From Methanolinea sp. (GTDB lineage Archaea > Halobacteriota > Methanomicrobia > Methanomicrobiales > Methanospirillaceae), in the NCBI GenBank assembly GCA_030019395.1, contig JASEES010000010.1, positions 1-48,344 of the forward strand: a stretch of DNA of 48,344 bases, read 5' to 3'. The notes beneath the pieces are model-generated. The model saw only the letters and a list, made by a program, of their open reading frames with translations. It did no database searches and was not told where the DNA came from. The translations under genes and the position numbers were made by a program. This document shows positions 1 through 48,344 of the stretch, piece by piece. Position 1 is the first letter of the stretch. Each line of letters starts with the position of its first letter.

Positions 1-1
1 C

Positions 2-136
2 ATCTGCAGCGCCTACGTCAAATCTGTAGTAGAAGCCCTCAACCCGGAGTTCTCTGTCGGGGTCTCCATGGCCCGCTGCAGGGGTGACGGGTTTTGCGAG
101 ATGGTGATTGCCCGGAAAGAACAATTCCGGGACTAA
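2..136 (+). CDS. C-terminal fragment of a V4R/ATC-hydrolase-like protein
   Basis: This is the last 44 codons of a gene that begins before the window; the frame is open from base 2 and stops with TAA at 134-136. The tail contains the motif CRGDGFCEMVI, in which a glycine-aspartate lies between two cysteines. Such Cys-x-Gly-Asp-x-x-Cys endings are typical of V4R (4-vinyl reductase) and L-2-amino-thiazoline-4-carboxylic acid hydrolase-like domains that are common in methanogens. Only the C-terminus is visible, so the assignment is tentative and the function cannot be stated. Confidence 0.55.
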   Translation: MCSAYVKSVVEALNPEFSVGVSMARCRGDGFCEMVIARKEQFRD

Positions 137-160
137 TTTTCCGCTTGTTCCCAAACTGGT

Positions 161-2938
161 ATGATCCCCGGGACCATCCCCCACCACGGGGTCCCCTGGC
201 ATGCTCTCCCGATCGGCAAAGTCTATGAGATCCTCCGTTCAGGATCCGGGGGGCTCACCCGGCAGGAGGCACTCCACCGTCTCGCACAGTATGGGAAAAA
301 CACCCTTCCATCCCGAAAGGCTCCCGGTCTTCTCCAGGTCATCATCCACCAGTTCAAGAGCCCCCTCATCTACATCCTTCTTGCGGCGGGAGTCATCTCT
401 ATCCTGATCGGGGACGCCAGGGACGCTGCCTTCATCTTTCTGGTTGTCTGCATCAACGCCGCGATCGGGACGATCCAGGAGTGGAAGGCAGAGCAGAGCG
501 CTCAGAAGCTCCAAAGCCTCCTCCGTGTCACGGCCCGCGTCAAACGGGACGGTGCCTGGCAGAATATTCCTGCCGAAGACCTCGTAATCGGCGACGTCGT
601 CCTCCTCGAGTCCGGCATGAAAGTCCCGGCTGACATGAGGCTCCTGCATACGGCAAACCTGTCCATTGATGAATCCCTTCTCACCGGCGAGTCGGTCGCG
701 GTCCAAAAAACGGTGGGCATCACGGAAGAGAAGGCACCGGTGAGTGACCGCTTTAACATGGCATTTGCCGGGAGCACGGTCGTCTCCGGCAGAGGGTGCG
801 GCATCGTCACGGGGACAGGGACCCGCACCGAGGTTGGGCTGATAGCCGAGGCCGTCTCGGAAACAGAGTCTGCAAAACCCCCTCTCCTCATCCGCATGGA
901 GATTTTCTCCCGGAACGTAGGCGCACTCATTGTCTCGGCCAGCATCGTGATGGCTATTGCTGCACTCTCCCAGGGCGTGCCTCCCGTCGAGGTCTTCTTC
1001 CTTGCCGTTGCCCTCGTCGTCTCCGCGATCCCGGAGGGGCTGCCCGTTGCTATCACCGTTGCCCTCTCCATCGCGGCATCCCGTATGGCACGCAGGAACG
1101 TCATCGTGAGGAAACTTGCTGCCGTGGAAAGCCTGGGGAGCTGCACCACAATTGCAACAGACAAGACAGGGACACTGACCGTCAACCAGCAGACCGCACA
1201 GGCAGTCTTTATCCCCCCGGGCACGATAGTCGAGGTGACTGGTGCCGGTTACGATCCGGGGGAGGGAACTTTCCGGATCGCGGGGGAAGAAATACCTGAA
1301 CAGGTTGCCGGTGCCGTCCGGGGCCTCGCCAAAGTTGCGGTCATCTGCAACGAGGGGACGCTGTACAGGGAAGACGGGACCTGGGTCCACAGCGGGGATG
1401 CAATGGACGTCGCACTCCTCGCTCTGGGATACAAGGCAGGTCTCGTTCCCGACGAGGTCAGGAATGGCATCGAAAATGTCGCTCATGTGCCTTTTGAGTC
1501 GGAAAGGATGTACGCCGCGGTCTATTACCGCGAGGGAGAGGATCCGGCGGGCCCCGTGAAAATTGCTGTCAAGGGTGCCGTCGAGGCTCTCCTCCCGTAC
1601 TGCAGGGCAATGGCAACCCCGGCAGGAACCGTGCCTTTCGATCCTCTCCTGGTCGGGTCGTACATGGAGACCATGATGGAAAAGGGTTTTCGGATCCTCG
1701 CGGTCGCCGAAGGGGCTCTCCGCTCCGCACCGGGACCGGATCCCGGACTGGAAAAAACAGCACCCGAACTCACGCTGAACGGTCTCGTCGGGTTCATCGA
1801 TCCCCTCCGGCCAGACGTCAAAGACGCTGTAAGGGTCGCCCACGGAGCGGGAATCGACGTTGTCATGATCACGGGGGACCACCCCCGCACAGCCTTTGCT
1901 ATCGCCCGCGATCTGGACATTGCAAAGGACTTCGGGGAGGTTCTGACCGGTAAGGATCTTGCCGCCATGGGTGATCCGATGCTCCCCGCCTACGGGGAAG
2001 TCATCGACAGAACGCGGGTCTTTGCCCGGGTCACGCCGCTCCAGAAGATGGAGATCGTGGACGCCCTAGTCCGGCGGGGTCACTTTGTCGCGGTTACGGG
2101 GGATGGCGTCAACGATGCGCCTGCGCTCCGGCGCGCAAACATCGGTGTCGCCATGGGTTCGGGGACGGACGTGGCAAAGGATACTGCCTCGATGATCGTG
2201 ACGGACGATAACTTCTCCTCAATAGTCGCAGGCGTCGAGGAGGGGCGGTTTGCCTATGACAACATCCGGAAGGTCACCTACCTTCTCATCTCGACGGGCC
2301 TTTCAGAAGTCGTCCTCTTCATCCTCGCCCTCCTCGCGGGCCTCCCCATTCCCCTCCTCGCAGTCCAGCTTTTGTGGCTGAATCTCGTGACGAATGGTAT
2401 CCAGGGAGTGGCCCTCGCCTTCGAAGCCGGTGAAAAGGACGCCATGACAAGGAAGCCACGGCCCCCCGGTGAAGGGATTTTCAACGGTCTCATGGTCCGG
2501 GAGACGCTGCTTTCGGGTCTGACAATCGGACTGGTGGCATTTTTGGCATTCTGGTGGTTCAATGCGAGCGGAACGGAGGAGACCGTTGCAAGGAACCTGC
2601 TCCTCCTCCTCATGGTTCTCTTCGAAAATTTCCATGTTTTCAACTGCAGGTCCGAGTACCAATCGGTATTCCGCGTTCCTATCCCCAACAACTATTTCCT
2701 CATCGGGGGAGTGATCCTCATGCAGGGTCTGCACATCATCTCCCTGCATGTCCCCCTCATGCAGGAAATCCTCGGACTTGTCCCTGTCACCCTCGAACAG
2801 TGGCTGGTATGCCTTTGCATAGCAGGCTCTGTCGTCGTGGTCATGGAACTTTTCAAGTTGTTTAACCGGTCTGACAGGGACCGGAGGAGCCGGGGGAAAA
2901 CGATTTCCCTATCCGGGAGGGAGGACAACGCCTGCTGA
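161..2938 (+). CDS. Cation-transporting P-type ATPase (P2-like)
   Basis: A 925-residue P-type ATPase that would move a cation across the cytoplasmic membrane at the cost of ATP. An N-terminal cation-ATPase domain (WHALPIGKVYEIL, residues 13-25) is followed by membrane helices, the actuator TGES at 175-178, helix M4 with PEGLP at 291-295, the phosphorylated Asp334 in DKTGTLT, and the hinge TGDGVNDAP. Helix M6 reads NLVTNGIQGVALAFE: Asn replaces the Asp of the calcium-pump LVTDG motif, so Ca2+ specificity should not be assumed. No clear ribosome binding site precedes the ATG, but the N-terminal domain fits this start. The gene ends immediately before an NSS transporter on the same strand, suggesting co-transcription. 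The transported ion (Ca2+, Na+ or K+) is not decided by sequence reading. Confidence 0.92.
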   Translation: MIPGTIPHHGVPWHALPIGKVYEILRSGSGGLTRQEALHRLAQYGKNTLPSRKAPGLLQVIIHQFKSPLIYILLAAGVISILIGDARDAAFIFLVVCINAAIGTIQEWKAEQSAQKLQSLLRVTARVKRDGAWQNIPAEDLVIGDVVLLESGMKVPADMRLLHTANLSIDESLLTGESVAVQKTVGITEEKAPVSDRFNMAFAGSTVVSGRGCGIVTGTGTRTEVGLIAEAVSETESAKPPLLIRMEIFSRNVGALIVSASIVMAIAALSQGVPPVEVFFLAVALVVSAIPEGLPVAITVALSIAASRMARRNVIVRKLAAVESLGSCTTIATDKTGTLTVNQQTAQAVFIPPGTIVEVTGAGYDPGEGTFRIAGEEIPEQVAGAVRGLAKVAVICNEGTLYREDGTWVHSGDAMDVALLALGYKAGLVPDEVRNGIENVAHVPFESERMYAAVYYREGEDPAGPVKIAVKGAVEALLPYCRAMATPAGTVPFDPLLVGSYMETMMEKGFRILAVAEGALRSAPGPDPGLEKTAPELTLNGLVGFIDPLRPDVKDAVRVAHGAGIDVVMITGDHPRTAFAIARDLDIAKDFGEVLTGKDLAAMGDPMLPAYGEVIDRTRVFARVTPLQKMEIVDALVRRGHFVAVTGDGVNDAPALRRANIGVAMGSGTDVAKDTASMIVTDDNFSSIVAGVEEGRFAYDNIRKVTYLLISTGLSEVVLFILALLAGLPIPLLAVQLLWLNLVTNGIQGVALAFEAGEKDAMTRKPRPPGEGIFNGLMVRETLLSGLTIGLVAFLAFWWFNASGTEETVARNLLLLLMVLFENFHVFNCRSEYQSVFRVPIPNNYFLIGGVILMQGLHIISLHVPLMQEILGLVPVTLEQWLVCLCIAGSVVVVMELFKLFNRSDRDRRSRGKTISLSGREDNAC

Positions 2939-2939
2939 A

Positions 2940-4382
2940 GGGGAACAATGGTCATCACGGGCCGGGTTTATCCTTGCTGCTATCGGCTCCGCGGTTGGCA
3001 TCGGAAACATCTGGCGTTTTTCATCGGTCGTTGGCCAGAACGGCGGCGGAGCCTACCTCATCCCCTACTTCATCGCGGTCTTTGCATGTGCATTTCCCCT
3101 GATGGTTTTCGAACTCGCGATGGGTCGGAGCTTCCATGGGACTGTTGTCGGTGCGTTCCGGGCTGTCAGGCCATCTTTCCGCATTGCCGGGTGGTTCCTG
3201 TGCGCAACGATATTTCTTGTCCTCTGCTACTACCTCGTCATCACCGGCTGGACAGCGGCATACGCACTTTTCTCGCTGGCAGGGGTGAGCATAACGTTTG
3301 CAGATTTCACGGCATCAGACATGCCGGTGTTCTTCTTCCTTTTTTCCGCCGCTGTTACAATCGGTGTCGTTTCGCGGGGCGTGCGGAAGGGAATAGAACG
3401 CGTTTCGGTCATCCTCATCCCGGTATCGGTGGCAATCCTGATCGTGATGGCCCTCTACGTCACAACCCTTCCAGGATTCCTGGAAGGCACGGTGTTCCTG
3501 TTTTCCCCCGACTTTTCCGTGCTCTTTGATCCTCTCGTCTGGAGTGCTGCGTTCGGGCAGGCATTCTTTTCCCTCTCTGTCGGGACCGGGATTCTCCTCA
3601 CCTACGGGGCATACATGGAAAAAGGCATACCAATCCCCCGGTCTGCCCTTGTCATCACCCTCGCGGACCTTGGCGTCGCCCTCCTCGCAGGGATCGTCAT
3701 CTTTCCCCTCGTCTTCACGTTCGGGCTTGAACCAGCGGCAGGGGCAGAACTCGCCTTCTCAACCCTCCCGAAGGCATTTGCCCTGATGCCGGGCGGAGTT
3801 ATCTTTGCCGTTTCGTTTTTCCTCGTCCTCTTCTTTGCGGCGATCACATCGGCTGTCTCCATGCTCGAGGTGGGAGTGTCCTCGCTTCGCGAGGCAGTGT
3901 CATGGTCCCGGGAAAAGACTTCGCTCCTCCTCGGACTTGTCATGGTGGCCATAGGCCTGCCCTCAGCCCTCAGTTACAGCGCGGCGAACTGGACCGTCGG
4001 GGGCGTCAAAATCCTCGACTTCATGGACGAAACCGTCGGCACTCTCGGGCTCCCCCTGGCGGCCGTTATTCTTGCCGTGAGCTTTTCCTGGTTTGCTCCA
4101 CGGGAGATCCTGGACAGGGAGATTGGCAGGTCATTCGCGGGAATCGTCCACCCGCTGTGCAAATATGTCATACCGGCGATCCTCCTTGGGACAACTCTGG
4201 CACGGCTCGCCTCCGGAATCGACATTGCAGACCTCCGTCTCCTCCCCGGGAGCCCGGGGATGGGGACCCTGATGCAGGTAGGAGGGATGGTCCTCATCGG
4301 TGCCGGGACTCTCATCGTCGTCTCGCTCCTGTGCCGGTTCGGGAGATGTCCGTTCGGACGGCGCCTGTTCCGGAAAGGGTGA
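2940..4382 (+). CDS. Sodium:neurotransmitter symporter (NSS/SNF) family transporter; start codon unresolved
   Basis: Secondary transporter of the LeuT/NSS family that couples Na+ entry to uptake of an amino acid or similar solute. The family's TM1 signature is visible in frame from about base 2949 (EQWSSRAGFILAAIGSAVG, then GNIWRF and GQNGGGAY), so the protein includes TM1. About eleven further hydrophobic segments run to the stop at 4380-4382, and the length of about 477 residues matches bacterial and archaeal NSS proteins. The first in-frame ATG is at 3102, which would delete TM1. No ATG, GTG or TTG lies in frame between the ATPase end and TM1. The 5' end given is therefore the first codon after the ATPase stop, not a proven start. 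A non-canonical start, translational coupling with the ATPase stop at 2938, or a frameshift (an ATG lies in another frame at 2948) are the options. Confidence 0.85.
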   Translation, partial: GEQWSSRAGFILAAIGSAVGIGNIWRFSSVVGQNGGGAYLIPYFIAVFACAFPLMVFELAMGRSFHGTVVGAFRAVRPSFRIAGWFLCATIFLVLCYYLVITGWTAAYALFSLAGVSITFADFTASDMPVFFFLFSAAVTIGVVSRGVRKGIERVSVILIPVSVAILIVMALYVTTLPGFLEGTVFLFSPDFSVLFDPLVWSAAFGQAFFSLSVGTGILLTYGAYMEKGIPIPRSALVITLADLGVALLAGIVIFPLVFTFGLEPAAGAELAFSTLPKAFALMPGGVIFAVSFFLVLFFAAITSAVSMLEVGVSSLREAVSWSREKTSLLLGLVMVAIGLPSALSYSAANWTVGGVKILDFMDETVGTLGLPLAAVILAVSFSWFAPREILDREIGRSFAGIVHPLCKYVIPAILLGTTLARLASGIDIADLRLLPGSPGMGTLMQVGGMVLIGAGTLIVVSLLCRFGRCPFGRRLFRKG

Positions 4383-4432
4383 CCCTGGCCCGCTTTTTAC
4401 CGAAAGGGGAGCCTGGGATATCCCCCATCTGT

Positions 4433-7024
4433 TCAGGGCGGTGTCGCGGTGTTACCCGCAGTCTTCCTCTTCCAGAACTTGAAGACCTCGAACCAGAGCA
4501 CGCTTGCCACCCCCGCTGCCGAAGCGACCAAGAGGGCCATGGCGGACACCGGGGCAAAAGAGAAGAGATCCCTCATCGGGGGGAGTGAAATGACGAGAGC
4601 CAGGCAGAGGAGTGTCCCGGAAATGACTATCCAGAACGCCCTGTTTGGCAGCCCGAGTGTCTCCCAGAAGGGGAGGGTCCACGACCTGTTGATGAGGATG
4701 AGGCCGAGGTTTGCCGCAACAACGGTCACGAACGTGAGTGTCCGGGCCTCGTCATCCCCCATCCCCGACAGGAGTGCCCAGAGGTAGACGAGGAGCACAC
4801 CGGCGAATGCCACGCCTCCCTGGAAGAGGCCAAACTGCAGTGCCTTTCCCGAAATGATGCCTTCGTCCCTCTTCCGCGGCGGCCTCTTCATGATATCCTC
4901 TTCCTCCCTCTCGGACTCAAAGACAATGGAACACGCGGGGTCAATGATCAGCTCGAGGAAGACGATGTGGGCCGGGAGGAGGACGAGCGGGGTGGCCAGG
5001 AGCACGGGGACAAGGGACATGCCCGCGATGGGGACATGGATCGAGAAGATATAGGCCATCGCCTTCTTGAGGTTATCAAAGATCCTCCTCCCCATGCGGA
5101 CGGCGGCCACGATTGATGTGAAGTTGTCATCGAGCAGGACGAGTGACGCCGATTCCCTCGCAACGTCTGTCCCCCTCCGGCCCATTGCAATGCCGATATC
5201 CGCCGCCCGGAGGGCCGGTGCATCGTTGACGCCGTCCCCCGTCATGGCAACCACCTCGCCGTGCTTCTTGTGCGCCTGGACGATGCGGAGTTTCTGGGCA
5301 GGGACGACCCGGGCAAAGATCGATGTCAACCTCCCCCTCTCCTCAAGTTCCGCGTCCGTTAAACGGTCGAGTTCCGGGCCCGTGATGATGTGGTCAACGT
5401 CCGGGAGGCCAATTTCCGCACCCACCGACCGGGCCGTGAGAGGGTAGTCCCCGGTGATCATAACGACGCGGATCCCGGCAGCCCGGCACTCCGCGACCCC
5501 CTCGCGGACGCCCGGACGGACGGGGTCTGCAAACCCTATCAGCCCGAGGAACGTGAAGGAAAAAGCGTGCTGGTTGTCCGGGAGGGCTGCCGGGCGGAAT
5601 GATGCCTTTGCGACGCCGAGAATGCGCAAGCCCTGCGAGGCCAGGGCATCCACCTGGTTATCGAGGTCCGTCCGGCGGCCGGGTTCGAGGTGGCAGAGAT
5701 CCGCAATGGCTTCAGGAGCACCCTTGGCCGCGATCACGAACTCCGACCCGTCGCGGGAACGCCAGACGTTGGACATGGCCATGAGCTCGGGGGAGAGGGG
5801 ATACTCCTGTACGAGGTCCCAGCTGGCATGGACATGCTCGGTCTTTCCAAATTCCCCTGCGGCGAGGGAGAGGAGAGCCTTCTCCATCGGGTCGAACGGG
5901 TCCTTCTTGCATGCCAGGATGGCAAATTCTGCAAGTTCGTGGCACGAATCGGGGACCGTTTCGTCGCTCCTGCACCCAAACGGTGTCACTTCCCCGTTAC
6001 AGCAGAATGCCTTCACAGACATCCTGTTCTCGGTGAGGGTGCCTGTCTTGTCCACGCACAGGACCGTTGCTGCCCCCAGCGTCTCGACGGCGGGAACCTG
6101 GCGCGTGAGCACATGGTAGCGGGAGAGCCTCCATGCCCCCAGCGCAAGAAACACCGTCAGGACAACGGGGAACTCCTCGGGAAGGATTGCCATCGCGAGC
6201 GTAATCCCCGCAAGAAGGCCATCCACCCAGCTTGCGTGGGAGAGCCCGTATACCACGGCTATGACAGCACACAGGGACATCCCGGCAACGGCAATCTTCC
6301 TGACGATACCGGCGACCTCCCTCTTGAGGAGACTGTCCTCCCTCTCGACTGCCATGAGGGCCCGGCCGATCTTTCCCATCTCCGTCTTCTGCCCGATCGC
6401 GGTAACCCTGGCAAGTCCCTGTCCCTGGACAACGAGAGTGCCCGAGTAAACGAAGGGAAGATCGTCTCCACCCGGGGGTGAGGGCTCCAACCCCTCCCTG
6501 CCTGCCGTTTTTCGCACGGGGACCGATTCCCCGGTCAGCAGCGACTCGTCGACGGAGAGCGACTGGGAATAGAGGAGGACCCCGTCTGCCGGGACACGGT
6601 CTCCCTCGGAGAGGACAAGGTAATCACCGGTAACGACCTCCCTCCCGGGGATCCGGACCAGGTTTCCGTCCCTGATGACGAGCGCCCGCGGGCTCGAGAG
6701 GTTCCGGAGGCTCTCGAGGGCCTTCTCCGTCTTGTTCTCCTGGTATACCGTGATGCCGATGATCACGATGACGAAGGAAAGCATCAGGAAGCCTTCCTGG
6801 ATGTCCCCGAGCAGGAAGTAGATTGCTCCCGTGGCAACGAGGAGGAGGAACATCGGTTCCCGGAACACTCCGAGGATAATCGCAGCAGGGCTGCGACGCC
6901 GGTCGGACGGGATCTCGTTATATCCCTCCACCTCCTGGATCCGGGAGACTTCGGCACTCGAGAGGCCGGAGAGTGAGTCAAAGGAGAATATCTGCATCAA
7001 AAACCCCGCACGTGTCCTGCGCAA
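4433..7024 (-). CDS. Cation-translocating P-type ATPase (HAD-IC)
   Basis: An 863-residue P-type ATPase in the membrane, on the opposite strand to the first pump. It has TGES at 164-167, the M4 motif PEEFP at 282-286, the phosphorylated Asp325 in DKTGTLT, TGDGVNDAP, and about ten membrane helices. M6 reads ELIIDPACSIVFE, unlike the first ATPase, so the two pumps belong to different subgroups and are not a recent duplication. The start chosen is TTG at 7024, because AGGAG lies four bases upstream; the next candidate, ATG at 6997, has no comparable site. Substrate is unknown; Ca2+ or Mn2+ transport is a family-level guess. Confidence 0.92.
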   Translation of the reverse strand: MRRTRAGFLMQIFSFDSLSGLSSAEVSRIQEVEGYNEIPSDRRRSPAAIILGVFREPMFLLLVATGAIYFLLGDIQEGFLMLSFVIVIIGITVYQENKTEKALESLRNLSSPRALVIRDGNLVRIPGREVVTGDYLVLSEGDRVPADGVLLYSQSLSVDESLLTGESVPVRKTAGREGLEPSPPGGDDLPFVYSGTLVVQGQGLARVTAIGQKTEMGKIGRALMAVEREDSLLKREVAGIVRKIAVAGMSLCAVIAVVYGLSHASWVDGLLAGITLAMAILPEEFPVVLTVFLALGAWRLSRYHVLTRQVPAVETLGAATVLCVDKTGTLTENRMSVKAFCCNGEVTPFGCRSDETVPDSCHELAEFAILACKKDPFDPMEKALLSLAAGEFGKTEHVHASWDLVQEYPLSPELMAMSNVWRSRDGSEFVIAAKGAPEAIADLCHLEPGRRTDLDNQVDALASQGLRILGVAKASFRPAALPDNQHAFSFTFLGLIGFADPVRPGVREGVAECRAAGIRVVMITGDYPLTARSVGAEIGLPDVDHIITGPELDRLTDAELEERGRLTSIFARVVPAQKLRIVQAHKKHGEVVAMTGDGVNDAPALRAADIGIAMGRRGTDVARESASLVLLDDNFTSIVAAVRMGRRIFDNLKKAMAYIFSIHVPIAGMSLVPVLLATPLVLLPAHIVFLELIIDPACSIVFESEREEEDIMKRPPRKRDEGIISGKALQFGLFQGGVAFAGVLLVYLWALLSGMGDDEARTLTFVTVVAANLGLILINRSWTLPFWETLGLPNRAFWIVISGTLLCLALVISLPPMRDLFSFAPVSAMALLVASAAGVASVLWFEVFKFWKRKTAGNTATPP

Positions 7025-7175
7025 TGGTCTCCTGGTATTGTATCCCTGACCTTCTGAAAAGAACGGCGGCCTCGCACCAGTGGTTGTGCAGGAACAACCT
7101 ACCCATGATGGGGATAAGGTTGCCCGGCGGGCCGCAAGAACTTTTTGTTACTCTCCCGGGACGCTGGCCCCGGGA

Positions 7176-7880
7176 TCATTCCTCTTCTCCCCCGTACCAC
7201 CTGCGGAGAAGGACATAAGCGACGACCACCGCTGCAAGAACAGCCCCGGCGACCGGTATTCCAACCGAGATATTCCCGAGTATGAGCCTCCATATGATGT
7301 CGGACCCGACTGCAAAAAGGAGACATTCTGCAGAGGCGCCGATTGCAACGGCAAGCAGTATCTGCAAAGGTGACAGGCCGACGAGCATGCCGACCAGTGT
7401 CGCGCCGACCCCTCCTGTCCCCTGGAACGGGAGGAAGACAAAGAATGCAACCCCGAGGACTGACCACCGGGCAATCCAGGGCCTTTTTTTCATGAATTCA
7501 TCTCCCTTACCCAGAAAACCTGATATCCAGGGACCAAGGACAGGGATCTGGAGGGCAAGCCTGATATTGAGTATCATGAAAAGGCTCGTGAGGACATCGA
7601 GGAGTGCAAGCGAGATTGCCATGAGCCACCATGGAATACCAAGGGCGATCCCGACCGGGATGAGCGATTCCTTGCCGGACGGGGGGATGTAGTAGAGGAT
7701 CATCAGGCCTCCGAGGATCAGGGCCTTCTCGAGAGGGAGGATCAGGACACAGAGGAAATAATAGAGAAACGCAAGGAGAGGAGCGAGGACGAGGGAGAAG
7801 ACTACTGATGGAAGAGAATCCGTCCCTGTCCCAAGGAGGCGTCCCGGATATGACGGAAAAGTCATGGCAGGTACAGACAA
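7176..7880 (-). CDS. Small multidrug export-like membrane protein
   Basis: A 234-residue polytopic membrane protein with about six hydrophobic segments. The stretch LPFQGTGGVGATLVGMLVGL in the second half is the conserved glycine-rich signature of the Sm_multidrug_ex (COG2426) family, seen in many archaea and loosely related to SNARE-associated DedA-like proteins. The start is taken as TTG at 7880, since GAGGAG lies about seven bases upstream; the ATG at 7865 has no ribosome binding site. It lies on the same strand as the upstream P-type ATPase gene set but about 150 bases apart from it. The family name promises drug export, but the actual substrate is unproven. Confidence 0.75.
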   Translation of the reverse strand: MSVPAMTFPSYPGRLLGTGTDSLPSVVFSLVLAPLLAFLYYFLCVLILPLEKALILGGLMILYYIPPSGKESLIPVGIALGIPWWLMAISLALLDVLTSLFMILNIRLALQIPVLGPWISGFLGKGDEFMKKRPWIARWSVLGVAFFVFLPFQGTGGVGATLVGMLVGLSPLQILLAVAIGASAECLLFAVGSDIIWRLILGNISVGIPVAGAVLAAVVVAYVLLRRWYGGEEE

Positions 7881-7984
7881 GCTTGTCTCCTCTCCTCAAT
7901 ACCTTTCAGGATGACGGAAGAAGATATCTCCACCGGTAAAGATAAGAAAACTATTTGTTAAATACTAATGACACCGGGGGTACA

Positions 7985-8440
7985 ATGAAGCAGAACACGT
8001 TTTATTTACTGGTCGGGGTTGTCGGCCTTGTTGAGGTCGGGCTCTTCATGATCTCGGTCAGTCTGCACAACCCGCTTATCATAATGGCAGGGTTTATCAT
8101 GGGTGCGGGGCTCGTCTACGTCTCCCGGCTGATGGTCACGGATATCAGGGAAGACGAACGGTCCCGGCTCATCACGCAGAAGGCAGGGCTCCGGACACTC
8201 GAGGTCTTCTGGATAATCTTCTTTGCCGTCAGCCTCGGAACGGCTGTAATCGGCTTTTCGACCCCGCTTGGAATACCCCGGCCCCGGGAGTTCCCCCATG
8301 ATTTTCCACGCGATCAGCCCTACCTTGGATATTTCGGCATCCTCCAGATGATCCTGCTCTGCTGCATTGCATTCCTCTACATTGCATTCCGGATCTATTA
8401 TGCTCGCAGGTACGGGGAGTGGGACACCGATGAAGAATAA
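7985..8440 (+). CDS. DUF2178 family membrane protein
   Basis: A 151-residue integral membrane protein with four hydrophobic segments. A short polar loop contains DIREDERSRLITQKAG, the DERxxxIxxKA signature of DUF2178, an archaeal and bacterial family of unknown function that is regularly paired with a small XRE regulator. The ATG at 7985 is preferred because GGGGGT lies just upstream; a TTG at 7955 would extend it but lacks a site. An AT-rich promoter-like stretch (7941-7966) precedes it. It overlaps the next gene by 11 bases, so the two form a transcriptional unit. The function is unknown; membrane stress sensing together with the regulator is plausible only. Confidence 0.7.
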   Translation: MKQNTFYLLVGVVGLVEVGLFMISVSLHNPLIIMAGFIMGAGLVYVSRLMVTDIREDERSRLITQKAGLRTLEVFWIIFFAVSLGTAVIGFSTPLGIPRPREFPHDFPRDQPYLGYFGILQMILLCCIAFLYIAFRIYYARRYGEWDTDEE

Positions 8441-8621
8441 AATAAAGGTCTACAGGGCAATGCGGGACCTTACCCAGGAAGCACTGGCCCAGGAGCTGAA
8501 GGTAACCCGCCAGACCATCCTTGCCATTGAGAAGGGTAAGTATGACCCGTCCCTCGAACTTGCATTCAAGATAGCCCGGTTTTTCGGGGTCCCGATTGAA
8601 GAGATATTCACCTACGAATAA
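8430..8621 (+). CDS. XRE-family transcriptional regulator
   Basis: A 63-residue single-domain DNA-binding protein. The helix-turn-helix is plain: LTQEALAQELKVTRQTILAI at about residues 13-32, followed by KGKYDPSLELAFKIARFFGV, the usual YozG/Cro-like arrangement. The first ATG that gives a normal length is at 8430, inside the end of the DUF2178 gene, with GGGGAG upstream. The overlap with the membrane protein gene argues that the regulator controls this pair. No sensing domain is present, so any signal would come through the membrane partner or oligomer state. Confidence 0.88.
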   Translation: MKNKIKVYRAMRDLTQEALAQELKVTRQTILAIEKGKYDPSLELAFKIARFFGVPIEEIFTYE

Positions 8622-8680
8622 TTTTTCCCTCCGGCTTGTTTTCCATTCCATATGTATTGTTAATTTGTCTATTAGTAAAT

Positions 8681-8690
8681 TATAAATAAC
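8681..8690 (+). promoter_or_regulatory. TATA box for the small secreted protein gene
   Basis: TATAAATAAC lies in an AT-rich block about 75 bases before the ATG at 8758. Transcription would be expected about 25 bases downstream, near 8706-8712, directly next to the inverted repeat at 8712-8728. Confidence 0.55.
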
Positions 8691-8711
8691 ACTATGTTAA
8701 ATTTATTTTAC

Positions 8712-8728
8712 GTCAGCTATCTGCTGAC
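8712..8728. promoter_or_regulatory. Inverted repeat at the presumed transcription start
   Basis: GTCAGC and GCTGAC form a perfect six-base inverted repeat with five bases between the arms. It lies about 25 bases downstream of a TATA box and 30 bases upstream of the secreted protein's start. It could be an operator or a 5' hairpin of the mRNA. Confidence 0.4.
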
Positions 8729-8757
8729 ACCCAAAGATACCTGGAAAGGAGGAGAAT

Positions 8758-9204
8758 ATGAAAAGACTGGCATATACACTGACACTGGGAATACTCCTTG
8801 GGTTCCTGCTCCTCGTCACTTTTCCGGTGCAGGCCATACCATCGGCGAGTCTAAACGCCCGCCCTGATGCCTGCGCCATGGATGGAACGGGACTTTCGGA
8901 GAGAATGGGCCGGTTGCTCGACTCACTCGAGGAAAAGGGTTTCGATGTGAGCGCCATCAGGGCCGCACTCGGGAATGGCGATACTGGGACTGCAAGGACA
9001 CTCCTGCAGCAGTTCCTGCAAGATAACAAGGATGCGCTGCCGGAAAAGCCGGCCAGGATTGACAGCCCGGCTCGTGGAGTGTCTCAAGCCGGGAATACCG
9101 ACAGCCCGGCAGTCAACAACCCGGCATCCACCGGAAATACCACTGTGTTCAGGACACGGCATGGTAAGGGCCTAACGACACAAAAGAGTATCCAGACCGC
9201 ATGA
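8758..9204 (+). CDS. Small secreted protein of unknown function
   Basis: A 148-residue protein with a clear signal peptide: two basic residues after the Met, a hydrophobic core (LGILLGFLLLVTF) and a likely cleavage after VQA at about residue 26. The mature part has a short predicted helical region (LSERMGRLLDSLEEKGFDV and following, residues 41-90), then a polar tail rich in Ser, Asn, Thr and Pro. I recognise no domain. The start is firm: an AAAGGAGGAG ribosome binding site stands just before the ATG, the strongest in the window, which suggests high expression. The helical part resembles short helical repeats of secreted archaeal proteins, but no function can be given. Confidence 0.7.
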   Translation: MKRLAYTLTLGILLGFLLLVTFPVQAIPSASLNARPDACAMDGTGLSERMGRLLDSLEEKGFDVSAIRAALGNGDTGTARTLLQQFLQDNKDALPEKPARIDSPARGVSQAGNTDSPAVNNPASTGNTTVFRTRHGKGLTTQKSIQTA

Positions 9205-9283
9205 TCAGGCAGACACGAAGGAAGAAGGGTGATGAAACCACCCCCTCCTGATAGCAGGGTGCGTGACTGTGATGACACCATGA

Positions 9284-9300
9284 CGACCCCCCCTTTTTTT
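9284..9300 (+). terminator. T-run terminator after the secreted protein gene
   Basis: A C-rich stretch runs into seven consecutive T (9294-9300) about 90 bases after the stop. U-tracts of this kind end transcription in archaea. The rest of the 235-base convergent gap (9205-9439) holds nothing else that I can identify. Confidence 0.4.
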
Positions 9301-9439
9301 CGGATACAATTCCAGGAGAGGATAGTCCCCGGGTACCAATCGCTGGCGTGATACGATCCCCTTGCCCCCATCCAGACTGGTTTTCAGGCCCCGGGCACCT
9401 CTCCATTTTTGATATCGTCAGCCCTCTCCTGCCTTCACC

Positions 9440-9835
9440 TTACCCGCGTGGCGGTGTCTTCCTGTAAGCCATGCCCTGGAAGATTGCTATCTTTTCACCT
9501 GCATCGTCCGTCACCTCGACGGTGTAGGTTGCAAGCCGGGGATTCAGGGCAAATTCCCGTGCTTCCGCACGCAGGCTCCCCGACTTTGCGGCTTTCATGT
9601 AGGAGATATGGGCATTGATTGCGGCTGCAGGCACACCGTGGGAGTTTGAGGCCAGTGCAAATGCACAGTCTGCGAGAGAGAAGATGGCACCCCCGTGGAC
9701 GGTCCCATGACTGTTGAGGTGCTTCTCCCGGATGGCCATCCTGACTCCGGCCACACCTTTTCCGACATGTAGGAGTTCTATCCCGTTTTCCCTTGCGAAG
9801 AGATCCTTCTCAAAAAATTCCTCGATTGCATCCAT
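9440..9835 (-). CDS. PaaI-type hotdog thioesterase
   Basis: A 131-residue hotdog-fold acyl-CoA thioesterase. The motif NSHGTVHGGAIFSLADCAFA at about residues 41-60 is the PaaI/4-hydroxybenzoyl-CoA thioesterase signature: a central helix follows HGG, with the catalytic Asp in SLAD. The remaining strands (INAHISYMKAA and TVEVTDDAGEKIAIFQG) fit the fold, and the length is normal. It would hydrolyse an acyl- or aryl-CoA; the physiological substrate is not visible. It stands alone, convergent with the secreted protein gene. Confidence 0.85.
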   Translation of the reverse strand: MDAIEEFFEKDLFARENGIELLHVGKGVAGVRMAIREKHLNSHGTVHGGAIFSLADCAFALASNSHGVPAAAINAHISYMKAAKSGSLRAEAREFALNPRLATYTVEVTDDAGEKIAIFQGMAYRKTPPRG

Positions 9836-9939
9836 GGAGGAGAGATTGTGACCGGCGGGAAAAAAAGGGTTCGGGACCGGGTGGGTGAATCACACCGTTC
9901 CTGATATCCACGGGGAATGTCTTCTCCTTAGCGCTGATC

Positions 9940-10458
9940 TCATGATTTCTTTCTTGTTTCCAGCAGCTGTGACTCTATTGTCGCCTTTACATCTCCCGGG
10001 CCGGGAATTTTCTCCATGACGAGTTCAAATCCCCCTTCTCCAGCCGTGTTGATGAAAAGGTCTCCAAAATTGAAGAGCCGACCGAAGAACGACTGGTCGA
10101 GGTGGACATCCGTGATGCGGTTCATCGGTAACGTGCTGCTCCTGCGCGAGAACAGGCGTGCCTCCTTCATAATTCTGTGCGTGGTCACAACGTATGCAAT
10201 CCTCCTTCGCCTGAGTTCCGTGTAGGCAATGTACAGGATGCCAGAAATGGCGGCAACGGCCTTTGCTTCAAAAACAGGCAGCACGATACTGAAACCGAGG
10301 AGAATTAACCCCAGCAGGTAATGCAGGATATATCTCCATGCGGATGGGTGAAGAACAAGGAGGACACCTTCACCGGGAGCAAGGTGTTTCCGGATATTCC
10401 GGGGGACTGTCGGGCTGAAGATTCCCATAGGTGAGTGATAGGGTAACTCCGTTCCCAT
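9940..10458 (-). CDS. Bacterial PH-domain (bPH2-like) membrane protein
   Basis: A 172-residue protein with two adjacent hydrophobic helices (about residues 38-80: YILHYLLGLILLGFSIVL and a second one) followed by a bPH2 domain. The strand pattern YVVTTHRIMKEARLFSRRSS and ITDVHLDQSFFGRLFNFGDL is the hallmark of YdbT/YdbS-like PH proteins: a repeated basic strand, then a turn with FGD and a terminal strand. The role of such proteins is unknown. ATG at 10458 is chosen; a TTG at 10476 is also in frame but lacks a better site. Confidence 0.8.
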   Translation of the reverse strand: MGTELPYHSPMGIFSPTVPRNIRKHLAPGEGVLLVLHPSAWRYILHYLLGLILLGFSIVLPVFEAKAVAAISGILYIAYTELRRRRIAYVVTTHRIMKEARLFSRRSSTLPMNRITDVHLDQSFFGRLFNFGDLFINTAGEGGFELVMEKIPGPGDVKATIESQLLETRKKS

Positions 10459-10586
10459 GAACCTTTTGATGACCAAAAAAGAACGTGGCAGCAGAGAGGC
10501 CGGCTTTTTTCACGGTATTAAGGGAGGACAACTGCACATCGGTCGATGCAGGGGAAAACGTGAGTGAAGGGAAAGGTTCCCACTTT

Positions 10587-10612
10587 AAAAAGATCATACC
10601 ATGGATCTTTTT
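10587..10612 (-). terminator. Hairpin terminator after the first YkgJ-like gene
   Basis: AAAAAGATC and GATCTTTTT form a perfect nine-base inverted repeat with an eight-base loop, ten bases beyond the stop of the minus-strand gene at 10622. Read on the minus strand it ends in a T-run, as a terminator would. It also separates that gene from the downstream PH-domain gene. Confidence 0.6.
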
Positions 10613-10621
10613 CCTTTTTTG

Positions 10622-11092
10622 TCAGTCACACATGTATCCCTTCCTCCCGAGAACAGCAGGTATTTCCCGCTCGGCAAGGCCCGGATCCTTCCCCATCGCC
10701 TCTTCGACTTCCTTCCACGCCTCCCGGAGAGCCGGGTCGTTCGTGTGGAGTGCGAGGGTCCCTGTGATGAACCCGGCAGGTTTTCCATCGGGAGACCGGA
10801 TGCGGAAGACCACGCACCGGTATGCCTTGCACTGGGCCGGGCTGGTCTCATGGATACAGCAGAAGAACAAGTCCCCTCCCGGCCGGAGGAACGGGCATGC
10901 AGACGGGTGCCGATCGATCCATTCCCTGTCCAGGAAGAGTTTGCGCTTGTCTTCGTCAACGCGTGCCAGGAAGCCGGTGCCGGTCGAGACCGAACACGCA
11001 TCAAACTCAAACGGACCAGTCTGCCGCTCGATGGCGATGTAATCACCCATGTGCATGCAGCACTGCCCGCACTGCCGGCAAACGAATCCCAT
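10622..11092 (-). CDS. YkgJ-family cysteine-cluster protein (CxxCxxCC)
   Basis: A 156-residue protein starting with MGFVCRQCGQCC, the N-terminal Cys cluster of the YkgJ/UPF0153 family, thought to bind zinc or an Fe-S cluster. Further conserved positions follow: CPFLRPGGDLFFCCIHETSP (an internal Cys pair with His) and QCKAYRC, so that the family's pattern of C-x2-C-x2-CC, CPFL, C-x-IH and C-x3-C is complete. The frame is open much further upstream, but the ATG at 11092 puts the cluster at the usual N-terminal position. It is divergently transcribed from a second member of the family. Function unknown; a metal-binding role is inferred. Confidence 0.82.
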   Translation of the reverse strand: MGFVCRQCGQCCMHMGDYIAIERQTGPFEFDACSVSTGTGFLARVDEDKRKLFLDREWIDRHPSACPFLRPGGDLFFCCIHETSPAQCKAYRCVVFRIRSPDGKPAGFITGTLALHTNDPALREAWKEVEEAMGKDPGLAEREIPAVLGRKGYMCD

Positions 11093-11197
11093 TGCCACGT
11101 TATTATGACGCCCTGGCCAATAAAACCAGGGCACGGCACTATCCCGTGGACGAAACGGTAAAATTATCCGGGAAAAAGAGCATACCTGCAGGTCAGT

Positions 11198-11644
11198 ATG
11201 GCGGGCACTCCCGGCACCGGCGAGGATCACGAAGACGAGGATTCCTGCATGCAGTGCGGGCTCTGCTGCAGGGTCTTCGGGAACGGGATCTCCCCCACCC
11301 CCGAGAACATCTACTCGTGGATTGTTGACGGAAGAACGGAAATACTCCGCCATTTCAGAGCGTGCAGGGCAGACGGGACCTGGATACGCTGCACGGAACT
11401 GGATGCACCCGGAACAGGGAGTATTACGGCTGTGGAGATGCGTGACCCGGAGACCGGTGAATATCCTACCGTCTGTCCCTTCCTCCGCCGGGTCGGAAAG
11501 ACCCGTTACACCTGTTCCATTCACGCAGATAAACCAGACATGTGCAGGAACTACATGCCCTGGGTCTTTGGGGAGACCTACTTTCCCCGGTGCAGGGCAC
11601 TGGAAAAGAAAGGGGAGGTGTCGCCGTGGTCCCGGATCCCGTGA
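11198..11644 (+). CDS. YkgJ-family cysteine-cluster protein (CxxCxxCC)
   Basis: A 148-residue second member of the YkgJ/UPF0153 family. The Cys cluster CMQCGLCC lies at residues 17-24, followed by CPFLRRV, the YTCSIHADKPDMCRNYMPW segment and a final Cys near residue 131. The two proteins share the motif plan but little other sequence, so they are old paralogues. The gap of about 105 bases between the two start codons must hold both promoters. The protein is probably a cytoplasmic metal-cluster protein of unknown function. Confidence 0.82.
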   Translation: MAGTPGTGEDHEDEDSCMQCGLCCRVFGNGISPTPENIYSWIVDGRTEILRHFRACRADGTWIRCTELDAPGTGSITAVEMRDPETGEYPTVCPFLRRVGKTRYTCSIHADKPDMCRNYMPWVFGETYFPRCRALEKKGEVSPWSRIP

Positions 11645-11732
11645 TCGGCAGACCGGCTGCCTTGCAGGACGGGACAGCCCCGGGTGATCCGGAAAAGACA
11701 CGCACGTGTTCCTGCAGGAGTGACAATCCGTT

Positions 11733-12011
11733 ATGAAAGAGATCAGGGTAGTCGTGTCCGGGCGGGTTCAGGGGGTCGGCTACCGGTATTTCGTCAGGGA
11801 TGCCGCACTCCGCCGCAACATACGGGGCTGGGTGAAGAACAATCCGGACGGGACAGTGAGCATCGTTGCTGCAGGGGACAGCGATACGCTTGAACAATTC
11901 CTGGAGGATATCCGGGCAGAAGGTGACCCCTTAATCAGGATCGCGGACATCTCTCTTACCTGGTCCGGTGAGGTCACGGAAACGTGGCAGGGGTTCGAGA
12001 TACGCCGCTGA
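11733..12011 (+). CDS. Acylphosphatase
   Basis: A 92-residue acylphosphatase that hydrolyses carboxyl-phosphate bonds. It has the signature GRVQGVGYRYFVR with the phosphate-binding Arg, and the catalytic Asn in GWVKNNPDGTV. Length, the beta-alpha-beta order and the C-terminal strand are all normal, so the protein is likely active. It overlaps nothing and is followed after 25 bases by a permease on the same strand. Confidence 0.93.
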   Translation: MKEIRVVVSGRVQGVGYRYFVRDAALRRNIRGWVKNNPDGTVSIVAAGDSDTLEQFLEDIRAEGDPLIRIADISLTWSGEVTETWQGFEIRR

Positions 12012-12036
12012 TCGGGCGCATCCCCGCAAGGTCCGG

Positions 12037-13302
12037 ATGATGTCACTCCTTGTCCTCTTTCTCCTCGTCCTTCTCTTCCTTGCCTTCCTGAGCATATACG
12101 CAAAAACTCCGCCTTTTCTCTCGCTCCTCGCCGGGGCAATCATCTTCGGCATGGGCGCGGGAATGGACTTTGGGACCGTGCTCGGGGCAGTCATTGCCGG
12201 GCTGGGACGCGTCTTTGCACTCTTTGCGATCATCATCTTCTCCGGAGCTGTCATCGCCCTGACACTCCGGGAACAGGGACACCTGGAGAGAATGGTCGCA
12301 GACCTCCGCACCGGGTTTCCCGGGAGCTGGAGCCTTGCAGCGATTGCAGGGTATGTATTCTCCCTCCTGACGACCTGCTGCATCACCGCTTTCGTCATAC
12401 TTGCGCCCGTTATCGGCCGGACAGGAAGCGACCGCCACCAGAAGAACATGCTCCTCTTCCTCACCGCCGCAGGAAGCGTTGTCTCTTATACGCTCGTTTT
12501 TCCAACACCCGTCATCATCCCTCTCCTCCTCGGATTCGGGTCGGGTCTGTCTCCCCTCCTCTATGATATCGTTGCCATTCCCCTCTCCCTGGCACTCCTT
12601 GCAGGACTTGTCCTCCTCTTCCGGAAAATTTCAGGTGGAAAGGGCGGGATTGCAGCCTCCTCCCCTGCTGCAGGTGGATCGGACGTGTTATCTTCCCTTC
12701 GGGCATGGGCTCCTTTCATCGCCATCGTGGTCTCCATACCTCTCTGTCTCTTCGTCTTCTCCCTCTCGCACGAATCGATGATTCAGGCAATAATGCTCGC
12801 CGGGCTGGCAACCGCCCTCATCCTTGCACCTGCAGAGGCGCGTTCGACAGGTCTTAAAAAAGGGACGACGCACGCAGGCCTGATCATGTTCGATATCTGC
12901 GGTGCGGGAGCACTGGGAAACGTTATCCTGGAAAGTGGATTTGCAGGTGCGGTCTTCCCCGCAGTGAGCGGGACGCTCCCTGCTGTCCTGATACCCTTTG
13001 CATTTACGGCGATCATCCAGGCGGCACTCGGGTCCCGGGTGGCAACAGCGGTAATCGCCTCCCAGGTCATGGCAGGAACTGCCCTTGCCAGTGTCCTCGC
13101 ACCCCTGCCCCTGATCCTCTCGGTTGCTGCCGGAGTATGCATCGTCTCCTGGCTGACCGACCCCTTCTTCTGGCTCCTGCACCGCACCACGGATGCAACC
13201 ATCAGGGAAATCTCCCTTGCCTACACGCTCCCCCTCGCTGCCTGCGGCGCAGGCGTTCTCTTCCTGGCACTGGTACTGCACTCCATGCCTTTCCCGGGCT
13301 GA
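12037..13302 (+). CDS. GntP-like permease (hydrophobic multi-pass transporter)
   Basis: A 421-residue membrane protein with about twelve hydrophobic segments. The first helices, the glycine-rich FGMGAGMDFGTVLGAVIAGLG, and the late TDPFFWLLHRTTDATIRE segment resemble the gluconate:H+ symporter (GntP/DsdX) family, in which the final loop bears a similar motif. Two overlapping ATG codons at 12037 and 12040 are the likely starts, with AAGG upstream. The frame is open to 11968 within acylphosphatase, but that N-terminus would be strongly basic and shadows the other gene. The substrate is unknown; an organic acid is a guess. Confidence 0.75.
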   Translation: MMSLLVLFLLVLLFLAFLSIYAKTPPFLSLLAGAIIFGMGAGMDFGTVLGAVIAGLGRVFALFAIIIFSGAVIALTLREQGHLERMVADLRTGFPGSWSLAAIAGYVFSLLTTCCITAFVILAPVIGRTGSDRHQKNMLLFLTAAGSVVSYTLVFPTPVIIPLLLGFGSGLSPLLYDIVAIPLSLALLAGLVLLFRKISGGKGGIAASSPAAGGSDVLSSLRAWAPFIAIVVSIPLCLFVFSLSHESMIQAIMLAGLATALILAPAEARSTGLKKGTTHAGLIMFDICGAGALGNVILESGFAGAVFPAVSGTLPAVLIPFAFTAIIQAALGSRVATAVIASQVMAGTALASVLAPLPLILSVAAGVCIVSWLTDPFFWLLHRTTDATIREISLAYTLPLAACGAGVLFLALVLHSMPFPG

Positions 13303-13317
13303 CTGGGAAGGACCCGG

Positions 13318-14418
13318 TCAGGAAACGATGAAGTCGGAAATATTCCTCCGCGGAGTCTGCGGGACCCGCTTTGCGTACCCGGTGCGAAAGAGCACCTGGA
13401 TTGTGTGTGTCCCGGGAATTGCCAGAAGTTCGGAGAGACCGGCCCTGACCTCTTCCATCTCCCTGTAGCCGGCCACCGGGCTTGCGACCGGCTGGAGGGC
13501 AAGGGAGAGGGAACTGGCTCTGAGGTGTATCCTCTCAAAGGCCCTTCCTGCCCTCACCTGGTCGATGCGGAAATCCCCCTTCGTGGAGAGCCACCCGATC
13601 CCGCCGCATTTCTCCATTATCTTCCCCAGATCGGATACGGCTCTCCGCCGGAATGCCTCCGGGTTGCGAAGAACAGATTCCCGGGAAAAGAGGAACGCAC
13701 CGGTGAAAAATCGTGTAATCTTCCCATACCCGGACTGTGCAAACCCGTACCCGTCCCCGGACCGGGCGGCCTCTGCATCCGTGAACCGGAAGTAATCGCA
13801 ATATTCCCTGAATCTTTCCCTGTTGGAGAGTTCGCGGGCAAGCGCATCCACGACCAGGTCCCGTATCTCCCGGATCAGGTCCCTGTCGTTTGTAAACCCG
13901 AACGGGACCAGCTCGCTATCCCCGGCTGCTCCAAGCTCGCCGGCAACGGAGAGAGGGACTGGCCTGTCAGAATAGGGACGCCGGTTGGTTTGGCGGACAG
14001 GGATCGCATGAAAGAGGGGATCCGGCTGGATTCTTGCGTCCCTTTCGAGATCGATGCTGGCCACGGGATCCCGGAGTGGCTTGACGGGATCCGGCCATCC
14101 CGCCGGGAAAAGGTCGATGTCGGCACGGTAACCCGATGCCCGGGCAGCAATGTCGAGGTTCTCGAGGAATGCCCCGCAGGAGAGGAATGCCTGTCGGCCG
14201 GAAGGATCCAGCGCACCTGCAACCCGGGAATGATCGATGGATAAAACAATCCTCGATGCCCCCGGGAGGGCGACTTTCCAGGGCTGGGAGTTCCGGTGAC
14301 TGGGGGCCCGGATGGCATACCCTATGAGGGAGAGGCGAATATCTTCCTCTCTCCCTCCCTGCACATGCGGATCATTTTTGTCCCGGAATTGCCGGGAACT
14401 TTCGCTTTCTGTGCGCAT
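13318..14418 (-). CDS. Nitroreductase-family flavoprotein
   Basis: A 366-residue protein with the nitroreductase fold. AIRAPSHRNSQPWKVAL near residue 35 matches the FMN-binding start of the family, RQTNRRPYSDRPVP (around 150) is a second typical segment, and RASSLSLALQPVASP near the C-terminus matches the late cofactor-binding region. The length, longer than simple nitroreductases, fits the archaeal and actinobacterial Acg-like or larger nitroreductases, which may not all be catalytically active. It is convergent with the permease and immediately follows the SemiSWEET gene. Substrate is unknown. Confidence 0.8.
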   Translation of the reverse strand: MRTESESSRQFRDKNDPHVQGGREEDIRLSLIGYAIRAPSHRNSQPWKVALPGASRIVLSIDHSRVAGALDPSGRQAFLSCGAFLENLDIAARASGYRADIDLFPAGWPDPVKPLRDPVASIDLERDARIQPDPLFHAIPVRQTNRRPYSDRPVPLSVAGELGAAGDSELVPFGFTNDRDLIREIRDLVVDALARELSNRERFREYCDYFRFTDAEAARSGDGYGFAQSGYGKITRFFTGAFLFSRESVLRNPEAFRRRAVSDLGKIMEKCGGIGWLSTKGDFRIDQVRAGRAFERIHLRASSLSLALQPVASPVAGYREMEEVRAGLSELLAIPGTHTIQVLFRTGYAKRVPQTPRRNISDFIVS

Positions 14419-14426
14419 GCGGTCTT

Positions 14427-14699
14427 CTAATCACCATCCTTCCGGGGTCGCAGATAAAAGTAGAGGGAGACGGCAACGATGAGGGTCCCGAACGTGACAA
14501 TGTTTGCAAGCAGGACGATCACGTCACCGATGTGTGCACCGTAGAGGGCCCAGAGGCTTACTCCTGCCATGAACTGGACGAATGTCAGGGGACTGACATC
14601 ATCAACAGACCGTGTCCGGATCATCTTGTGGATCTGGGGGACGAACCCAAACGTTGTCAGCATGGCGGCAATGCCTCCGACGATGAACCAGAGATCCAT
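14427..14699 (-). CDS. SemiSWEET sugar transporter (PQ-loop)
   Basis: A 90-residue protein with three membrane helices, the size of a SemiSWEET, which works as a dimer. The PQ motif is present in FGFVPQIHKM (residues 17-26), followed by the TxS segment RTRSVDDVSPLTF and the second and third helices. It would move small sugars passively. The gene lies nine bases upstream of the nitroreductase on the same strand, so the two may be one operon. Confidence 0.88.
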   Translation of the reverse strand: MDLWFIVGGIAAMLTTFGFVPQIHKMIRTRSVDDVSPLTFVQFMAGVSLWALYGAHIGDVIVLLANIVTFGTLIVAVSLYFYLRPRKDGD

Positions 14700-14879
14700 G
14701 GATCACACCGTAACAGGATCGTTTTGTTCCGGGGGATGAGAAACATTGTCCTGACCGGGTCTGCCCTTGCTGCAGGATCTCTCCGGGAGAACAGACTGCC
14801 GACGCGGGAGGTAGGATATCCTTACCCGGTTTTCGTGGATGGCAATCGCTAAAACGACAGGCTTTCTCCCCCCGGATCC

Positions 14880-15662
14880 CTAGACAACAAGCCGCCTTCT
14901 CATCAGGTAGATCGAGACGAAGAAAAGGACCGTGCAAACAACCGCGATCCACGCAATGCTGTACAGGAACAGAGGCAGCGAGACGGATGCCAGGGTGAAC
15001 GACCGGGACACCGTCACCACCTGGGCGAGGGGGAGGACTGCCATCGCAAAGACCTGGATCGGCCCGGGCAAAACCGAAAGGGGGAAGAAAGTCCCCGAAA
15101 AGAGGAACATCGGCGTGATGAAGAGGAAGGCAGGGTAGTTGAGGGTATCGATCGAGGGGGAAATGGCTGTAAAGCACATGGCAATGCCGGAGAAAAGGAG
15201 CCCTGCAAGGAATGAAAAGGGAATCACGAGGAGGGACGAGGGAAGGGCGACAACCCCGAACGCTATGAGAACGACGAGCATTGCCGTTGTATAGATCAGG
15301 CTCCGGGTCGCACCCCACAGGAGCTCGCCGGCAATCACGTCCTCTATCGAGAGTGGTGTTGCAACCATGGCATCGTACGCCTTCTGGTAATACATCCGGA
15401 CAAACGAGGAGTAGGTACACTCGAAGAAAGATGAGTTCATCATGGAGATGGCAAGCAGGGCCGGAGCTATGAAAGACACATAGGGCACGCCATCGATCTC
15501 GCCCACGAACAGGCCGAGGCCGTATCCCAGGGCAAGGAGGTACAGGACAGGTTCGACGAACGGAGGTAGGAAATTCACGAGGTACGTCTTGAAAAAGACA
15601 TCCCTGTTCCTCTGCCATACCTTCCACGCCAACCGCGTCGGCATGGGAAAAAATCGCCTCAT
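14880..15662 (-). CDS. ABC-2 type transporter permease
   Basis: A 260-residue membrane protein with six hydrophobic segments and the ABC-2/NodJ-like plan: an N-terminal amphipathic region (AWKVWQRNRDVFFKTYL), the segment YYQKAYDAMVATPLSIEDVI that is diagnostic for the DrrB/NodJ family, and FLFSGTFFPLSVLP. The gene starts with ATG at 15662 and overlaps the stop of the ATPase gene by four bases (ATGA), so both are translated together. The exported substrate is unknown; relatives export drugs or polysaccharides. Confidence 0.9.
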   Translation of the reverse strand: MRRFFPMPTRLAWKVWQRNRDVFFKTYLVNFLPPFVEPVLYLLALGYGLGLFVGEIDGVPYVSFIAPALLAISMMNSSFFECTYSSFVRMYYQKAYDAMVATPLSIEDVIAGELLWGATRSLIYTTAMLVVLIAFGVVALPSSLLVIPFSFLAGLLFSGIAMCFTAISPSIDTLNYPAFLFITPMFLFSGTFFPLSVLPGPIQVFAMAVLPLAQVVTVSRSFTLASVSLPLFLYSIAWIAVVCTVLFFVSIYLMRRRLVV

Positions 15663-16618
15663 TCCCGGAGCTCCCTCCCTGTGAGGGTGAGGAAAACATC
15701 CTCGAGAGTTCCCCTGCGGACGAAGACGCGGCCCGGGTTGCAGGTCTCGAGGATGCGCCTCGCAAGAACCCTCGGCTGGTCGGAAAAAGCCTGGACCATG
15801 TCCCCGTGGACCTCGTAGCGGCATCCCATTTCCTGCAGGCAGGCCAGAACCTGCGGGCTGTTCTCTGACTCCACGATCTCGTCCCCGGTATACCTCCTGA
15901 CGAGGTCGGCGGGCCTGCCCTCGACAAGGACCCTGCCAGCGTCCATGATGACAAGCCGGTCGCAGAGCCTCTCGGCCTCCTCGAGGTAATGGGTGGTGAG
16001 AATAATGGTGTTTCCCATTGCCTGGAGAGCCTTCAGCTTCTCCCACATCATGTGGCGGGCCTGGGGGTCAAGACCGATGGTCGGCTCGTCAAGGATGAGG
16101 AGCCGGGGATTATTGATGAGCGCCCGGGCAAGGATGAGCCTCCTCTTCATCCCGCCCGACAGCCCATCGATCGGGACATCGGCTTTCTCGGTCAGCTGCA
16201 TGAAAGCGAGGAGTTCGTCTGCCCTCTTTTGTGCCTCCCGTGCAGGGATATCGAAGTACCGGGCATAGACAAGCAGGTTTTCACGACATGAAAAATCCGG
16301 GTCAAGGTTCGTCTCCTGGGGGACAACGCCAAGCCATCTCTTGATCCCGGCCGGGTGGTCCTTCACGTCCAGCCCAAAAACCGAGAGGAACCCTGCTGTC
16401 GGGGGTGAAACGCACTGGATCATCCTCATTGTGGTGGTCTTTCCGGCACCATTCGGTCCGAGGAAACCGAAGACCTCTCCAGGCATGACCTCGAAACTGA
16501 TGGTGTCCACCGCACGGACATTCCCGTAGTTCTTGACAAGATCCCGTGCCCGGATAATGGGAGAGCGGATTCTGTTGTCTCCCCTCTTCCCCTCCGTGGT
16601 CTCCTCACTCCCCTGCAT
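15659..16618 (-). CDS. ABC transporter ATP-binding protein
   Basis: A 319-residue DrrA-like ATPase that powers the permease encoded next. Walker A is GPNGAGKTT at residues 54-62, the Q-loop is VVPQETNLD, the signature is LSGGMKRRL, Walker B is LLILDEPTIGLDP, and the switch His follows in TTHYLEEAE. The C-terminal segment after 230 matches the DrrA C-terminal domain. The ATG at 16618 gives a usual length; further upstream codons encode a basic, low-complexity stretch and are not needed. Confidence 0.93.
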   Translation of the reverse strand: MQGSEETTEGKRGDNRIRSPIIRARDLVKNYGNVRAVDTISFEVMPGEVFGFLGPNGAGKTTTMRMIQCVSPPTAGFLSVFGLDVKDHPAGIKRWLGVVPQETNLDPDFSCRENLLVYARYFDIPAREAQKRADELLAFMQLTEKADVPIDGLSGGMKRRLILARALINNPRLLILDEPTIGLDPQARHMMWEKLKALQAMGNTIILTTHYLEEAERLCDRLVIMDAGRVLVEGRPADLVRRYTGDEIVESENSPQVLACLQEMGCRYEVHGDMVQAFSDQPRVLARRILETCNPGRVFVRRGTLEDVFLTLTGRELRE

Positions 16619-16735
16619 GGGTGCGTCTTTAGGGTATGCGCTCCCGTAAACCAACACCCTTTCGATCGGGCAGAAACGTCGGTCAAGTGCCGGAGATACC
16701 GGGCACCGCCTATTTCTCCTGGGAGATTCAAGTGA

Positions 16736-18223
16736 TTGCACGTGAGCGTTCCTGCGTCTCTCCTGCGGCGGCTCCTCGGTATCGAAGCCGTCCGTCGCCA
16801 CGCACTCCTGTCCCTCCTTACAAGCACAGGTATCACGGCAGTCGGTTACCTCTCGACTGTCTATATTGCCCACGTCGCCGGGGCAGGGTTACTGGGAGCA
16901 TACTATCTGTTTCTTGCCTATTACAGCATTGCAGCCCTCGTGTCCGACGGGGGTTTTGGGGGTGCTGCGGTAAGGAAGATGAGCAGGGATGGGCAGGAGG
17001 GTGCATTTTTCACTGCACAGGCTGTGGCAAGGTTGTTCCTGACAGGTCTCTCCATAGCCGGAATAATCCTTCTTGCTGCGCCTTTCATGCACGATGCACG
17101 GTCTGCCGGCCTCCTCCCCTGGCTCGTTGCAGCCCTTGCAATCGGTTCGGTATCAGGCATCCTTGCCTCCGGGATCTATGGCCACGGGAGCGTTGGTATC
17201 CTCCAGGCAGGTGAGTTCATCAGCACGGTGATCCGCGTTACCGTCCAGATCCTCGCCGTCGGCGCGGGTTTTGCCGTCGCAGGAATGGCAGGCGGATTTA
17301 TCGCCGGACTGCTCGCGGCAGTCGCGATCAATGCCCGTTTTTTCCGTATCAGGCCGGCTGCATTCGGCCTGCGCCACTTCAGGCAGCTGCTCCCCGATGC
17401 CGCATGGGGTTTTTCCTCGTCTCTCGCAGCGGTCCTTGCACTGTATGCAGACACTGTCATTGTCGGGTACTTCCTGGATCCAACCGGTGTCGGATACTAC
17501 AGGACACCGCTCCAGCTTGCCACACTATCCCTCTTCGTGGCAACATCACTCTCCATCTCACTCTTTCCCAGGGTAAGCAGCTGGCATGGACAGGGCGATA
17601 CGGCTGCCATCCGTCATGCCCTGGAGAGGGCTCTTTCCTACTCCCTCGTCCTCGCGGTCCCCGTCGTATGCGGTGGGCTCGTCCTCGGAGAACGCCTCCT
17701 CTATTTCCTGTACGGGTCGCCGTTTATCGTTGCAACGCATGCATTCACCCTCCTCCTCCTGGCCCAGGTAGGCGCTGTTATCTTTGTGCTCGACAGCATG
17801 GCGCTCTCCGCGGTCGGAAAGTTTAAGGTGGTCTTTCTCATCAACGCCCTCTCCTGCGCATCCCTCGTCGTCCTGGAGATCATCATGGTCCCTTCCCTTG
17901 GCATCACCGGGGCTGCAGCAGCAGTCCTCATCGTCAGCATTTTCAAAGCCTGCCTGTCCCGGCTGGCGCTGTTCCGTTTTACGGGTGCGCGTGCAGAGAT
18001 AGCCACAATCGGACATATCGCGGTCGCCGGCCTCCTCATGGGAGGATTCGTGTTCATACTCCGGTGGCTATTTTTCCCGACCCACGTCGCGGTGCTCGCC
18101 GGGATTGTCCTTTCGGGTGCACTCTTTTACTTCGTTATCCTTTTCCGGCTGGAAAGGGACCTCCGGAAGGAAATTGCGGAACTTGCAGAACACCTCGGAG
18201 TTGCCGGTATCCCCTTCCCCTGA
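16736..18223 (+). CDS. Polysaccharide flippase (Wzx/MOP-like)
   Basis: A 495-residue membrane protein with about fourteen hydrophobic segments in the polysaccharide-transport family of the MOP superfamily. The start ALLSLLTSTGITAVGYLSTV, the gap-forming DGGFGGAAVRKM loop and the middle segments FLDPTGVGYYRTPLQLATLS and SISLFPRVSSW are characteristic. Such flippases carry lipid-linked oligosaccharides across the cell membrane for surface glycans. A TTG at 16736 with GGGAG upstream starts the frame; GTG at 16742 is possible. It is divergent from the ABC exporter, but no glycosyltransferase lies nearby. Confidence 0.85.
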   Translation: MHVSVPASLLRRLLGIEAVRRHALLSLLTSTGITAVGYLSTVYIAHVAGAGLLGAYYLFLAYYSIAALVSDGGFGGAAVRKMSRDGQEGAFFTAQAVARLFLTGLSIAGIILLAAPFMHDARSAGLLPWLVAALAIGSVSGILASGIYGHGSVGILQAGEFISTVIRVTVQILAVGAGFAVAGMAGGFIAGLLAAVAINARFFRIRPAAFGLRHFRQLLPDAAWGFSSSLAAVLALYADTVIVGYFLDPTGVGYYRTPLQLATLSLFVATSLSISLFPRVSSWHGQGDTAAIRHALERALSYSLVLAVPVVCGGLVLGERLLYFLYGSPFIVATHAFTLLLLAQVGAVIFVLDSMALSAVGKFKVVFLINALSCASLVVLEIIMVPSLGITGAAAAVLIVSIFKACLSRLALFRFTGARAEIATIGHIAVAGLLMGGFVFILRWLFFPTHVAVLAGIVLSGALFYFVILFRLERDLRKEIAELAEHLGVAGIPFP

Positions 18224-18241
18224 CACGTGATCGCCATCCCC

Positions 18242-18262
18242 GGGCACAAATACCATATGCCC
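18242..18262. promoter_or_regulatory. Inverted repeat around the promoter of the ATPase/TOPRIM pair
   Basis: GGGCA and TGCCC are separated by eleven bases that include the AT-rich ATACCATA, 20 bases before the ATG at 18282. The flanks extend the symmetry almost to CCGGG/CCCGG. An operator spanning the promoter would fit an inducible or autoregulated module, but the repeat is short. Confidence 0.3.
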
Positions 18263-18281
18263 CGGCGATGCACTCTCTCTT

Positions 18282-19535
18282 ATGCCGATCCGCAAGCTCA
18301 CCGTCAGAAACTTCAAGAGCTTTTCGCACCTCGAGGTGGAGCCCGATAACTTCACCGTGGTGATCGGGTCAAACGCATCCGGCAAGTCAAACTTCATCCA
18401 GGTGATCAAGTTCCTGCGGGACATTGCCAAGTACGGTCTGGCCAATGCAGTTTCGCTCCAGGGCGGAGTCGAGTACCTCCGCAACACGCTCATCGGGGCA
18501 TCTGAACCCTTTTCGTTCCGGATCGATTATGTGCTTGACGAGAGGCGTTCCGACATCGTGGCCCTGAAATCCGGTTCTCCCGTCTTCTTCCGTCCCGGGG
18601 AGATTTCCTATACTTTTTCACTCTCCTTTCACGAAAGGGGGGAGAACTACGAGATAGCGTCCGATACTCTCACGGTGAGCGGTGAGTTCCTGCGGCTGGA
18701 GGGACAGGAGAAGAAGGAGACCGGGATCGGGACGATTCGCCTTGCACGGGAGGGGCGGGTTATCCATTATACCATCACTCCCCCGGACGGCCTCGAACTG
18801 CGCAATGAGGAACTCCTTCCCTTCTCGTTCCGGACGACAGAAGCTGACAGGAAGCAGCTGATCATGACGGTCCCCCTCTTCATCCCCGGCGTTCCATCGC
18901 TCGAGTGGATCTTCCGCGGAATGAAGGTCTACGACTTCGACCCCCGGCTCCTCAAAAGGGCAGTCCCTATCATGGGAAAAACCGACCTCGAAAAGGATGG
19001 AAGCAATCTTGCCATCGTGATCAAAAAGATCATCGACGACCCGGAACGCAGGAACCTGTTTTCCCGGCTTCTCCACGAAGTCCTCCCCTTCGTCGACGAC
19101 GTGGAAGTCGAAAAGTTCATGGACATGTCGATGTTTTTAAAGTTAAAAGAAGTCTATAACAGGGAAAAATACCTCCCGGCGTCGATGGTCTCGGACGGGA
19201 CCATCAACATCTGTGCCATCATAATCGCCCTTTACTTCGAGGAGCGGCCTGTTACCATCATCGAGGAACCGGAGAGGAACATCCACCCCTACCTCATATC
19301 CAAGCTCGTGGAGATGCTCAAAGATGCATCACGGAACAAGCAGGTCATTGTCACGACGCACAACCCGGAGATGCTGAAACATGTCAGTATCGATGACATT
19401 CTGCTCATAACCCGTGATCGCGATGGTTTTTCGAACGTGAGCCGGCCCGCGAACAGGCAGGAGATACGGGAGTTCCTCGAACAGGAGATCGGAATCGAGG
19501 ATCTCTTCATCCAGAACCTCCTCGGGCTGGAATGA
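18282..19535 (+). CDS. AAA_21/OLD-like ATPase, partner of the TOPRIM gene
   Basis: A 417-residue SMC-type ATPase. Walker A GSNASGKS lies at 29-36, the ABC-like signature VSDGT at 303-307, Walker B TIIEEPERN with two Glu at 328-329, and the switch His in VTTHNPEM at 360. The N-terminus LTVRNFKSF is the usual RecF/AAA_21 start. Between them lies a helical region with no recognised domain. The stop overlaps the next gene, a TOPRIM protein, by four bases. ATPase plus TOPRIM pairs form OLD-type and PARIS-type anti-phage modules in which the ATPase senses or activates and the TOPRIM protein cuts. The similarity is in plan, not proven homology. Confidence 0.88.
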   Translation: MPIRKLTVRNFKSFSHLEVEPDNFTVVIGSNASGKSNFIQVIKFLRDIAKYGLANAVSLQGGVEYLRNTLIGASEPFSFRIDYVLDERRSDIVALKSGSPVFFRPGEISYTFSLSFHERGENYEIASDTLTVSGEFLRLEGQEKKETGIGTIRLAREGRVIHYTITPPDGLELRNEELLPFSFRTTEADRKQLIMTVPLFIPGVPSLEWIFRGMKVYDFDPRLLKRAVPIMGKTDLEKDGSNLAIVIKKIIDDPERRNLFSRLLHEVLPFVDDVEVEKFMDMSMFLKLKEVYNREKYLPASMVSDGTINICAIIIALYFEERPVTIIEEPERNIHPYLISKLVEMLKDASRNKQVIVTTHNPEMLKHVSIDDILLITRDRDGFSNVSRPANRQEIREFLEQEIGIEDLFIQNLLGLE

Positions 19536-20104
19536 CCAGGCGCAGACTCTTCCTCTTCGTCGAGGGAAACGATGACGAGCGGTTCTTCGCAAAGGTCGTC
19601 GTTCCCCTGTTCGAGTCCCGGTACAGGTCGGTCCACATCGTCAAGTTTGCCTGCATGAAAAGGGCCAGCGTCTGCCGCCTCGTGACGGGTATCCGCCGCA
19701 TGAAGGATGACTTTCTCGTGTTCGCAGACATCGATAACGAACCGGGAGTGAAAGCCAAGAAACATCTCCTGATGGAGCGGTTCTGCGTTCTCGATAGCCG
19801 TGAGATCATCATAATCATCCGGGAGATAGAAAGTTGGTACCTTGCCGGTCTCGACGATGCGGCAGAAAGGGATCTTTCATTACCCCACCACTCTTCGACT
19901 GATGACCTCTCGAAGGAATATTTCAATTCACGCATTCCCCGCCACTTTGTCTCGCGGATCGCGTTCATGCTGGACATACTCTCCCGGTTCTCGGCACCGG
20001 TGGCATGCCGGAAGAACCGGTCCTTTCACTATTTTGCGACCCGGTACCACCTCGTGCCGTGCGATACATCCGCCGATAACCGGGGTGAGAGCGGGGGAGA
20101 CTGA
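19532..20104 (+). CDS. TOPRIM-like protein (DUF4276/DUF4435-like), likely nuclease of the pair
   Basis: A 190-residue protein with TOPRIM hallmarks: LFLFVEGNDDERFF (Glu11) in the first strand and turn, VFADIDNEPG (Asp66 and Asp68), and then IIIIIREIESWYLAG, a segment seen in DUF4276-type proteins where acidic residues precede a Trp. These positions would bind metal for phosphodiester chemistry. The start overlaps the ATPase stop by four bases (ATGA), so the proteins are translated as a coupled pair. The C-terminus after residue 160 is basic. I cannot distinguish among DUF4276, DUF4435 and split-OLD TOPRIM families by eye. Confidence 0.72.
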   Translation: MTRRRLFLFVEGNDDERFFAKVVVPLFESRYRSVHIVKFACMKRASVCRLVTGIRRMKDDFLVFADIDNEPGVKAKKHLLMERFCVLDSREIIIIIREIESWYLAGLDDAAERDLSLPHHSSTDDLSKEYFNSRIPRHFVSRIAFMLDILSRFSAPVACRKNRSFHYFATRYHLVPCDTSADNRGESGGD

Positions 20105-20235
20105 AGATACCGCGGGTATCCCCAGGGAGGGCGCGGTTGGAACGGACATGAAGGGACCGCGAGGGGTCTCTGGTGTCACACCTTTTATAGGGAGAGGCGC
20201 TATTCATTTTAGGTGCAGGGACGGGTGATAGAGAG

Positions 20236-21564
20236 ATGGGAACACTGACAAGAGCAATCCCTTCACTCCTCGAAAAGAGAAGTTTCTGGATTGCCGTTCT
20301 TATCCTGTCCACTCTGTTTGCATTCTTCCTGAACTATTACGGCATGCAGAGGGGTCTCCTCTCCATCACGTCGCACCTGTTCTACATCCCCATCGTCATC
20401 GCCGCCTACTGGTTTACCCGGAACGGCGTCACACTCACCGTCGTCATAGCGATGGGGTACATGGCAATGGTCTATTTCTTCAGGTATCCCGAGGTCGAGA
20501 GCCTCGCCCAGGCAACTGCGTACTTCTACGTTTTTGTCGCAATCGGGTTGATTGTCGGATCCCTTTCCGGCACGCAGAAAGAACAGGAGAAGAGGTACCA
20601 CGGGATTTTTGATTACTCGGAGGCCGGGGTATTCCTCGTCATTAACCTGCGGTCAGGACCCGTGATCGAGGAAGTCAATTACAGGGGCGCACAACTCCTC
20701 GGATACCGGGCAGGAGAACTCGCCGGGACACCGTTCCTCGACCTCTTCGCGGTCGGTCCGGAGAAGGAGAGAGTCATGGAAAGTATCAGTCGCGGGGGAA
20801 CGGTGACAGACTTCGAGTGTCACCTCCGCAGGAAAGACGGGTATATCCTCCATGGCCTCCTTTCAGCAGGTCCTGTCCCCGGGAGAAGGACCGTCCTGAC
20901 CCTCGTTGATATCACTGCCATAAAAAAGGCTGAAGAAGAACTCCGGGCGTCCCAGAGCCAGTACGTAAATGCATTAAACGCAATGATGGACGGAATCCTG
21001 CTCGTCGACCGGGACTTCAGGATCGTGCTCCTCAATTCCACCCTCCGGCGCTGGTTGTCGCATATCGGGGCGGAAGACAATGTAATCGGCATGGAGGTCG
21101 GGGAAGCCGTTCCCTGCATCAGCAGCCAGGTTTCCGACACGATCCGTTCCGTGTTCGAGACCGGGAAAGACGGGGAGACTATCCTCGATTTTCATTTCCG
21201 GGGCCAGGATTATTTCTTCGAGGCCCATCTCATTCCCGTTATTGCCGCCGAAGAGGTCACGCGGGTCATGATCATCATGAGGGACATCACGAGGGCCCGT
21301 CACCTGGAGAGGGAGAAGAAAAGGGCATACCAGCAGATCGAGAAGAACATTGAACAGTTTGCAATTCTCGGTGATCACATACGGAATCCCGTGCAGGTAA
21401 TCATGGGCCTTGCCGATCTGGAAGGGGGTCCCTTTGCCGGAAAGATTCGCGAACAGGTCCACGAGATCGAGAAGACGGTCGCCCAGCTTGACCGGGGATG
21501 GGTCGAGTCAGAGAAGATCCGTGAATTCATCCGGAAATACTACGGTATCGGGGACGACACGTAG
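20236..21564 (+). CDS. Membrane PAS-domain sensor protein with histidine-kinase-like tail
   Basis: A 442-residue sensor. Four hydrophobic segments lie in the first 115 residues, followed by a short coiled stretch and two PAS domains (about 120-230 and 235-350). The C-terminal region after 350 (EQFAILGDHIRNPVQVIMG) is the DHp-like dimerisation helix seen in methanogen sensors, where the His of HIRNP could be phosphorylated. No ATPase domain follows: the protein ends soon after, at FIRKYYGI. It may be a signalling partner that lacks its own kinase domain. The ligand is unknown; a ribosome binding site is weak, and the start was chosen because the TM region begins just after it. Confidence 0.82.
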   Translation: MGTLTRAIPSLLEKRSFWIAVLILSTLFAFFLNYYGMQRGLLSITSHLFYIPIVIAAYWFTRNGVTLTVVIAMGYMAMVYFFRYPEVESLAQATAYFYVFVAIGLIVGSLSGTQKEQEKRYHGIFDYSEAGVFLVINLRSGPVIEEVNYRGAQLLGYRAGELAGTPFLDLFAVGPEKERVMESISRGGTVTDFECHLRRKDGYILHGLLSAGPVPGRRTVLTLVDITAIKKAEEELRASQSQYVNALNAMMDGILLVDRDFRIVLLNSTLRRWLSHIGAEDNVIGMEVGEAVPCISSQVSDTIRSVFETGKDGETILDFHFRGQDYFFEAHLIPVIAAEEVTRVMIIMRDITRARHLEREKKRAYQQIEKNIEQFAILGDHIRNPVQVIMGLADLEGGPFAGKIREQVHEIEKTVAQLDRGWVESEKIREFIRKYYGIGDDT

Positions 21565-21653
21565 AACCGGGTTAAAAAAGACTTCCCGCACCCCGCAGGA
21601 GGGTAAAAGGCTTATCTTTTTTCGCGTTCACACATACCTGTGCGGGTGAACCT

Positions 21654-22160
21654 GTGCAGGTATCCATGAAACTCGAGATGAGGGACGCCCCCGGGCAGCT
21701 GGTGGCAGCCCTTCGCCCCATCTCCGAGGTGGGGGGCAACATTATCGCTGTTATCCACCAGAGGGACGAGAAGGCAACAAAGGGGGACACATTGAGTGTC
21801 CAGATAGTACTTGAACTGCCGGATCAGCGGCTCTCCGACCTCGTCAGGCTCATCCGGGAACAGGGTGTGAATATCCAGAGGATCGGGCACGAGAGGCTTC
21901 TCTACGAAAAAACGGTGATCGTGATCGGGCACCTCATCCACACCGATCTCGGCGATACCGTCGACAGGATCGACAGGACCGGTTTTGCAGAAGTCACAGG
22001 CCTCAATATCTGCATGCCCGCCATCACGCAGGTCTCATCGGCACGGCTTGTCGTCAAGGCTGTGAACAGGCAGGACATGGAACAGGCGATGGATATCCTC
22101 CGCGGTGTCTCAAAAGAGAAAAACTTCCTGCTCGTCGAGCCGCTGGAGGAGATCGAATGA
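21654..22160 (+). CDS. ACT-domain regulatory protein
   Basis: A 168-residue protein with two ACT domains: MKLEMRDAPGQLVAALRPI with the glycine-rich turn near residue 27 (EVGGNIIAVIHQ), and a second one from residue about 90 (TVIVIGHLIHTDLGDTVDRI). ACT domains bind amino acids and control biosynthetic enzymes. The stop overlaps the start of homoserine dehydrogenase by four bases, so this is probably the detached regulatory part of that enzyme. A GTG start at 21654 is chosen because GGGTGA lies just upstream; ATG at 21666 is the alternative. Confidence 0.88.
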   Translation: MQVSMKLEMRDAPGQLVAALRPISEVGGNIIAVIHQRDEKATKGDTLSVQIVLELPDQRLSDLVRLIREQGVNIQRIGHERLLYEKTVIVIGHLIHTDLGDTVDRIDRTGFAEVTGLNICMPAITQVSSARLVVKAVNRQDMEQAMDILRGVSKEKNFLLVEPLEEIE

Positions 22161-23155
22161 AAGTTGCCATCCTCGGCATGGGGTCGGTTGGAAAGGGCCT
22201 CATGCAGGTCATCAGCGAGAGGGATCTCGGGCTCGTGGTCACTGCGGTTGCTGATTCCCGGAGTGCCATCATGGACAGGGACGGGATAAGCATCGATGAG
22301 GTGCTCGAAGCAAAGAGGTTACGCGGGTATTGTGGGGACACGTCCCTCTCCGCAATGGACGTTGTCACGAAGGGCACATACGACGTCCTCGTCGAGGTCA
22401 CACCCACGAATGCACTCACAGGTGAACCGGGTCTGTCCCACATCCTCGCCGCCCTTGACAGGGGACGCCACGTTGTCACATCCAACAAGGGACCCATTGC
22501 CCGGGAATACGAACGTCTCAGGCGTTGCGCCGCGGAAAAGGGGGTCCTCCTCCGGTACGAAGCCACGGTAGGGGGGGCGATTCCCATCATCCACACCCTC
22601 GAGCAGGGACTGGCAGGAAACAGGGTGCTTGCCATATTCGGGGTCCTGAACGGGACGTGCAACTACATCCTCTGCCGGATGGCTGCCGAGGGTCTCTCCT
22701 ACGAGCAGGCACTCCTCGAGGCACGCGAGATGGGGTATGCCGAGGCGGATCCAACCTACGATGTCAAGGGTATCGACCCTGCCATCAAGCTCGTCATCCT
22801 TGCAAATACATTCTGGAAAAAGCCCGTCCAGCTCGAGGACGTCGAAGTCACGGGGATCGACATGCTCACGAACGATGCCCTCCGCCTCGCCGAGGAACAG
22901 GACTGCACCATCCGGCTGATTGCCGAGGCAATTCCTGACAGGGGTATCCTCCGGGTCGCCCCACGTCTCCTTCCCCTCTCCCATCCGCTGGTCGTGGACG
23001 GGACACTGAATGCCATCACCATTGAGACAGACATGGCAGGAGAGATCACGCTGATAGGCAAGGGTGCCGGGTCGGTCGAAACGGCAAGCGCAATCATCGG
23101 TGACCTCCTGTATATCCGGGATTTCCATGAGGGGCGTCATAAGAAAACGCCGTGA
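22157..23155 (+). CDS. hom: Homoserine dehydrogenase
   Basis: A 332-residue NAD(P)-dependent homoserine dehydrogenase, the branch step to threonine and methionine. The Rossmann GMGSVGKG lies at 7-14, VEVTPT (about 79-84) and SNKGPI (about 109-114) mark the substrate-binding region, and GVLNGTCNYI and YAEADPTYDVKGIDPAIK are the catalytic signatures. It has no C-terminal ACT domain; that function seems to sit in the preceding gene. The two genes overlap (ATGA), and the HTH-TiaS-like gene overlaps its end by 29 bases. Confidence 0.95.
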   Translation: MKVAILGMGSVGKGLMQVISERDLGLVVTAVADSRSAIMDRDGISIDEVLEAKRLRGYCGDTSLSAMDVVTKGTYDVLVEVTPTNALTGEPGLSHILAALDRGRHVVTSNKGPIAREYERLRRCAAEKGVLLRYEATVGGAIPIIHTLEQGLAGNRVLAIFGVLNGTCNYILCRMAAEGLSYEQALLEAREMGYAEADPTYDVKGIDPAIKLVILANTFWKKPVQLEDVEVTGIDMLTNDALRLAEEQDCTIRLIAEAIPDRGILRVAPRLLPLSHPLVVDGTLNAITIETDMAGEITLIGKGAGSVETASAIIGDLLYIRDFHEGRHKKTP

Positions 23156-24242
23156 GTTCCTCAAGCTGATGCGGGCCTGCACGGTTGACCGTGGCTACTT
23201 TACCGTGACAGACATCCAGAAACAGGCCGGAGTCCCCCGGAGTACCGCGCAGGACTGGATTAACCGTCTCCTCGATGAAGGATGCGTTGTCCTGAAGGAA
23301 CGGAAGCTGGGCCGGAACCCGGCGAAGTATGCTGCCATCAGTGCACTTCCCTCGAGTGCCTGCAGGCGGATATTCACGACCGTCGATGGGGACAGGGTCG
23401 AGATTTACCACGAGTGCATGAGCAATGCGTGTGCAGCCTTTTGTGCATACCACCATTCGCGCGCGGGCGGCGTTCTCGAGGACGTGATGAGGGACGGCCC
23501 GCTTCTCCGTGAAAGGGCCCATCTTGGACAGAGCAGGATCGAGATCGGGCTCCATCCTGCCTCCGCGGTCGGGGTCGCAGGGGTCGAGAGAGAGGGAAAC
23601 GACATCATACAGCACATCCGGTGCATTGGCGGGCCGGCGTATTCCCTCACCGACATGATGGCGAAAGCCGAAGGCGTCTGCGATGTGAAAATCCAAAAAA
23701 GCGGCGGGCTGGTGGAAGGGAGCGTGAGGACCCGTGCCCTCGTTCACCTGGTCATCGGTCTCGATGACACGGATTCCCGTGAAGGAGGTGCCACTTTTGC
23801 CATGGCCCTTGCACTCCTCCAGCACCTCGAGACCCTCAAAGGGGTGCTTCCCATCAGCCACCACATCGTAATGCTCAATACTGCCATCCCCGAGAAGACA
23901 ACAGGCAACTCATGCAGTTACATCGAGATCGCAATTCCTCCCGAAAGATACGAGGATGTCCGGAACAGGGCACTCGTATTCATCCAGGACGAGTCGCTTT
24001 CGCCCGAATGGGGTATGGCGTTCCGAAGAGGTTTTTCGATTCCCGGGATTTTTCGTACCTTCGGATCGAAGGCACGCAGCGGGGTAGTTGATGAAAAAGA
24101 GGCTGAATCGGTTGCTGCAGAAAACGGTGTGGAGCTCTTCGGGGGAAGGGGCAGGATCGGTGCCCTTGCTGCAATAGCCCTTTCAGGCCTGCCCCACGAG
24201 ATCCTCCTCCGTCCCTTTGCCCCGATCCCACCCGGGAGTTAA
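23127..24242 (+). CDS. HTH protein fused to a TiaS-like/DUF1743 domain (methanogenesis marker 11-like)
   Basis: A 371-residue protein. Residues 10-75 look like a winged helix-turn-helix (TVTDIQKQAGVPRSTAQDWI). The C-terminal half contains GLDDTDSREGGATFAMALAL and the later GMAFRRGFSIPGIF and FGGRGRIGALAA segments, the pattern of DUF1743/TiaS proteins and of methanogenesis marker protein 11. TiaS makes agmatidine in tRNA-Ile2; the marker protein is of unknown function but is restricted to methanogens. Cysteines near residues 110-120 (ECMSNACAAFC) could bind metal. ATG at 23127 is chosen; a longer frame upstream lies inside hom. It overlaps hom by 29 bases, so it is in the same operon. I am sure of the DUF1743 plan, less so of the marker-11 name. 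Confidence 0.72.
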   Translation: MRGVIRKRREFLKLMRACTVDRGYFTVTDIQKQAGVPRSTAQDWINRLLDEGCVVLKERKLGRNPAKYAAISALPSSACRRIFTTVDGDRVEIYHECMSNACAAFCAYHHSRAGGVLEDVMRDGPLLRERAHLGQSRIEIGLHPASAVGVAGVEREGNDIIQHIRCIGGPAYSLTDMMAKAEGVCDVKIQKSGGLVEGSVRTRALVHLVIGLDDTDSREGGATFAMALALLQHLETLKGVLPISHHIVMLNTAIPEKTTGNSCSYIEIAIPPERYEDVRNRALVFIQDESLSPEWGMAFRRGFSIPGIFRTFGSKARSGVVDEKEAESVAAENGVELFGGRGRIGALAAIALSGLPHEILLRPFAPIPPGS

Positions 24243-24271
24243 CCGCCTGTTTTACCAATAAAAGGCCTGCC

Positions 24272-25249
24272 TCAAAAAAGGGGTATGAGCAGGAGCAGGA
24301 GGATGAGGATCAGGAGCAGTGTGGCAATCCTGATCAGGATAGTGCGCGCAGCCTGTGTCTCCTTATAGGACCTCGGCCTGATCTGGAGTGCTATTGTTGC
24401 AATGATCGCACCGGCCATGAGGCCGATGACGTTCTGGAGGGTGAGGATGATAGCGCTGATAGTCCCTCCTGGATAGAGAACGATCGAAAGCCCGCTCACG
24501 AGGGCAGGGGGGAGGAGGGCTGCCGCGACCGCCACTCCGGCGATTGTATCGGGTATTCCCTTTGCAAGTGCCACAATCGTCGCAAAACCAAGGAATATCG
24601 CCATGATGGCATAGACGGGACTCTGGTGCGTGCGTGCAAGTATTTCCCCGGTCACTTCCAGGGGGACGAAAAAACCGATGATCCACGTGACTGCGAGGGA
24701 GAACAGGATGAATGCGAGGAGAAGGGTGAAGATGTTGAAGATATCCCGGGCAACACCGATACCGTTCCCGGTCGCAGAATGGAGTGCAAAAGAGTATATG
24801 GGACCTATCATGGGTGCGATCAGCATCGCGCCGATGATGATCCCGACGTTGTTTAGAAAGAGCCCGATGAGTCCCACGATGCTGGCAACGCCGGCAAGAG
24901 TCAGGATTTTGGTATCGAGTTTCTCGTACGATTCAACAGATGCAAGCAGTTTCTCGATAGGAGACTTTTCATTCTTCTTTTCCCGTGATTCTTCTTCCTG
25001 CTTTTTTTTCTCGTCGAACGCGGGAAAGATGGTGAAGTCCGGCGAATAGACCTCGACGAGAGTCTCCTTGTCGACGAAGTCCAAAACCGTGCGGATCCGT
25101 GATACCAGGTCATCGAGTTTTGTATCAGGAACAACGAGCGTAAACCTGACCCTGTCGTCAATCTCCTCCTGGTAGGAATACGCACCGCCGAGTAACTGGG
25201 TGATATTCGGGGCATCGTCTTTCTTGAGCGTGATAAGGACCTTTTTCAT
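24272..25249 (-). CDS. DUF389 (TIGR00341) membrane protein
   Basis: A 325-residue protein. Residues 1-80 form a soluble ferredoxin-like alpha-beta domain; a charged Glu/Lys-rich linker (KKKQEEESREKKNEK) follows, then five or six hydrophobic segments with the DUF389 signature GAMLIAPMIGPIYSFALHSA and VAVAAALLPPALVSG. The family is widespread in archaea and has no proven function; transport is suspected. The ATG at 25249 is preferred over the upstream ATG at 25294 because the conserved soluble domain starts here and AGGGGGAT precedes it. The charged linker is unusually acidic/basic and likely disordered. Confidence 0.88.
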   Translation of the reverse strand: MKKVLITLKKDDAPNITQLLGGAYSYQEEIDDRVRFTLVVPDTKLDDLVSRIRTVLDFVDKETLVEVYSPDFTIFPAFDEKKKQEEESREKKNEKSPIEKLLASVESYEKLDTKILTLAGVASIVGLIGLFLNNVGIIIGAMLIAPMIGPIYSFALHSATGNGIGVARDIFNIFTLLLAFILFSLAVTWIIGFFVPLEVTGEILARTHQSPVYAIMAIFLGFATIVALAKGIPDTIAGVAVAAALLPPALVSGLSIVLYPGGTISAIILTLQNVIGLMAGAIIATIALQIRPRSYKETQAARTILIRIATLLLILILLLLLIPLF

Positions 25250-25374
25250 CCAGGAAATCCCCCTTTCCCTCGTCCCGGTCACGGGAAAGTGCACCGGAGT
25301 TCTATAAATAACTGCCGGTAGCAGTTTTTGACAAAAAAGAACCTATTAATCCGTTTCATACCCATTGTTAGGAG

Positions 25375-26349
25375 GTGGATCCTTTCAGGGATCTTTTACG
25401 GTGGTACAAATCATGGAGACAGCCCGGGTTACAGCAATGGGAAGGGGGTATCGCTATTCCTTCCGTTAAAAGGGATCGGGAACCTCATCCCGATTTGATG
25501 GAGGCTGCCCGCTCTTTCCAGAAGGACGAGGTGACGGAGTACCACATTTACCAGAGGCTCGCAGGCATGATGCGGGATGAAAGAAACGCCAGCGTCCTGC
25601 AGAAAATGGCCCGCGAGGAACTTGCTCATTCGCGGTTCTGGCAGAAAATTGCAGAGGTTGAAGAGGGACCGGACACCATTCGCGTCTGGTGGTATGTCAT
25701 CCTTGCAAAGCTCCTTGGAGTTACCTTTGCCATCAAGCTCATGGAGAGGGGCGAAGGCAGCACCATCAGGACATACCGTGCAGTGTCTGACCGTGTTCCG
25801 GGAATCGAAGAGGTCATATGGGATGAGGAACAGCACGAGAACTCGATCATTGCCATGATCTCCGAGGAAAAACTCCGTTACGTGGGCTCGATCGTCCTCG
25901 GGCTGAACGATGCCCTCGTTGAATTCACAGGGAGCCTCGCGGGTTTCACGTTTGCACTCCAGGATTCCCTGGTGATTGCTGCAGTGGGAAGTATCATGGG
26001 TATTGCTGCTGCCCTCTCGATGGCAGCATCAGAATACCTCTCCCGGAAATCAGATCGCAGTTCGCTGGATCCCATCAGGGCAGCACTTTACACGGGAGCT
26101 GCATACATCTTCACCGTCCTTGTGCTCGTCCTGCCATTCATCATGACTGCCAACCCTTTCCTTGCGTTCCTGATGACCCTGATCTGCGCAATTCTCATCA
26201 TCACCGGGTTTACCGGGTATACCTCGGTGACACTCGACCTCCCGTTCGGTCGGAGGTTTGCAGAGATGGCTGCCCTTTCTCTCGGGATTGCCGCAGTCTC
26301 GTTCCTCATCGGGGTCTTTATCCGCGTCTTCTTCAATGTGGAGGTATAG
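25375..26349 (+). CDS. Ferritin-like/VIT1 (CCC1) fusion transporter (MbfA/rubrerythrin-like)
   Basis: A 324-residue protein with an N-terminal rubrerythrin-like four-helix domain (residues 40-155) and a C-terminal VIT1/CCC1 membrane domain (about 165-324, five hydrophobic segments). In the ferritin part YHIYQRLAGMMRDERNASVL and EELAHSRFW, then WDEEQHENSII, supply Glu and His metal ligands. The membrane part has the VIT1 signature VLGLNDALVEFTGSLAGFTF and AASEYLSRKSDRS. Such fusions (MbfA-like) export or store iron or manganese. A GTG at 25375 opens the frame with AGGAG directly before it, which is unusually close; ATG at 25498 would still keep the ferritin domain. The exact start is uncertain. 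Confidence 0.85.
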   Translation: MDPFRDLLRWYKSWRQPGLQQWEGGIAIPSVKRDREPHPDLMEAARSFQKDEVTEYHIYQRLAGMMRDERNASVLQKMAREELAHSRFWQKIAEVEEGPDTIRVWWYVILAKLLGVTFAIKLMERGEGSTIRTYRAVSDRVPGIEEVIWDEEQHENSIIAMISEEKLRYVGSIVLGLNDALVEFTGSLAGFTFALQDSLVIAAVGSIMGIAAALSMAASEYLSRKSDRSSLDPIRAALYTGAAYIFTVLVLVLPFIMTANPFLAFLMTLICAILIITGFTGYTSVTLDLPFGRRFAEMAALSLGIAAVSFLIGVFIRVFFNVEV

Positions 26350-26449
26350 GCGGGTAGCCCGCAGGAACGATCGCCATGCCGGAAACGATAACGCGTAAAA
26401 AAAAAAGACCCCCTCTCTTTCATTCTGCTGAATGGCAAAACAGGCATAT

Positions 26450-26478
26450 TCCGGACAGTCCGGAGTACCAGTTTTTTT
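26450..26478. terminator. Hairpin with T-run between convergent genes
   Basis: TCCGGA-CAG-TCCGGA (26450-26464) is a perfect six-base hairpin and is followed by seven T (26472-26478). A run of ten A at 26396-26406 would be a T-run on the other strand. The two signals can end the transporter gene and the convergent regulator gene. Confidence 0.5.
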
Positions 26479-26542
26479 CAATACGGAAAAAACAGGGATT
26501 GTCCGGCCCGGCAGCCCGGTTGAAGGGTGACAAAAGGCCGGT

Positions 26543-26815
26543 TTAAGCGGTTTTTAACCTGTAGAGGGGTTTTCGTGCATCCCTGAAGTTGAACTTGGCG
26601 ATGATGAGGCCGCTCTCGCGCAGGCGTGACAGCGCATTGCGTATCGTCCGGGGCGAAAATGCCACGCGTCCGATGATCTCGTTCAGAGTCCTCTCCTTGC
26701 CGTCCGAGAGCAGCATGTAGACCGCCCTTGCAGATGATGGCAGGCAATCGATCGTGGTTACCTGCCTCCTCACCTCGATCCCGTCTGTCTGGGTCGGGGT
26801 TGATACCAGTGTCAT
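26543..26815 (-). CDS. Winged helix-turn-helix regulator
   Basis: A 90-residue protein, almost entirely a DNA-binding domain: RAVYMLLSDGKERTLNEII and then VAFSPRTIRNALSRLRESGL form the helix-turn-helix, and AKFNFRDARKPLYRLK the wing. It is close to small ArsR/MarR-like archaeal regulators and has no ligand domain. The start is clear, with AAGGAGA upstream. The gene is divergent from another HTH gene, and both promoter regions carry copies of the same repeat (see the operator entries), so mutual or shared regulation is likely. Confidence 0.82.
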   Translation of the reverse strand: MTLVSTPTQTDGIEVRRQVTTIDCLPSSARAVYMLLSDGKERTLNEIIGRVAFSPRTIRNALSRLRESGLIIAKFNFRDARKPLYRLKTA

Positions 26816-26838
26816 TGCACTTGTCTCCTTTTTTTAAT

Positions 26839-26850
26839 GTATATTCGTAC
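26839..26850. promoter_or_regulatory. Operator half-site before the winged-HTH gene
   Basis: GTATATTCGTAC lies 24-35 bases upstream of the minus-strand start codon. Its complement, GTACGAATATAC, matches ten of twelve bases of the left arm of the palindrome at 26945-26962, so the same protein may bind both sites. Confidence 0.45.
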
Positions 26851-26944
26851 GTCTCCCGGTGCCAGGGTCATCCCCGCCTGACACGGAGCGCATCCCCCGG
26901 CCTGATCATCCCATGGCGGGATTTTCCATCCACGGCATGAGATT

Positions 26945-26980
26945 GTTCGAATATATACGAACGTTTTAGTATATACGAAC
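26945..26980. promoter_or_regulatory. Palindromic operator plus direct-repeat half-site
   Basis: GTTCGAATATATACGAAC at 26945-26962 is a near-perfect palindrome. Its right half, TATATACGAAC, is repeated exactly at 26970-26980, 18 bases further on. Together with the copy at 26839-26850, three related sites lie between two divergent HTH genes, immediately upstream of the TATA region of the gene at 27033. Confidence 0.6.
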
Positions 26981-26985
26981 CATAT

Positions 26986-26996
26986 GTATTTATACT
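26986..26996 (+). promoter_or_regulatory. TATA box for the HTH-V4R gene
   Basis: An AT-rich TGTATTTATAC stretch lies about 40-50 bases before the GTG start at 27033 and just downstream of the repeated operator. The operator would therefore overlap or flank the factor B recognition site. Confidence 0.45.
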
Positions 26997-27032
26997 TTTT
27001 GTGACCATTTTCATGGGAGTGGAGGTTTGCAG

Positions 27033-27806
27033 GTGACCGGGTCCAATCATGATCAGGGCGATAAACAACGTTATATCCAGATCTGTACTTCGGAACGTGG
27101 ATTGAAGGCCATCGACAGCCCTCTCAAGGGGCAGATACTCGAGATGCTCGAAGCCGGTGAGATGGACTTCGAGGAGATCGTGACCCGGACAGGGAAGGCC
27201 AAGTCAACCATTTCCGTTCACCTCAAGGCGCTCAGCGAGGCAGGCATCACCGTCTCACGTCCCGATCCTTCGGATGCACGCCGCCGGCTCTTCTCCCTGA
27301 ACGGGAGAATCCTCATCCGGACCCTCGCCCTCGACCGTGACATGAAATGGGCCGACAATTTCTTCCCCGACAGGCTGCCCCCGGATGCAACGACCCGGGA
27401 CGTCTTCAGCTTCATCCTCACCGCGCTCCGCGTAAGCCTGATATCAGACGGGATCGAGATACATCCCATCCTTTCCCAGGCAGGGCGCCGGGCGGGAAAG
27501 GCAATCTACCACCTCGTCGAGGACGACGACACGCTTTCCTTTTTTTCCCGCATCTCGTGCTTCTGGGAGAAGTTCGGGCTTGGAAAGATGGAACTCGAGC
27601 GGGATGACCCCTTCACCATCGTCATCCGCGACTGCTTCGAATGCATGGACCTCCCCCTGACGGGAAAACCTGAATGTTCATTCGGGGGTGGTGTGCTCTC
27701 GGCCCTCTTTTCTGCACACCACGGCGAGGCCCGGGAAGCCATCGAGAAGAATTGTTATGCAACCGGGAGCAACCTCTGTCGGTTCGAAATCTGGAACGCA
27801 CGGTAA
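27033..27806 (+). CDS. ArsR-like HTH regulator with V4R domain
   Basis: A 257-residue regulator. Residues 20-85 contain a winged helix (LKGQILEMLEAGEMDFEEIV and GKAKSTISVHLKALSEAGIT, then the wing SDARRRLFSLN). After a linker, residues 120-257 form a V4R (4-vinyl reductase) domain ending in FECMDLPL and CYATGSNLCRFEI, a pattern of spaced cysteines that may bind metal or a small hydrophobic molecule. GTG at 27033 is chosen because GGAGG is seven bases upstream; a TTG at 27027 is too close to that site. It is the likely ligand-responsive member of the divergent regulator pair. Confidence 0.85.
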   Translation: MTGSNHDQGDKQRYIQICTSERGLKAIDSPLKGQILEMLEAGEMDFEEIVTRTGKAKSTISVHLKALSEAGITVSRPDPSDARRRLFSLNGRILIRTLALDRDMKWADNFFPDRLPPDATTRDVFSFILTALRVSLISDGIEIHPILSQAGRRAGKAIYHLVEDDDTLSFFSRISCFWEKFGLGKMELERDDPFTIVIRDCFECMDLPLTGKPECSFGGGVLSALFSAHHGEAREAIEKNCYATGSNLCRFEIWNAR

Positions 27807-28002
27807 ACGCACCTTCCCGACCGTTCCAAACTCCCTGTAACCAGGAGAACGAAGAGTGATGCGCTGCCGGTATACTTTCAATCCACATCTCCCACGCCGG
27901 TAAGGGGACCATGATTTGGTATCCTTACCCTGGAAAAAGAAGATCCTGCAACTGCCTTTTTTTGTAAAAGGAAAAGGTGGAAAATGGAACCTCGTGTCCC
28001 CA

Positions 28003-28085
28003 TGCGAGGGAGGGGATTTGAACCCCCGAACTCCTGCGAGAATGGACCCTAAATCCATCGCCTTTGACCTCTCGGCAACCCTCGC
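28003..28085 (-). tRNA. tRNA-Leu (UAG)
   Basis: The minus strand folds into a type II tRNA: acceptor GCGAGGG/CCCTCGC with discriminator A, a D-arm, an anticodon stem ATGGA/TCCAT with loop TTTAGGG (anticodon UAG, reading CUA), a long variable arm typical of tRNA-Leu, and the T-arm GGGGGTTCAAATCCCC. No CCA is encoded. A likely promoter, GATTTAATCCGG, lies about 30 bases upstream. Confidence 0.95.
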
Positions 28086-28250
28086 TCCATAATTATGTGA
28101 CTGGTCTTTCCGGATTAAATCATTGCCACCTCACTTTACGTTATTTTTGCGCTCCCGTTTCTCGTTGCATAACTGCACGAAATGAGAAAAAAAGCCAATA
28201 AAGCCAGATGCCACTTTTTTTTATCGTAAAAATATTATTCTGCGCAATTA

Positions 28251-28258
28251 TTATATAC
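28251..28258 (+). promoter_or_regulatory. TATA box before the structured leader
   Basis: TTATATAC stands in an AT-rich block. A start about 25 bases downstream, at 28280-28290, would place the first hairpin of the leader (from 28289) at the very 5' end of the RNA. Confidence 0.5.
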
Positions 28259-28288
28259 ATGGAGATTTAATAGAAATGTGCCATATAT

Positions 28289-28376
28289 GAGGGTCTGGTG
28301 AGAAAGACCAGTCTGATGACCCTGTAACCTTCAGCACCAGCAGGGTCAATGGCATCCCGAAGACCGGGTGAGATAA
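28289..28376 (+). ncRNA. Structured 5' leader with competing hairpins before a 59-codon gene
   Basis: Three hairpins can form: GGTCT/AGACC (28292-28296 with 28305-28309), GACCCTG/CAGGGTC (28318-28324 with 28341-28347, loop 16) and CCCG/CGGG (28356-28359 with 28365-28368). AGGGTC occurs twice, at 28290-28295 and 28342-28347, and both copies can pair with the single GACCCT at 28318-28323; only one pairing can exist at a time. The third hairpin covers GGTGA at 28367-28371, the ribosome binding site five bases before the ATG at 28377. That combination of alternative pairing and hidden ribosome binding site is how a riboswitch or attenuator works. I do not recognise a known riboswitch consensus. 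Confidence 0.5.
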
Positions 28377-28556
28377 ATGGTGAGGAATGTCAACCAGGAA
28401 GACCAGGGGCAGGAGAATGTTGCTGACTGTTCGCCACCTTTCAGTCAGGCACTGCCGGATGGTGATGATTCCCTCCTACGAATGAAGATCCTTGAGAAAC
28501 TTGACACTGAGGATGTACGGGATGTCTTAAAAGGCCTGCATACCGGACCTTTGTAA
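28377..28556 (+). CDS. 59-residue hypothetical protein behind the structured leader
   Basis: A short reading frame from ATG at 28377 to TAA at 28554-28556, preceded by the ribosome binding site GGTGA (28367-28371). The protein is acidic and polar in its first 35 residues (many Asp, Glu, Gln), then has a probable helix LLRMKILEKLDTEDVRDVLK and the end GLHTGPL. There is no membrane segment and no family that I recognise. The codon use is as in neighbouring genes. It is the first gene after a well-placed promoter and structured leader, which is the main support that it is translated; the leader could instead serve trkH. Confidence 0.5.
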   Translation: MVRNVNQEDQGQENVADCSPPFSQALPDGDDSLLRMKILEKLDTEDVRDVLKGLHTGPL

Positions 28557-28595
28557 CTTCATATATGGTATCTTTTCTGCTTTTTATGGCAGGAA

Positions 28596-28625
28596 GGGGC
28601 TGACCGGGAGACATACTACAGCCCC
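28596..28625 (+). other. Stem-loop in the leader of trkH
   Basis: GGGGCTG (28596-28602) and CAGCCCC (28619-28625) form a perfect seven-base stem with a 16-base loop, in the roughly 190-base gap between the 59-codon gene and trkH. A T-rich CTGCTTTTTATGGCAG just upstream may end the preceding transcript. The rest of the gap shows another GC-rich repeat (CCCGGG, 28626 region) but no gene. Confidence 0.35.
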
Positions 28626-28743
28626 CCGGGTCCCCGGGAACAGCCTGAACTTGACCCTCCTTTTCTTGCACCCTTCCCACGGCATGGGGGCTCTGCCAAC
28701 CGGGGAGAAACAAGATAACATCGTCCACCAAACGTGATCCATC

Positions 28744-30216
28744 ATGAAGAGGCTGGAGACCCTGGCCATCATCGCCCATGACATGGGGGCCATCTTCGAG
28801 TTCCTCGGTTTGATCACTCTCCTGCCCTTCCTCGTGGTGGTCGTATTCGGGGAATGGGACATGTTTCTGCCGATGGTTTCGGTCCCCCTCACGTTCGGTC
28901 TCCTTGGCCTACTCATCTCGCATATACCCCGGAAGGAGTACGTGCCGCAGCTCTCGGTTGCCCTCACCGCGGTTGCACTCATTTGGGTAGCAGTTGCCCT
29001 GATCGGGAGCTTTCCCTTCGTTTTAGGGATGCATATGAGCTGGACGGACAGCATCTTTGAGTCGATGTCAGGGTGGACGGGGACAGGTTTTTCAGTCATC
29101 GATAATCTGGATACGACTCCCAAGACTCTCCTCTTCTGGCGATCGTTCATGCAGTGGCTCGGGGGTATCGGGGTCATTGCCTTCGGTATCGCGATGCTTT
29201 CCCGGTCCGGGCTGACCCAGCACCAGCTCTACCGGGCCGAGGGGAGATCAGAGGATCTCATGCCAAACGTCGTCTCCACGGGAAGGAGGATGTGGGTGAT
29301 TTATGTCTTCCTCACCGTGGTGTTCACAGGCATGGTCATGTTTGCAGGAATACCCCTGTGGGATGCCCTCAACCTCGTCATGGTCAGCCTTGCTACGGGA
29401 GGTTTTTCCCTCCATAATGCGGGTGTTTCCTACTACGATAATGCCCTCCTCGAGATCCTCCTCATCCCTGTCATGCTTGCAGGTGCACTGCCCTTCAAGC
29501 TCTATTTCCTGATATACAGGGGAAAAATACGGCCGTTTCTCCAGGACCGCGTGGTCTGGCTCATCCTCTTTCTCGCCCTTGCCGGATCTCTGATCGTCAC
29601 CATCGACCTGCACCTCTTCAACGGCCTTCCCCTTGAAACAGCCGTCCGCCAGGGCTTTTTCTGCACGGTATCAGGCCTTACGTGCTGCGGGCTGCAGAAC
29701 TCGAACCTCCAGTGGATCGCCTCGCCCCTCATCATCATCAGTCTCCTCATGATGATCGGGGGGGCTGCCGGAAGTACATCGGGGGGTATCAAGGCAAACC
29801 GTGTCATCCTTGGCTACGAGGGTCTCGTATGGTGGTTCAGGCGTTTCTTCTCGCGGGGCAGGGTCATTGTTCCCTTCCGGCACGAGGGCCGGGCCATCCC
29901 GAGGCGGATATCTGACGTGGAACTCTCCAAGAACATGCTGATCATTGTCCTTTATGTCCTGACCATCTTTCTTGCAACGGTCATCAGCCTGCACCTTGCA
30001 CCAACCGGGTTTAGGACGCATCAGGTCATCTTCGAGGAAATATCCGCGATGAGCAACGTCGGGCTCGGACTCGGATACCTGACTCCGGCAAGCCCGCTCC
30101 CGATCAAATGGGTCTTCATCTTCCTGATGTGGACAGGCAGGCTCGAGATCATCCCGGTTCTCATCCTTGCCATGGGGCTGATCCGGGGATTCGAACCCCG
30201 GATAAAGGGGAAATAG
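28744..30216 (+). CDS. trkH: Trk/Ktr potassium uptake protein, channel subunit
   Basis: A 490-residue K+ channel-like subunit with four MPM units. The pore loops each keep the selectivity glycine: SGWTGTGFSV (about 109-118), LATGGFSLH, SGLTCCGLQN and SNVGLGLGY. GGAAGSTSGGIKANR is the conserved TrkH intramembrane loop. The start ATG is preceded by GTGATC, which complements the archaeal 16S 3' end. No TrkA/KtrA partner lies nearby, so one must be elsewhere. It follows a long leader with a stem-loop. Potassium import at the expense of the membrane potential fits the ion-handling theme of the window. Confidence 0.93.
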   Translation: MKRLETLAIIAHDMGAIFEFLGLITLLPFLVVVVFGEWDMFLPMVSVPLTFGLLGLLISHIPRKEYVPQLSVALTAVALIWVAVALIGSFPFVLGMHMSWTDSIFESMSGWTGTGFSVIDNLDTTPKTLLFWRSFMQWLGGIGVIAFGIAMLSRSGLTQHQLYRAEGRSEDLMPNVVSTGRRMWVIYVFLTVVFTGMVMFAGIPLWDALNLVMVSLATGGFSLHNAGVSYYDNALLEILLIPVMLAGALPFKLYFLIYRGKIRPFLQDRVVWLILFLALAGSLIVTIDLHLFNGLPLETAVRQGFFCTVSGLTCCGLQNSNLQWIASPLIIISLLMMIGGAAGSTSGGIKANRVILGYEGLVWWFRRFFSRGRVIVPFRHEGRAIPRRISDVELSKNMLIIVLYVLTIFLATVISLHLAPTGFRTHQVIFEEISAMSNVGLGLGYLTPASPLPIKWVFIFLMWTGRLEIIPVLILAMGLIRGFEPRIKGK

Positions 30217-30294
30217 GTTCCACCGCAACCTCTTCCTTCTCTCCCTGCAGGCCACCACCGGACAGGAATCTCCCCCCCTATCAAAACGCCCTGA

Positions 30295-30311
30295 TTGGCG
30301 TTGAATGCCAA
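30295..30311. promoter_or_regulatory. Inverted repeat upstream of the Eha-Fwd promoter
   Basis: TTGGC and GCCAA are five-base arms around seven bases (30295-30311), just upstream of the AT-rich ATATTAT promoter stretch and 53 bases before the first Eha start. The placement is that of a regulator binding site; which regulator is unknown. Confidence 0.45.
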
Positions 30312-30315
30312 AAAC

Positions 30316-30325
30316 AAAATATTAT
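30316..30325 (+). promoter_or_regulatory. Likely TATA box of the Eha-Fwd operon
   Basis: AAATATTATT in an AT-rich block (30310-30326) lies about 40 bases before the ATG at 30364 and is the only promoter-like sequence before the first of the overlapping Eha genes. Confidence 0.45.
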
Positions 30326-30363
30326 TCACCTTCAGCCCTAATCCCTAATACGTTGACGGCCCG

Positions 30364-30861
30364 ATGGATACCGTTCTCCTGACCACCGTGCATATCCTGG
30401 TTGCAGCAGCCGTCTGCTGGCTCAATTTTATCACGATAGATATGTTCTTCAAGCTCCCCGAAAAAGGGGGGGTTGTCGGGGCCACTGCCATCGCCCGGCA
30501 CATCGAGGCCGGTGGAGGATCGCTGGAAGGTGGCACGATGATGGGGAACATCGTCTCCTCGCCCGACGCATCTGCAGGCACTCTCCTTGCTGCCTGCGGA
30601 GTCTTCATTGCAGGCATCCCCGGCGGACTGCTGGCAGCACTCCTCGTCTTCATCGGTAACCGCATCTGCCACGACAGGGGATATGCAGGGACGACGGGCT
30701 GCCTGACGGCAACCTTTCTCATCTATGGGTTCACCCTCGCCGGGTTCTCTGCCGCGGAGTTCATCGCCGGGATGGTGATTGCAATCCTGTCCATCCAGGG
30801 AATATCCCACGTGTACGCAAGCAGGCTTCTTTCCACGATATGGAAGGTGAGGTGGGGATGA
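30364..30861 (+). CDS. ehaB: Energy-converting hydrogenase Eha, EhaB-like membrane subunit
   Basis: A 165-residue membrane protein with three or four hydrophobic segments (residues 5-28, 75-97, 105-160). It is the first gene of a long overlapping operon whose later genes are unmistakably Eha. Its size and its position just before the EhaC-like gene match EhaB of Methanothermobacter. The glycine-rich loop GATAIARHIEAGGGSLEGG between the first two segments is distinctive. No EhaA-like gene precedes it. The subunit belongs to the ion-translocating membrane arm. It overlaps the next gene (ATGA). Confidence 0.75.
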   Translation: MDTVLLTTVHILVAAAVCWLNFITIDMFFKLPEKGGVVGATAIARHIEAGGGSLEGGTMMGNIVSSPDASAGTLLAACGVFIAGIPGGLLAALLVFIGNRICHDRGYAGTTGCLTATFLIYGFTLAGFSAAEFIAGMVIAILSIQGISHVYASRLLSTIWKVRWG

Positions 30862-31112
30862 CACCGGCCGATATGGCACTGGTCCTCTGCGGGACAGTTG
30901 CCCTGTACGCAGGTGTTCGTGTTGCGCTTGAACCGGACACTCTCCGGAAACTTCCCTTCCTCAACGTGCTCTCCTTTGCGATCACGGGTCTCATCGCGCT
31001 CCTCCTGCCCCACCCCCTGGGTATCGTGGCTGCCGCGGCCTACTTCGTCGGGTCGACGCTCGAATCAAACGCCATTGCAAGCACGTATGCCGGGGGTCTC
31101 GATCGCGGATGA
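30858..31112 (+). CDS. ehaC: Eha membrane subunit C-like (DUF2109-like)
   Basis: An 84-residue protein with three hydrophobic segments. Its size and the position between the EhaB-like and EhaD-like genes match EhaC. The start ATG at 30858 overlaps the preceding stop by four bases, and the frame could only be extended by six codons to 30840. This small subunit is part of the membrane arm; it has no catalytic residues and the name rests on order and size. Confidence 0.7.
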   Translation: MTPADMALVLCGTVALYAGVRVALEPDTLRKLPFLNVLSFAITGLIALLLPHPLGIVAAAAYFVGSTLESNAIASTYAGGLDRG

Positions 31113-31339
31113 ATGAAACAGTCATCGTCGTACTTGCAGCCCTGGCCGTGCTGGGGTGCGTCCTTGCCATCCGGGAAAGCGATCCGTACCGGAAACTGAT
31201 AGCGCTCTCGCTCATCGTCGGCGGGACCATCCCCTTCATCGTGGACAGGGGACTCCTCGACGTGGCCATTGCCGTGGCACTCATCTTTCCCCTCTCGACC
31301 ATTTTCATCCTGATGGCATGCCCGGGGGGAGAGCCATGA
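31109..31339 (+). CDS. ehaD: Eha membrane subunit D-like (DUF2108-like)
   Basis: A 76-residue protein with two hydrophobic segments joined by a short polar loop (AIRESDPYRKLIALSLIVGG), resembling the MnhC/MrpC-like part of energy-converting hydrogenases. It overlaps both neighbours by four bases. The name EhaD is based on size and gene order. Confidence 0.7.
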   Translation: MNETVIVVLAALAVLGCVLAIRESDPYRKLIALSLIVGGTIPFIVDRGLLDVAIAVALIFPLSTIFILMACPGGEP

Positions 31340-31575
31340 CCCCCGAGTTCCTCATCGGGCTGTTCCTCATCCTCGCAGGTACAGTGGGGACTGCCTTTCC
31401 AAAGCCGAAGACCTACCTGAACAGGCTGATCAACCTCGAGATCCCGGGGATTGGAATACTCCTCGTGATGCTCTCGTATAACGAGGCACTCGCCCTTTTG
31501 ACATACGGTGGCGTTTCTGCCCTGAGTGTCTTCATCTTCGTCAGGGTTCTCCAGAAGAGGGAGGGAAAAACGTGA
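31336..31575 (+). CDS. ehaE: Eha membrane subunit E-like (DUF2107-like)
   Basis: A 79-residue protein: a first helix (IGLFLILAGTVGTAF), then KPKTYLNRLINLEIPGIGI, a polar loop seen in EhaE, then two hydrophobic stretches. The ATG at 31336 overlaps the preceding stop (ATGA); a longer open frame upstream is a shadow of ehaD. Part of the membrane arm of the hydrogenase; order and size support EhaE. Confidence 0.72.
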   Translation: MTPEFLIGLFLILAGTVGTAFPKPKTYLNRLINLEIPGIGILLVMLSYNEALALLTYGGVSALSVFIFVRVLQKREGKT

Positions 31576-32021
31576 TCATCCAGAAAATATCACGGATCCT
31601 CTCCAACTACGACAACATTCTCCCCCTCTTTGCCGGGGCATGTGCAATCCTCGCTGTCATTGCACTCCTCTCTCTTCCCCTCCCCTATTTCGAGGACCAG
31701 CTCTATCCCAAGCAGATCGTCCCGGGCAGCACACTGAACCCCTATGACAGGGGCGGCCCGCCGTTCACGCAGGCTGACATCAGGCTCCAGTACCCGCAAA
31801 ATTCGCCAACGGCAGGCTACGTGACTGCATACCTCACCCCCTTCTCGCTCTTCCTCTCCCGGACCACGATGTACATGGGCACGACGATTGTTGCACACCC
31901 GGGCGGCATCCTCGACGAAATCCTCTACAACACGCGGGGGCTTGACACTGTGGTCGAACCGACAATCCTCTTCATCTCGTTTGCCATCGCTGCCTACATA
32001 TTCCACAGGCGGGAGGACTAG
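31572..32021 (+). CDS. ehaF: Eha membrane subunit F-like (DUF2106-like)
   Basis: A 149-residue membrane protein beginning with GTG at 31572, which overlaps the ehaE stop. One hydrophobic segment lies at residues 20-42, a second near 85-105, and a third at 128-145. Between them is a proline-rich external loop (YPQNSPTAGYVTAYLTPFSL). Size and order match EhaF. It is a membrane-arm subunit without recognised catalytic residues. Confidence 0.72.
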   Translation: MIIQKISRILSNYDNILPLFAGACAILAVIALLSLPLPYFEDQLYPKQIVPGSTLNPYDRGGPPFTQADIRLQYPQNSPTAGYVTAYLTPFSLFLSRTTMYMGTTIVAHPGGILDEILYNTRGLDTVVEPTILFISFAIAAYIFHRRED

Positions 32022-32024
32022 GAG

Positions 32025-32630
32025 ATGGCATGGAATGAGTACTCATTCGGTCTCCTCGTCGTCTTCCTCGCTGCCCTTGTTGGATTCATGGCACTCGCAC
32101 GGGAACGCGATGACCTGCACAAGCTCCTCCTCGTCGATCTCGTGGAGGTCGCCTCGATCGCCGTCATCGCACTCCTCGGGACCGACCTTGCCGAGGCACT
32201 CATCCTGCCGGGACTTGTCGTCGGTATCGCCGAGCTCCTCGCCCTCTCGCAGCTCTACATCGCCAAGGAGGGGCTCGCAGGTGTTCCCCCAAGGGGGCTC
32301 AACATCGAGGTCGTGCAAAAGTCCCCTGCAACCGTGATCATCCCCGGTTTCCTCGTCGTTTACGGGATCGTCCTCTCGGGGTTCACGGGCGGGGGGATCG
32401 CTGCCCTCGGCCTCGTCTTCTACTTCATGAGCCACAGGTTCCTCGGCGACTTCCACGTGCTGGAACTCGCGAGCGGGATCTCCTGGGCACTCTGGGTCGC
32501 AGCGTTCTTCGTCTTCATGTTCGCGCCGGCGTTCTGGTTCCTGGCGCTGATGGGAGCTGCGGTCGGCATCCTCCTCAAGGTTATCACGAAAATTTCGCTC
32601 GTGGGAGTCATGTGGGGTGAGGCGGAATGA
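32025..32630 (+). CDS. ehaG: Eha membrane subunit G-like (DUF2105-like)
   Basis: A 201-residue membrane protein with five or six hydrophobic segments. It contains ALARERDDLHKLLLVDLVEV, a charged loop resembling the MnhB/NuoJ-like regions of energy-converting hydrogenases. Only three bases separate it from the preceding gene and its stop overlaps the next start by four. The EhaG name rests on size and order. Confidence 0.72.
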   Translation: MAWNEYSFGLLVVFLAALVGFMALARERDDLHKLLLVDLVEVASIAVIALLGTDLAEALILPGLVVGIAELLALSQLYIAKEGLAGVPPRGLNIEVVQKSPATVIIPGFLVVYGIVLSGFTGGGIAALGLVFYFMSHRFLGDFHVLELASGISWALWVAAFFVFMFAPAFWFLALMGAAVGILLKVITKISLVGVMWGEAE

Positions 32631-33283
32631 ACGAGATCGGCGGCGTTCCCCTCTTCTTCCTCGAGTTCGGGGACATCGTGGCATATTTCTCCCCCTTCAC
32701 GCTCACGCTGTTCCTCCTGGCGCTTGTCTTCTCGGTCTTCGTGATCGTCAGCCGCCCGGAACGGCAGATCGACATCGCGTTCGGGGCGGATGCCTTCTTT
32801 GCCAAGGAGATCTCCCTCCCGGAGCTCCGGTTCCGCAGGTTCATGGCAATTGCCTGCGGTTTGGCGTGCATGGGCGCAATGGTCACGGGAGACGTCTTCG
32901 ATTTCACCCTCTTCGTCTCGCTCGTCGGGATCTGCAACGTCGGTATCGTCGCCGCGGTCAGGACTTACCATGTCCAGGACGCCGCCTACCAGTACGGCCT
33001 CGTCGCCCTCGCGGGAACTGTTCCCCTCTTTTCTGCCGCTGCCATTGTTGCCGCAACGACCGGGACCCTCTCGATGCTTGAACTGGCGTCTCCAGCGGCC
33101 CCGGCCGTTCCACTGATTGCCCGTGCCCTCCTTGTCCTCGGGGTGATGGGAGAGGGCATGGCACCTTTCTACGCGGCAAAGGCAGAGATGTTCCGGGCAC
33201 CCGGGGCTCCGTACGTGATCATGTGCTCGCTCTCGTCCCTCCTGATATTCCTCCGGGTCACGGAGGTGGTCCTCCTCCTATGA
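32627..33283 (+). CDS. ehaH: Eha membrane subunit H-like
   Basis: A 218-residue protein with about six hydrophobic segments, related to the antiporter-like subunits of complex I but shorter. The polar segments FGADAFFAKEISLPELRFRR and GVMGEGMAPFYAAKAEMFRA include Lys and Glu residues inside or beside membrane helices, as expected of an ion-translocating subunit. It overlaps both neighbours. The assignment to EhaH follows from its place directly before the small EhaI- and the NuoH-like EhaJ gene. Confidence 0.75.
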   Translation: MNEIGGVPLFFLEFGDIVAYFSPFTLTLFLLALVFSVFVIVSRPERQIDIAFGADAFFAKEISLPELRFRRFMAIACGLACMGAMVTGDVFDFTLFVSLVGICNVGIVAAVRTYHVQDAAYQYGLVALAGTVPLFSAAAIVAATTGTLSMLELASPAAPAVPLIARALLVLGVMGEGMAPFYAAKAEMFRAPGAPYVIMCSLSSLLIFLRVTEVVLLL

Positions 33284-33495
33284 CGCCTCATGTGAAGAAG
33301 TCCCAGGCACTCGCCGTGGCAGTGGTATCTGCCCTGGCAGGGATCGCTGTAACCCTCCTTACCCTCGCGGGGGTGCTGCCACCCCATGCAGATGCCGCAG
33401 CCTGGGTCATCGCGTTCCCGGCCTTCGTCCTGGGACTGTACCTGTACTGGATGGCCCGGGAAGGAGACCCGGACATACCGTTCGTGGGGTACTAG
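33280..33495 (+). CDS. ehaI: Eha membrane subunit I-like
   Basis: A 71-residue protein with two hydrophobic segments (residues 10-30 and 42-60) and a polar C-terminus, EGDPDIPFVGY. ATG at 33280 overlaps the preceding stop; an upstream start at 33223 would add a proline-rich tail that is a shadow of the preceding gene. Position between EhaH and EhaJ supports the name; no independent signature is visible. Confidence 0.68.
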   Translation: MTPHVKKSQALAVAVVSALAGIAVTLLTLAGVLPPHADAAAWVIAFPAFVLGLYLYWMAREGDPDIPFVGY

Positions 33496-33497
33496 CA

Positions 33498-34340
33498 ATG
33501 ATCGGCGAGCTCCTCTTCGGGACGGTCTTCGGGCTCCTCCTGCTGGGTATCCACCGGAAGGTCATTGCACGCATCCAGAGGAGACCGGGGCCCCCCGTCT
33601 GGCAGGAGATCCTGCACATGCTCAAGTTCTCCTTCAAGACGACGTGGGTCCCTGCGACTGCGAGTGCTGCCCTCTTCGTCGGGGTGGTCCTGGTCGCGAT
33701 CGGAATATGGACAGCCGCGCTTTTCGTCGTCCTCTCGGGTGAGAGCCTCCTCATCATCTTTGCCGTCTACATGCTCCACAAGATCGTGGAACACGGGTTT
33801 GGGCTCTCATCCGGGTCACCCTACGGGAAGTTCGGCGGAGTCCGGTCTGTCATCTCGGCCGCGTCCGAGATCCCCCTCTTCGTGAGTGTGGCGGCGATTG
33901 GACTCTTCACCCGTTCCCTCATGATATCAGACATCGTCGCGTACCAGGAGGTGCATGGGCCGCTCCTCCTCACGGTGCCCCTCGCCGGCCTGGCAATGTA
34001 CCTCGTCGTCCTCTCCAAGATGCCTTTTGGCCCGTTCTCCATCGTCGAGAGCAAGGAACTGGTCAGCGGGTACAAGACCGAGCACTTCGGTGTCTGGCGG
34101 GCAGGCCTCGAGGTCTGCAACGGGTTAAAGACGTACGTCCTGCTCACCACGTTCCTGCTGGTCTTCGTGGGGTCTTTGCCGTTTCTCCTCCTGCTCCTCG
34201 GCATGGTGGTCCTCACCGTGTCGCTCTCATTTGCGTGTGCACTCTGCCCCATGCTCTCGCCGTACGACAGCGTGACAGTCCAGACGATCATTGCAGGCCT
34301 GATGCTCGCCTACGTCAGCATCCTGGTGGTGATGCCATGA
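33498..34340 (+). CDS. ehaJ: Eha subunit J, NuoH/HyfC-like membrane anchor
   Basis: A 280-residue integral membrane protein of the NuoH/HyfC family that anchors the catalytic module to the membrane and takes part in ion translocation. Family features are visible: HRKVIARIQRRPGPP near the N-terminus (the GPP motif), MPFGPFSIVESKELVSGYKT with a conserved Glu and the SGYKTE segment, and about eight hydrophobic segments. This subunit is the firmest marker that the membrane genes are an energy-converting hydrogenase. Confidence 0.9.
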   Translation: MIGELLFGTVFGLLLLGIHRKVIARIQRRPGPPVWQEILHMLKFSFKTTWVPATASAALFVGVVLVAIGIWTAALFVVLSGESLLIIFAVYMLHKIVEHGFGLSSGSPYGKFGGVRSVISAASEIPLFVSVAAIGLFTRSLMISDIVAYQEVHGPLLLTVPLAGLAMYLVVLSKMPFGPFSIVESKELVSGYKTEHFGVWRAGLEVCNGLKTYVLLTTFLLVFVGSLPFLLLLLGMVVLTVSLSFACALCPMLSPYDSVTVQTIIAGLMLAYVSILVVMP

Positions 34341-34579
34341 TACGAGTTGTTTTGGTGGCAGCATTCCTGATCTATATCCTGATCATAGCCGTCCAGGTAT
34401 GGAACCGTCCTTCCCTCTGGCTGGAGGGGTTTCTCACCGGGGCCGCCCTTGCAGCAGCTGTGGCGATGTACTGGTTCCGCGACAGGATTATACTGGACCG
34501 CTGGGAGAAGGCAGCACTCTGGGCTGCCGTGCTCCTCTTCCTTGTTTACGGCCTCGCACGGCTGGGAGGACTGGTATGA
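34337..34579 (+). CDS. Small Eha membrane subunit (EhaK/EhaL-like)
   Basis: An 80-residue protein with three short hydrophobic segments (residues 3-20, 31-46, 60-78) and a central arginine/aspartate-rich stretch (YWFRDRIILDRWEKAA). ATG at 34337 overlaps ehaJ by four bases. In Methanothermobacter two small genes, ehaK and ehaL, lie here; this operon has only one, so the specific name is not assigned. It overlaps the EhaM-like gene too. Confidence 0.7.
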   Translation: MIRVVLVAAFLIYILIIAVQVWNRPSLWLEGFLTGAALAAAVAMYWFRDRIILDRWEKAALWAAVLLFLVYGLARLGGLV

Positions 34580-34965
34580 AAGAGGCTCTCTATGAAAAAG
34601 ACCTGACAGCATTGAAGTACGCCATCCTCGAGAGCAGGCGCCACGACCGGATGGTCCGCGAGATTGCAGCCGACCTTGGCATCCCCCACCTCCTGCTCCG
34701 GCGATACCTGATGGAGAACCTCGACATGCTCCTCCTCGAGAACCTGCCTGCCCGGTACGAACAGGGGAAAAAGTTCCAGCAGGGCCTGCCCGAGGTCGAG
34801 AGGGCACTCTCCTCCCACCTCTATACCCGGGCTGTCCCGCTCGTCAACGAGGGGGTGATGGATACTATTGTCACCGCCACAAAGGACAGGATTGCGGCGG
34901 GACTTCCCCTTTCCGAGGCAGTGTCAGCCGGAAAGGCAATGATCCGGCAGGTGATCCTCCGATGA
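34576..34965 (+). CDS. ehaM: Eha subunit M-like (DUF1959)
   Basis: A 129-residue soluble, helical protein without membrane segments. The start MKEALYEKDLTALKYAILES and the segment HLLLRRYLMENLDMLLLENL fit DUF1959, which is EhaM. ATG at 34576 overlaps the previous stop by four bases; the frame is open upstream but that is a shadow. It lies directly before the catalytic subunits, as in Methanothermobacter. Role unknown; a peripheral subunit or assembly factor is likely. Confidence 0.8.
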   Translation: MKEALYEKDLTALKYAILESRRHDRMVREIAADLGIPHLLLRRYLMENLDMLLLENLPARYEQGKKFQQGLPEVERALSSHLYTRAVPLVNEGVMDTIVTATKDRIAAGLPLSEAVSAGKAMIRQVILR

Positions 34966-35417
34966 CGTTCCTCCAGAAGGTCAAGAACTTCGTCCGGTCG
35001 CGTTCGATCCACGTTGCTTACGTGGACGTCGGATCGTGCAACGGGTGTGACATCGAAGTGCTCGCCTGCCTCTCGCCGCGGTACGACATCGAGCAGTACG
35101 GGATTTTCGTCCACAATAACCCGCGGGAAGCAGACATCCTCCTCGTCATCGGCGCGTACACGCCCGGATGGGAGGAGAAACTCCGGGGGCTCTGGGAGAA
35201 GATCCCGCCCCCGAAGGCCGCTATCGCCATCGGGAACTGCCCGATATCCGGGTGCCTCTTTGCCCGCCCCCATACTCTTGTCGACCCCCCGGTGGCAAAA
35301 CATATTCCCATCGCTGCGCAGGTGCCCGGATGCCCGCCGCGTCCAACGGAGATACTCTCTGCCATCCTTTCAGTGGCACCGGCCATTTTCGCAGACTACG
35401 AGGTGAAAACAAAATGA
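34962..35417 (+). CDS. ehaN: Eha small hydrogenase subunit (NuoB-like Fe-S)
   Basis: A 151-residue subunit that holds the [4Fe-4S] cluster next to the NiFe site. Ligand cysteines lie at 26 and 29 (VGSCNGCDIE), 93 (GNCPISGC) and 124 (VPGCPPRP), the NuoB-like set with the conserved PGCPP. It lies in the cytoplasm on the membrane module. The gene overlaps both neighbours by four bases, which keeps it stoichiometric with the large subunit. Confidence 0.93.
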   Translation: MTFLQKVKNFVRSRSIHVAYVDVGSCNGCDIEVLACLSPRYDIEQYGIFVHNNPREADILLVIGAYTPGWEEKLRGLWEKIPPPKAAIAIGNCPISGCLFARPHTLVDPPVAKHIPIAAQVPGCPPRPTEILSAILSVAPAIFADYEVKTK

Positions 35418-36502
35418 AGCGGACCGTCGATGTTTCCATCCCCGTCGGCCCGGTCCACCCCTGCTGGAAGGAACCTGCCAGGGTGAAATGCGAGACCCGC
35501 GGGGAGTACGTGGTCTCGGCCGAGGTGGAACTTGGATATATGAAAAAGGGAATCGAGCGGATCATGAAGGGCAGGCCATGGCAGGAGGTGATGTTCCTTG
35601 CCGAGCGTGTCTGCGGTATCTGCTCGGTTATCCATAACATGGTCTTCATCGAGGCCCTCGAGCACATCAGCGGTATCGAAGTTCCCCGGCGTGCCGCACT
35701 CCTGCGGGTCATCGTCAACGAGCTCGACAGGATGCAGAGCCACATCCTTGCCAACTTCTCCTATTGCTACACCATCGAGCACGAGACCCTGGCGATGTAC
35801 CTCCTCGACGTCCGGGAGAAGGTGATGGACCAGCTCGAACGGATCACGGGGGCCCGTGTCACCTGCGCCTATATTGTCCCGGGAGGCGTGCGGTTCGACC
35901 TCCGCCCCGAAGACGCACAGGCCCTCCGCCAGTCACTTTCTGCCATCGAGCAGGAGATCACGCGGTATACCGACATGTTCTCCAGTGGGCCCCTTATCGC
36001 CCTCCGGAGTAAGGGGATCGGGATCCTCACGAAAGAGGCGGCACGCGAAGCTTACGCGGTGGGCCCGACGGCAAGGGCCAGCGGTCTTGGCGATATCGAC
36101 AGGCGCCTGCGCCACCCCACCTACCAGAGCCTCGGATTTTCTCCCGTTGTCAGGACAGAGGGGGACAACTACGCCCGCATCATGGTCCGGTTCCAGGAGA
36201 TTGTCCAGAGTATCGGGCTGATTCGAAAATGCCTGGACGAGCTTCCGGAAGGACCGATCCGGGGAGGGGGTATTCCGGGTGCAGGGGAGATCGCGTACTC
36301 GGGGGAAGCTCCCCGCGGTGAACTCTCTTACTTCATCAAAACGGATTCGGCCGGGAGGGTGCTCGAGATCTCCATCCAGACTCCATCGATCATGAACATC
36401 GAGGCCTGCTGCCATTACATGCTGAAAGGAGTCAGTTCGCTGGCGGACGTGACGTCCACGTTCGTCTCCTCTGACCCCTGCATAGCCTGCACGGAGCGGT
36501 GA
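35414..36502 (+). CDS. ehaO: Eha large hydrogenase subunit (NiFe site)
   Basis: A 362-residue catalytic subunit. The NiFe centre ligands are the pair Cys67/Cys70 (RVCGICS) and the C-terminal pair Cys356/Cys359 (DPCIACTER). The reaction is H2 splitting coupled to ferredoxin reduction, driven by inward ion flow. The gene starts at 35414 (ATGA overlap); a frame open from 35168 is a shadow of ehaN. Unlike most hydrogenases no long C-terminal extension follows the last Cys, as expected of energy-converting types, which do not need C-terminal processing. Confidence 0.95.
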   Translation: MKRTVDVSIPVGPVHPCWKEPARVKCETRGEYVVSAEVELGYMKKGIERIMKGRPWQEVMFLAERVCGICSVIHNMVFIEALEHISGIEVPRRAALLRVIVNELDRMQSHILANFSYCYTIEHETLAMYLLDVREKVMDQLERITGARVTCAYIVPGGVRFDLRPEDAQALRQSLSAIEQEITRYTDMFSSGPLIALRSKGIGILTKEAAREAYAVGPTARASGLGDIDRRLRHPTYQSLGFSPVVRTEGDNYARIMVRFQEIVQSIGLIRKCLDELPEGPIRGGGIPGAGEIAYSGEAPRGELSYFIKTDSAGRVLEISIQTPSIMNIEACCHYMLKGVSSLADVTSTFVSSDPCIACTER

Positions 36503-36504
36503 CA

Positions 36505-37116
36505 ATGGCCATATCCCTCGTCGCATATATCAGGGAATTCGCCCGGTGGGAATGGGCAAGAAAGTTTCTTGCGGCACGGACAGCTCCGCTGGTTATCCCC
36601 CCCTACTTCCGCAATTACCCGGAACTGACCGGCAAGACCTGCACCCATCACCTCTTCTGCATGATGGCCTGCCCTGCCCCCGGCGCCATCGATGTCATCA
36701 GGACACCTGAAGGGTGGCAGCCCCGGATCCACATCGGCCACTGCATCCGCTGCGGTCTCTGCGTCGAGGCCTGCCCCAACGGAGTGCTCTCGAGCGGCAG
36801 GATCCTGGAATCCATGTTCCGTGACAACACCCGCCTCTCCTTCTCCTTCAAAATAGACGTCGACCTGGACAAGTGCATGGGGTGCGGGAACTGTGCGGTA
36901 GCCTGCCCTGTCAACAAGCTGATCGATGCCCAGATGTCGCACGGCGGCCGGGCATCGACCGATGATCTCCTCCTGAAGTTAAGCGACGGGAAGTGCCGCG
37001 TCCTCCACGTGGAGAAGTGCACGGGATGCAAAACATGCGAGCACCACTGCCCGAACGAAGCCATTTCTGTCGCCCGGCTGCTGGAAGCAGTCCATGCGCC
37101 GGAGGAGGTGCCATGA
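36505..37116 (+). CDS. Polyferredoxin (Eha-associated, NuoI-like)
   Basis: A 203-residue iron-sulfur protein. Three canonical clusters have ligands at C80/C83/C86/C90, C124/C127/C130/C134 and C162/C165/C168/C172. Near the N-terminus a fourth set is atypical: CTHHLFCMMACP has Cys46, Cys52 and Cys56 only. It lies between ehaO and fwdD and overlaps fwdD by four bases, so it can carry electrons from the hydrogenase to the dehydrogenase. ATG at 36505 is chosen (GGAG upstream); GTG at 36499 would overlap ehaO. Numbering is from ATG 36505. Confidence 0.85.
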   Translation: MAISLVAYIREFARWEWARKFLAARTAPLVIPPYFRNYPELTGKTCTHHLFCMMACPAPGAIDVIRTPEGWQPRIHIGHCIRCGLCVEACPNGVLSSGRILESMFRDNTRLSFSFKIDVDLDKCMGCGNCAVACPVNKLIDAQMSHGGRASTDDLLLKLSDGKCRVLHVEKCTGCKTCEHHCPNEAISVARLLEAVHAPEEVP

Positions 37117-37502
37117 ACTTCCTGATGACGACCGGAAGGACGATCCGTCAGGGCTCTTATGTCGAGAGGAAGAATACCGCGCCTTACCGGGATGAGGCAT
37201 CCTGTATCCGCATGAATCCCGTTGACATGTTCGATCTCCTCGTCGAGGAAGGAGATGCCGTACGCGTGACAGGTGCAGGGGGTTCCGTGGTCATGCGGGT
37301 AAGACCGGACCCGATGCTCCCGCGGGGACTCGTCTTCGTCTGCCTCGGGCCGTATGCAAATGCCCTTGCCAGCCCGTGGACGCACGGGACGGGGATGCCG
37401 GACTTCAAGACCGTGCCGGTCAGCATCGAGCCGACGACCGAGCAACCGCTCCCGGTCTCCGCCCTGATGAGGGAGTGCGGGGGGATGCCCTATGAGGATT
37501 GA
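37113..37502 (+). CDS. fwdD: Formylmethanofuran dehydrogenase subunit D
   Basis: A 129-residue molybdopterin-dinucleotide-binding subunit. MTTGRTIRQGSYVERK opens it, NPVDMFDLLVEEGDAVRVTG is the typical beta-barrel core of the C-terminal domain of molybdopterin enzymes, and GLVFVCLGPYANAL is the loop that holds the cofactor. In this family the catalytic chain is split into B (N-terminal part) and D (C-terminal part). Its end overlaps fwdB by 11 bases. Whether the metal is tungsten or molybdenum cannot be told. Confidence 0.92.
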   Translation: MNFLMTTGRTIRQGSYVERKNTAPYRDEASCIRMNPVDMFDLLVEEGDAVRVTGAGGSVVMRVRPDPMLPRGLVFVCLGPYANALASPWTHGTGMPDFKTVPVSIEPTTEQPLPVSALMRECGGMPYED

Positions 37503-38778
37503 GGACGTCGTCTGCCCCTTTTGCGGGTGCCTCTGCGACGACCTCGTCGTCTCCGTGGAAGGGACAAAGGTCCTCTCGGTCGAGAACGGGTGCACTCTGG
37601 CGACAGAGAAGTTCACCGGCGACCACAGGCTCGCCCATCCCATCCGGCGGACGGGCGGCGCCTGGGAGAAGACCACATACGACGACGCCATCAGGGAGAC
37701 GGCAGAGATCCTGCTCGATGCGGAGCGGCCCTTGCTCTACGGGTGGAGCGGGACGTTCGTCGAGGCCCAGACGCTGGGTGTCCACATGGCCGAGCTCCTC
37801 GGCGCAGTCATCGACAACACCTCGACCGTCTGCCACGGCCCCTCCATCATGGCAATACAGGAGGTCGGTCACCCGGGTTGCACGCTCGGCCAGGTCAAGA
37901 ACAGGGCCGACGTGATCGTATACTGGGGAGCAAACCCCATCGAGGCACACCCGCGGCACATGAGCAGGTACACGACCTTTACCGACGGGTTCTTCGTGAA
38001 ATCCGCGTTCCGGGAACGCAAGGTGATCGTCGTGGATATCCGCGAGACCGACTCGTCCGAGATCGCCGACGAGTTCGTGAAAGTGACGCCGGGGGGTGAC
38101 TACGCGGTTCTCACTGCACTGCGCATGATCGTGCGGGGGAAAGGTGATCTCGTCCCTGCCACGGTCAGCGGGGTAACCAGGGAACAACTCTTCAGGGTAG
38201 CCGAAATCTGCCTCTCTGCCCGTTTTGGAGCGATATTCTTCGGGCTCGGCCTGACGATGTCCCGGGGGAAGTCCAAGAATATCCGCAACGCCATCGAACT
38301 GACCGAGGAACTCAACCGACACACGAAGTTCACTATCTCTCCCATGAGGGGTCACTGGAACGTGTACGGCTCAAACGAAGTGTTCACCTGGATTACGGGC
38401 TATCCGTATGCCGTCGATTTCTCGCGGGGGATCGCGTTTTACAACCCCGGGGAGACGACGAGCGTTGACCTCCTCCGCCGGAAGGAATGCGATGCGTGTC
38501 TCGTTGTTGCAAGCGACCCGGGTGCGCACTTTCCCCGTGCCTGTGCCGAGCACCTGGCAAGCATCCCCACGGTCCAGATCGATCCCCACGTGAACGCAAC
38601 GACCCACCTCTCAAGGATCCAGATACCCGTCGCCGTGACCGGTATCGATGCCGAAGGGACCGCGTACCGCATGGACGGCGTCCCGATCAGGACGCGCAAG
38701 CTCTTTTCCACCGGCTACCCCGACGATGTGGCTGTCCTCGGGAGGGTCTATTCGCTCGTGAAGGAGGCAAAGGGATGA
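37492..38778 (+). CDS. fwdB: Formylmethanofuran dehydrogenase subunit B (catalytic)
   Basis: A 428-residue catalytic subunit with the Mo/W-bis-pyranopterin. Four cysteines near the start (VVCPFCGCLCDD, C34) bind an [4Fe-4S] cluster. The metal ligand is Cys114 in STVCHGPS; in some species this position is selenocysteine, here it is TGC. It reduces CO2 to formate in the tunnel to FwdA, using ferredoxin electrons. The gene overlaps fwdD by 11 bases and fwdA by four. Confidence 0.95.
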   Translation: MRIEDVVCPFCGCLCDDLVVSVEGTKVLSVENGCTLATEKFTGDHRLAHPIRRTGGAWEKTTYDDAIRETAEILLDAERPLLYGWSGTFVEAQTLGVHMAELLGAVIDNTSTVCHGPSIMAIQEVGHPGCTLGQVKNRADVIVYWGANPIEAHPRHMSRYTTFTDGFFVKSAFRERKVIVVDIRETDSSEIADEFVKVTPGGDYAVLTALRMIVRGKGDLVPATVSGVTREQLFRVAEICLSARFGAIFFGLGLTMSRGKSKNIRNAIELTEELNRHTKFTISPMRGHWNVYGSNEVFTWITGYPYAVDFSRGIAFYNPGETTSVDLLRRKECDACLVVASDPGAHFPRACAEHLASIPTVQIDPHVNATTHLSRIQIPVAVTGIDAEGTAYRMDGVPIRTRKLFSTGYPDDVAVLGRVYSLVKEAKG

Positions 38779-40478
38779 CACAGGGGATCCTGATAAAGAA
38801 CGCTTACGTAATCGACCCTCTCTCCGGCATCAGGGGTGAGATCATGGATATTGCCATCCGGGACGGCCGGATCGTCGAGGATGCCCTTCCCGGATCCGAG
38901 GTCATCGATGCCGGGGGATGCCTGACCCTTCCCGGCGGTATCGATTCACACTCGCACGTGTGCGGGACGAAGGTTAACTTCGGGAGGTACATGAGCCCCG
39001 AGGACATGAGGGCCGGCCGCACCTCCCGCAAGGGCGTCATGCACGTTACGTCCGGGTACAGCGTGCCCACGACGTTTGGAAACTCCTATCGGTACAGCAC
39101 GATGGGATACACGACGGTGCTCGAGGGAGCCATGGCCCCGCTCGAGGCGCGGCACACCCACGAGGAGTTCACGGCAACGCCCCACCAGGACATGCTTGCC
39201 AACACCCTCTTTGACGGGAACTGGTCCGTCATGGAGGCTGTCAGGGAGAAGGACGTCAAAAGGGCGGCCGCGATCGTCGCCTGGACACTTGCGGCCGTAA
39301 AGGGCTTTGCCATCAAGCTGACGAACCCGGGCGGGACCGAGGCATGGGGGTGGGGCAAGGACGTGTCCCATATCCACGACCCTGTCCCCTACTTCGAAGT
39401 CACCCCTGCCGAGATCATTTCCACGATGATCCAGGCAAACGAGATCCTGCGACTGCCGCACTCCGTCCACCTCCACTGCAACAACCTCGGGGTCCCGGGG
39501 AACTTCCGGACCACCCTCGAGACGATGGACCTGGCCCCGCCGGCCGGAGGTGATCGCCAGACCCTGTACCTCACGCACGTCCAGTTCCATTCCTATGGCG
39601 GGACGACATGGAGAGATATCAGCTCAAAATCAGAGGAGATTGCCCGGTCCCTCAACAGCAAGCCCCAGGTGGTCATCGACATGGGCCAGATCATGTTCGG
39701 GCGGACGACAACGATGACGGCAGACGGCCCGATGGAGTTCAAGCTCTACATGCTCCACCACAACAAGTGGAGCAACCACGACGTGGAGCTGGAGACCGGG
39801 TCAGGCATCATCCCTGTCTACTACAGCCGGAAAAGCCTCGTCAACTGCGTGATGTGGGCAATCGGCCTCGAGCTTGCTCTCCTTGCCAAAAATCCCTGGC
39901 AGTGCCTCCTCTCGACGGACAACCCGAACGGTGCACCCTTCGTGAAGTACCCCGAGATCATCGCCCTCCTGATGAGCCGGAGGATGCGGGAGAACGAGCG
40001 AGAGGAGATCGATCCCCGGACGGAACACTATGTCCCCCTCTTTGCCCTCGACCGGGAGCTCGACTGGTACGACATCGCGGTGATGACGCGGGCCGGACAG
40101 GCAAAGGCCATGGGGATCACCCGGATTGGGAAGGGACACCTCTCGCCGGGAGCACAGGCTGACGTGGCAATCTACCCGCTGAAGCCCGATAACCTTGACC
40201 CGTCCGTCGATTACCAGCAGGTGATGGCCGGGTTTTCCCGCACCCTCTACACGATCAAGAGGGGCAGGGTCGTTGCCCGGGACGGGGACGTCGTTGTCGA
40301 GGGGGCAAACAGCACGATATGGACACGGTCCCGTGTCCCGCCTGAGTATGACATGGGGTCTGACCCGGAGTTCACCAGGAAGTTCGACCAGTATTACACC
40401 GTCCGGCTCCGGAATTACCCAGTCCAGGACGTGTACCTCCCGCGGGGAGTCTGCATAGAGACCGAGGCTGCACTATGA
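38775..40478 (+). CDS. fwdA: Formylmethanofuran dehydrogenase subunit A (amidohydrolase-like)
   Basis: A 567-residue binuclear zinc amidohydrolase-like subunit that condenses formate with methanofuran. Zinc ligands are visible: His59 and His61 in DSHSH, Lys176 (VKGFAIK, carboxylated in the family), His229 near RLPHSVHLH, and Asp382 in STDNPNG. The numbering is a few residues short of the enzyme from Methanothermobacter, which agrees with the family. Start at ATG 38775 overlaps fwdB by four bases; the open frame to 38487 is a shadow. Confidence 0.95.
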   Translation: MTQGILIKNAYVIDPLSGIRGEIMDIAIRDGRIVEDALPGSEVIDAGGCLTLPGGIDSHSHVCGTKVNFGRYMSPEDMRAGRTSRKGVMHVTSGYSVPTTFGNSYRYSTMGYTTVLEGAMAPLEARHTHEEFTATPHQDMLANTLFDGNWSVMEAVREKDVKRAAAIVAWTLAAVKGFAIKLTNPGGTEAWGWGKDVSHIHDPVPYFEVTPAEIISTMIQANEILRLPHSVHLHCNNLGVPGNFRTTLETMDLAPPAGGDRQTLYLTHVQFHSYGGTTWRDISSKSEEIARSLNSKPQVVIDMGQIMFGRTTTMTADGPMEFKLYMLHHNKWSNHDVELETGSGIIPVYYSRKSLVNCVMWAIGLELALLAKNPWQCLLSTDNPNGAPFVKYPEIIALLMSRRMRENEREEIDPRTEHYVPLFALDRELDWYDIAVMTRAGQAKAMGITRIGKGHLSPGAQADVAIYPLKPDNLDPSVDYQQVMAGFSRTLYTIKRGRVVARDGDVVVEGANSTIWTRSRVPPEYDMGSDPEFTRKFDQYYTVRLRNYPVQDVYLPRGVCIETEAAL

Positions 40479-41278
40479 GGGTCATCCTGAAGACAAGGCC
40501 ACGGAAAAAGCCCCATGTCCCGATCGAGGCAGAAGGCATCATCCCCCAGAACTTCCTTCGTAAAAACGATCTTACCGTGTACGAGGGGAACCGCGAGCGG
40601 AACCTCGAGGACCTCTTCTTCGTGACGGTCGAGGGCCCCGCAGTCTCTCCCGACCAGGTCGAGATCATCCTGACGGGCGATACCGGGAGGATCAAGCGGG
40701 TCGGCGAGTACATGAACGCCGGCAGGATCATCATCGAGGGAGATATCGGGATGCACTGCGGGAACTTCATGAGTGCAGGGGAGATCATCATCCGTGGCAA
40801 TGCCGATGCATGGCTCGGGCGCGAGATGCGGGGCGGGCGAATCCTCTGCGAGGGGACCGCAGGCGATTACTGCGGTGCCGGTTACCGCGGGGAAAAACGC
40901 GGCATGCGGGGAGGAACCATCGAGGTCATGGGAAATGCCGGGGACTTCGTTGCCGAGTATCTCTCGGGCGGCGAGGTGATCATCCATGGGAATTGCGGAG
41001 ACCTCCCAGGCGTGGAGATGCGGGGCGGTACCCTCGTGATCGGGGGGAACTGTTCCCGGCCCTGCGGGAACATGACAGGCGGCACGTGCATGGTCATCGG
41101 AGACCCGGGGGAGCTCCTCCCGTCGTTCCGGCGCAACGGATCGACAGAGGTTGAGTTCGGTGGAAAAAAGTTCCGGATGGCAGTATTCCGCGGAGATGTC
41201 GCAAACAGGGGGAAAGGGACCCTTCTTGTGAAGGAAGAGGCGATCATCTCCCGCTCCGGGAGGGATGAGAGATTATGA
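40475..41278 (+). CDS. fwdC: Formylmethanofuran dehydrogenase subunit C (GXGXG repeats)
   Basis: A 267-residue beta-helical subunit. Repeated glycine-rich turns such as GRIIIEGDIGMHCGNFM, GEIIIRGNADAWLGREM and GTIEVMGNAGDFVAEYL recur every 18-20 residues, as in the GXGXG domain of glutamate synthase. It packs against FwdA and FwdB as a structural part. It starts with an ATGA overlap of fwdA and ends the long operon; a T-run about 40 bases later (CACTTTTTAA) may end transcription. No fwdF or fwdG follows. Confidence 0.94.
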   Translation: MRVILKTRPRKKPHVPIEAEGIIPQNFLRKNDLTVYEGNRERNLEDLFFVTVEGPAVSPDQVEIILTGDTGRIKRVGEYMNAGRIIIEGDIGMHCGNFMSAGEIIIRGNADAWLGREMRGGRILCEGTAGDYCGAGYRGEKRGMRGGTIEVMGNAGDFVAEYLSGGEVIIHGNCGDLPGVEMRGGTLVIGGNCSRPCGNMTGGTCMVIGDPGELLPSFRRNGSTEVEFGGKKFRMAVFRGDVANRGKGTLLVKEEAIISRSGRDERL

Positions 41279-41349
41279 GGTCTTCTTCACGCGCCCTGAA
41301 AAGACATCCCTACACTTTTTAATCCATTGAATGCATCTATTTTTAGTCT

Positions 41350-41361
41350 ATATCCGGATAT
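41350..41361. promoter_or_regulatory. 12-base palindrome before the REC-PAS kinase gene
   Basis: ATATCCGGATAT is a perfect palindrome just 15 bases before the ATG at 41377, in a 98-base AT-rich intergenic stretch that also has a TTTTTAATCC element. A regulator site or part of the promoter is possible. Confidence 0.3.
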
Positions 41362-41376
41362 TCCAGTGGGTCTGCC

Positions 41377-44300
41377 ATGATATCGGTACTCCTCGTGGAC
41401 GACGAACCTGCCCTCCTTGACGTTACGCAAATATTTCTCGAGCGTGACGGGAAGATGAGGGTAACCCTCTCAGAATCGGCAAAGGATGCCCTGCAAAAAC
41501 TCGAAAAGGGGCATTTTGACATCATTGTCGCAGACTACGAGATGCCACAGATGAACGGCATTGACTTTCTGCGGGAGATCAAGGCAGCTGGGTACGACAT
41601 CCCCTTCATCATTTTTACGGGCCGGGGACGTGAGCACGTGGCAATCGAGGCATTGAACCTGGGGGCATCCTTCTATCTCCAGAAAGGAGGTGACCCAAAA
41701 TCTCAGTTCGCCGAGCTGCGCAACATGATCGTGCAGGCGGTCCAGAAGAAACGTGCCGAGGAGGAGGTCCGTGCCAACCAGGTCCGGCTTCAGGCTGTCA
41801 TCGACCTCTACCAGATGTCGGGAGGTGACGCACACGATCTCTGCATGTACGCGCTTGACAAAGCTATTGCACTCTCTGGCAGTCGCATGGGGTTCCTCGC
41901 CTTTGTCAATGAACAGGAGACCGCCCTCATAATGTACGCCTGGTCCCGGTCGGCACTTGAAGCCTGCAGTGTTAGGGACAGGCTAACCTATTATCCCCTT
42001 GAAAAGACGGGCCTCTGGGGAGATCCCGTCAGGCAGAGACGGGCCATCATCACGAATGATTACGGCGGCAATGTCCCCGGAAAAAAGGGATATCCCGAAG
42101 GTCACCCCCCCCTTGTGAGGTACATGGGGGTGCCCATCATGGATGGATCACGGATCGTGATGGTCATCGGGCTTGCAAATAAGGAGATTGATTACACCGA
42201 GAACGATGTCCAGCAGGTCACGCTCCTCATGGGGAGCCTCTGGCAGGTACTCTCGAGAAAACGGGTTGAATCTGAGCTCGTTGCAAGTGAAAAGAGGTTC
42301 CGCTCCTACTTCGAACTCCCATTGGTGGGAATAGCCATTGCGACACCCGACCTCCGGTGGATCCAAGTCAACCAGAAGTTCTGCCAGATGCTTGGATATT
42401 CCGCGAAGGAACTCGGCACCCATTCCTGGACTGACCTGACACCAGAGGAAGACCGGGAACGGGAGATGGCACGCCTTTCCCGGGTTATTTCCGGGGAAGA
42501 GCAGTTTCTGACCCTCGAAAAGAAGTTCCAACAAAAGGACGGTTCACTCATTGAGGTCGAGGTCTCTGCCATGCCGGTCAGGAAACCGACCGGAGAAGTG
42601 GATTACTTCGTCGCCCTCGTCAATGATATATCGAACCTCAAAAAGACGGAAAGGGAACTTCTTGCTTCCAACGAGCAGATGTTGGCAACCCTCGAGGAAC
42701 TCCGGGTGACCCAGGATTCTCTCAATGAGTACTGTCACCGGCTGGAGAGGGAAGAAAAGGCACTCCGCCAGAGCGAGGCCCGGTTCCGGATAATGGTGGA
42801 GTCGGCCCCTAGTCTCCTCCTCATCTTGGACCGCGGGGGCAAGGTGAGCTACGTCAGCCCTCACAGCGCCATCTTCACAGGGTATTCCCCTGGAGAGCTC
42901 CAGAACATTGCATTTGATATCATCCACCCGGCCGACTCTATTCGGGTCAGAGAACTCGTCCTCCGGTCAGTAAAAGAGGGAACGGGATTCAGGAATATCG
43001 AGTTTGGGGCCAGGAGAAAGGACGGAGGGACATGGTATGCAACATGTTCCATGGAACCACTCCGCGATGAAAAAGGAGAGACAAGCTGGTTCCTCATCCA
43101 GATCGTGGACATTTCAGCGCAGAAAGAAGCCGAAAGGGCTCTCCGGCAGAGCGAGGAGCGGACAAGGCAAATCCTGGAGACCATCAACGACGTGGTCTTC
43201 TCCATCGACGAGGAGGGAAAGATTATTTACACAAGTCCCGCCGTTACCCGTGCCCTTGGCTACAGGCCCGAGGAGCTCTCCGGACGAAGTTTCACCGAGC
43301 TTCTCCCCGCCGAGGGTGTCACGGAGGCCCTTGCAGGATACGCGGCATTCAGGGCGGGGGAGGTGACGGCTCCCCTCGACATTGAATGGAGGGTTCTCAC
43401 CCGGAACGGGGATGCCCGGTGGTGCCGTCTCTCCCTGCATCCCGTTGAAAAGGACGGCCGGTTTGCAGGATGCACCGGCACCCTCACCGATATTCATGAT
43501 AAAAAAACGGCAATAGAAGCCTTAAAAGAGAGAGAGACCTTACTCCAGGGGATATTCAGGGCTACCCCGCTGGGAATCGGTCTTGTCAGGGACAGGATGC
43601 TCCTCTATGTCAATGACTCCATCTGCCGCATAACGGGATACCCGCGGGAAGATCTCGTAGGGAAGAGCAGTCGCTTCCTCTATTCTTCCGACGAGGAATT
43701 CCGGCGGGTCGGCGAGGAAATGGAAAGACGCAAATGGGAGACAGGAGGGGATTTGGTCGAAAGCCGCTGGGTGCGAAAAGATGGATCCCTGATCGATGTC
43801 GAGATCAGTACTTCCCCGCTTGGCCCTTCCGACCCTGCCTCCCCTGTTGTCTTTTCGGTCAGGGACGTCACAAGGGACCGGAAAATCATAAAAGAACTGT
43901 TTGAAAAAGAGCGCCTGTTTCGGGCATTTTTCGATGCTGTCCCGGAACCCGCGTTCCTTGTTACAGAAAGTGGTGAGATCGTCCTGGCGAATACCGCTTT
44001 TCTCGAACGATACGGGCTATCCTCTCCCCTTTCCGCAGGCACGTCTGCCTATTCGTCCGTCGACCCGGATGGGAAAAAATCACTCGGTTCATACGTGGAA
44101 TCTGCCCTCCGGTCGGGAAAACCCGCCCGGTTCGTGGCAGAGGAAGGAGATCGTTTCCTTGCCTATGCCATTTATCCTCTCCGGGATACCGATGGTCTGC
44201 GATCAGGGGCAGCTGTTTTTTCCTTTGACATGACTGACCAGGAGAAGGAATGCAGAAGGCTTGCCCTGGACACCAGGAAGCTTTCTCTCCTCGGATCGGT

Positions 44301-44907
44301 GGTGTGTCACGATGCCGGGTTTGTTATCAAGGCCCTTCAGACCTACCTGGGCCTGATGAAGGATCAGACTGATGACCCCCTCCTCCTGACCTACATCCGC
44401 AAGCAGGCGCGGGGCCTGGGTACACTCGCGAGCCTCATCGCCCTTGCAGAGAGTTACAGTGTTCCCGCGATGCGATCCCCTGCCTGGCTGGACGTCAGCA
44501 GCAACATCAGGAAAGTCGCGGAAATGCGTGATCTGCGCGACGTTACGGTTCTCCTTGACTGCGACGGGCTCAGGATCCGGGCTGACCCCCTCCTCGGGGA
44601 GGTCTTTTCTATCCTCATGGAAAATGCCCTCCGGTCAGGTGACAGGGTCTCGAAAATCTTGTTCTCTTACCGGGAAGAGGGAGACGGTCTCGTTCTCGTA
44701 TGCGAGGACGACGGCCCGGGTATTTCTCCTGACAGGAAGGAGTTAATATTTCAGGCGGGGGAGGGTGGAGCTCCTGCCTCCGGTCTCTCTCTTGCCCGTG
44801 AGATCCTTTCACTTTTCGGATTTACAATCCGGGAGACCGGCGAAGTGGGACATGGCGCTCGTTTTGAGATACTGGTGCCTGCCGGTGCATTCCGGATCGA
44901 CAGGTAA
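41377..44907 (+). CDS. REC-GAF-multi-PAS histidine kinase
   Basis: A 1176-residue signalling protein. A receiver domain comes first (VLLVDDEP, phospho-acceptor Asp53 in VADYEMP, Lys103), then a GAF-like domain (about 140-290), then five PAS domains (about 295, 465, 590, 715 and 845 onwards), a short coiled-coil with the possible His box LSLLGSVVCHDAGFVIKAL, and an ATPase domain (N-box MENALRSG, G1 box CEDDGPGIS). The His of VCHDAGF replaces the usual HExxxP, as seen in archaeal kinases, so phosphotransfer is likely but not certain. The input ligand is unknown. Fused receiver first and kinase last is typical of Methanomicrobiales sensor proteins. Coiled linkers (RAEEEVRANQVRLQ) join the domains. 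Confidence 0.9.
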   Translation: MISVLLVDDEPALLDVTQIFLERDGKMRVTLSESAKDALQKLEKGHFDIIVADYEMPQMNGIDFLREIKAAGYDIPFIIFTGRGREHVAIEALNLGASFYLQKGGDPKSQFAELRNMIVQAVQKKRAEEEVRANQVRLQAVIDLYQMSGGDAHDLCMYALDKAIALSGSRMGFLAFVNEQETALIMYAWSRSALEACSVRDRLTYYPLEKTGLWGDPVRQRRAIITNDYGGNVPGKKGYPEGHPPLVRYMGVPIMDGSRIVMVIGLANKEIDYTENDVQQVTLLMGSLWQVLSRKRVESELVASEKRFRSYFELPLVGIAIATPDLRWIQVNQKFCQMLGYSAKELGTHSWTDLTPEEDREREMARLSRVISGEEQFLTLEKKFQQKDGSLIEVEVSAMPVRKPTGEVDYFVALVNDISNLKKTERELLASNEQMLATLEELRVTQDSLNEYCHRLEREEKALRQSEARFRIMVESAPSLLLILDRGGKVSYVSPHSAIFTGYSPGELQNIAFDIIHPADSIRVRELVLRSVKEGTGFRNIEFGARRKDGGTWYATCSMEPLRDEKGETSWFLIQIVDISAQKEAERALRQSEERTRQILETINDVVFSIDEEGKIIYTSPAVTRALGYRPEELSGRSFTELLPAEGVTEALAGYAAFRAGEVTAPLDIEWRVLTRNGDARWCRLSLHPVEKDGRFAGCTGTLTDIHDKKTAIEALKERETLLQGIFRATPLGIGLVRDRMLLYVNDSICRITGYPREDLVGKSSRFLYSSDEEFRRVGEEMERRKWETGGDLVESRWVRKDGSLIDVEISTSPLGPSDPASPVVFSVRDVTRDRKIIKELFEKERLFRAFFDAVPEPAFLVTESGEIVLANTAFLERYGLSSPLSAGTSAYSSVDPDGKKSLGSYVESALRSGKPARFVAEEGDRFLAYAIYPLRDTDGLRSGAAVFSFDMTDQEKECRRLALDTRKLSLLGSVVCHDAGFVIKALQTYLGLMKDQTDDPLLLTYIRKQARGLGTLASLIALAESYSVPAMRSPAWLDVSSNIRKVAEMRDLRDVTVLLDCDGLRIRADPLLGEVFSILMENALRSGDRVSKILFSYREEGDGLVLVCEDDGPGISPDRKELIFQAGEGGAPASGLSLAREILSLFGFTIRETGEVGHGARFEILVPAGAFRIDR

Positions 44908-45000
44908 CGAGTGCTGCTGAACACGAATGCCTCTCCCTTGCAACCCGGCAAAGAGGGAGAATGCGAAAGAAATACCGTAAAAAAAGATATTGCGACAACC

Positions 45001-45156
45001 TCAGACTTCTTCCACGTCTTCAGACTGGCAGGAAGGGCACACAGGGTGTTTTCCCACTCCCCTGAATTTTTCTCCACATTCCCTGCACCGGTAATTCTTC
45101 CCCTTGACCCTGTCAGGGGGAACTTCAAGATCCACCGGGCCTCCGACAGTGCACAT
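45001..45156 (-). CDS. 51-residue zinc-ribbon protein
   Basis: A small protein from ATG at 45156 to TGA at 45001-45003. The zinc knuckles CRECG (residues 24-28) and CPSC (40-43), with a short loop of 12-15 residues, form a rubredoxin-like zinc ribbon, and the tail SEDVEEV is acidic. The start is well supported: GAGGTGATT lies eight bases upstream and a TATA-like TTATATCA about 20 bases before that. Such proteins often aid transcription or RNA binding, but no function can be assigned. It is convergent with the REC-PAS kinase. Confidence 0.75.
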   Translation of the reverse strand: MCTVGGPVDLEVPPDRVKGKNYRCRECGEKFRGVGKHPVCPSCQSEDVEEV

Positions 45157-45261
45157 GAACCAATCACCTCACTAACAGGAATGGAAAGAACATGATATAA
45201 GGTTAACCCAGGGCTTATTCGCTCCTTTTTTATGGTTTCTTCCCACGGGCAGAGACATGGT

Positions 45262-45456
45262 TCACCGGGGCCATGCATTCCGGGATATTGCATTCCGGTA
45301 GGCCAGGCGGGCCCGCGTGATGATACAGGCAAGGTCCGGTCTTTTCCTTGACTTTTCGAGGAGGCGTGGAATGTGCGGCGGGTACATCTTCCTTGTCACC
45401 TGGCACTGTGCTGCAATTGTGAAAAGATAAGGGTTTGATGTTTCTGATAGGGACAT
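45262..45456 (-). CDS. Possible small protein of 64 residues
   Basis: An open frame between the zinc-ribbon gene and a 25-codon gene on the same strand. The C-terminal half, RKRPDLACIITRARLAYRNA, is basic and could fold as a helix, but I recognise no family. The ATG has no ribosome binding site and only TTAACCC upstream. A direct repeat, CATTCCGG, occurs twice at 45273-45298 within its end. Real translation is doubtful. Confidence 0.28.
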   Translation of the reverse strand: MSLSETSNPYLFTIAAQCQVTRKMYPPHIPRLLEKSRKRPDLACIITRARLAYRNAISRNAWPR

Positions 45457-45489
45457 GAGGGGAGGGTTAAAAACCCCTGGACCTTCCTG

Positions 45490-45567
45490 TCATGGAGCGA
45501 GGAGCTGGACTATCGGGACCGCGGCAAACGTCATGATTGCCAGCATTATTTTTATGGTGTCTCTCAT
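45490..45567 (-). CDS. 25-residue hydrophobic peptide gene
   Basis: ATG at 45567 to TGA at 45490-45492, encoding a short protein with one membrane helix (MLAIMTFAAVPIVQLL) after a charged start, MRDTIKI. The support is the control region: GAGGTG lies six bases before the ATG (45574-45579), and ATTTAAAT at 45604-45611 is a TATA box that predicts a transcript start near 45582. After the stop, GGGTT/AACCC (45464-45476) may form a terminator. Single-helix peptides of this kind can be membrane regulators or toxins; the function is unknown. Confidence 0.5.
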   Translation of the reverse strand: MRDTIKIMLAIMTFAAVPIVQLLAP

Positions 45568-45713
45568 TTTTGGCACCTCGCCACTATGGTGGATGGAACA
45601 CGCATTTAAATTTGGTGGATACCTGCGGTTCAATGAAATGACCAGAGACCACCCGATTCTGCTCCGCGGAGAGGAAAGAGTCACGGGAGGATTCGCCCGC
45701 GTGAACGGAATAG

Positions 45714-46925
45714 TCACTCTTCGTGACGTTTTTCGCCCGCAATGGCATGGATAAGTGCGCCCACAACCCCACGTTCGAGCCGGATTGCCCCCTGCTCGCA
45801 CATTTCGTGGCAACAGTAACACCGGATGCACTTCCGGGGATCGATGCGGGCCCTGCCATGAACGAGCGCTGCTGCATTGGACGGGCACGCAACTGTACAC
45901 CTCCCGCATCCGGAGCACCGCGATCCATCCACGACCGGGCGGAGCTGGTAGACTTTCCCAAGGCGGTGGACAACACGGAAGACAAGTGGAATGGAGAACC
46001 CGGACTTTTCTGACGCATAAGTCCCCGGTATCCTGAAGTCTTCCCCGCGCAGCATGGAGACCGGATCTCCCCTGAGATCGATGCCACTGCCATCCAGGGC
46101 AACGAGGCCACGGGCAGCAGCCCGTGCGAGGTAGGGGACGCGGGCAGGATCGATGCCCATGAGCCTGCAGAGGACGATATCGGCTGCAAGGGCACTCGGG
46201 CTGACGACAATGGCACCCAGGGGACGGGGTGACCCTGACATCGGACCATCCCCTTCCATGACCACGATGGCGTCCACGATGTGAAGAGCCGGCCGGACCG
46301 CGAGGAGGAGATCAAGAAGCATGTCGGAAAAAACGGCAGGGTCCGGAAAACGGGAGTGGAAAAGGGGTTTTTCCAGGCCGGGCAGGAGCCCGAAGAGGTT
46401 TTTTGTCGCGCCCGTCACAAGGGTCAGGACATGCGTCTTTGCCTTTGAGACACTCACGATACTGTCCGCCTGAAAATAGGGATATATGAGGGGAAAGCGG
46501 GTGCAGACCGACCCTCCGGGGACGGTAATCTCCCGGTACCTGCAGTCATGGTTCAGGGAACAGCCTGTTTCTTCCGGGAGGTGTGCATACCCACAAACCC
46601 TGTAGACACGTTCCATGTTCCTTTCCGTGTACCGCGTTCCCCCGCCGGGACTGTCGGCAACGGTGACAGAACAGCCCTCGTCCGTGAGGGATCGGACGAC
46701 TTCACCGGTCACTACCGGATGCGTGCACACGGCCCGCTCGGGCGGGACTGCCTGGAGGAGGTTTGGCTTGACGAGGACACGGGAACCAGGAGGAACGAAA
46801 GCCGGGAGACCTCCCACTAAGTCTAAAGCGCGCCTGAGTGCACGTGAAACGTTTTGTGGCATGTAATCGGGGCACGCAACAACGGCAACAGGAATCCCTT
46901 CCCCTGCCAGACCGGGTTTATCCAT
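45714..46925 (-). CDS. DUF362 protein with ferredoxin domain
   Basis: A 403-residue protein. Residues 1-310 match DUF362 (VLVKPNLLQAVPPERAVCTH, VADSPGGGT, KAKTHVLTLVTGATKNLFG). The C-terminal part from about 330 has two [4Fe-4S] clusters: CSGCGRCTVACP and CIRCYCCHEMCEQGAI. DUF362 proteins are widespread in methanogens and anaerobes; some are linked with Fe-S or radical chemistry, but the reaction is unknown. It stands next to the Ser/Thr kinase gene on the same strand. Confidence 0.88.
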   Translation of the reverse strand: MDKPGLAGEGIPVAVVACPDYMPQNVSRALRRALDLVGGLPAFVPPGSRVLVKPNLLQAVPPERAVCTHPVVTGEVVRSLTDEGCSVTVADSPGGGTRYTERNMERVYRVCGYAHLPEETGCSLNHDCRYREITVPGGSVCTRFPLIYPYFQADSIVSVSKAKTHVLTLVTGATKNLFGLLPGLEKPLFHSRFPDPAVFSDMLLDLLLAVRPALHIVDAIVVMEGDGPMSGSPRPLGAIVVSPSALAADIVLCRLMGIDPARVPYLARAAARGLVALDGSGIDLRGDPVSMLRGEDFRIPGTYASEKSGFSIPLVFRVVHRLGKVYQLRPVVDGSRCSGCGRCTVACPSNAAALVHGRARIDPRKCIRCYCCHEMCEQGAIRLERGVVGALIHAIAGEKRHEE

Positions 46926-46973
46926 GCTGCCTCCCGGAGCATCCTTTCCCGGGCAGGGCCGGGCAGTCAGGCA

Positions 46974-48344
46974 TTACCCGGTGCCGGCACCACCATTCTT
47001 TCCTCCAAGCCTTGTTTCCAGGTCCAGGATATCTTTCAGGAATTCGCGCATGTCCCTGTACCGTTCGGACGGGTTCCGGGCAAGGCACCTGAGGATGACC
47101 GGATCCAGGAGCTCAATCCCCGGCACGCGGGCAGAAGGCGGGACCACCTCCCCTTCCAGGCGTTCCCTCGTCGCTTCTGCAATGCTTCCTGCCGAGAACG
47201 GCTGTGTACCACACACAAGCCAGTACCAGATGATCCCAAGCTGGTATATGTCAGTCTGCTGCGTCGTTGTCCCGAACCTGCCGGGATCGAGCTGTTCGGG
47301 AGCGGCGTGCGAAAGCGAGAAACCATGGAGTGTCGTCTGGAACGTTCCCTTCTCGTCCCTGGCAAGGCCCCAGTCAGCGATCCGGGGTTCACCTCCGGAA
47401 GTGACGAGGATATTTTCGGGCTTTAAGTCGCGGTGGATAACCCCGCGATCGTGTGCATACAGGAGTGCCTCTCCGATTTTCCGGATTATCCCTAACGACG
47501 CGGCGGGACTGGTGGGGACGGGCGTGTCCGCCAGGCTGTGGGGAAGGTATTCCATCTCGACGTAGGGGACAGGGAGGATATTTGCTGAATAGATCCGGAC
47601 AATCCCGGGGTGGACCAGTCCCTCCCACACTTTCATCTCCCGGAGGAATGATTTCCCCGTCTGCTCATCAGTCCTGATGGGGATCTTGACGGCGACCGCA
47701 ACGCCATCGGATCTCCTGTATGCGGAAAAGACGTGGGCAATTCCGCCGTGGTGGATGTAACGTGCCCCGTAATACCGGCTGGAAAGCGCCGCGGGAAAGT
47801 CAGGTCCGGGCCCGGGGAGATTTTCATCCTCGAAAAGGAGGGTGTCTGGAAGTGGCGCATTCCTGGGAGGCACTCCAAACCTCAATCCGCCTTCCCGTGC
47901 CTGCACCACTGCCAGAACGAGTCCTGACAGGAAGGGGACTATCCGAAGAGGGTCTGGACCTGCGCTACCCTGCAAGAAGGCAAGCGCGGGTATGAGGAGA
48001 GTTCCTGCCAGTGCAACCGCTGCATGGACCGTTCCCACTCGCCGCGGGAGATGTCCGGAAAGGGTGAAGTATGACATCACAAGCGAGGATATCGCTGCAA
48101 AACCTGCAATTGCACCACTGGAAAGGGAGATGAGGGGATCAACGGGTGTCTCCCGGGCGGTGTCCAGGAAAGGGAGGACGATGCCCAGTACCATCACCAC
48201 GAACACGACAGCAAGTGCTGCATGGAATCCGGCAAGGATACGGGAGTAGCGGACCCACCATGCAACGGGCATTGAGTCCCTGCGACGGATGCTGTTGTGT
48301 ACCAGGTAGACGTAGCCTGTGCAGGCAGAGAGGAAAAGGCCGGC
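46974..48344 (-). CDS. Membrane-anchored Ser/Thr protein kinase, N-terminus outside the window
   Basis: A eukaryotic-type kinase. The first ATG seen is at 48272, but the frame stays open to the last base, and the codons there encode another hydrophobic stretch (AGLFLSACTGYVYLV), so the true start probably lies beyond the window. Counting from that ATG, three or four helices fill residues 10-125, then the kinase domain follows: glycine loop HHGGIAHVF, Lys196 in VAVKIP, HRDLKPEN with Asp282, and ADWGLARD in place of the usual DFG. APEQLDP is present. Such kinases sense an external signal through the membrane part, but no ligand or substrate is visible. Confidence 0.87.
   Translation of the reverse strand, partial: AGLFLSACTGYVYLVHNSIRRRDSMPVAWWVRYSRILAGFHAALAVVFVVMVLGIVLPFLDTARETPVDPLISLSSGAIAGFAAISSLVMSYFTLSGHLPRRVGTVHAAVALAGTLLIPALAFLQGSAGPDPLRIVPFLSGLVLAVVQAREGGLRFGVPPRNAPLPDTLLFEDENLPGPGPDFPAALSSRYYGARYIHHGGIAHVFSAYRRSDGVAVAVKIPIRTDEQTGKSFLREMKVWEGLVHPGIVRIYSANILPVPYVEMEYLPHSLADTPVPTSPAASLGIIRKIGEALLYAHDRGVIHRDLKPENILVTSGGEPRIADWGLARDEKGTFQTTLHGFSLSHAAPEQLDPGRFGTTTQQTDIYQLGIIWYWLVCGTQPFSAGSIAEATRERLEGEVVPPSARVPGIELLDPVILRCLARNPSERYRDMREFLKDILDLETRLGGKNGGAGTG

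Follow-up and report, generated by a model that had tools for sequence, protein, structure and literature searches.

A conserved structured RNA with an embedded small open reading frame next to trkH in Methanolinea-type archaea

Our analysis of a 48,344-nucleotide stretch of Methanolinea sp. DNA, referred to here as the window, makes it highly probable that the + strand encodes a conserved structured RNA and that the open reading frame (ORF) within it is under selection in four genera, a joint claim founded on sequence comparison. A preliminary description of this locus had proposed a riboswitch-like leader of 88 nt at 28289-28376 whose layout fits none of several riboswitch classes. A conserved structured RNA was indeed found there, and Rfam contains no known family that matches it. 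A compact leader aptamer was not borne out; the conserved element is ~290 nt long and continues through the ORF. The 88-nt leader is the 5' third of this ~290-nt RNA and is not a switch on its own. The RNA and its elements are located as follows.

28279-28570, + strand: 292-nt conserved structured RNA whose two ends probably pair to close it (model R1, covariation, G-U/A-C bias)
28279-28290, + strand: 5' strand of P1a, UGCCAUAUAUGA, invariant in 24/24 sequences and able to pair with 28559-28570
28291-28297, + strand: 5' strand of P1b, which holds most of the first AGGGTC repeat and pairs with 28544-28550 (94% of cells; two double-changed pairs)
28319-28346, + strand: P2 hairpin with arms 28319-28325/28340-28346 and loop AGCACCA (97.6% of cells paired; two double-change events)
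28378-28386, + strand: 5' strand of P4, lying over the start codon, with 28489-28497 as its partner (7 of 9 pairs double-changed; six events)
28423-28448, + strand: P7 hairpin with arms 28423-28429/28442-28448 and C-rich loop UUCGCCACCUUU at 28430-28441 (5 of 7 pairs double-changed; six events)
28469-28486, + strand: small P8 hairpin with UUCCCUCCUACGA, invariant in 24/24 sequences, the codons Ser-Leu-Leu-Arg being without synonymous change
28489-28497, + strand: 3' strand of P4, in ORF codons 38-41 (comparative structure)
28544-28550, + strand: 3' strand of P1b, in the last codons of the ORF (comparative structure)
28559-28570, + strand: 3' strand of P1a, UCAUAUAUGGUA (comparative structure)

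The full unit at 28279-28570 folds better than shuffled sequences in the window (z = -2.98), and the full RNA of a relative folds much better than its shuffles (z = -5.15). The comparative structure consists of 65 pairs in 24 aligned sequences, with L002, the near-twin of the window genome, left out of the alignment. In this structure, 90.7% of the cells pair, compared with 86.7% in column shuffles and 34-42% with slid partners. Changes on both sides were observed in 22 pairs (shuffles, 14.0; slid structures, 6-11), and double-change cells numbered 78, against 29.6 in shuffles; none of the 500 shuffles reached 22 such pairs or 78 such cells. Because kinship inflates double-change counts, the changes were also reconstructed on a tree built from the unpaired columns only. 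Eighteen double-change events keep a pair on this tree, as opposed to 0-4 with slid partners, and they are distributed over P4 (6), P7 (6), P2 (2), P5 (2), P1b (1), and P6 (1). The G-U cells outnumber the A-C cells by 151 to 37, which indicates that the + strand is the RNA.

P4 and P7 are the best-supported helices. The coordinated changes of P4 among genomes include TGGTAAGTA/TACTTGCCA, TGACAGGC/GCCTGTCA, and TAAGCAGG/CCTGCTTA, and this helix is weaker in the window itself than in the relatives. The loop sequence UCGCCACCUU of P7 is invariant in all 24 sequences, as is the loop AGCACCA of P2. Invariant columns are uninformative on pairing, and P1a and P8 vary too little for covariation, so that the invariance of P1a is by itself no proof of UGCCAUAUAUGA/UCAUAUAUGGUA pairing. 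Two copies of CATATATG, at 28282-28289 and 28560-28567, mark the limits of the block and are placed so that its ends can pair. The ends of the RNA probably pair with each other through P1, which is less firmly supported, and we regard P5 and P6 as weakly supported candidate helices. Another helix, P3 (28351-28358/28519-28526), looked good in the window and was rejected with 0 double-change events and 13 breaks on the tree. The 4-nt loop of P8 displays CUA, which is also the codon that the neighbouring divergent tRNA-Leu(UAG) decodes; this may be a coincidence.

The strings on which the preliminary description was built were read directly from the sequence: AGGGTC at 28290-28295 and 28342-28347, GACCCT at 28318-28323, and GGTGA at 28367-28371. 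The gene announced at 28377 is also present, its ATG opening a 59-amino-acid ORF that ends at 28556. Both AGGGTC copies had been suggested to compete for the single GACCCT, and conserved pairing in related genomes was sought for these helices in the 24 sequences. The second helix (28318-28323/28342-28347), which is P2, is kept in 97.7% of the cells; the first (28290-28295/28318-28323) is not, as its two inner pairs fail in 13/24 and 12/24 genomes. The conserved partner of the 5' AGGGTC repeat is the 3' end of the RNA, with GGGTCTG at 28291-28297 facing CGGACCT at 28544-28550 (94% of the cells). The hairpin thought to cover the ribosome binding site (CCCG 28356-28359/CGGG 28365-28368) is lost as well, with only 44 of 88 cells pairing. 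The idea of a hidden gene start survives in another form: conserved pairing does cover the beginning of the small gene, but the helix responsible is P4, which the preliminary description did not contain. The leader alone (28283-28400) is no more stable than expected from shuffling (z = -0.76), with 45 of 200 shuffled sequences folding equally well. It is therefore extremely improbable that 28289-28376 is a compact riboswitch in which two helices exclude each other and the ribosome binding site is hidden; the repeats exist and one of the two helices is conserved, but the competing helix and the ribosome-binding-site hairpin are not, the leader lacks unusual stability, and the conserved element is three times longer.

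The coding elements of the locus overlap the fold described above.

28367-28371, + strand: GGTGA, candidate Shine-Dalgarno sequence of the small ORF (from the sequence; not covered by a conserved local hairpin)
28377-28556, + strand: ORF of 59 amino acids without Pfam or NCBIfam match (synonymous fraction, codons 19-59)

Among the genera g1, g8, g10, and g13, the synonymous fraction of changes in codons 19-59 was 0.42, compared with 0.21 in permuted columns, and none of 300 permutations was as high. In codons 36-59 of the same genera, the fraction was 0.50, compared with 0.19. This excess of synonymous change in codons 19-59 shows that the protein is under selection in these four genera. No signal of protein-level selection was found in codons 2-18. 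A search of Pfam, NCBIfam, and the PDB yielded no relative of the 59-amino-acid product, and its predicted model, with two C-terminal helices, is of low confidence (mean pLDDT 61.6).

Two lineages depart from this pattern. In the fifth genus, g15, nine genomes have the RNA; neither the open nor the interrupted frames show a protein-level signal, and in at least one of these genomes an early stop truncates the ORF. The invariant loops are retained in g15, and P4 still covaries despite the unconstrained ORF. Conversely, P2 and P8 have disappeared from genome G006, a member of the same genus as the window, and the C-terminal protein sequence is kept there. The codons over the P7 and P8 elements (Ser-Pro-Pro-Phe and Ser-Leu-Leu-Arg) occur in one form only, frozen at synonymous sites; their conserved neighbours K37, I38, L39, K41, L42, and R48 use two to four synonymous codons. 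The frozen loop codons and the lineage contrasts indicate that the RNA and protein constraints overlap and are separable by lineage. Covariation, retention in g15, and the frozen loop codons argue together that the RNA structure is selected independently of coding.

These observations bear on a simpler view, that the transcript is the mRNA of the 59-amino-acid protein with a cis-acting fold controlling its own translation. A ligand, a protein, or temperature would open P4, and the invariant loops would be the receptor of the signal. The protein-level selection in four genera agrees with such a control element, as do the pairing of the start codon with codons 38-41 in the strongly covarying P4 and the persistence of the ORF in G006 beyond two RNA elements. 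We nevertheless consider it somewhat unlikely, as the nine RNA-bearing genomes of g15 combine an unconstrained ORF, with at least one early stop, with invariant loops and a covarying P4.

When all 4227 Rfam families were compared with the window, the neighbouring tRNA was the sole match, and the best other hit over the region had E = 7.4. Seven relatives searched against Rfam at permissive thresholds gave nothing either. The RNA is a new family, unlisted in Rfam. The archaeal RNase P RNA and SRP RNA resemble it in size, in their single copy, and in their ends, which are probably paired in the present RNA. In contrast to these RNAs, it has no Rfam match in the window or the seven relatives, and whereas RNase P RNA and SRP RNA are universal, it is confined to five genera. 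It shares with riboswitches and leader RNAs, such as the crcB/fluoride, ydaO/c-di-AMP, SAM, TPP, and cobalamin classes, the character of a conserved structured RNA near a transporter gene. Unlike these classes, it shows no Rfam match at a useful score, has a length of ~290 nt with an ORF inside, and is apparently transcribed as a separate unit. A C/D box guide RNA was considered and rejected: UGAUGA occurs in the leader of the window and is absent from that place in the relatives.

Using the covariance model R1 of the whole RNA, we found it in 26 of 232 Methanomicrobiales genomes (E <= 1.2e-23), all within five Methanolinea-related genera of one family; nearly all of the genomes are metagenome assemblies of one family. 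The invariant-core pattern matches 24 genomes, and the ORF profile matches 27, one of them weakly. With 28240-28560 as the query against related genomes, many genomes of the same family yielded the whole block, including the promoter. The public records that carry this core belong to Methanolinea and other Methanoregulaceae and are mostly metagenome-assembled; a single actinobacterium record with this core is apparently a chance match. Possible distant homologues elsewhere in the order, namely weak matches in G215, G206, and G198, were also taken as chance; none lies near a tRNA, and the match in G215 is antisense inside a protein gene. No homologous RNA was seen upstream of trkH in the genomes without a model match. 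The RNA thus appears to be found only in Methanolinea-type methane-producing archaea (Methanoregulaceae). It is present as a single copy per genome at a conserved location, which speaks against a mobile element with terminal inverted repeats.

The RNA usually lies between a divergent tRNA-Leu(UAG) and trkH, with the tRNA gene upstream in nearly all scanned loci and trkH downstream in most genomes examined. Downstream of trkH, the window carries Eha-type energy-converting hydrogenase genes (DUF2108, DUF2106, DUF2105, NADHdeh_related, and NADHdh) within 28744-34340, so that the RNA stands at the start of what may be a potassium transporter and hydrogenase cluster. The relative G026 has two tandem trkH-like genes of 486 amino acids downstream of the RNA (L102:1856-4840). 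On the other side, the gene at 27027-27806 scores above the cutoff for the methanogen redox regulator MsvR (NF053755) and adjoins the tRNA-Leu and the RNA. Farther away, the ORF at 23064-24242 combines a helix-turn-helix region with a TiaS TCKD-like domain, an unusual pairing of regulator and tRNA-modification domains.

The following elements flank the RNA.

28225-28244, + strand: imperfect palindrome with the consensus CGCARAATTATTATTYTGCG, a candidate operator immediately 5' of the TATA box, conserved ahead of every copy of the RNA
28251-28257, + strand: TATA box TTATATA, conserved in all copies
28571-28597, + strand: U-rich 3' hairpin CUUUUCUGCUUUUU..GCAGGAAGG, a candidate terminator or second domain, in all copies with the pairing partly kept
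28653-28666, + strand: C/U-rich tail element, conserved as GACCCUCCUUUUCU or, in the fifth genus, as ACCUCCUAAACCCCUUCACUUU; a possible 3' end

The TATA box and the palindrome are at a fixed distance among the copies, and the half-sites of the palindrome carry matching changes in some genomes. At up to three mismatches (<=3), the palindrome occurs essentially at this locus only in the nine genomes searched (two weaker extra sites in all; control 0), and no palindrome regulon was found in these genomes. We infer that the RNA is transcribed from the palindrome/TATA promoter at 28225-28257, with the start predicted at ~28276-28281 from the usual archaeal TATA-to-start distance. With the tail, the RNA is possibly ~390 nt long, extending to about 28666. 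The g15 version of the tail element at 28653-28666, AACCTCCTAAACCCCTTCACTTT, is able to pair with GTGAAGGG upstream of it, an arrangement suggestive of a second domain or a terminator.

In the window, trkH starts 174 nt past the RNA, and the spacer ranges from ~180 to 650 nt between genomes. A TATA-like motif, AAGATAWT, is located 25-33 nt before the trkH ATG, suggesting that trkH probably has its own promoter. The connection with trkH made in the preliminary description thus holds for position, while the variable spacer and this motif speak against a shared transcript. The same two features make it very unlikely that the RNA is a long 5' leader or attenuator of a trkH-eha operon that senses an ion or the redox/energy state and terminates in the U-rich 3' hairpin, and no RNA of this kind precedes the trkH homologues of other genera. 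This possibility draws on the RNA-trkH order kept in most genomes examined, the Eha-type hydrogenase genes after trkH, and the U-rich hairpin directly 3' of P1.

We propose, at a confidence a little short of even, that the locus encodes an independently transcribed structured RNA that is dual-function in most of its range and acts by an antisense mechanism. In the folded state, P4 would close the start codon of the ORF. The same molecule would be a regulator or, once P4 opens, the message for the 59-amino-acid protein. The C-rich loops (CCACCU, CCCUCCU, and CCUCC) would base-pair with the ribosome binding sites of target mRNAs. The exposed invariant C-rich sequences are UCGCCACCUU in the P7 loop, UUCCCUCCUACGA in P8, and AGCACCA in the P2 loop, together with ACCUCCU or ACCCUCC in the tail. 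On a by-eye reading of short motifs, they may resemble the anti-Shine-Dalgarno end of 16S rRNA, which would make pairing with ribosome binding sites the simplest mechanism.

No convincing targets emerged when the full complements were sought near start codons by pattern matching. The complement of P8, CGTAGGAGGGAA, was not enriched over the control, and its exact matches were mainly the locus itself. The sequence AGGTGGCG near ATG reached only ~1.4 times the control, and the P2 complement near ATG was rare. The lack of clear mRNA targets in these searches fits a non-coding scaffold or decoy that binds a protein, either as a ribonucleoprotein or as an RNA titrating a regulator, with the loops as protein sites rather than antisense seeds. 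Long invariant loop stretches, the multi-branched architecture, and the single copy per genome are also in keeping with it. However, such a scaffold leaves the selected ORF unexplained and its binding partner is purely putative, and we judge it unlikely.

To our knowledge, the structured regulatory RNAs described from archaea are few, and archaeal dual-function RNAs are only beginning to be proposed. In bacteria, RNAIII, SgrS, and Spot 42 are dual-function small RNAs. The present RNA is like these, and like the archaeal sRNA154, in that conserved structure and a small ORF reside in one RNA; RNAIII additionally has C-rich loops, as here. It differs from them in that the ORF crosses the core of the fold and the start codon lies in a covarying helix. 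It is unrelated to them in sequence, and its own targets are hypothetical. sRNA154 of Methanosarcina mazei has been proposed as dual-function, among small RNAs carrying small ORFs (PMC11456600). sRNA162 of the same species masks a ribosome binding site, pairing over the predicted site (PMC3510493), which is the action proposed here for another archaeal small RNA. sRNA162 uses a single-stranded linker, whereas the present RNA would use hairpin loops in an interaction that is only proposed.

It is possible, and we suggest this only tentatively, that the locus represents a new class of dual-function RNAs in archaea, characterised by a coding sequence interwoven with the multi-branched core of the structured RNA. 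Translation would then have to unfold the regulator, and folding would have to close the start codon; one lineage would have kept the RNA without protein constraint, and another the protein while shedding two RNA elements. This study adds an unlisted RNA family beside a potassium transporter and energy-converting hydrogenase cluster. The RNA without a constrained ORF in nine genomes, and the ORF with a reduced RNA in one, provide a natural separation of the two functions. The question of how one molecule may serve as both RNA and protein message is thereby made directly testable at this locus.
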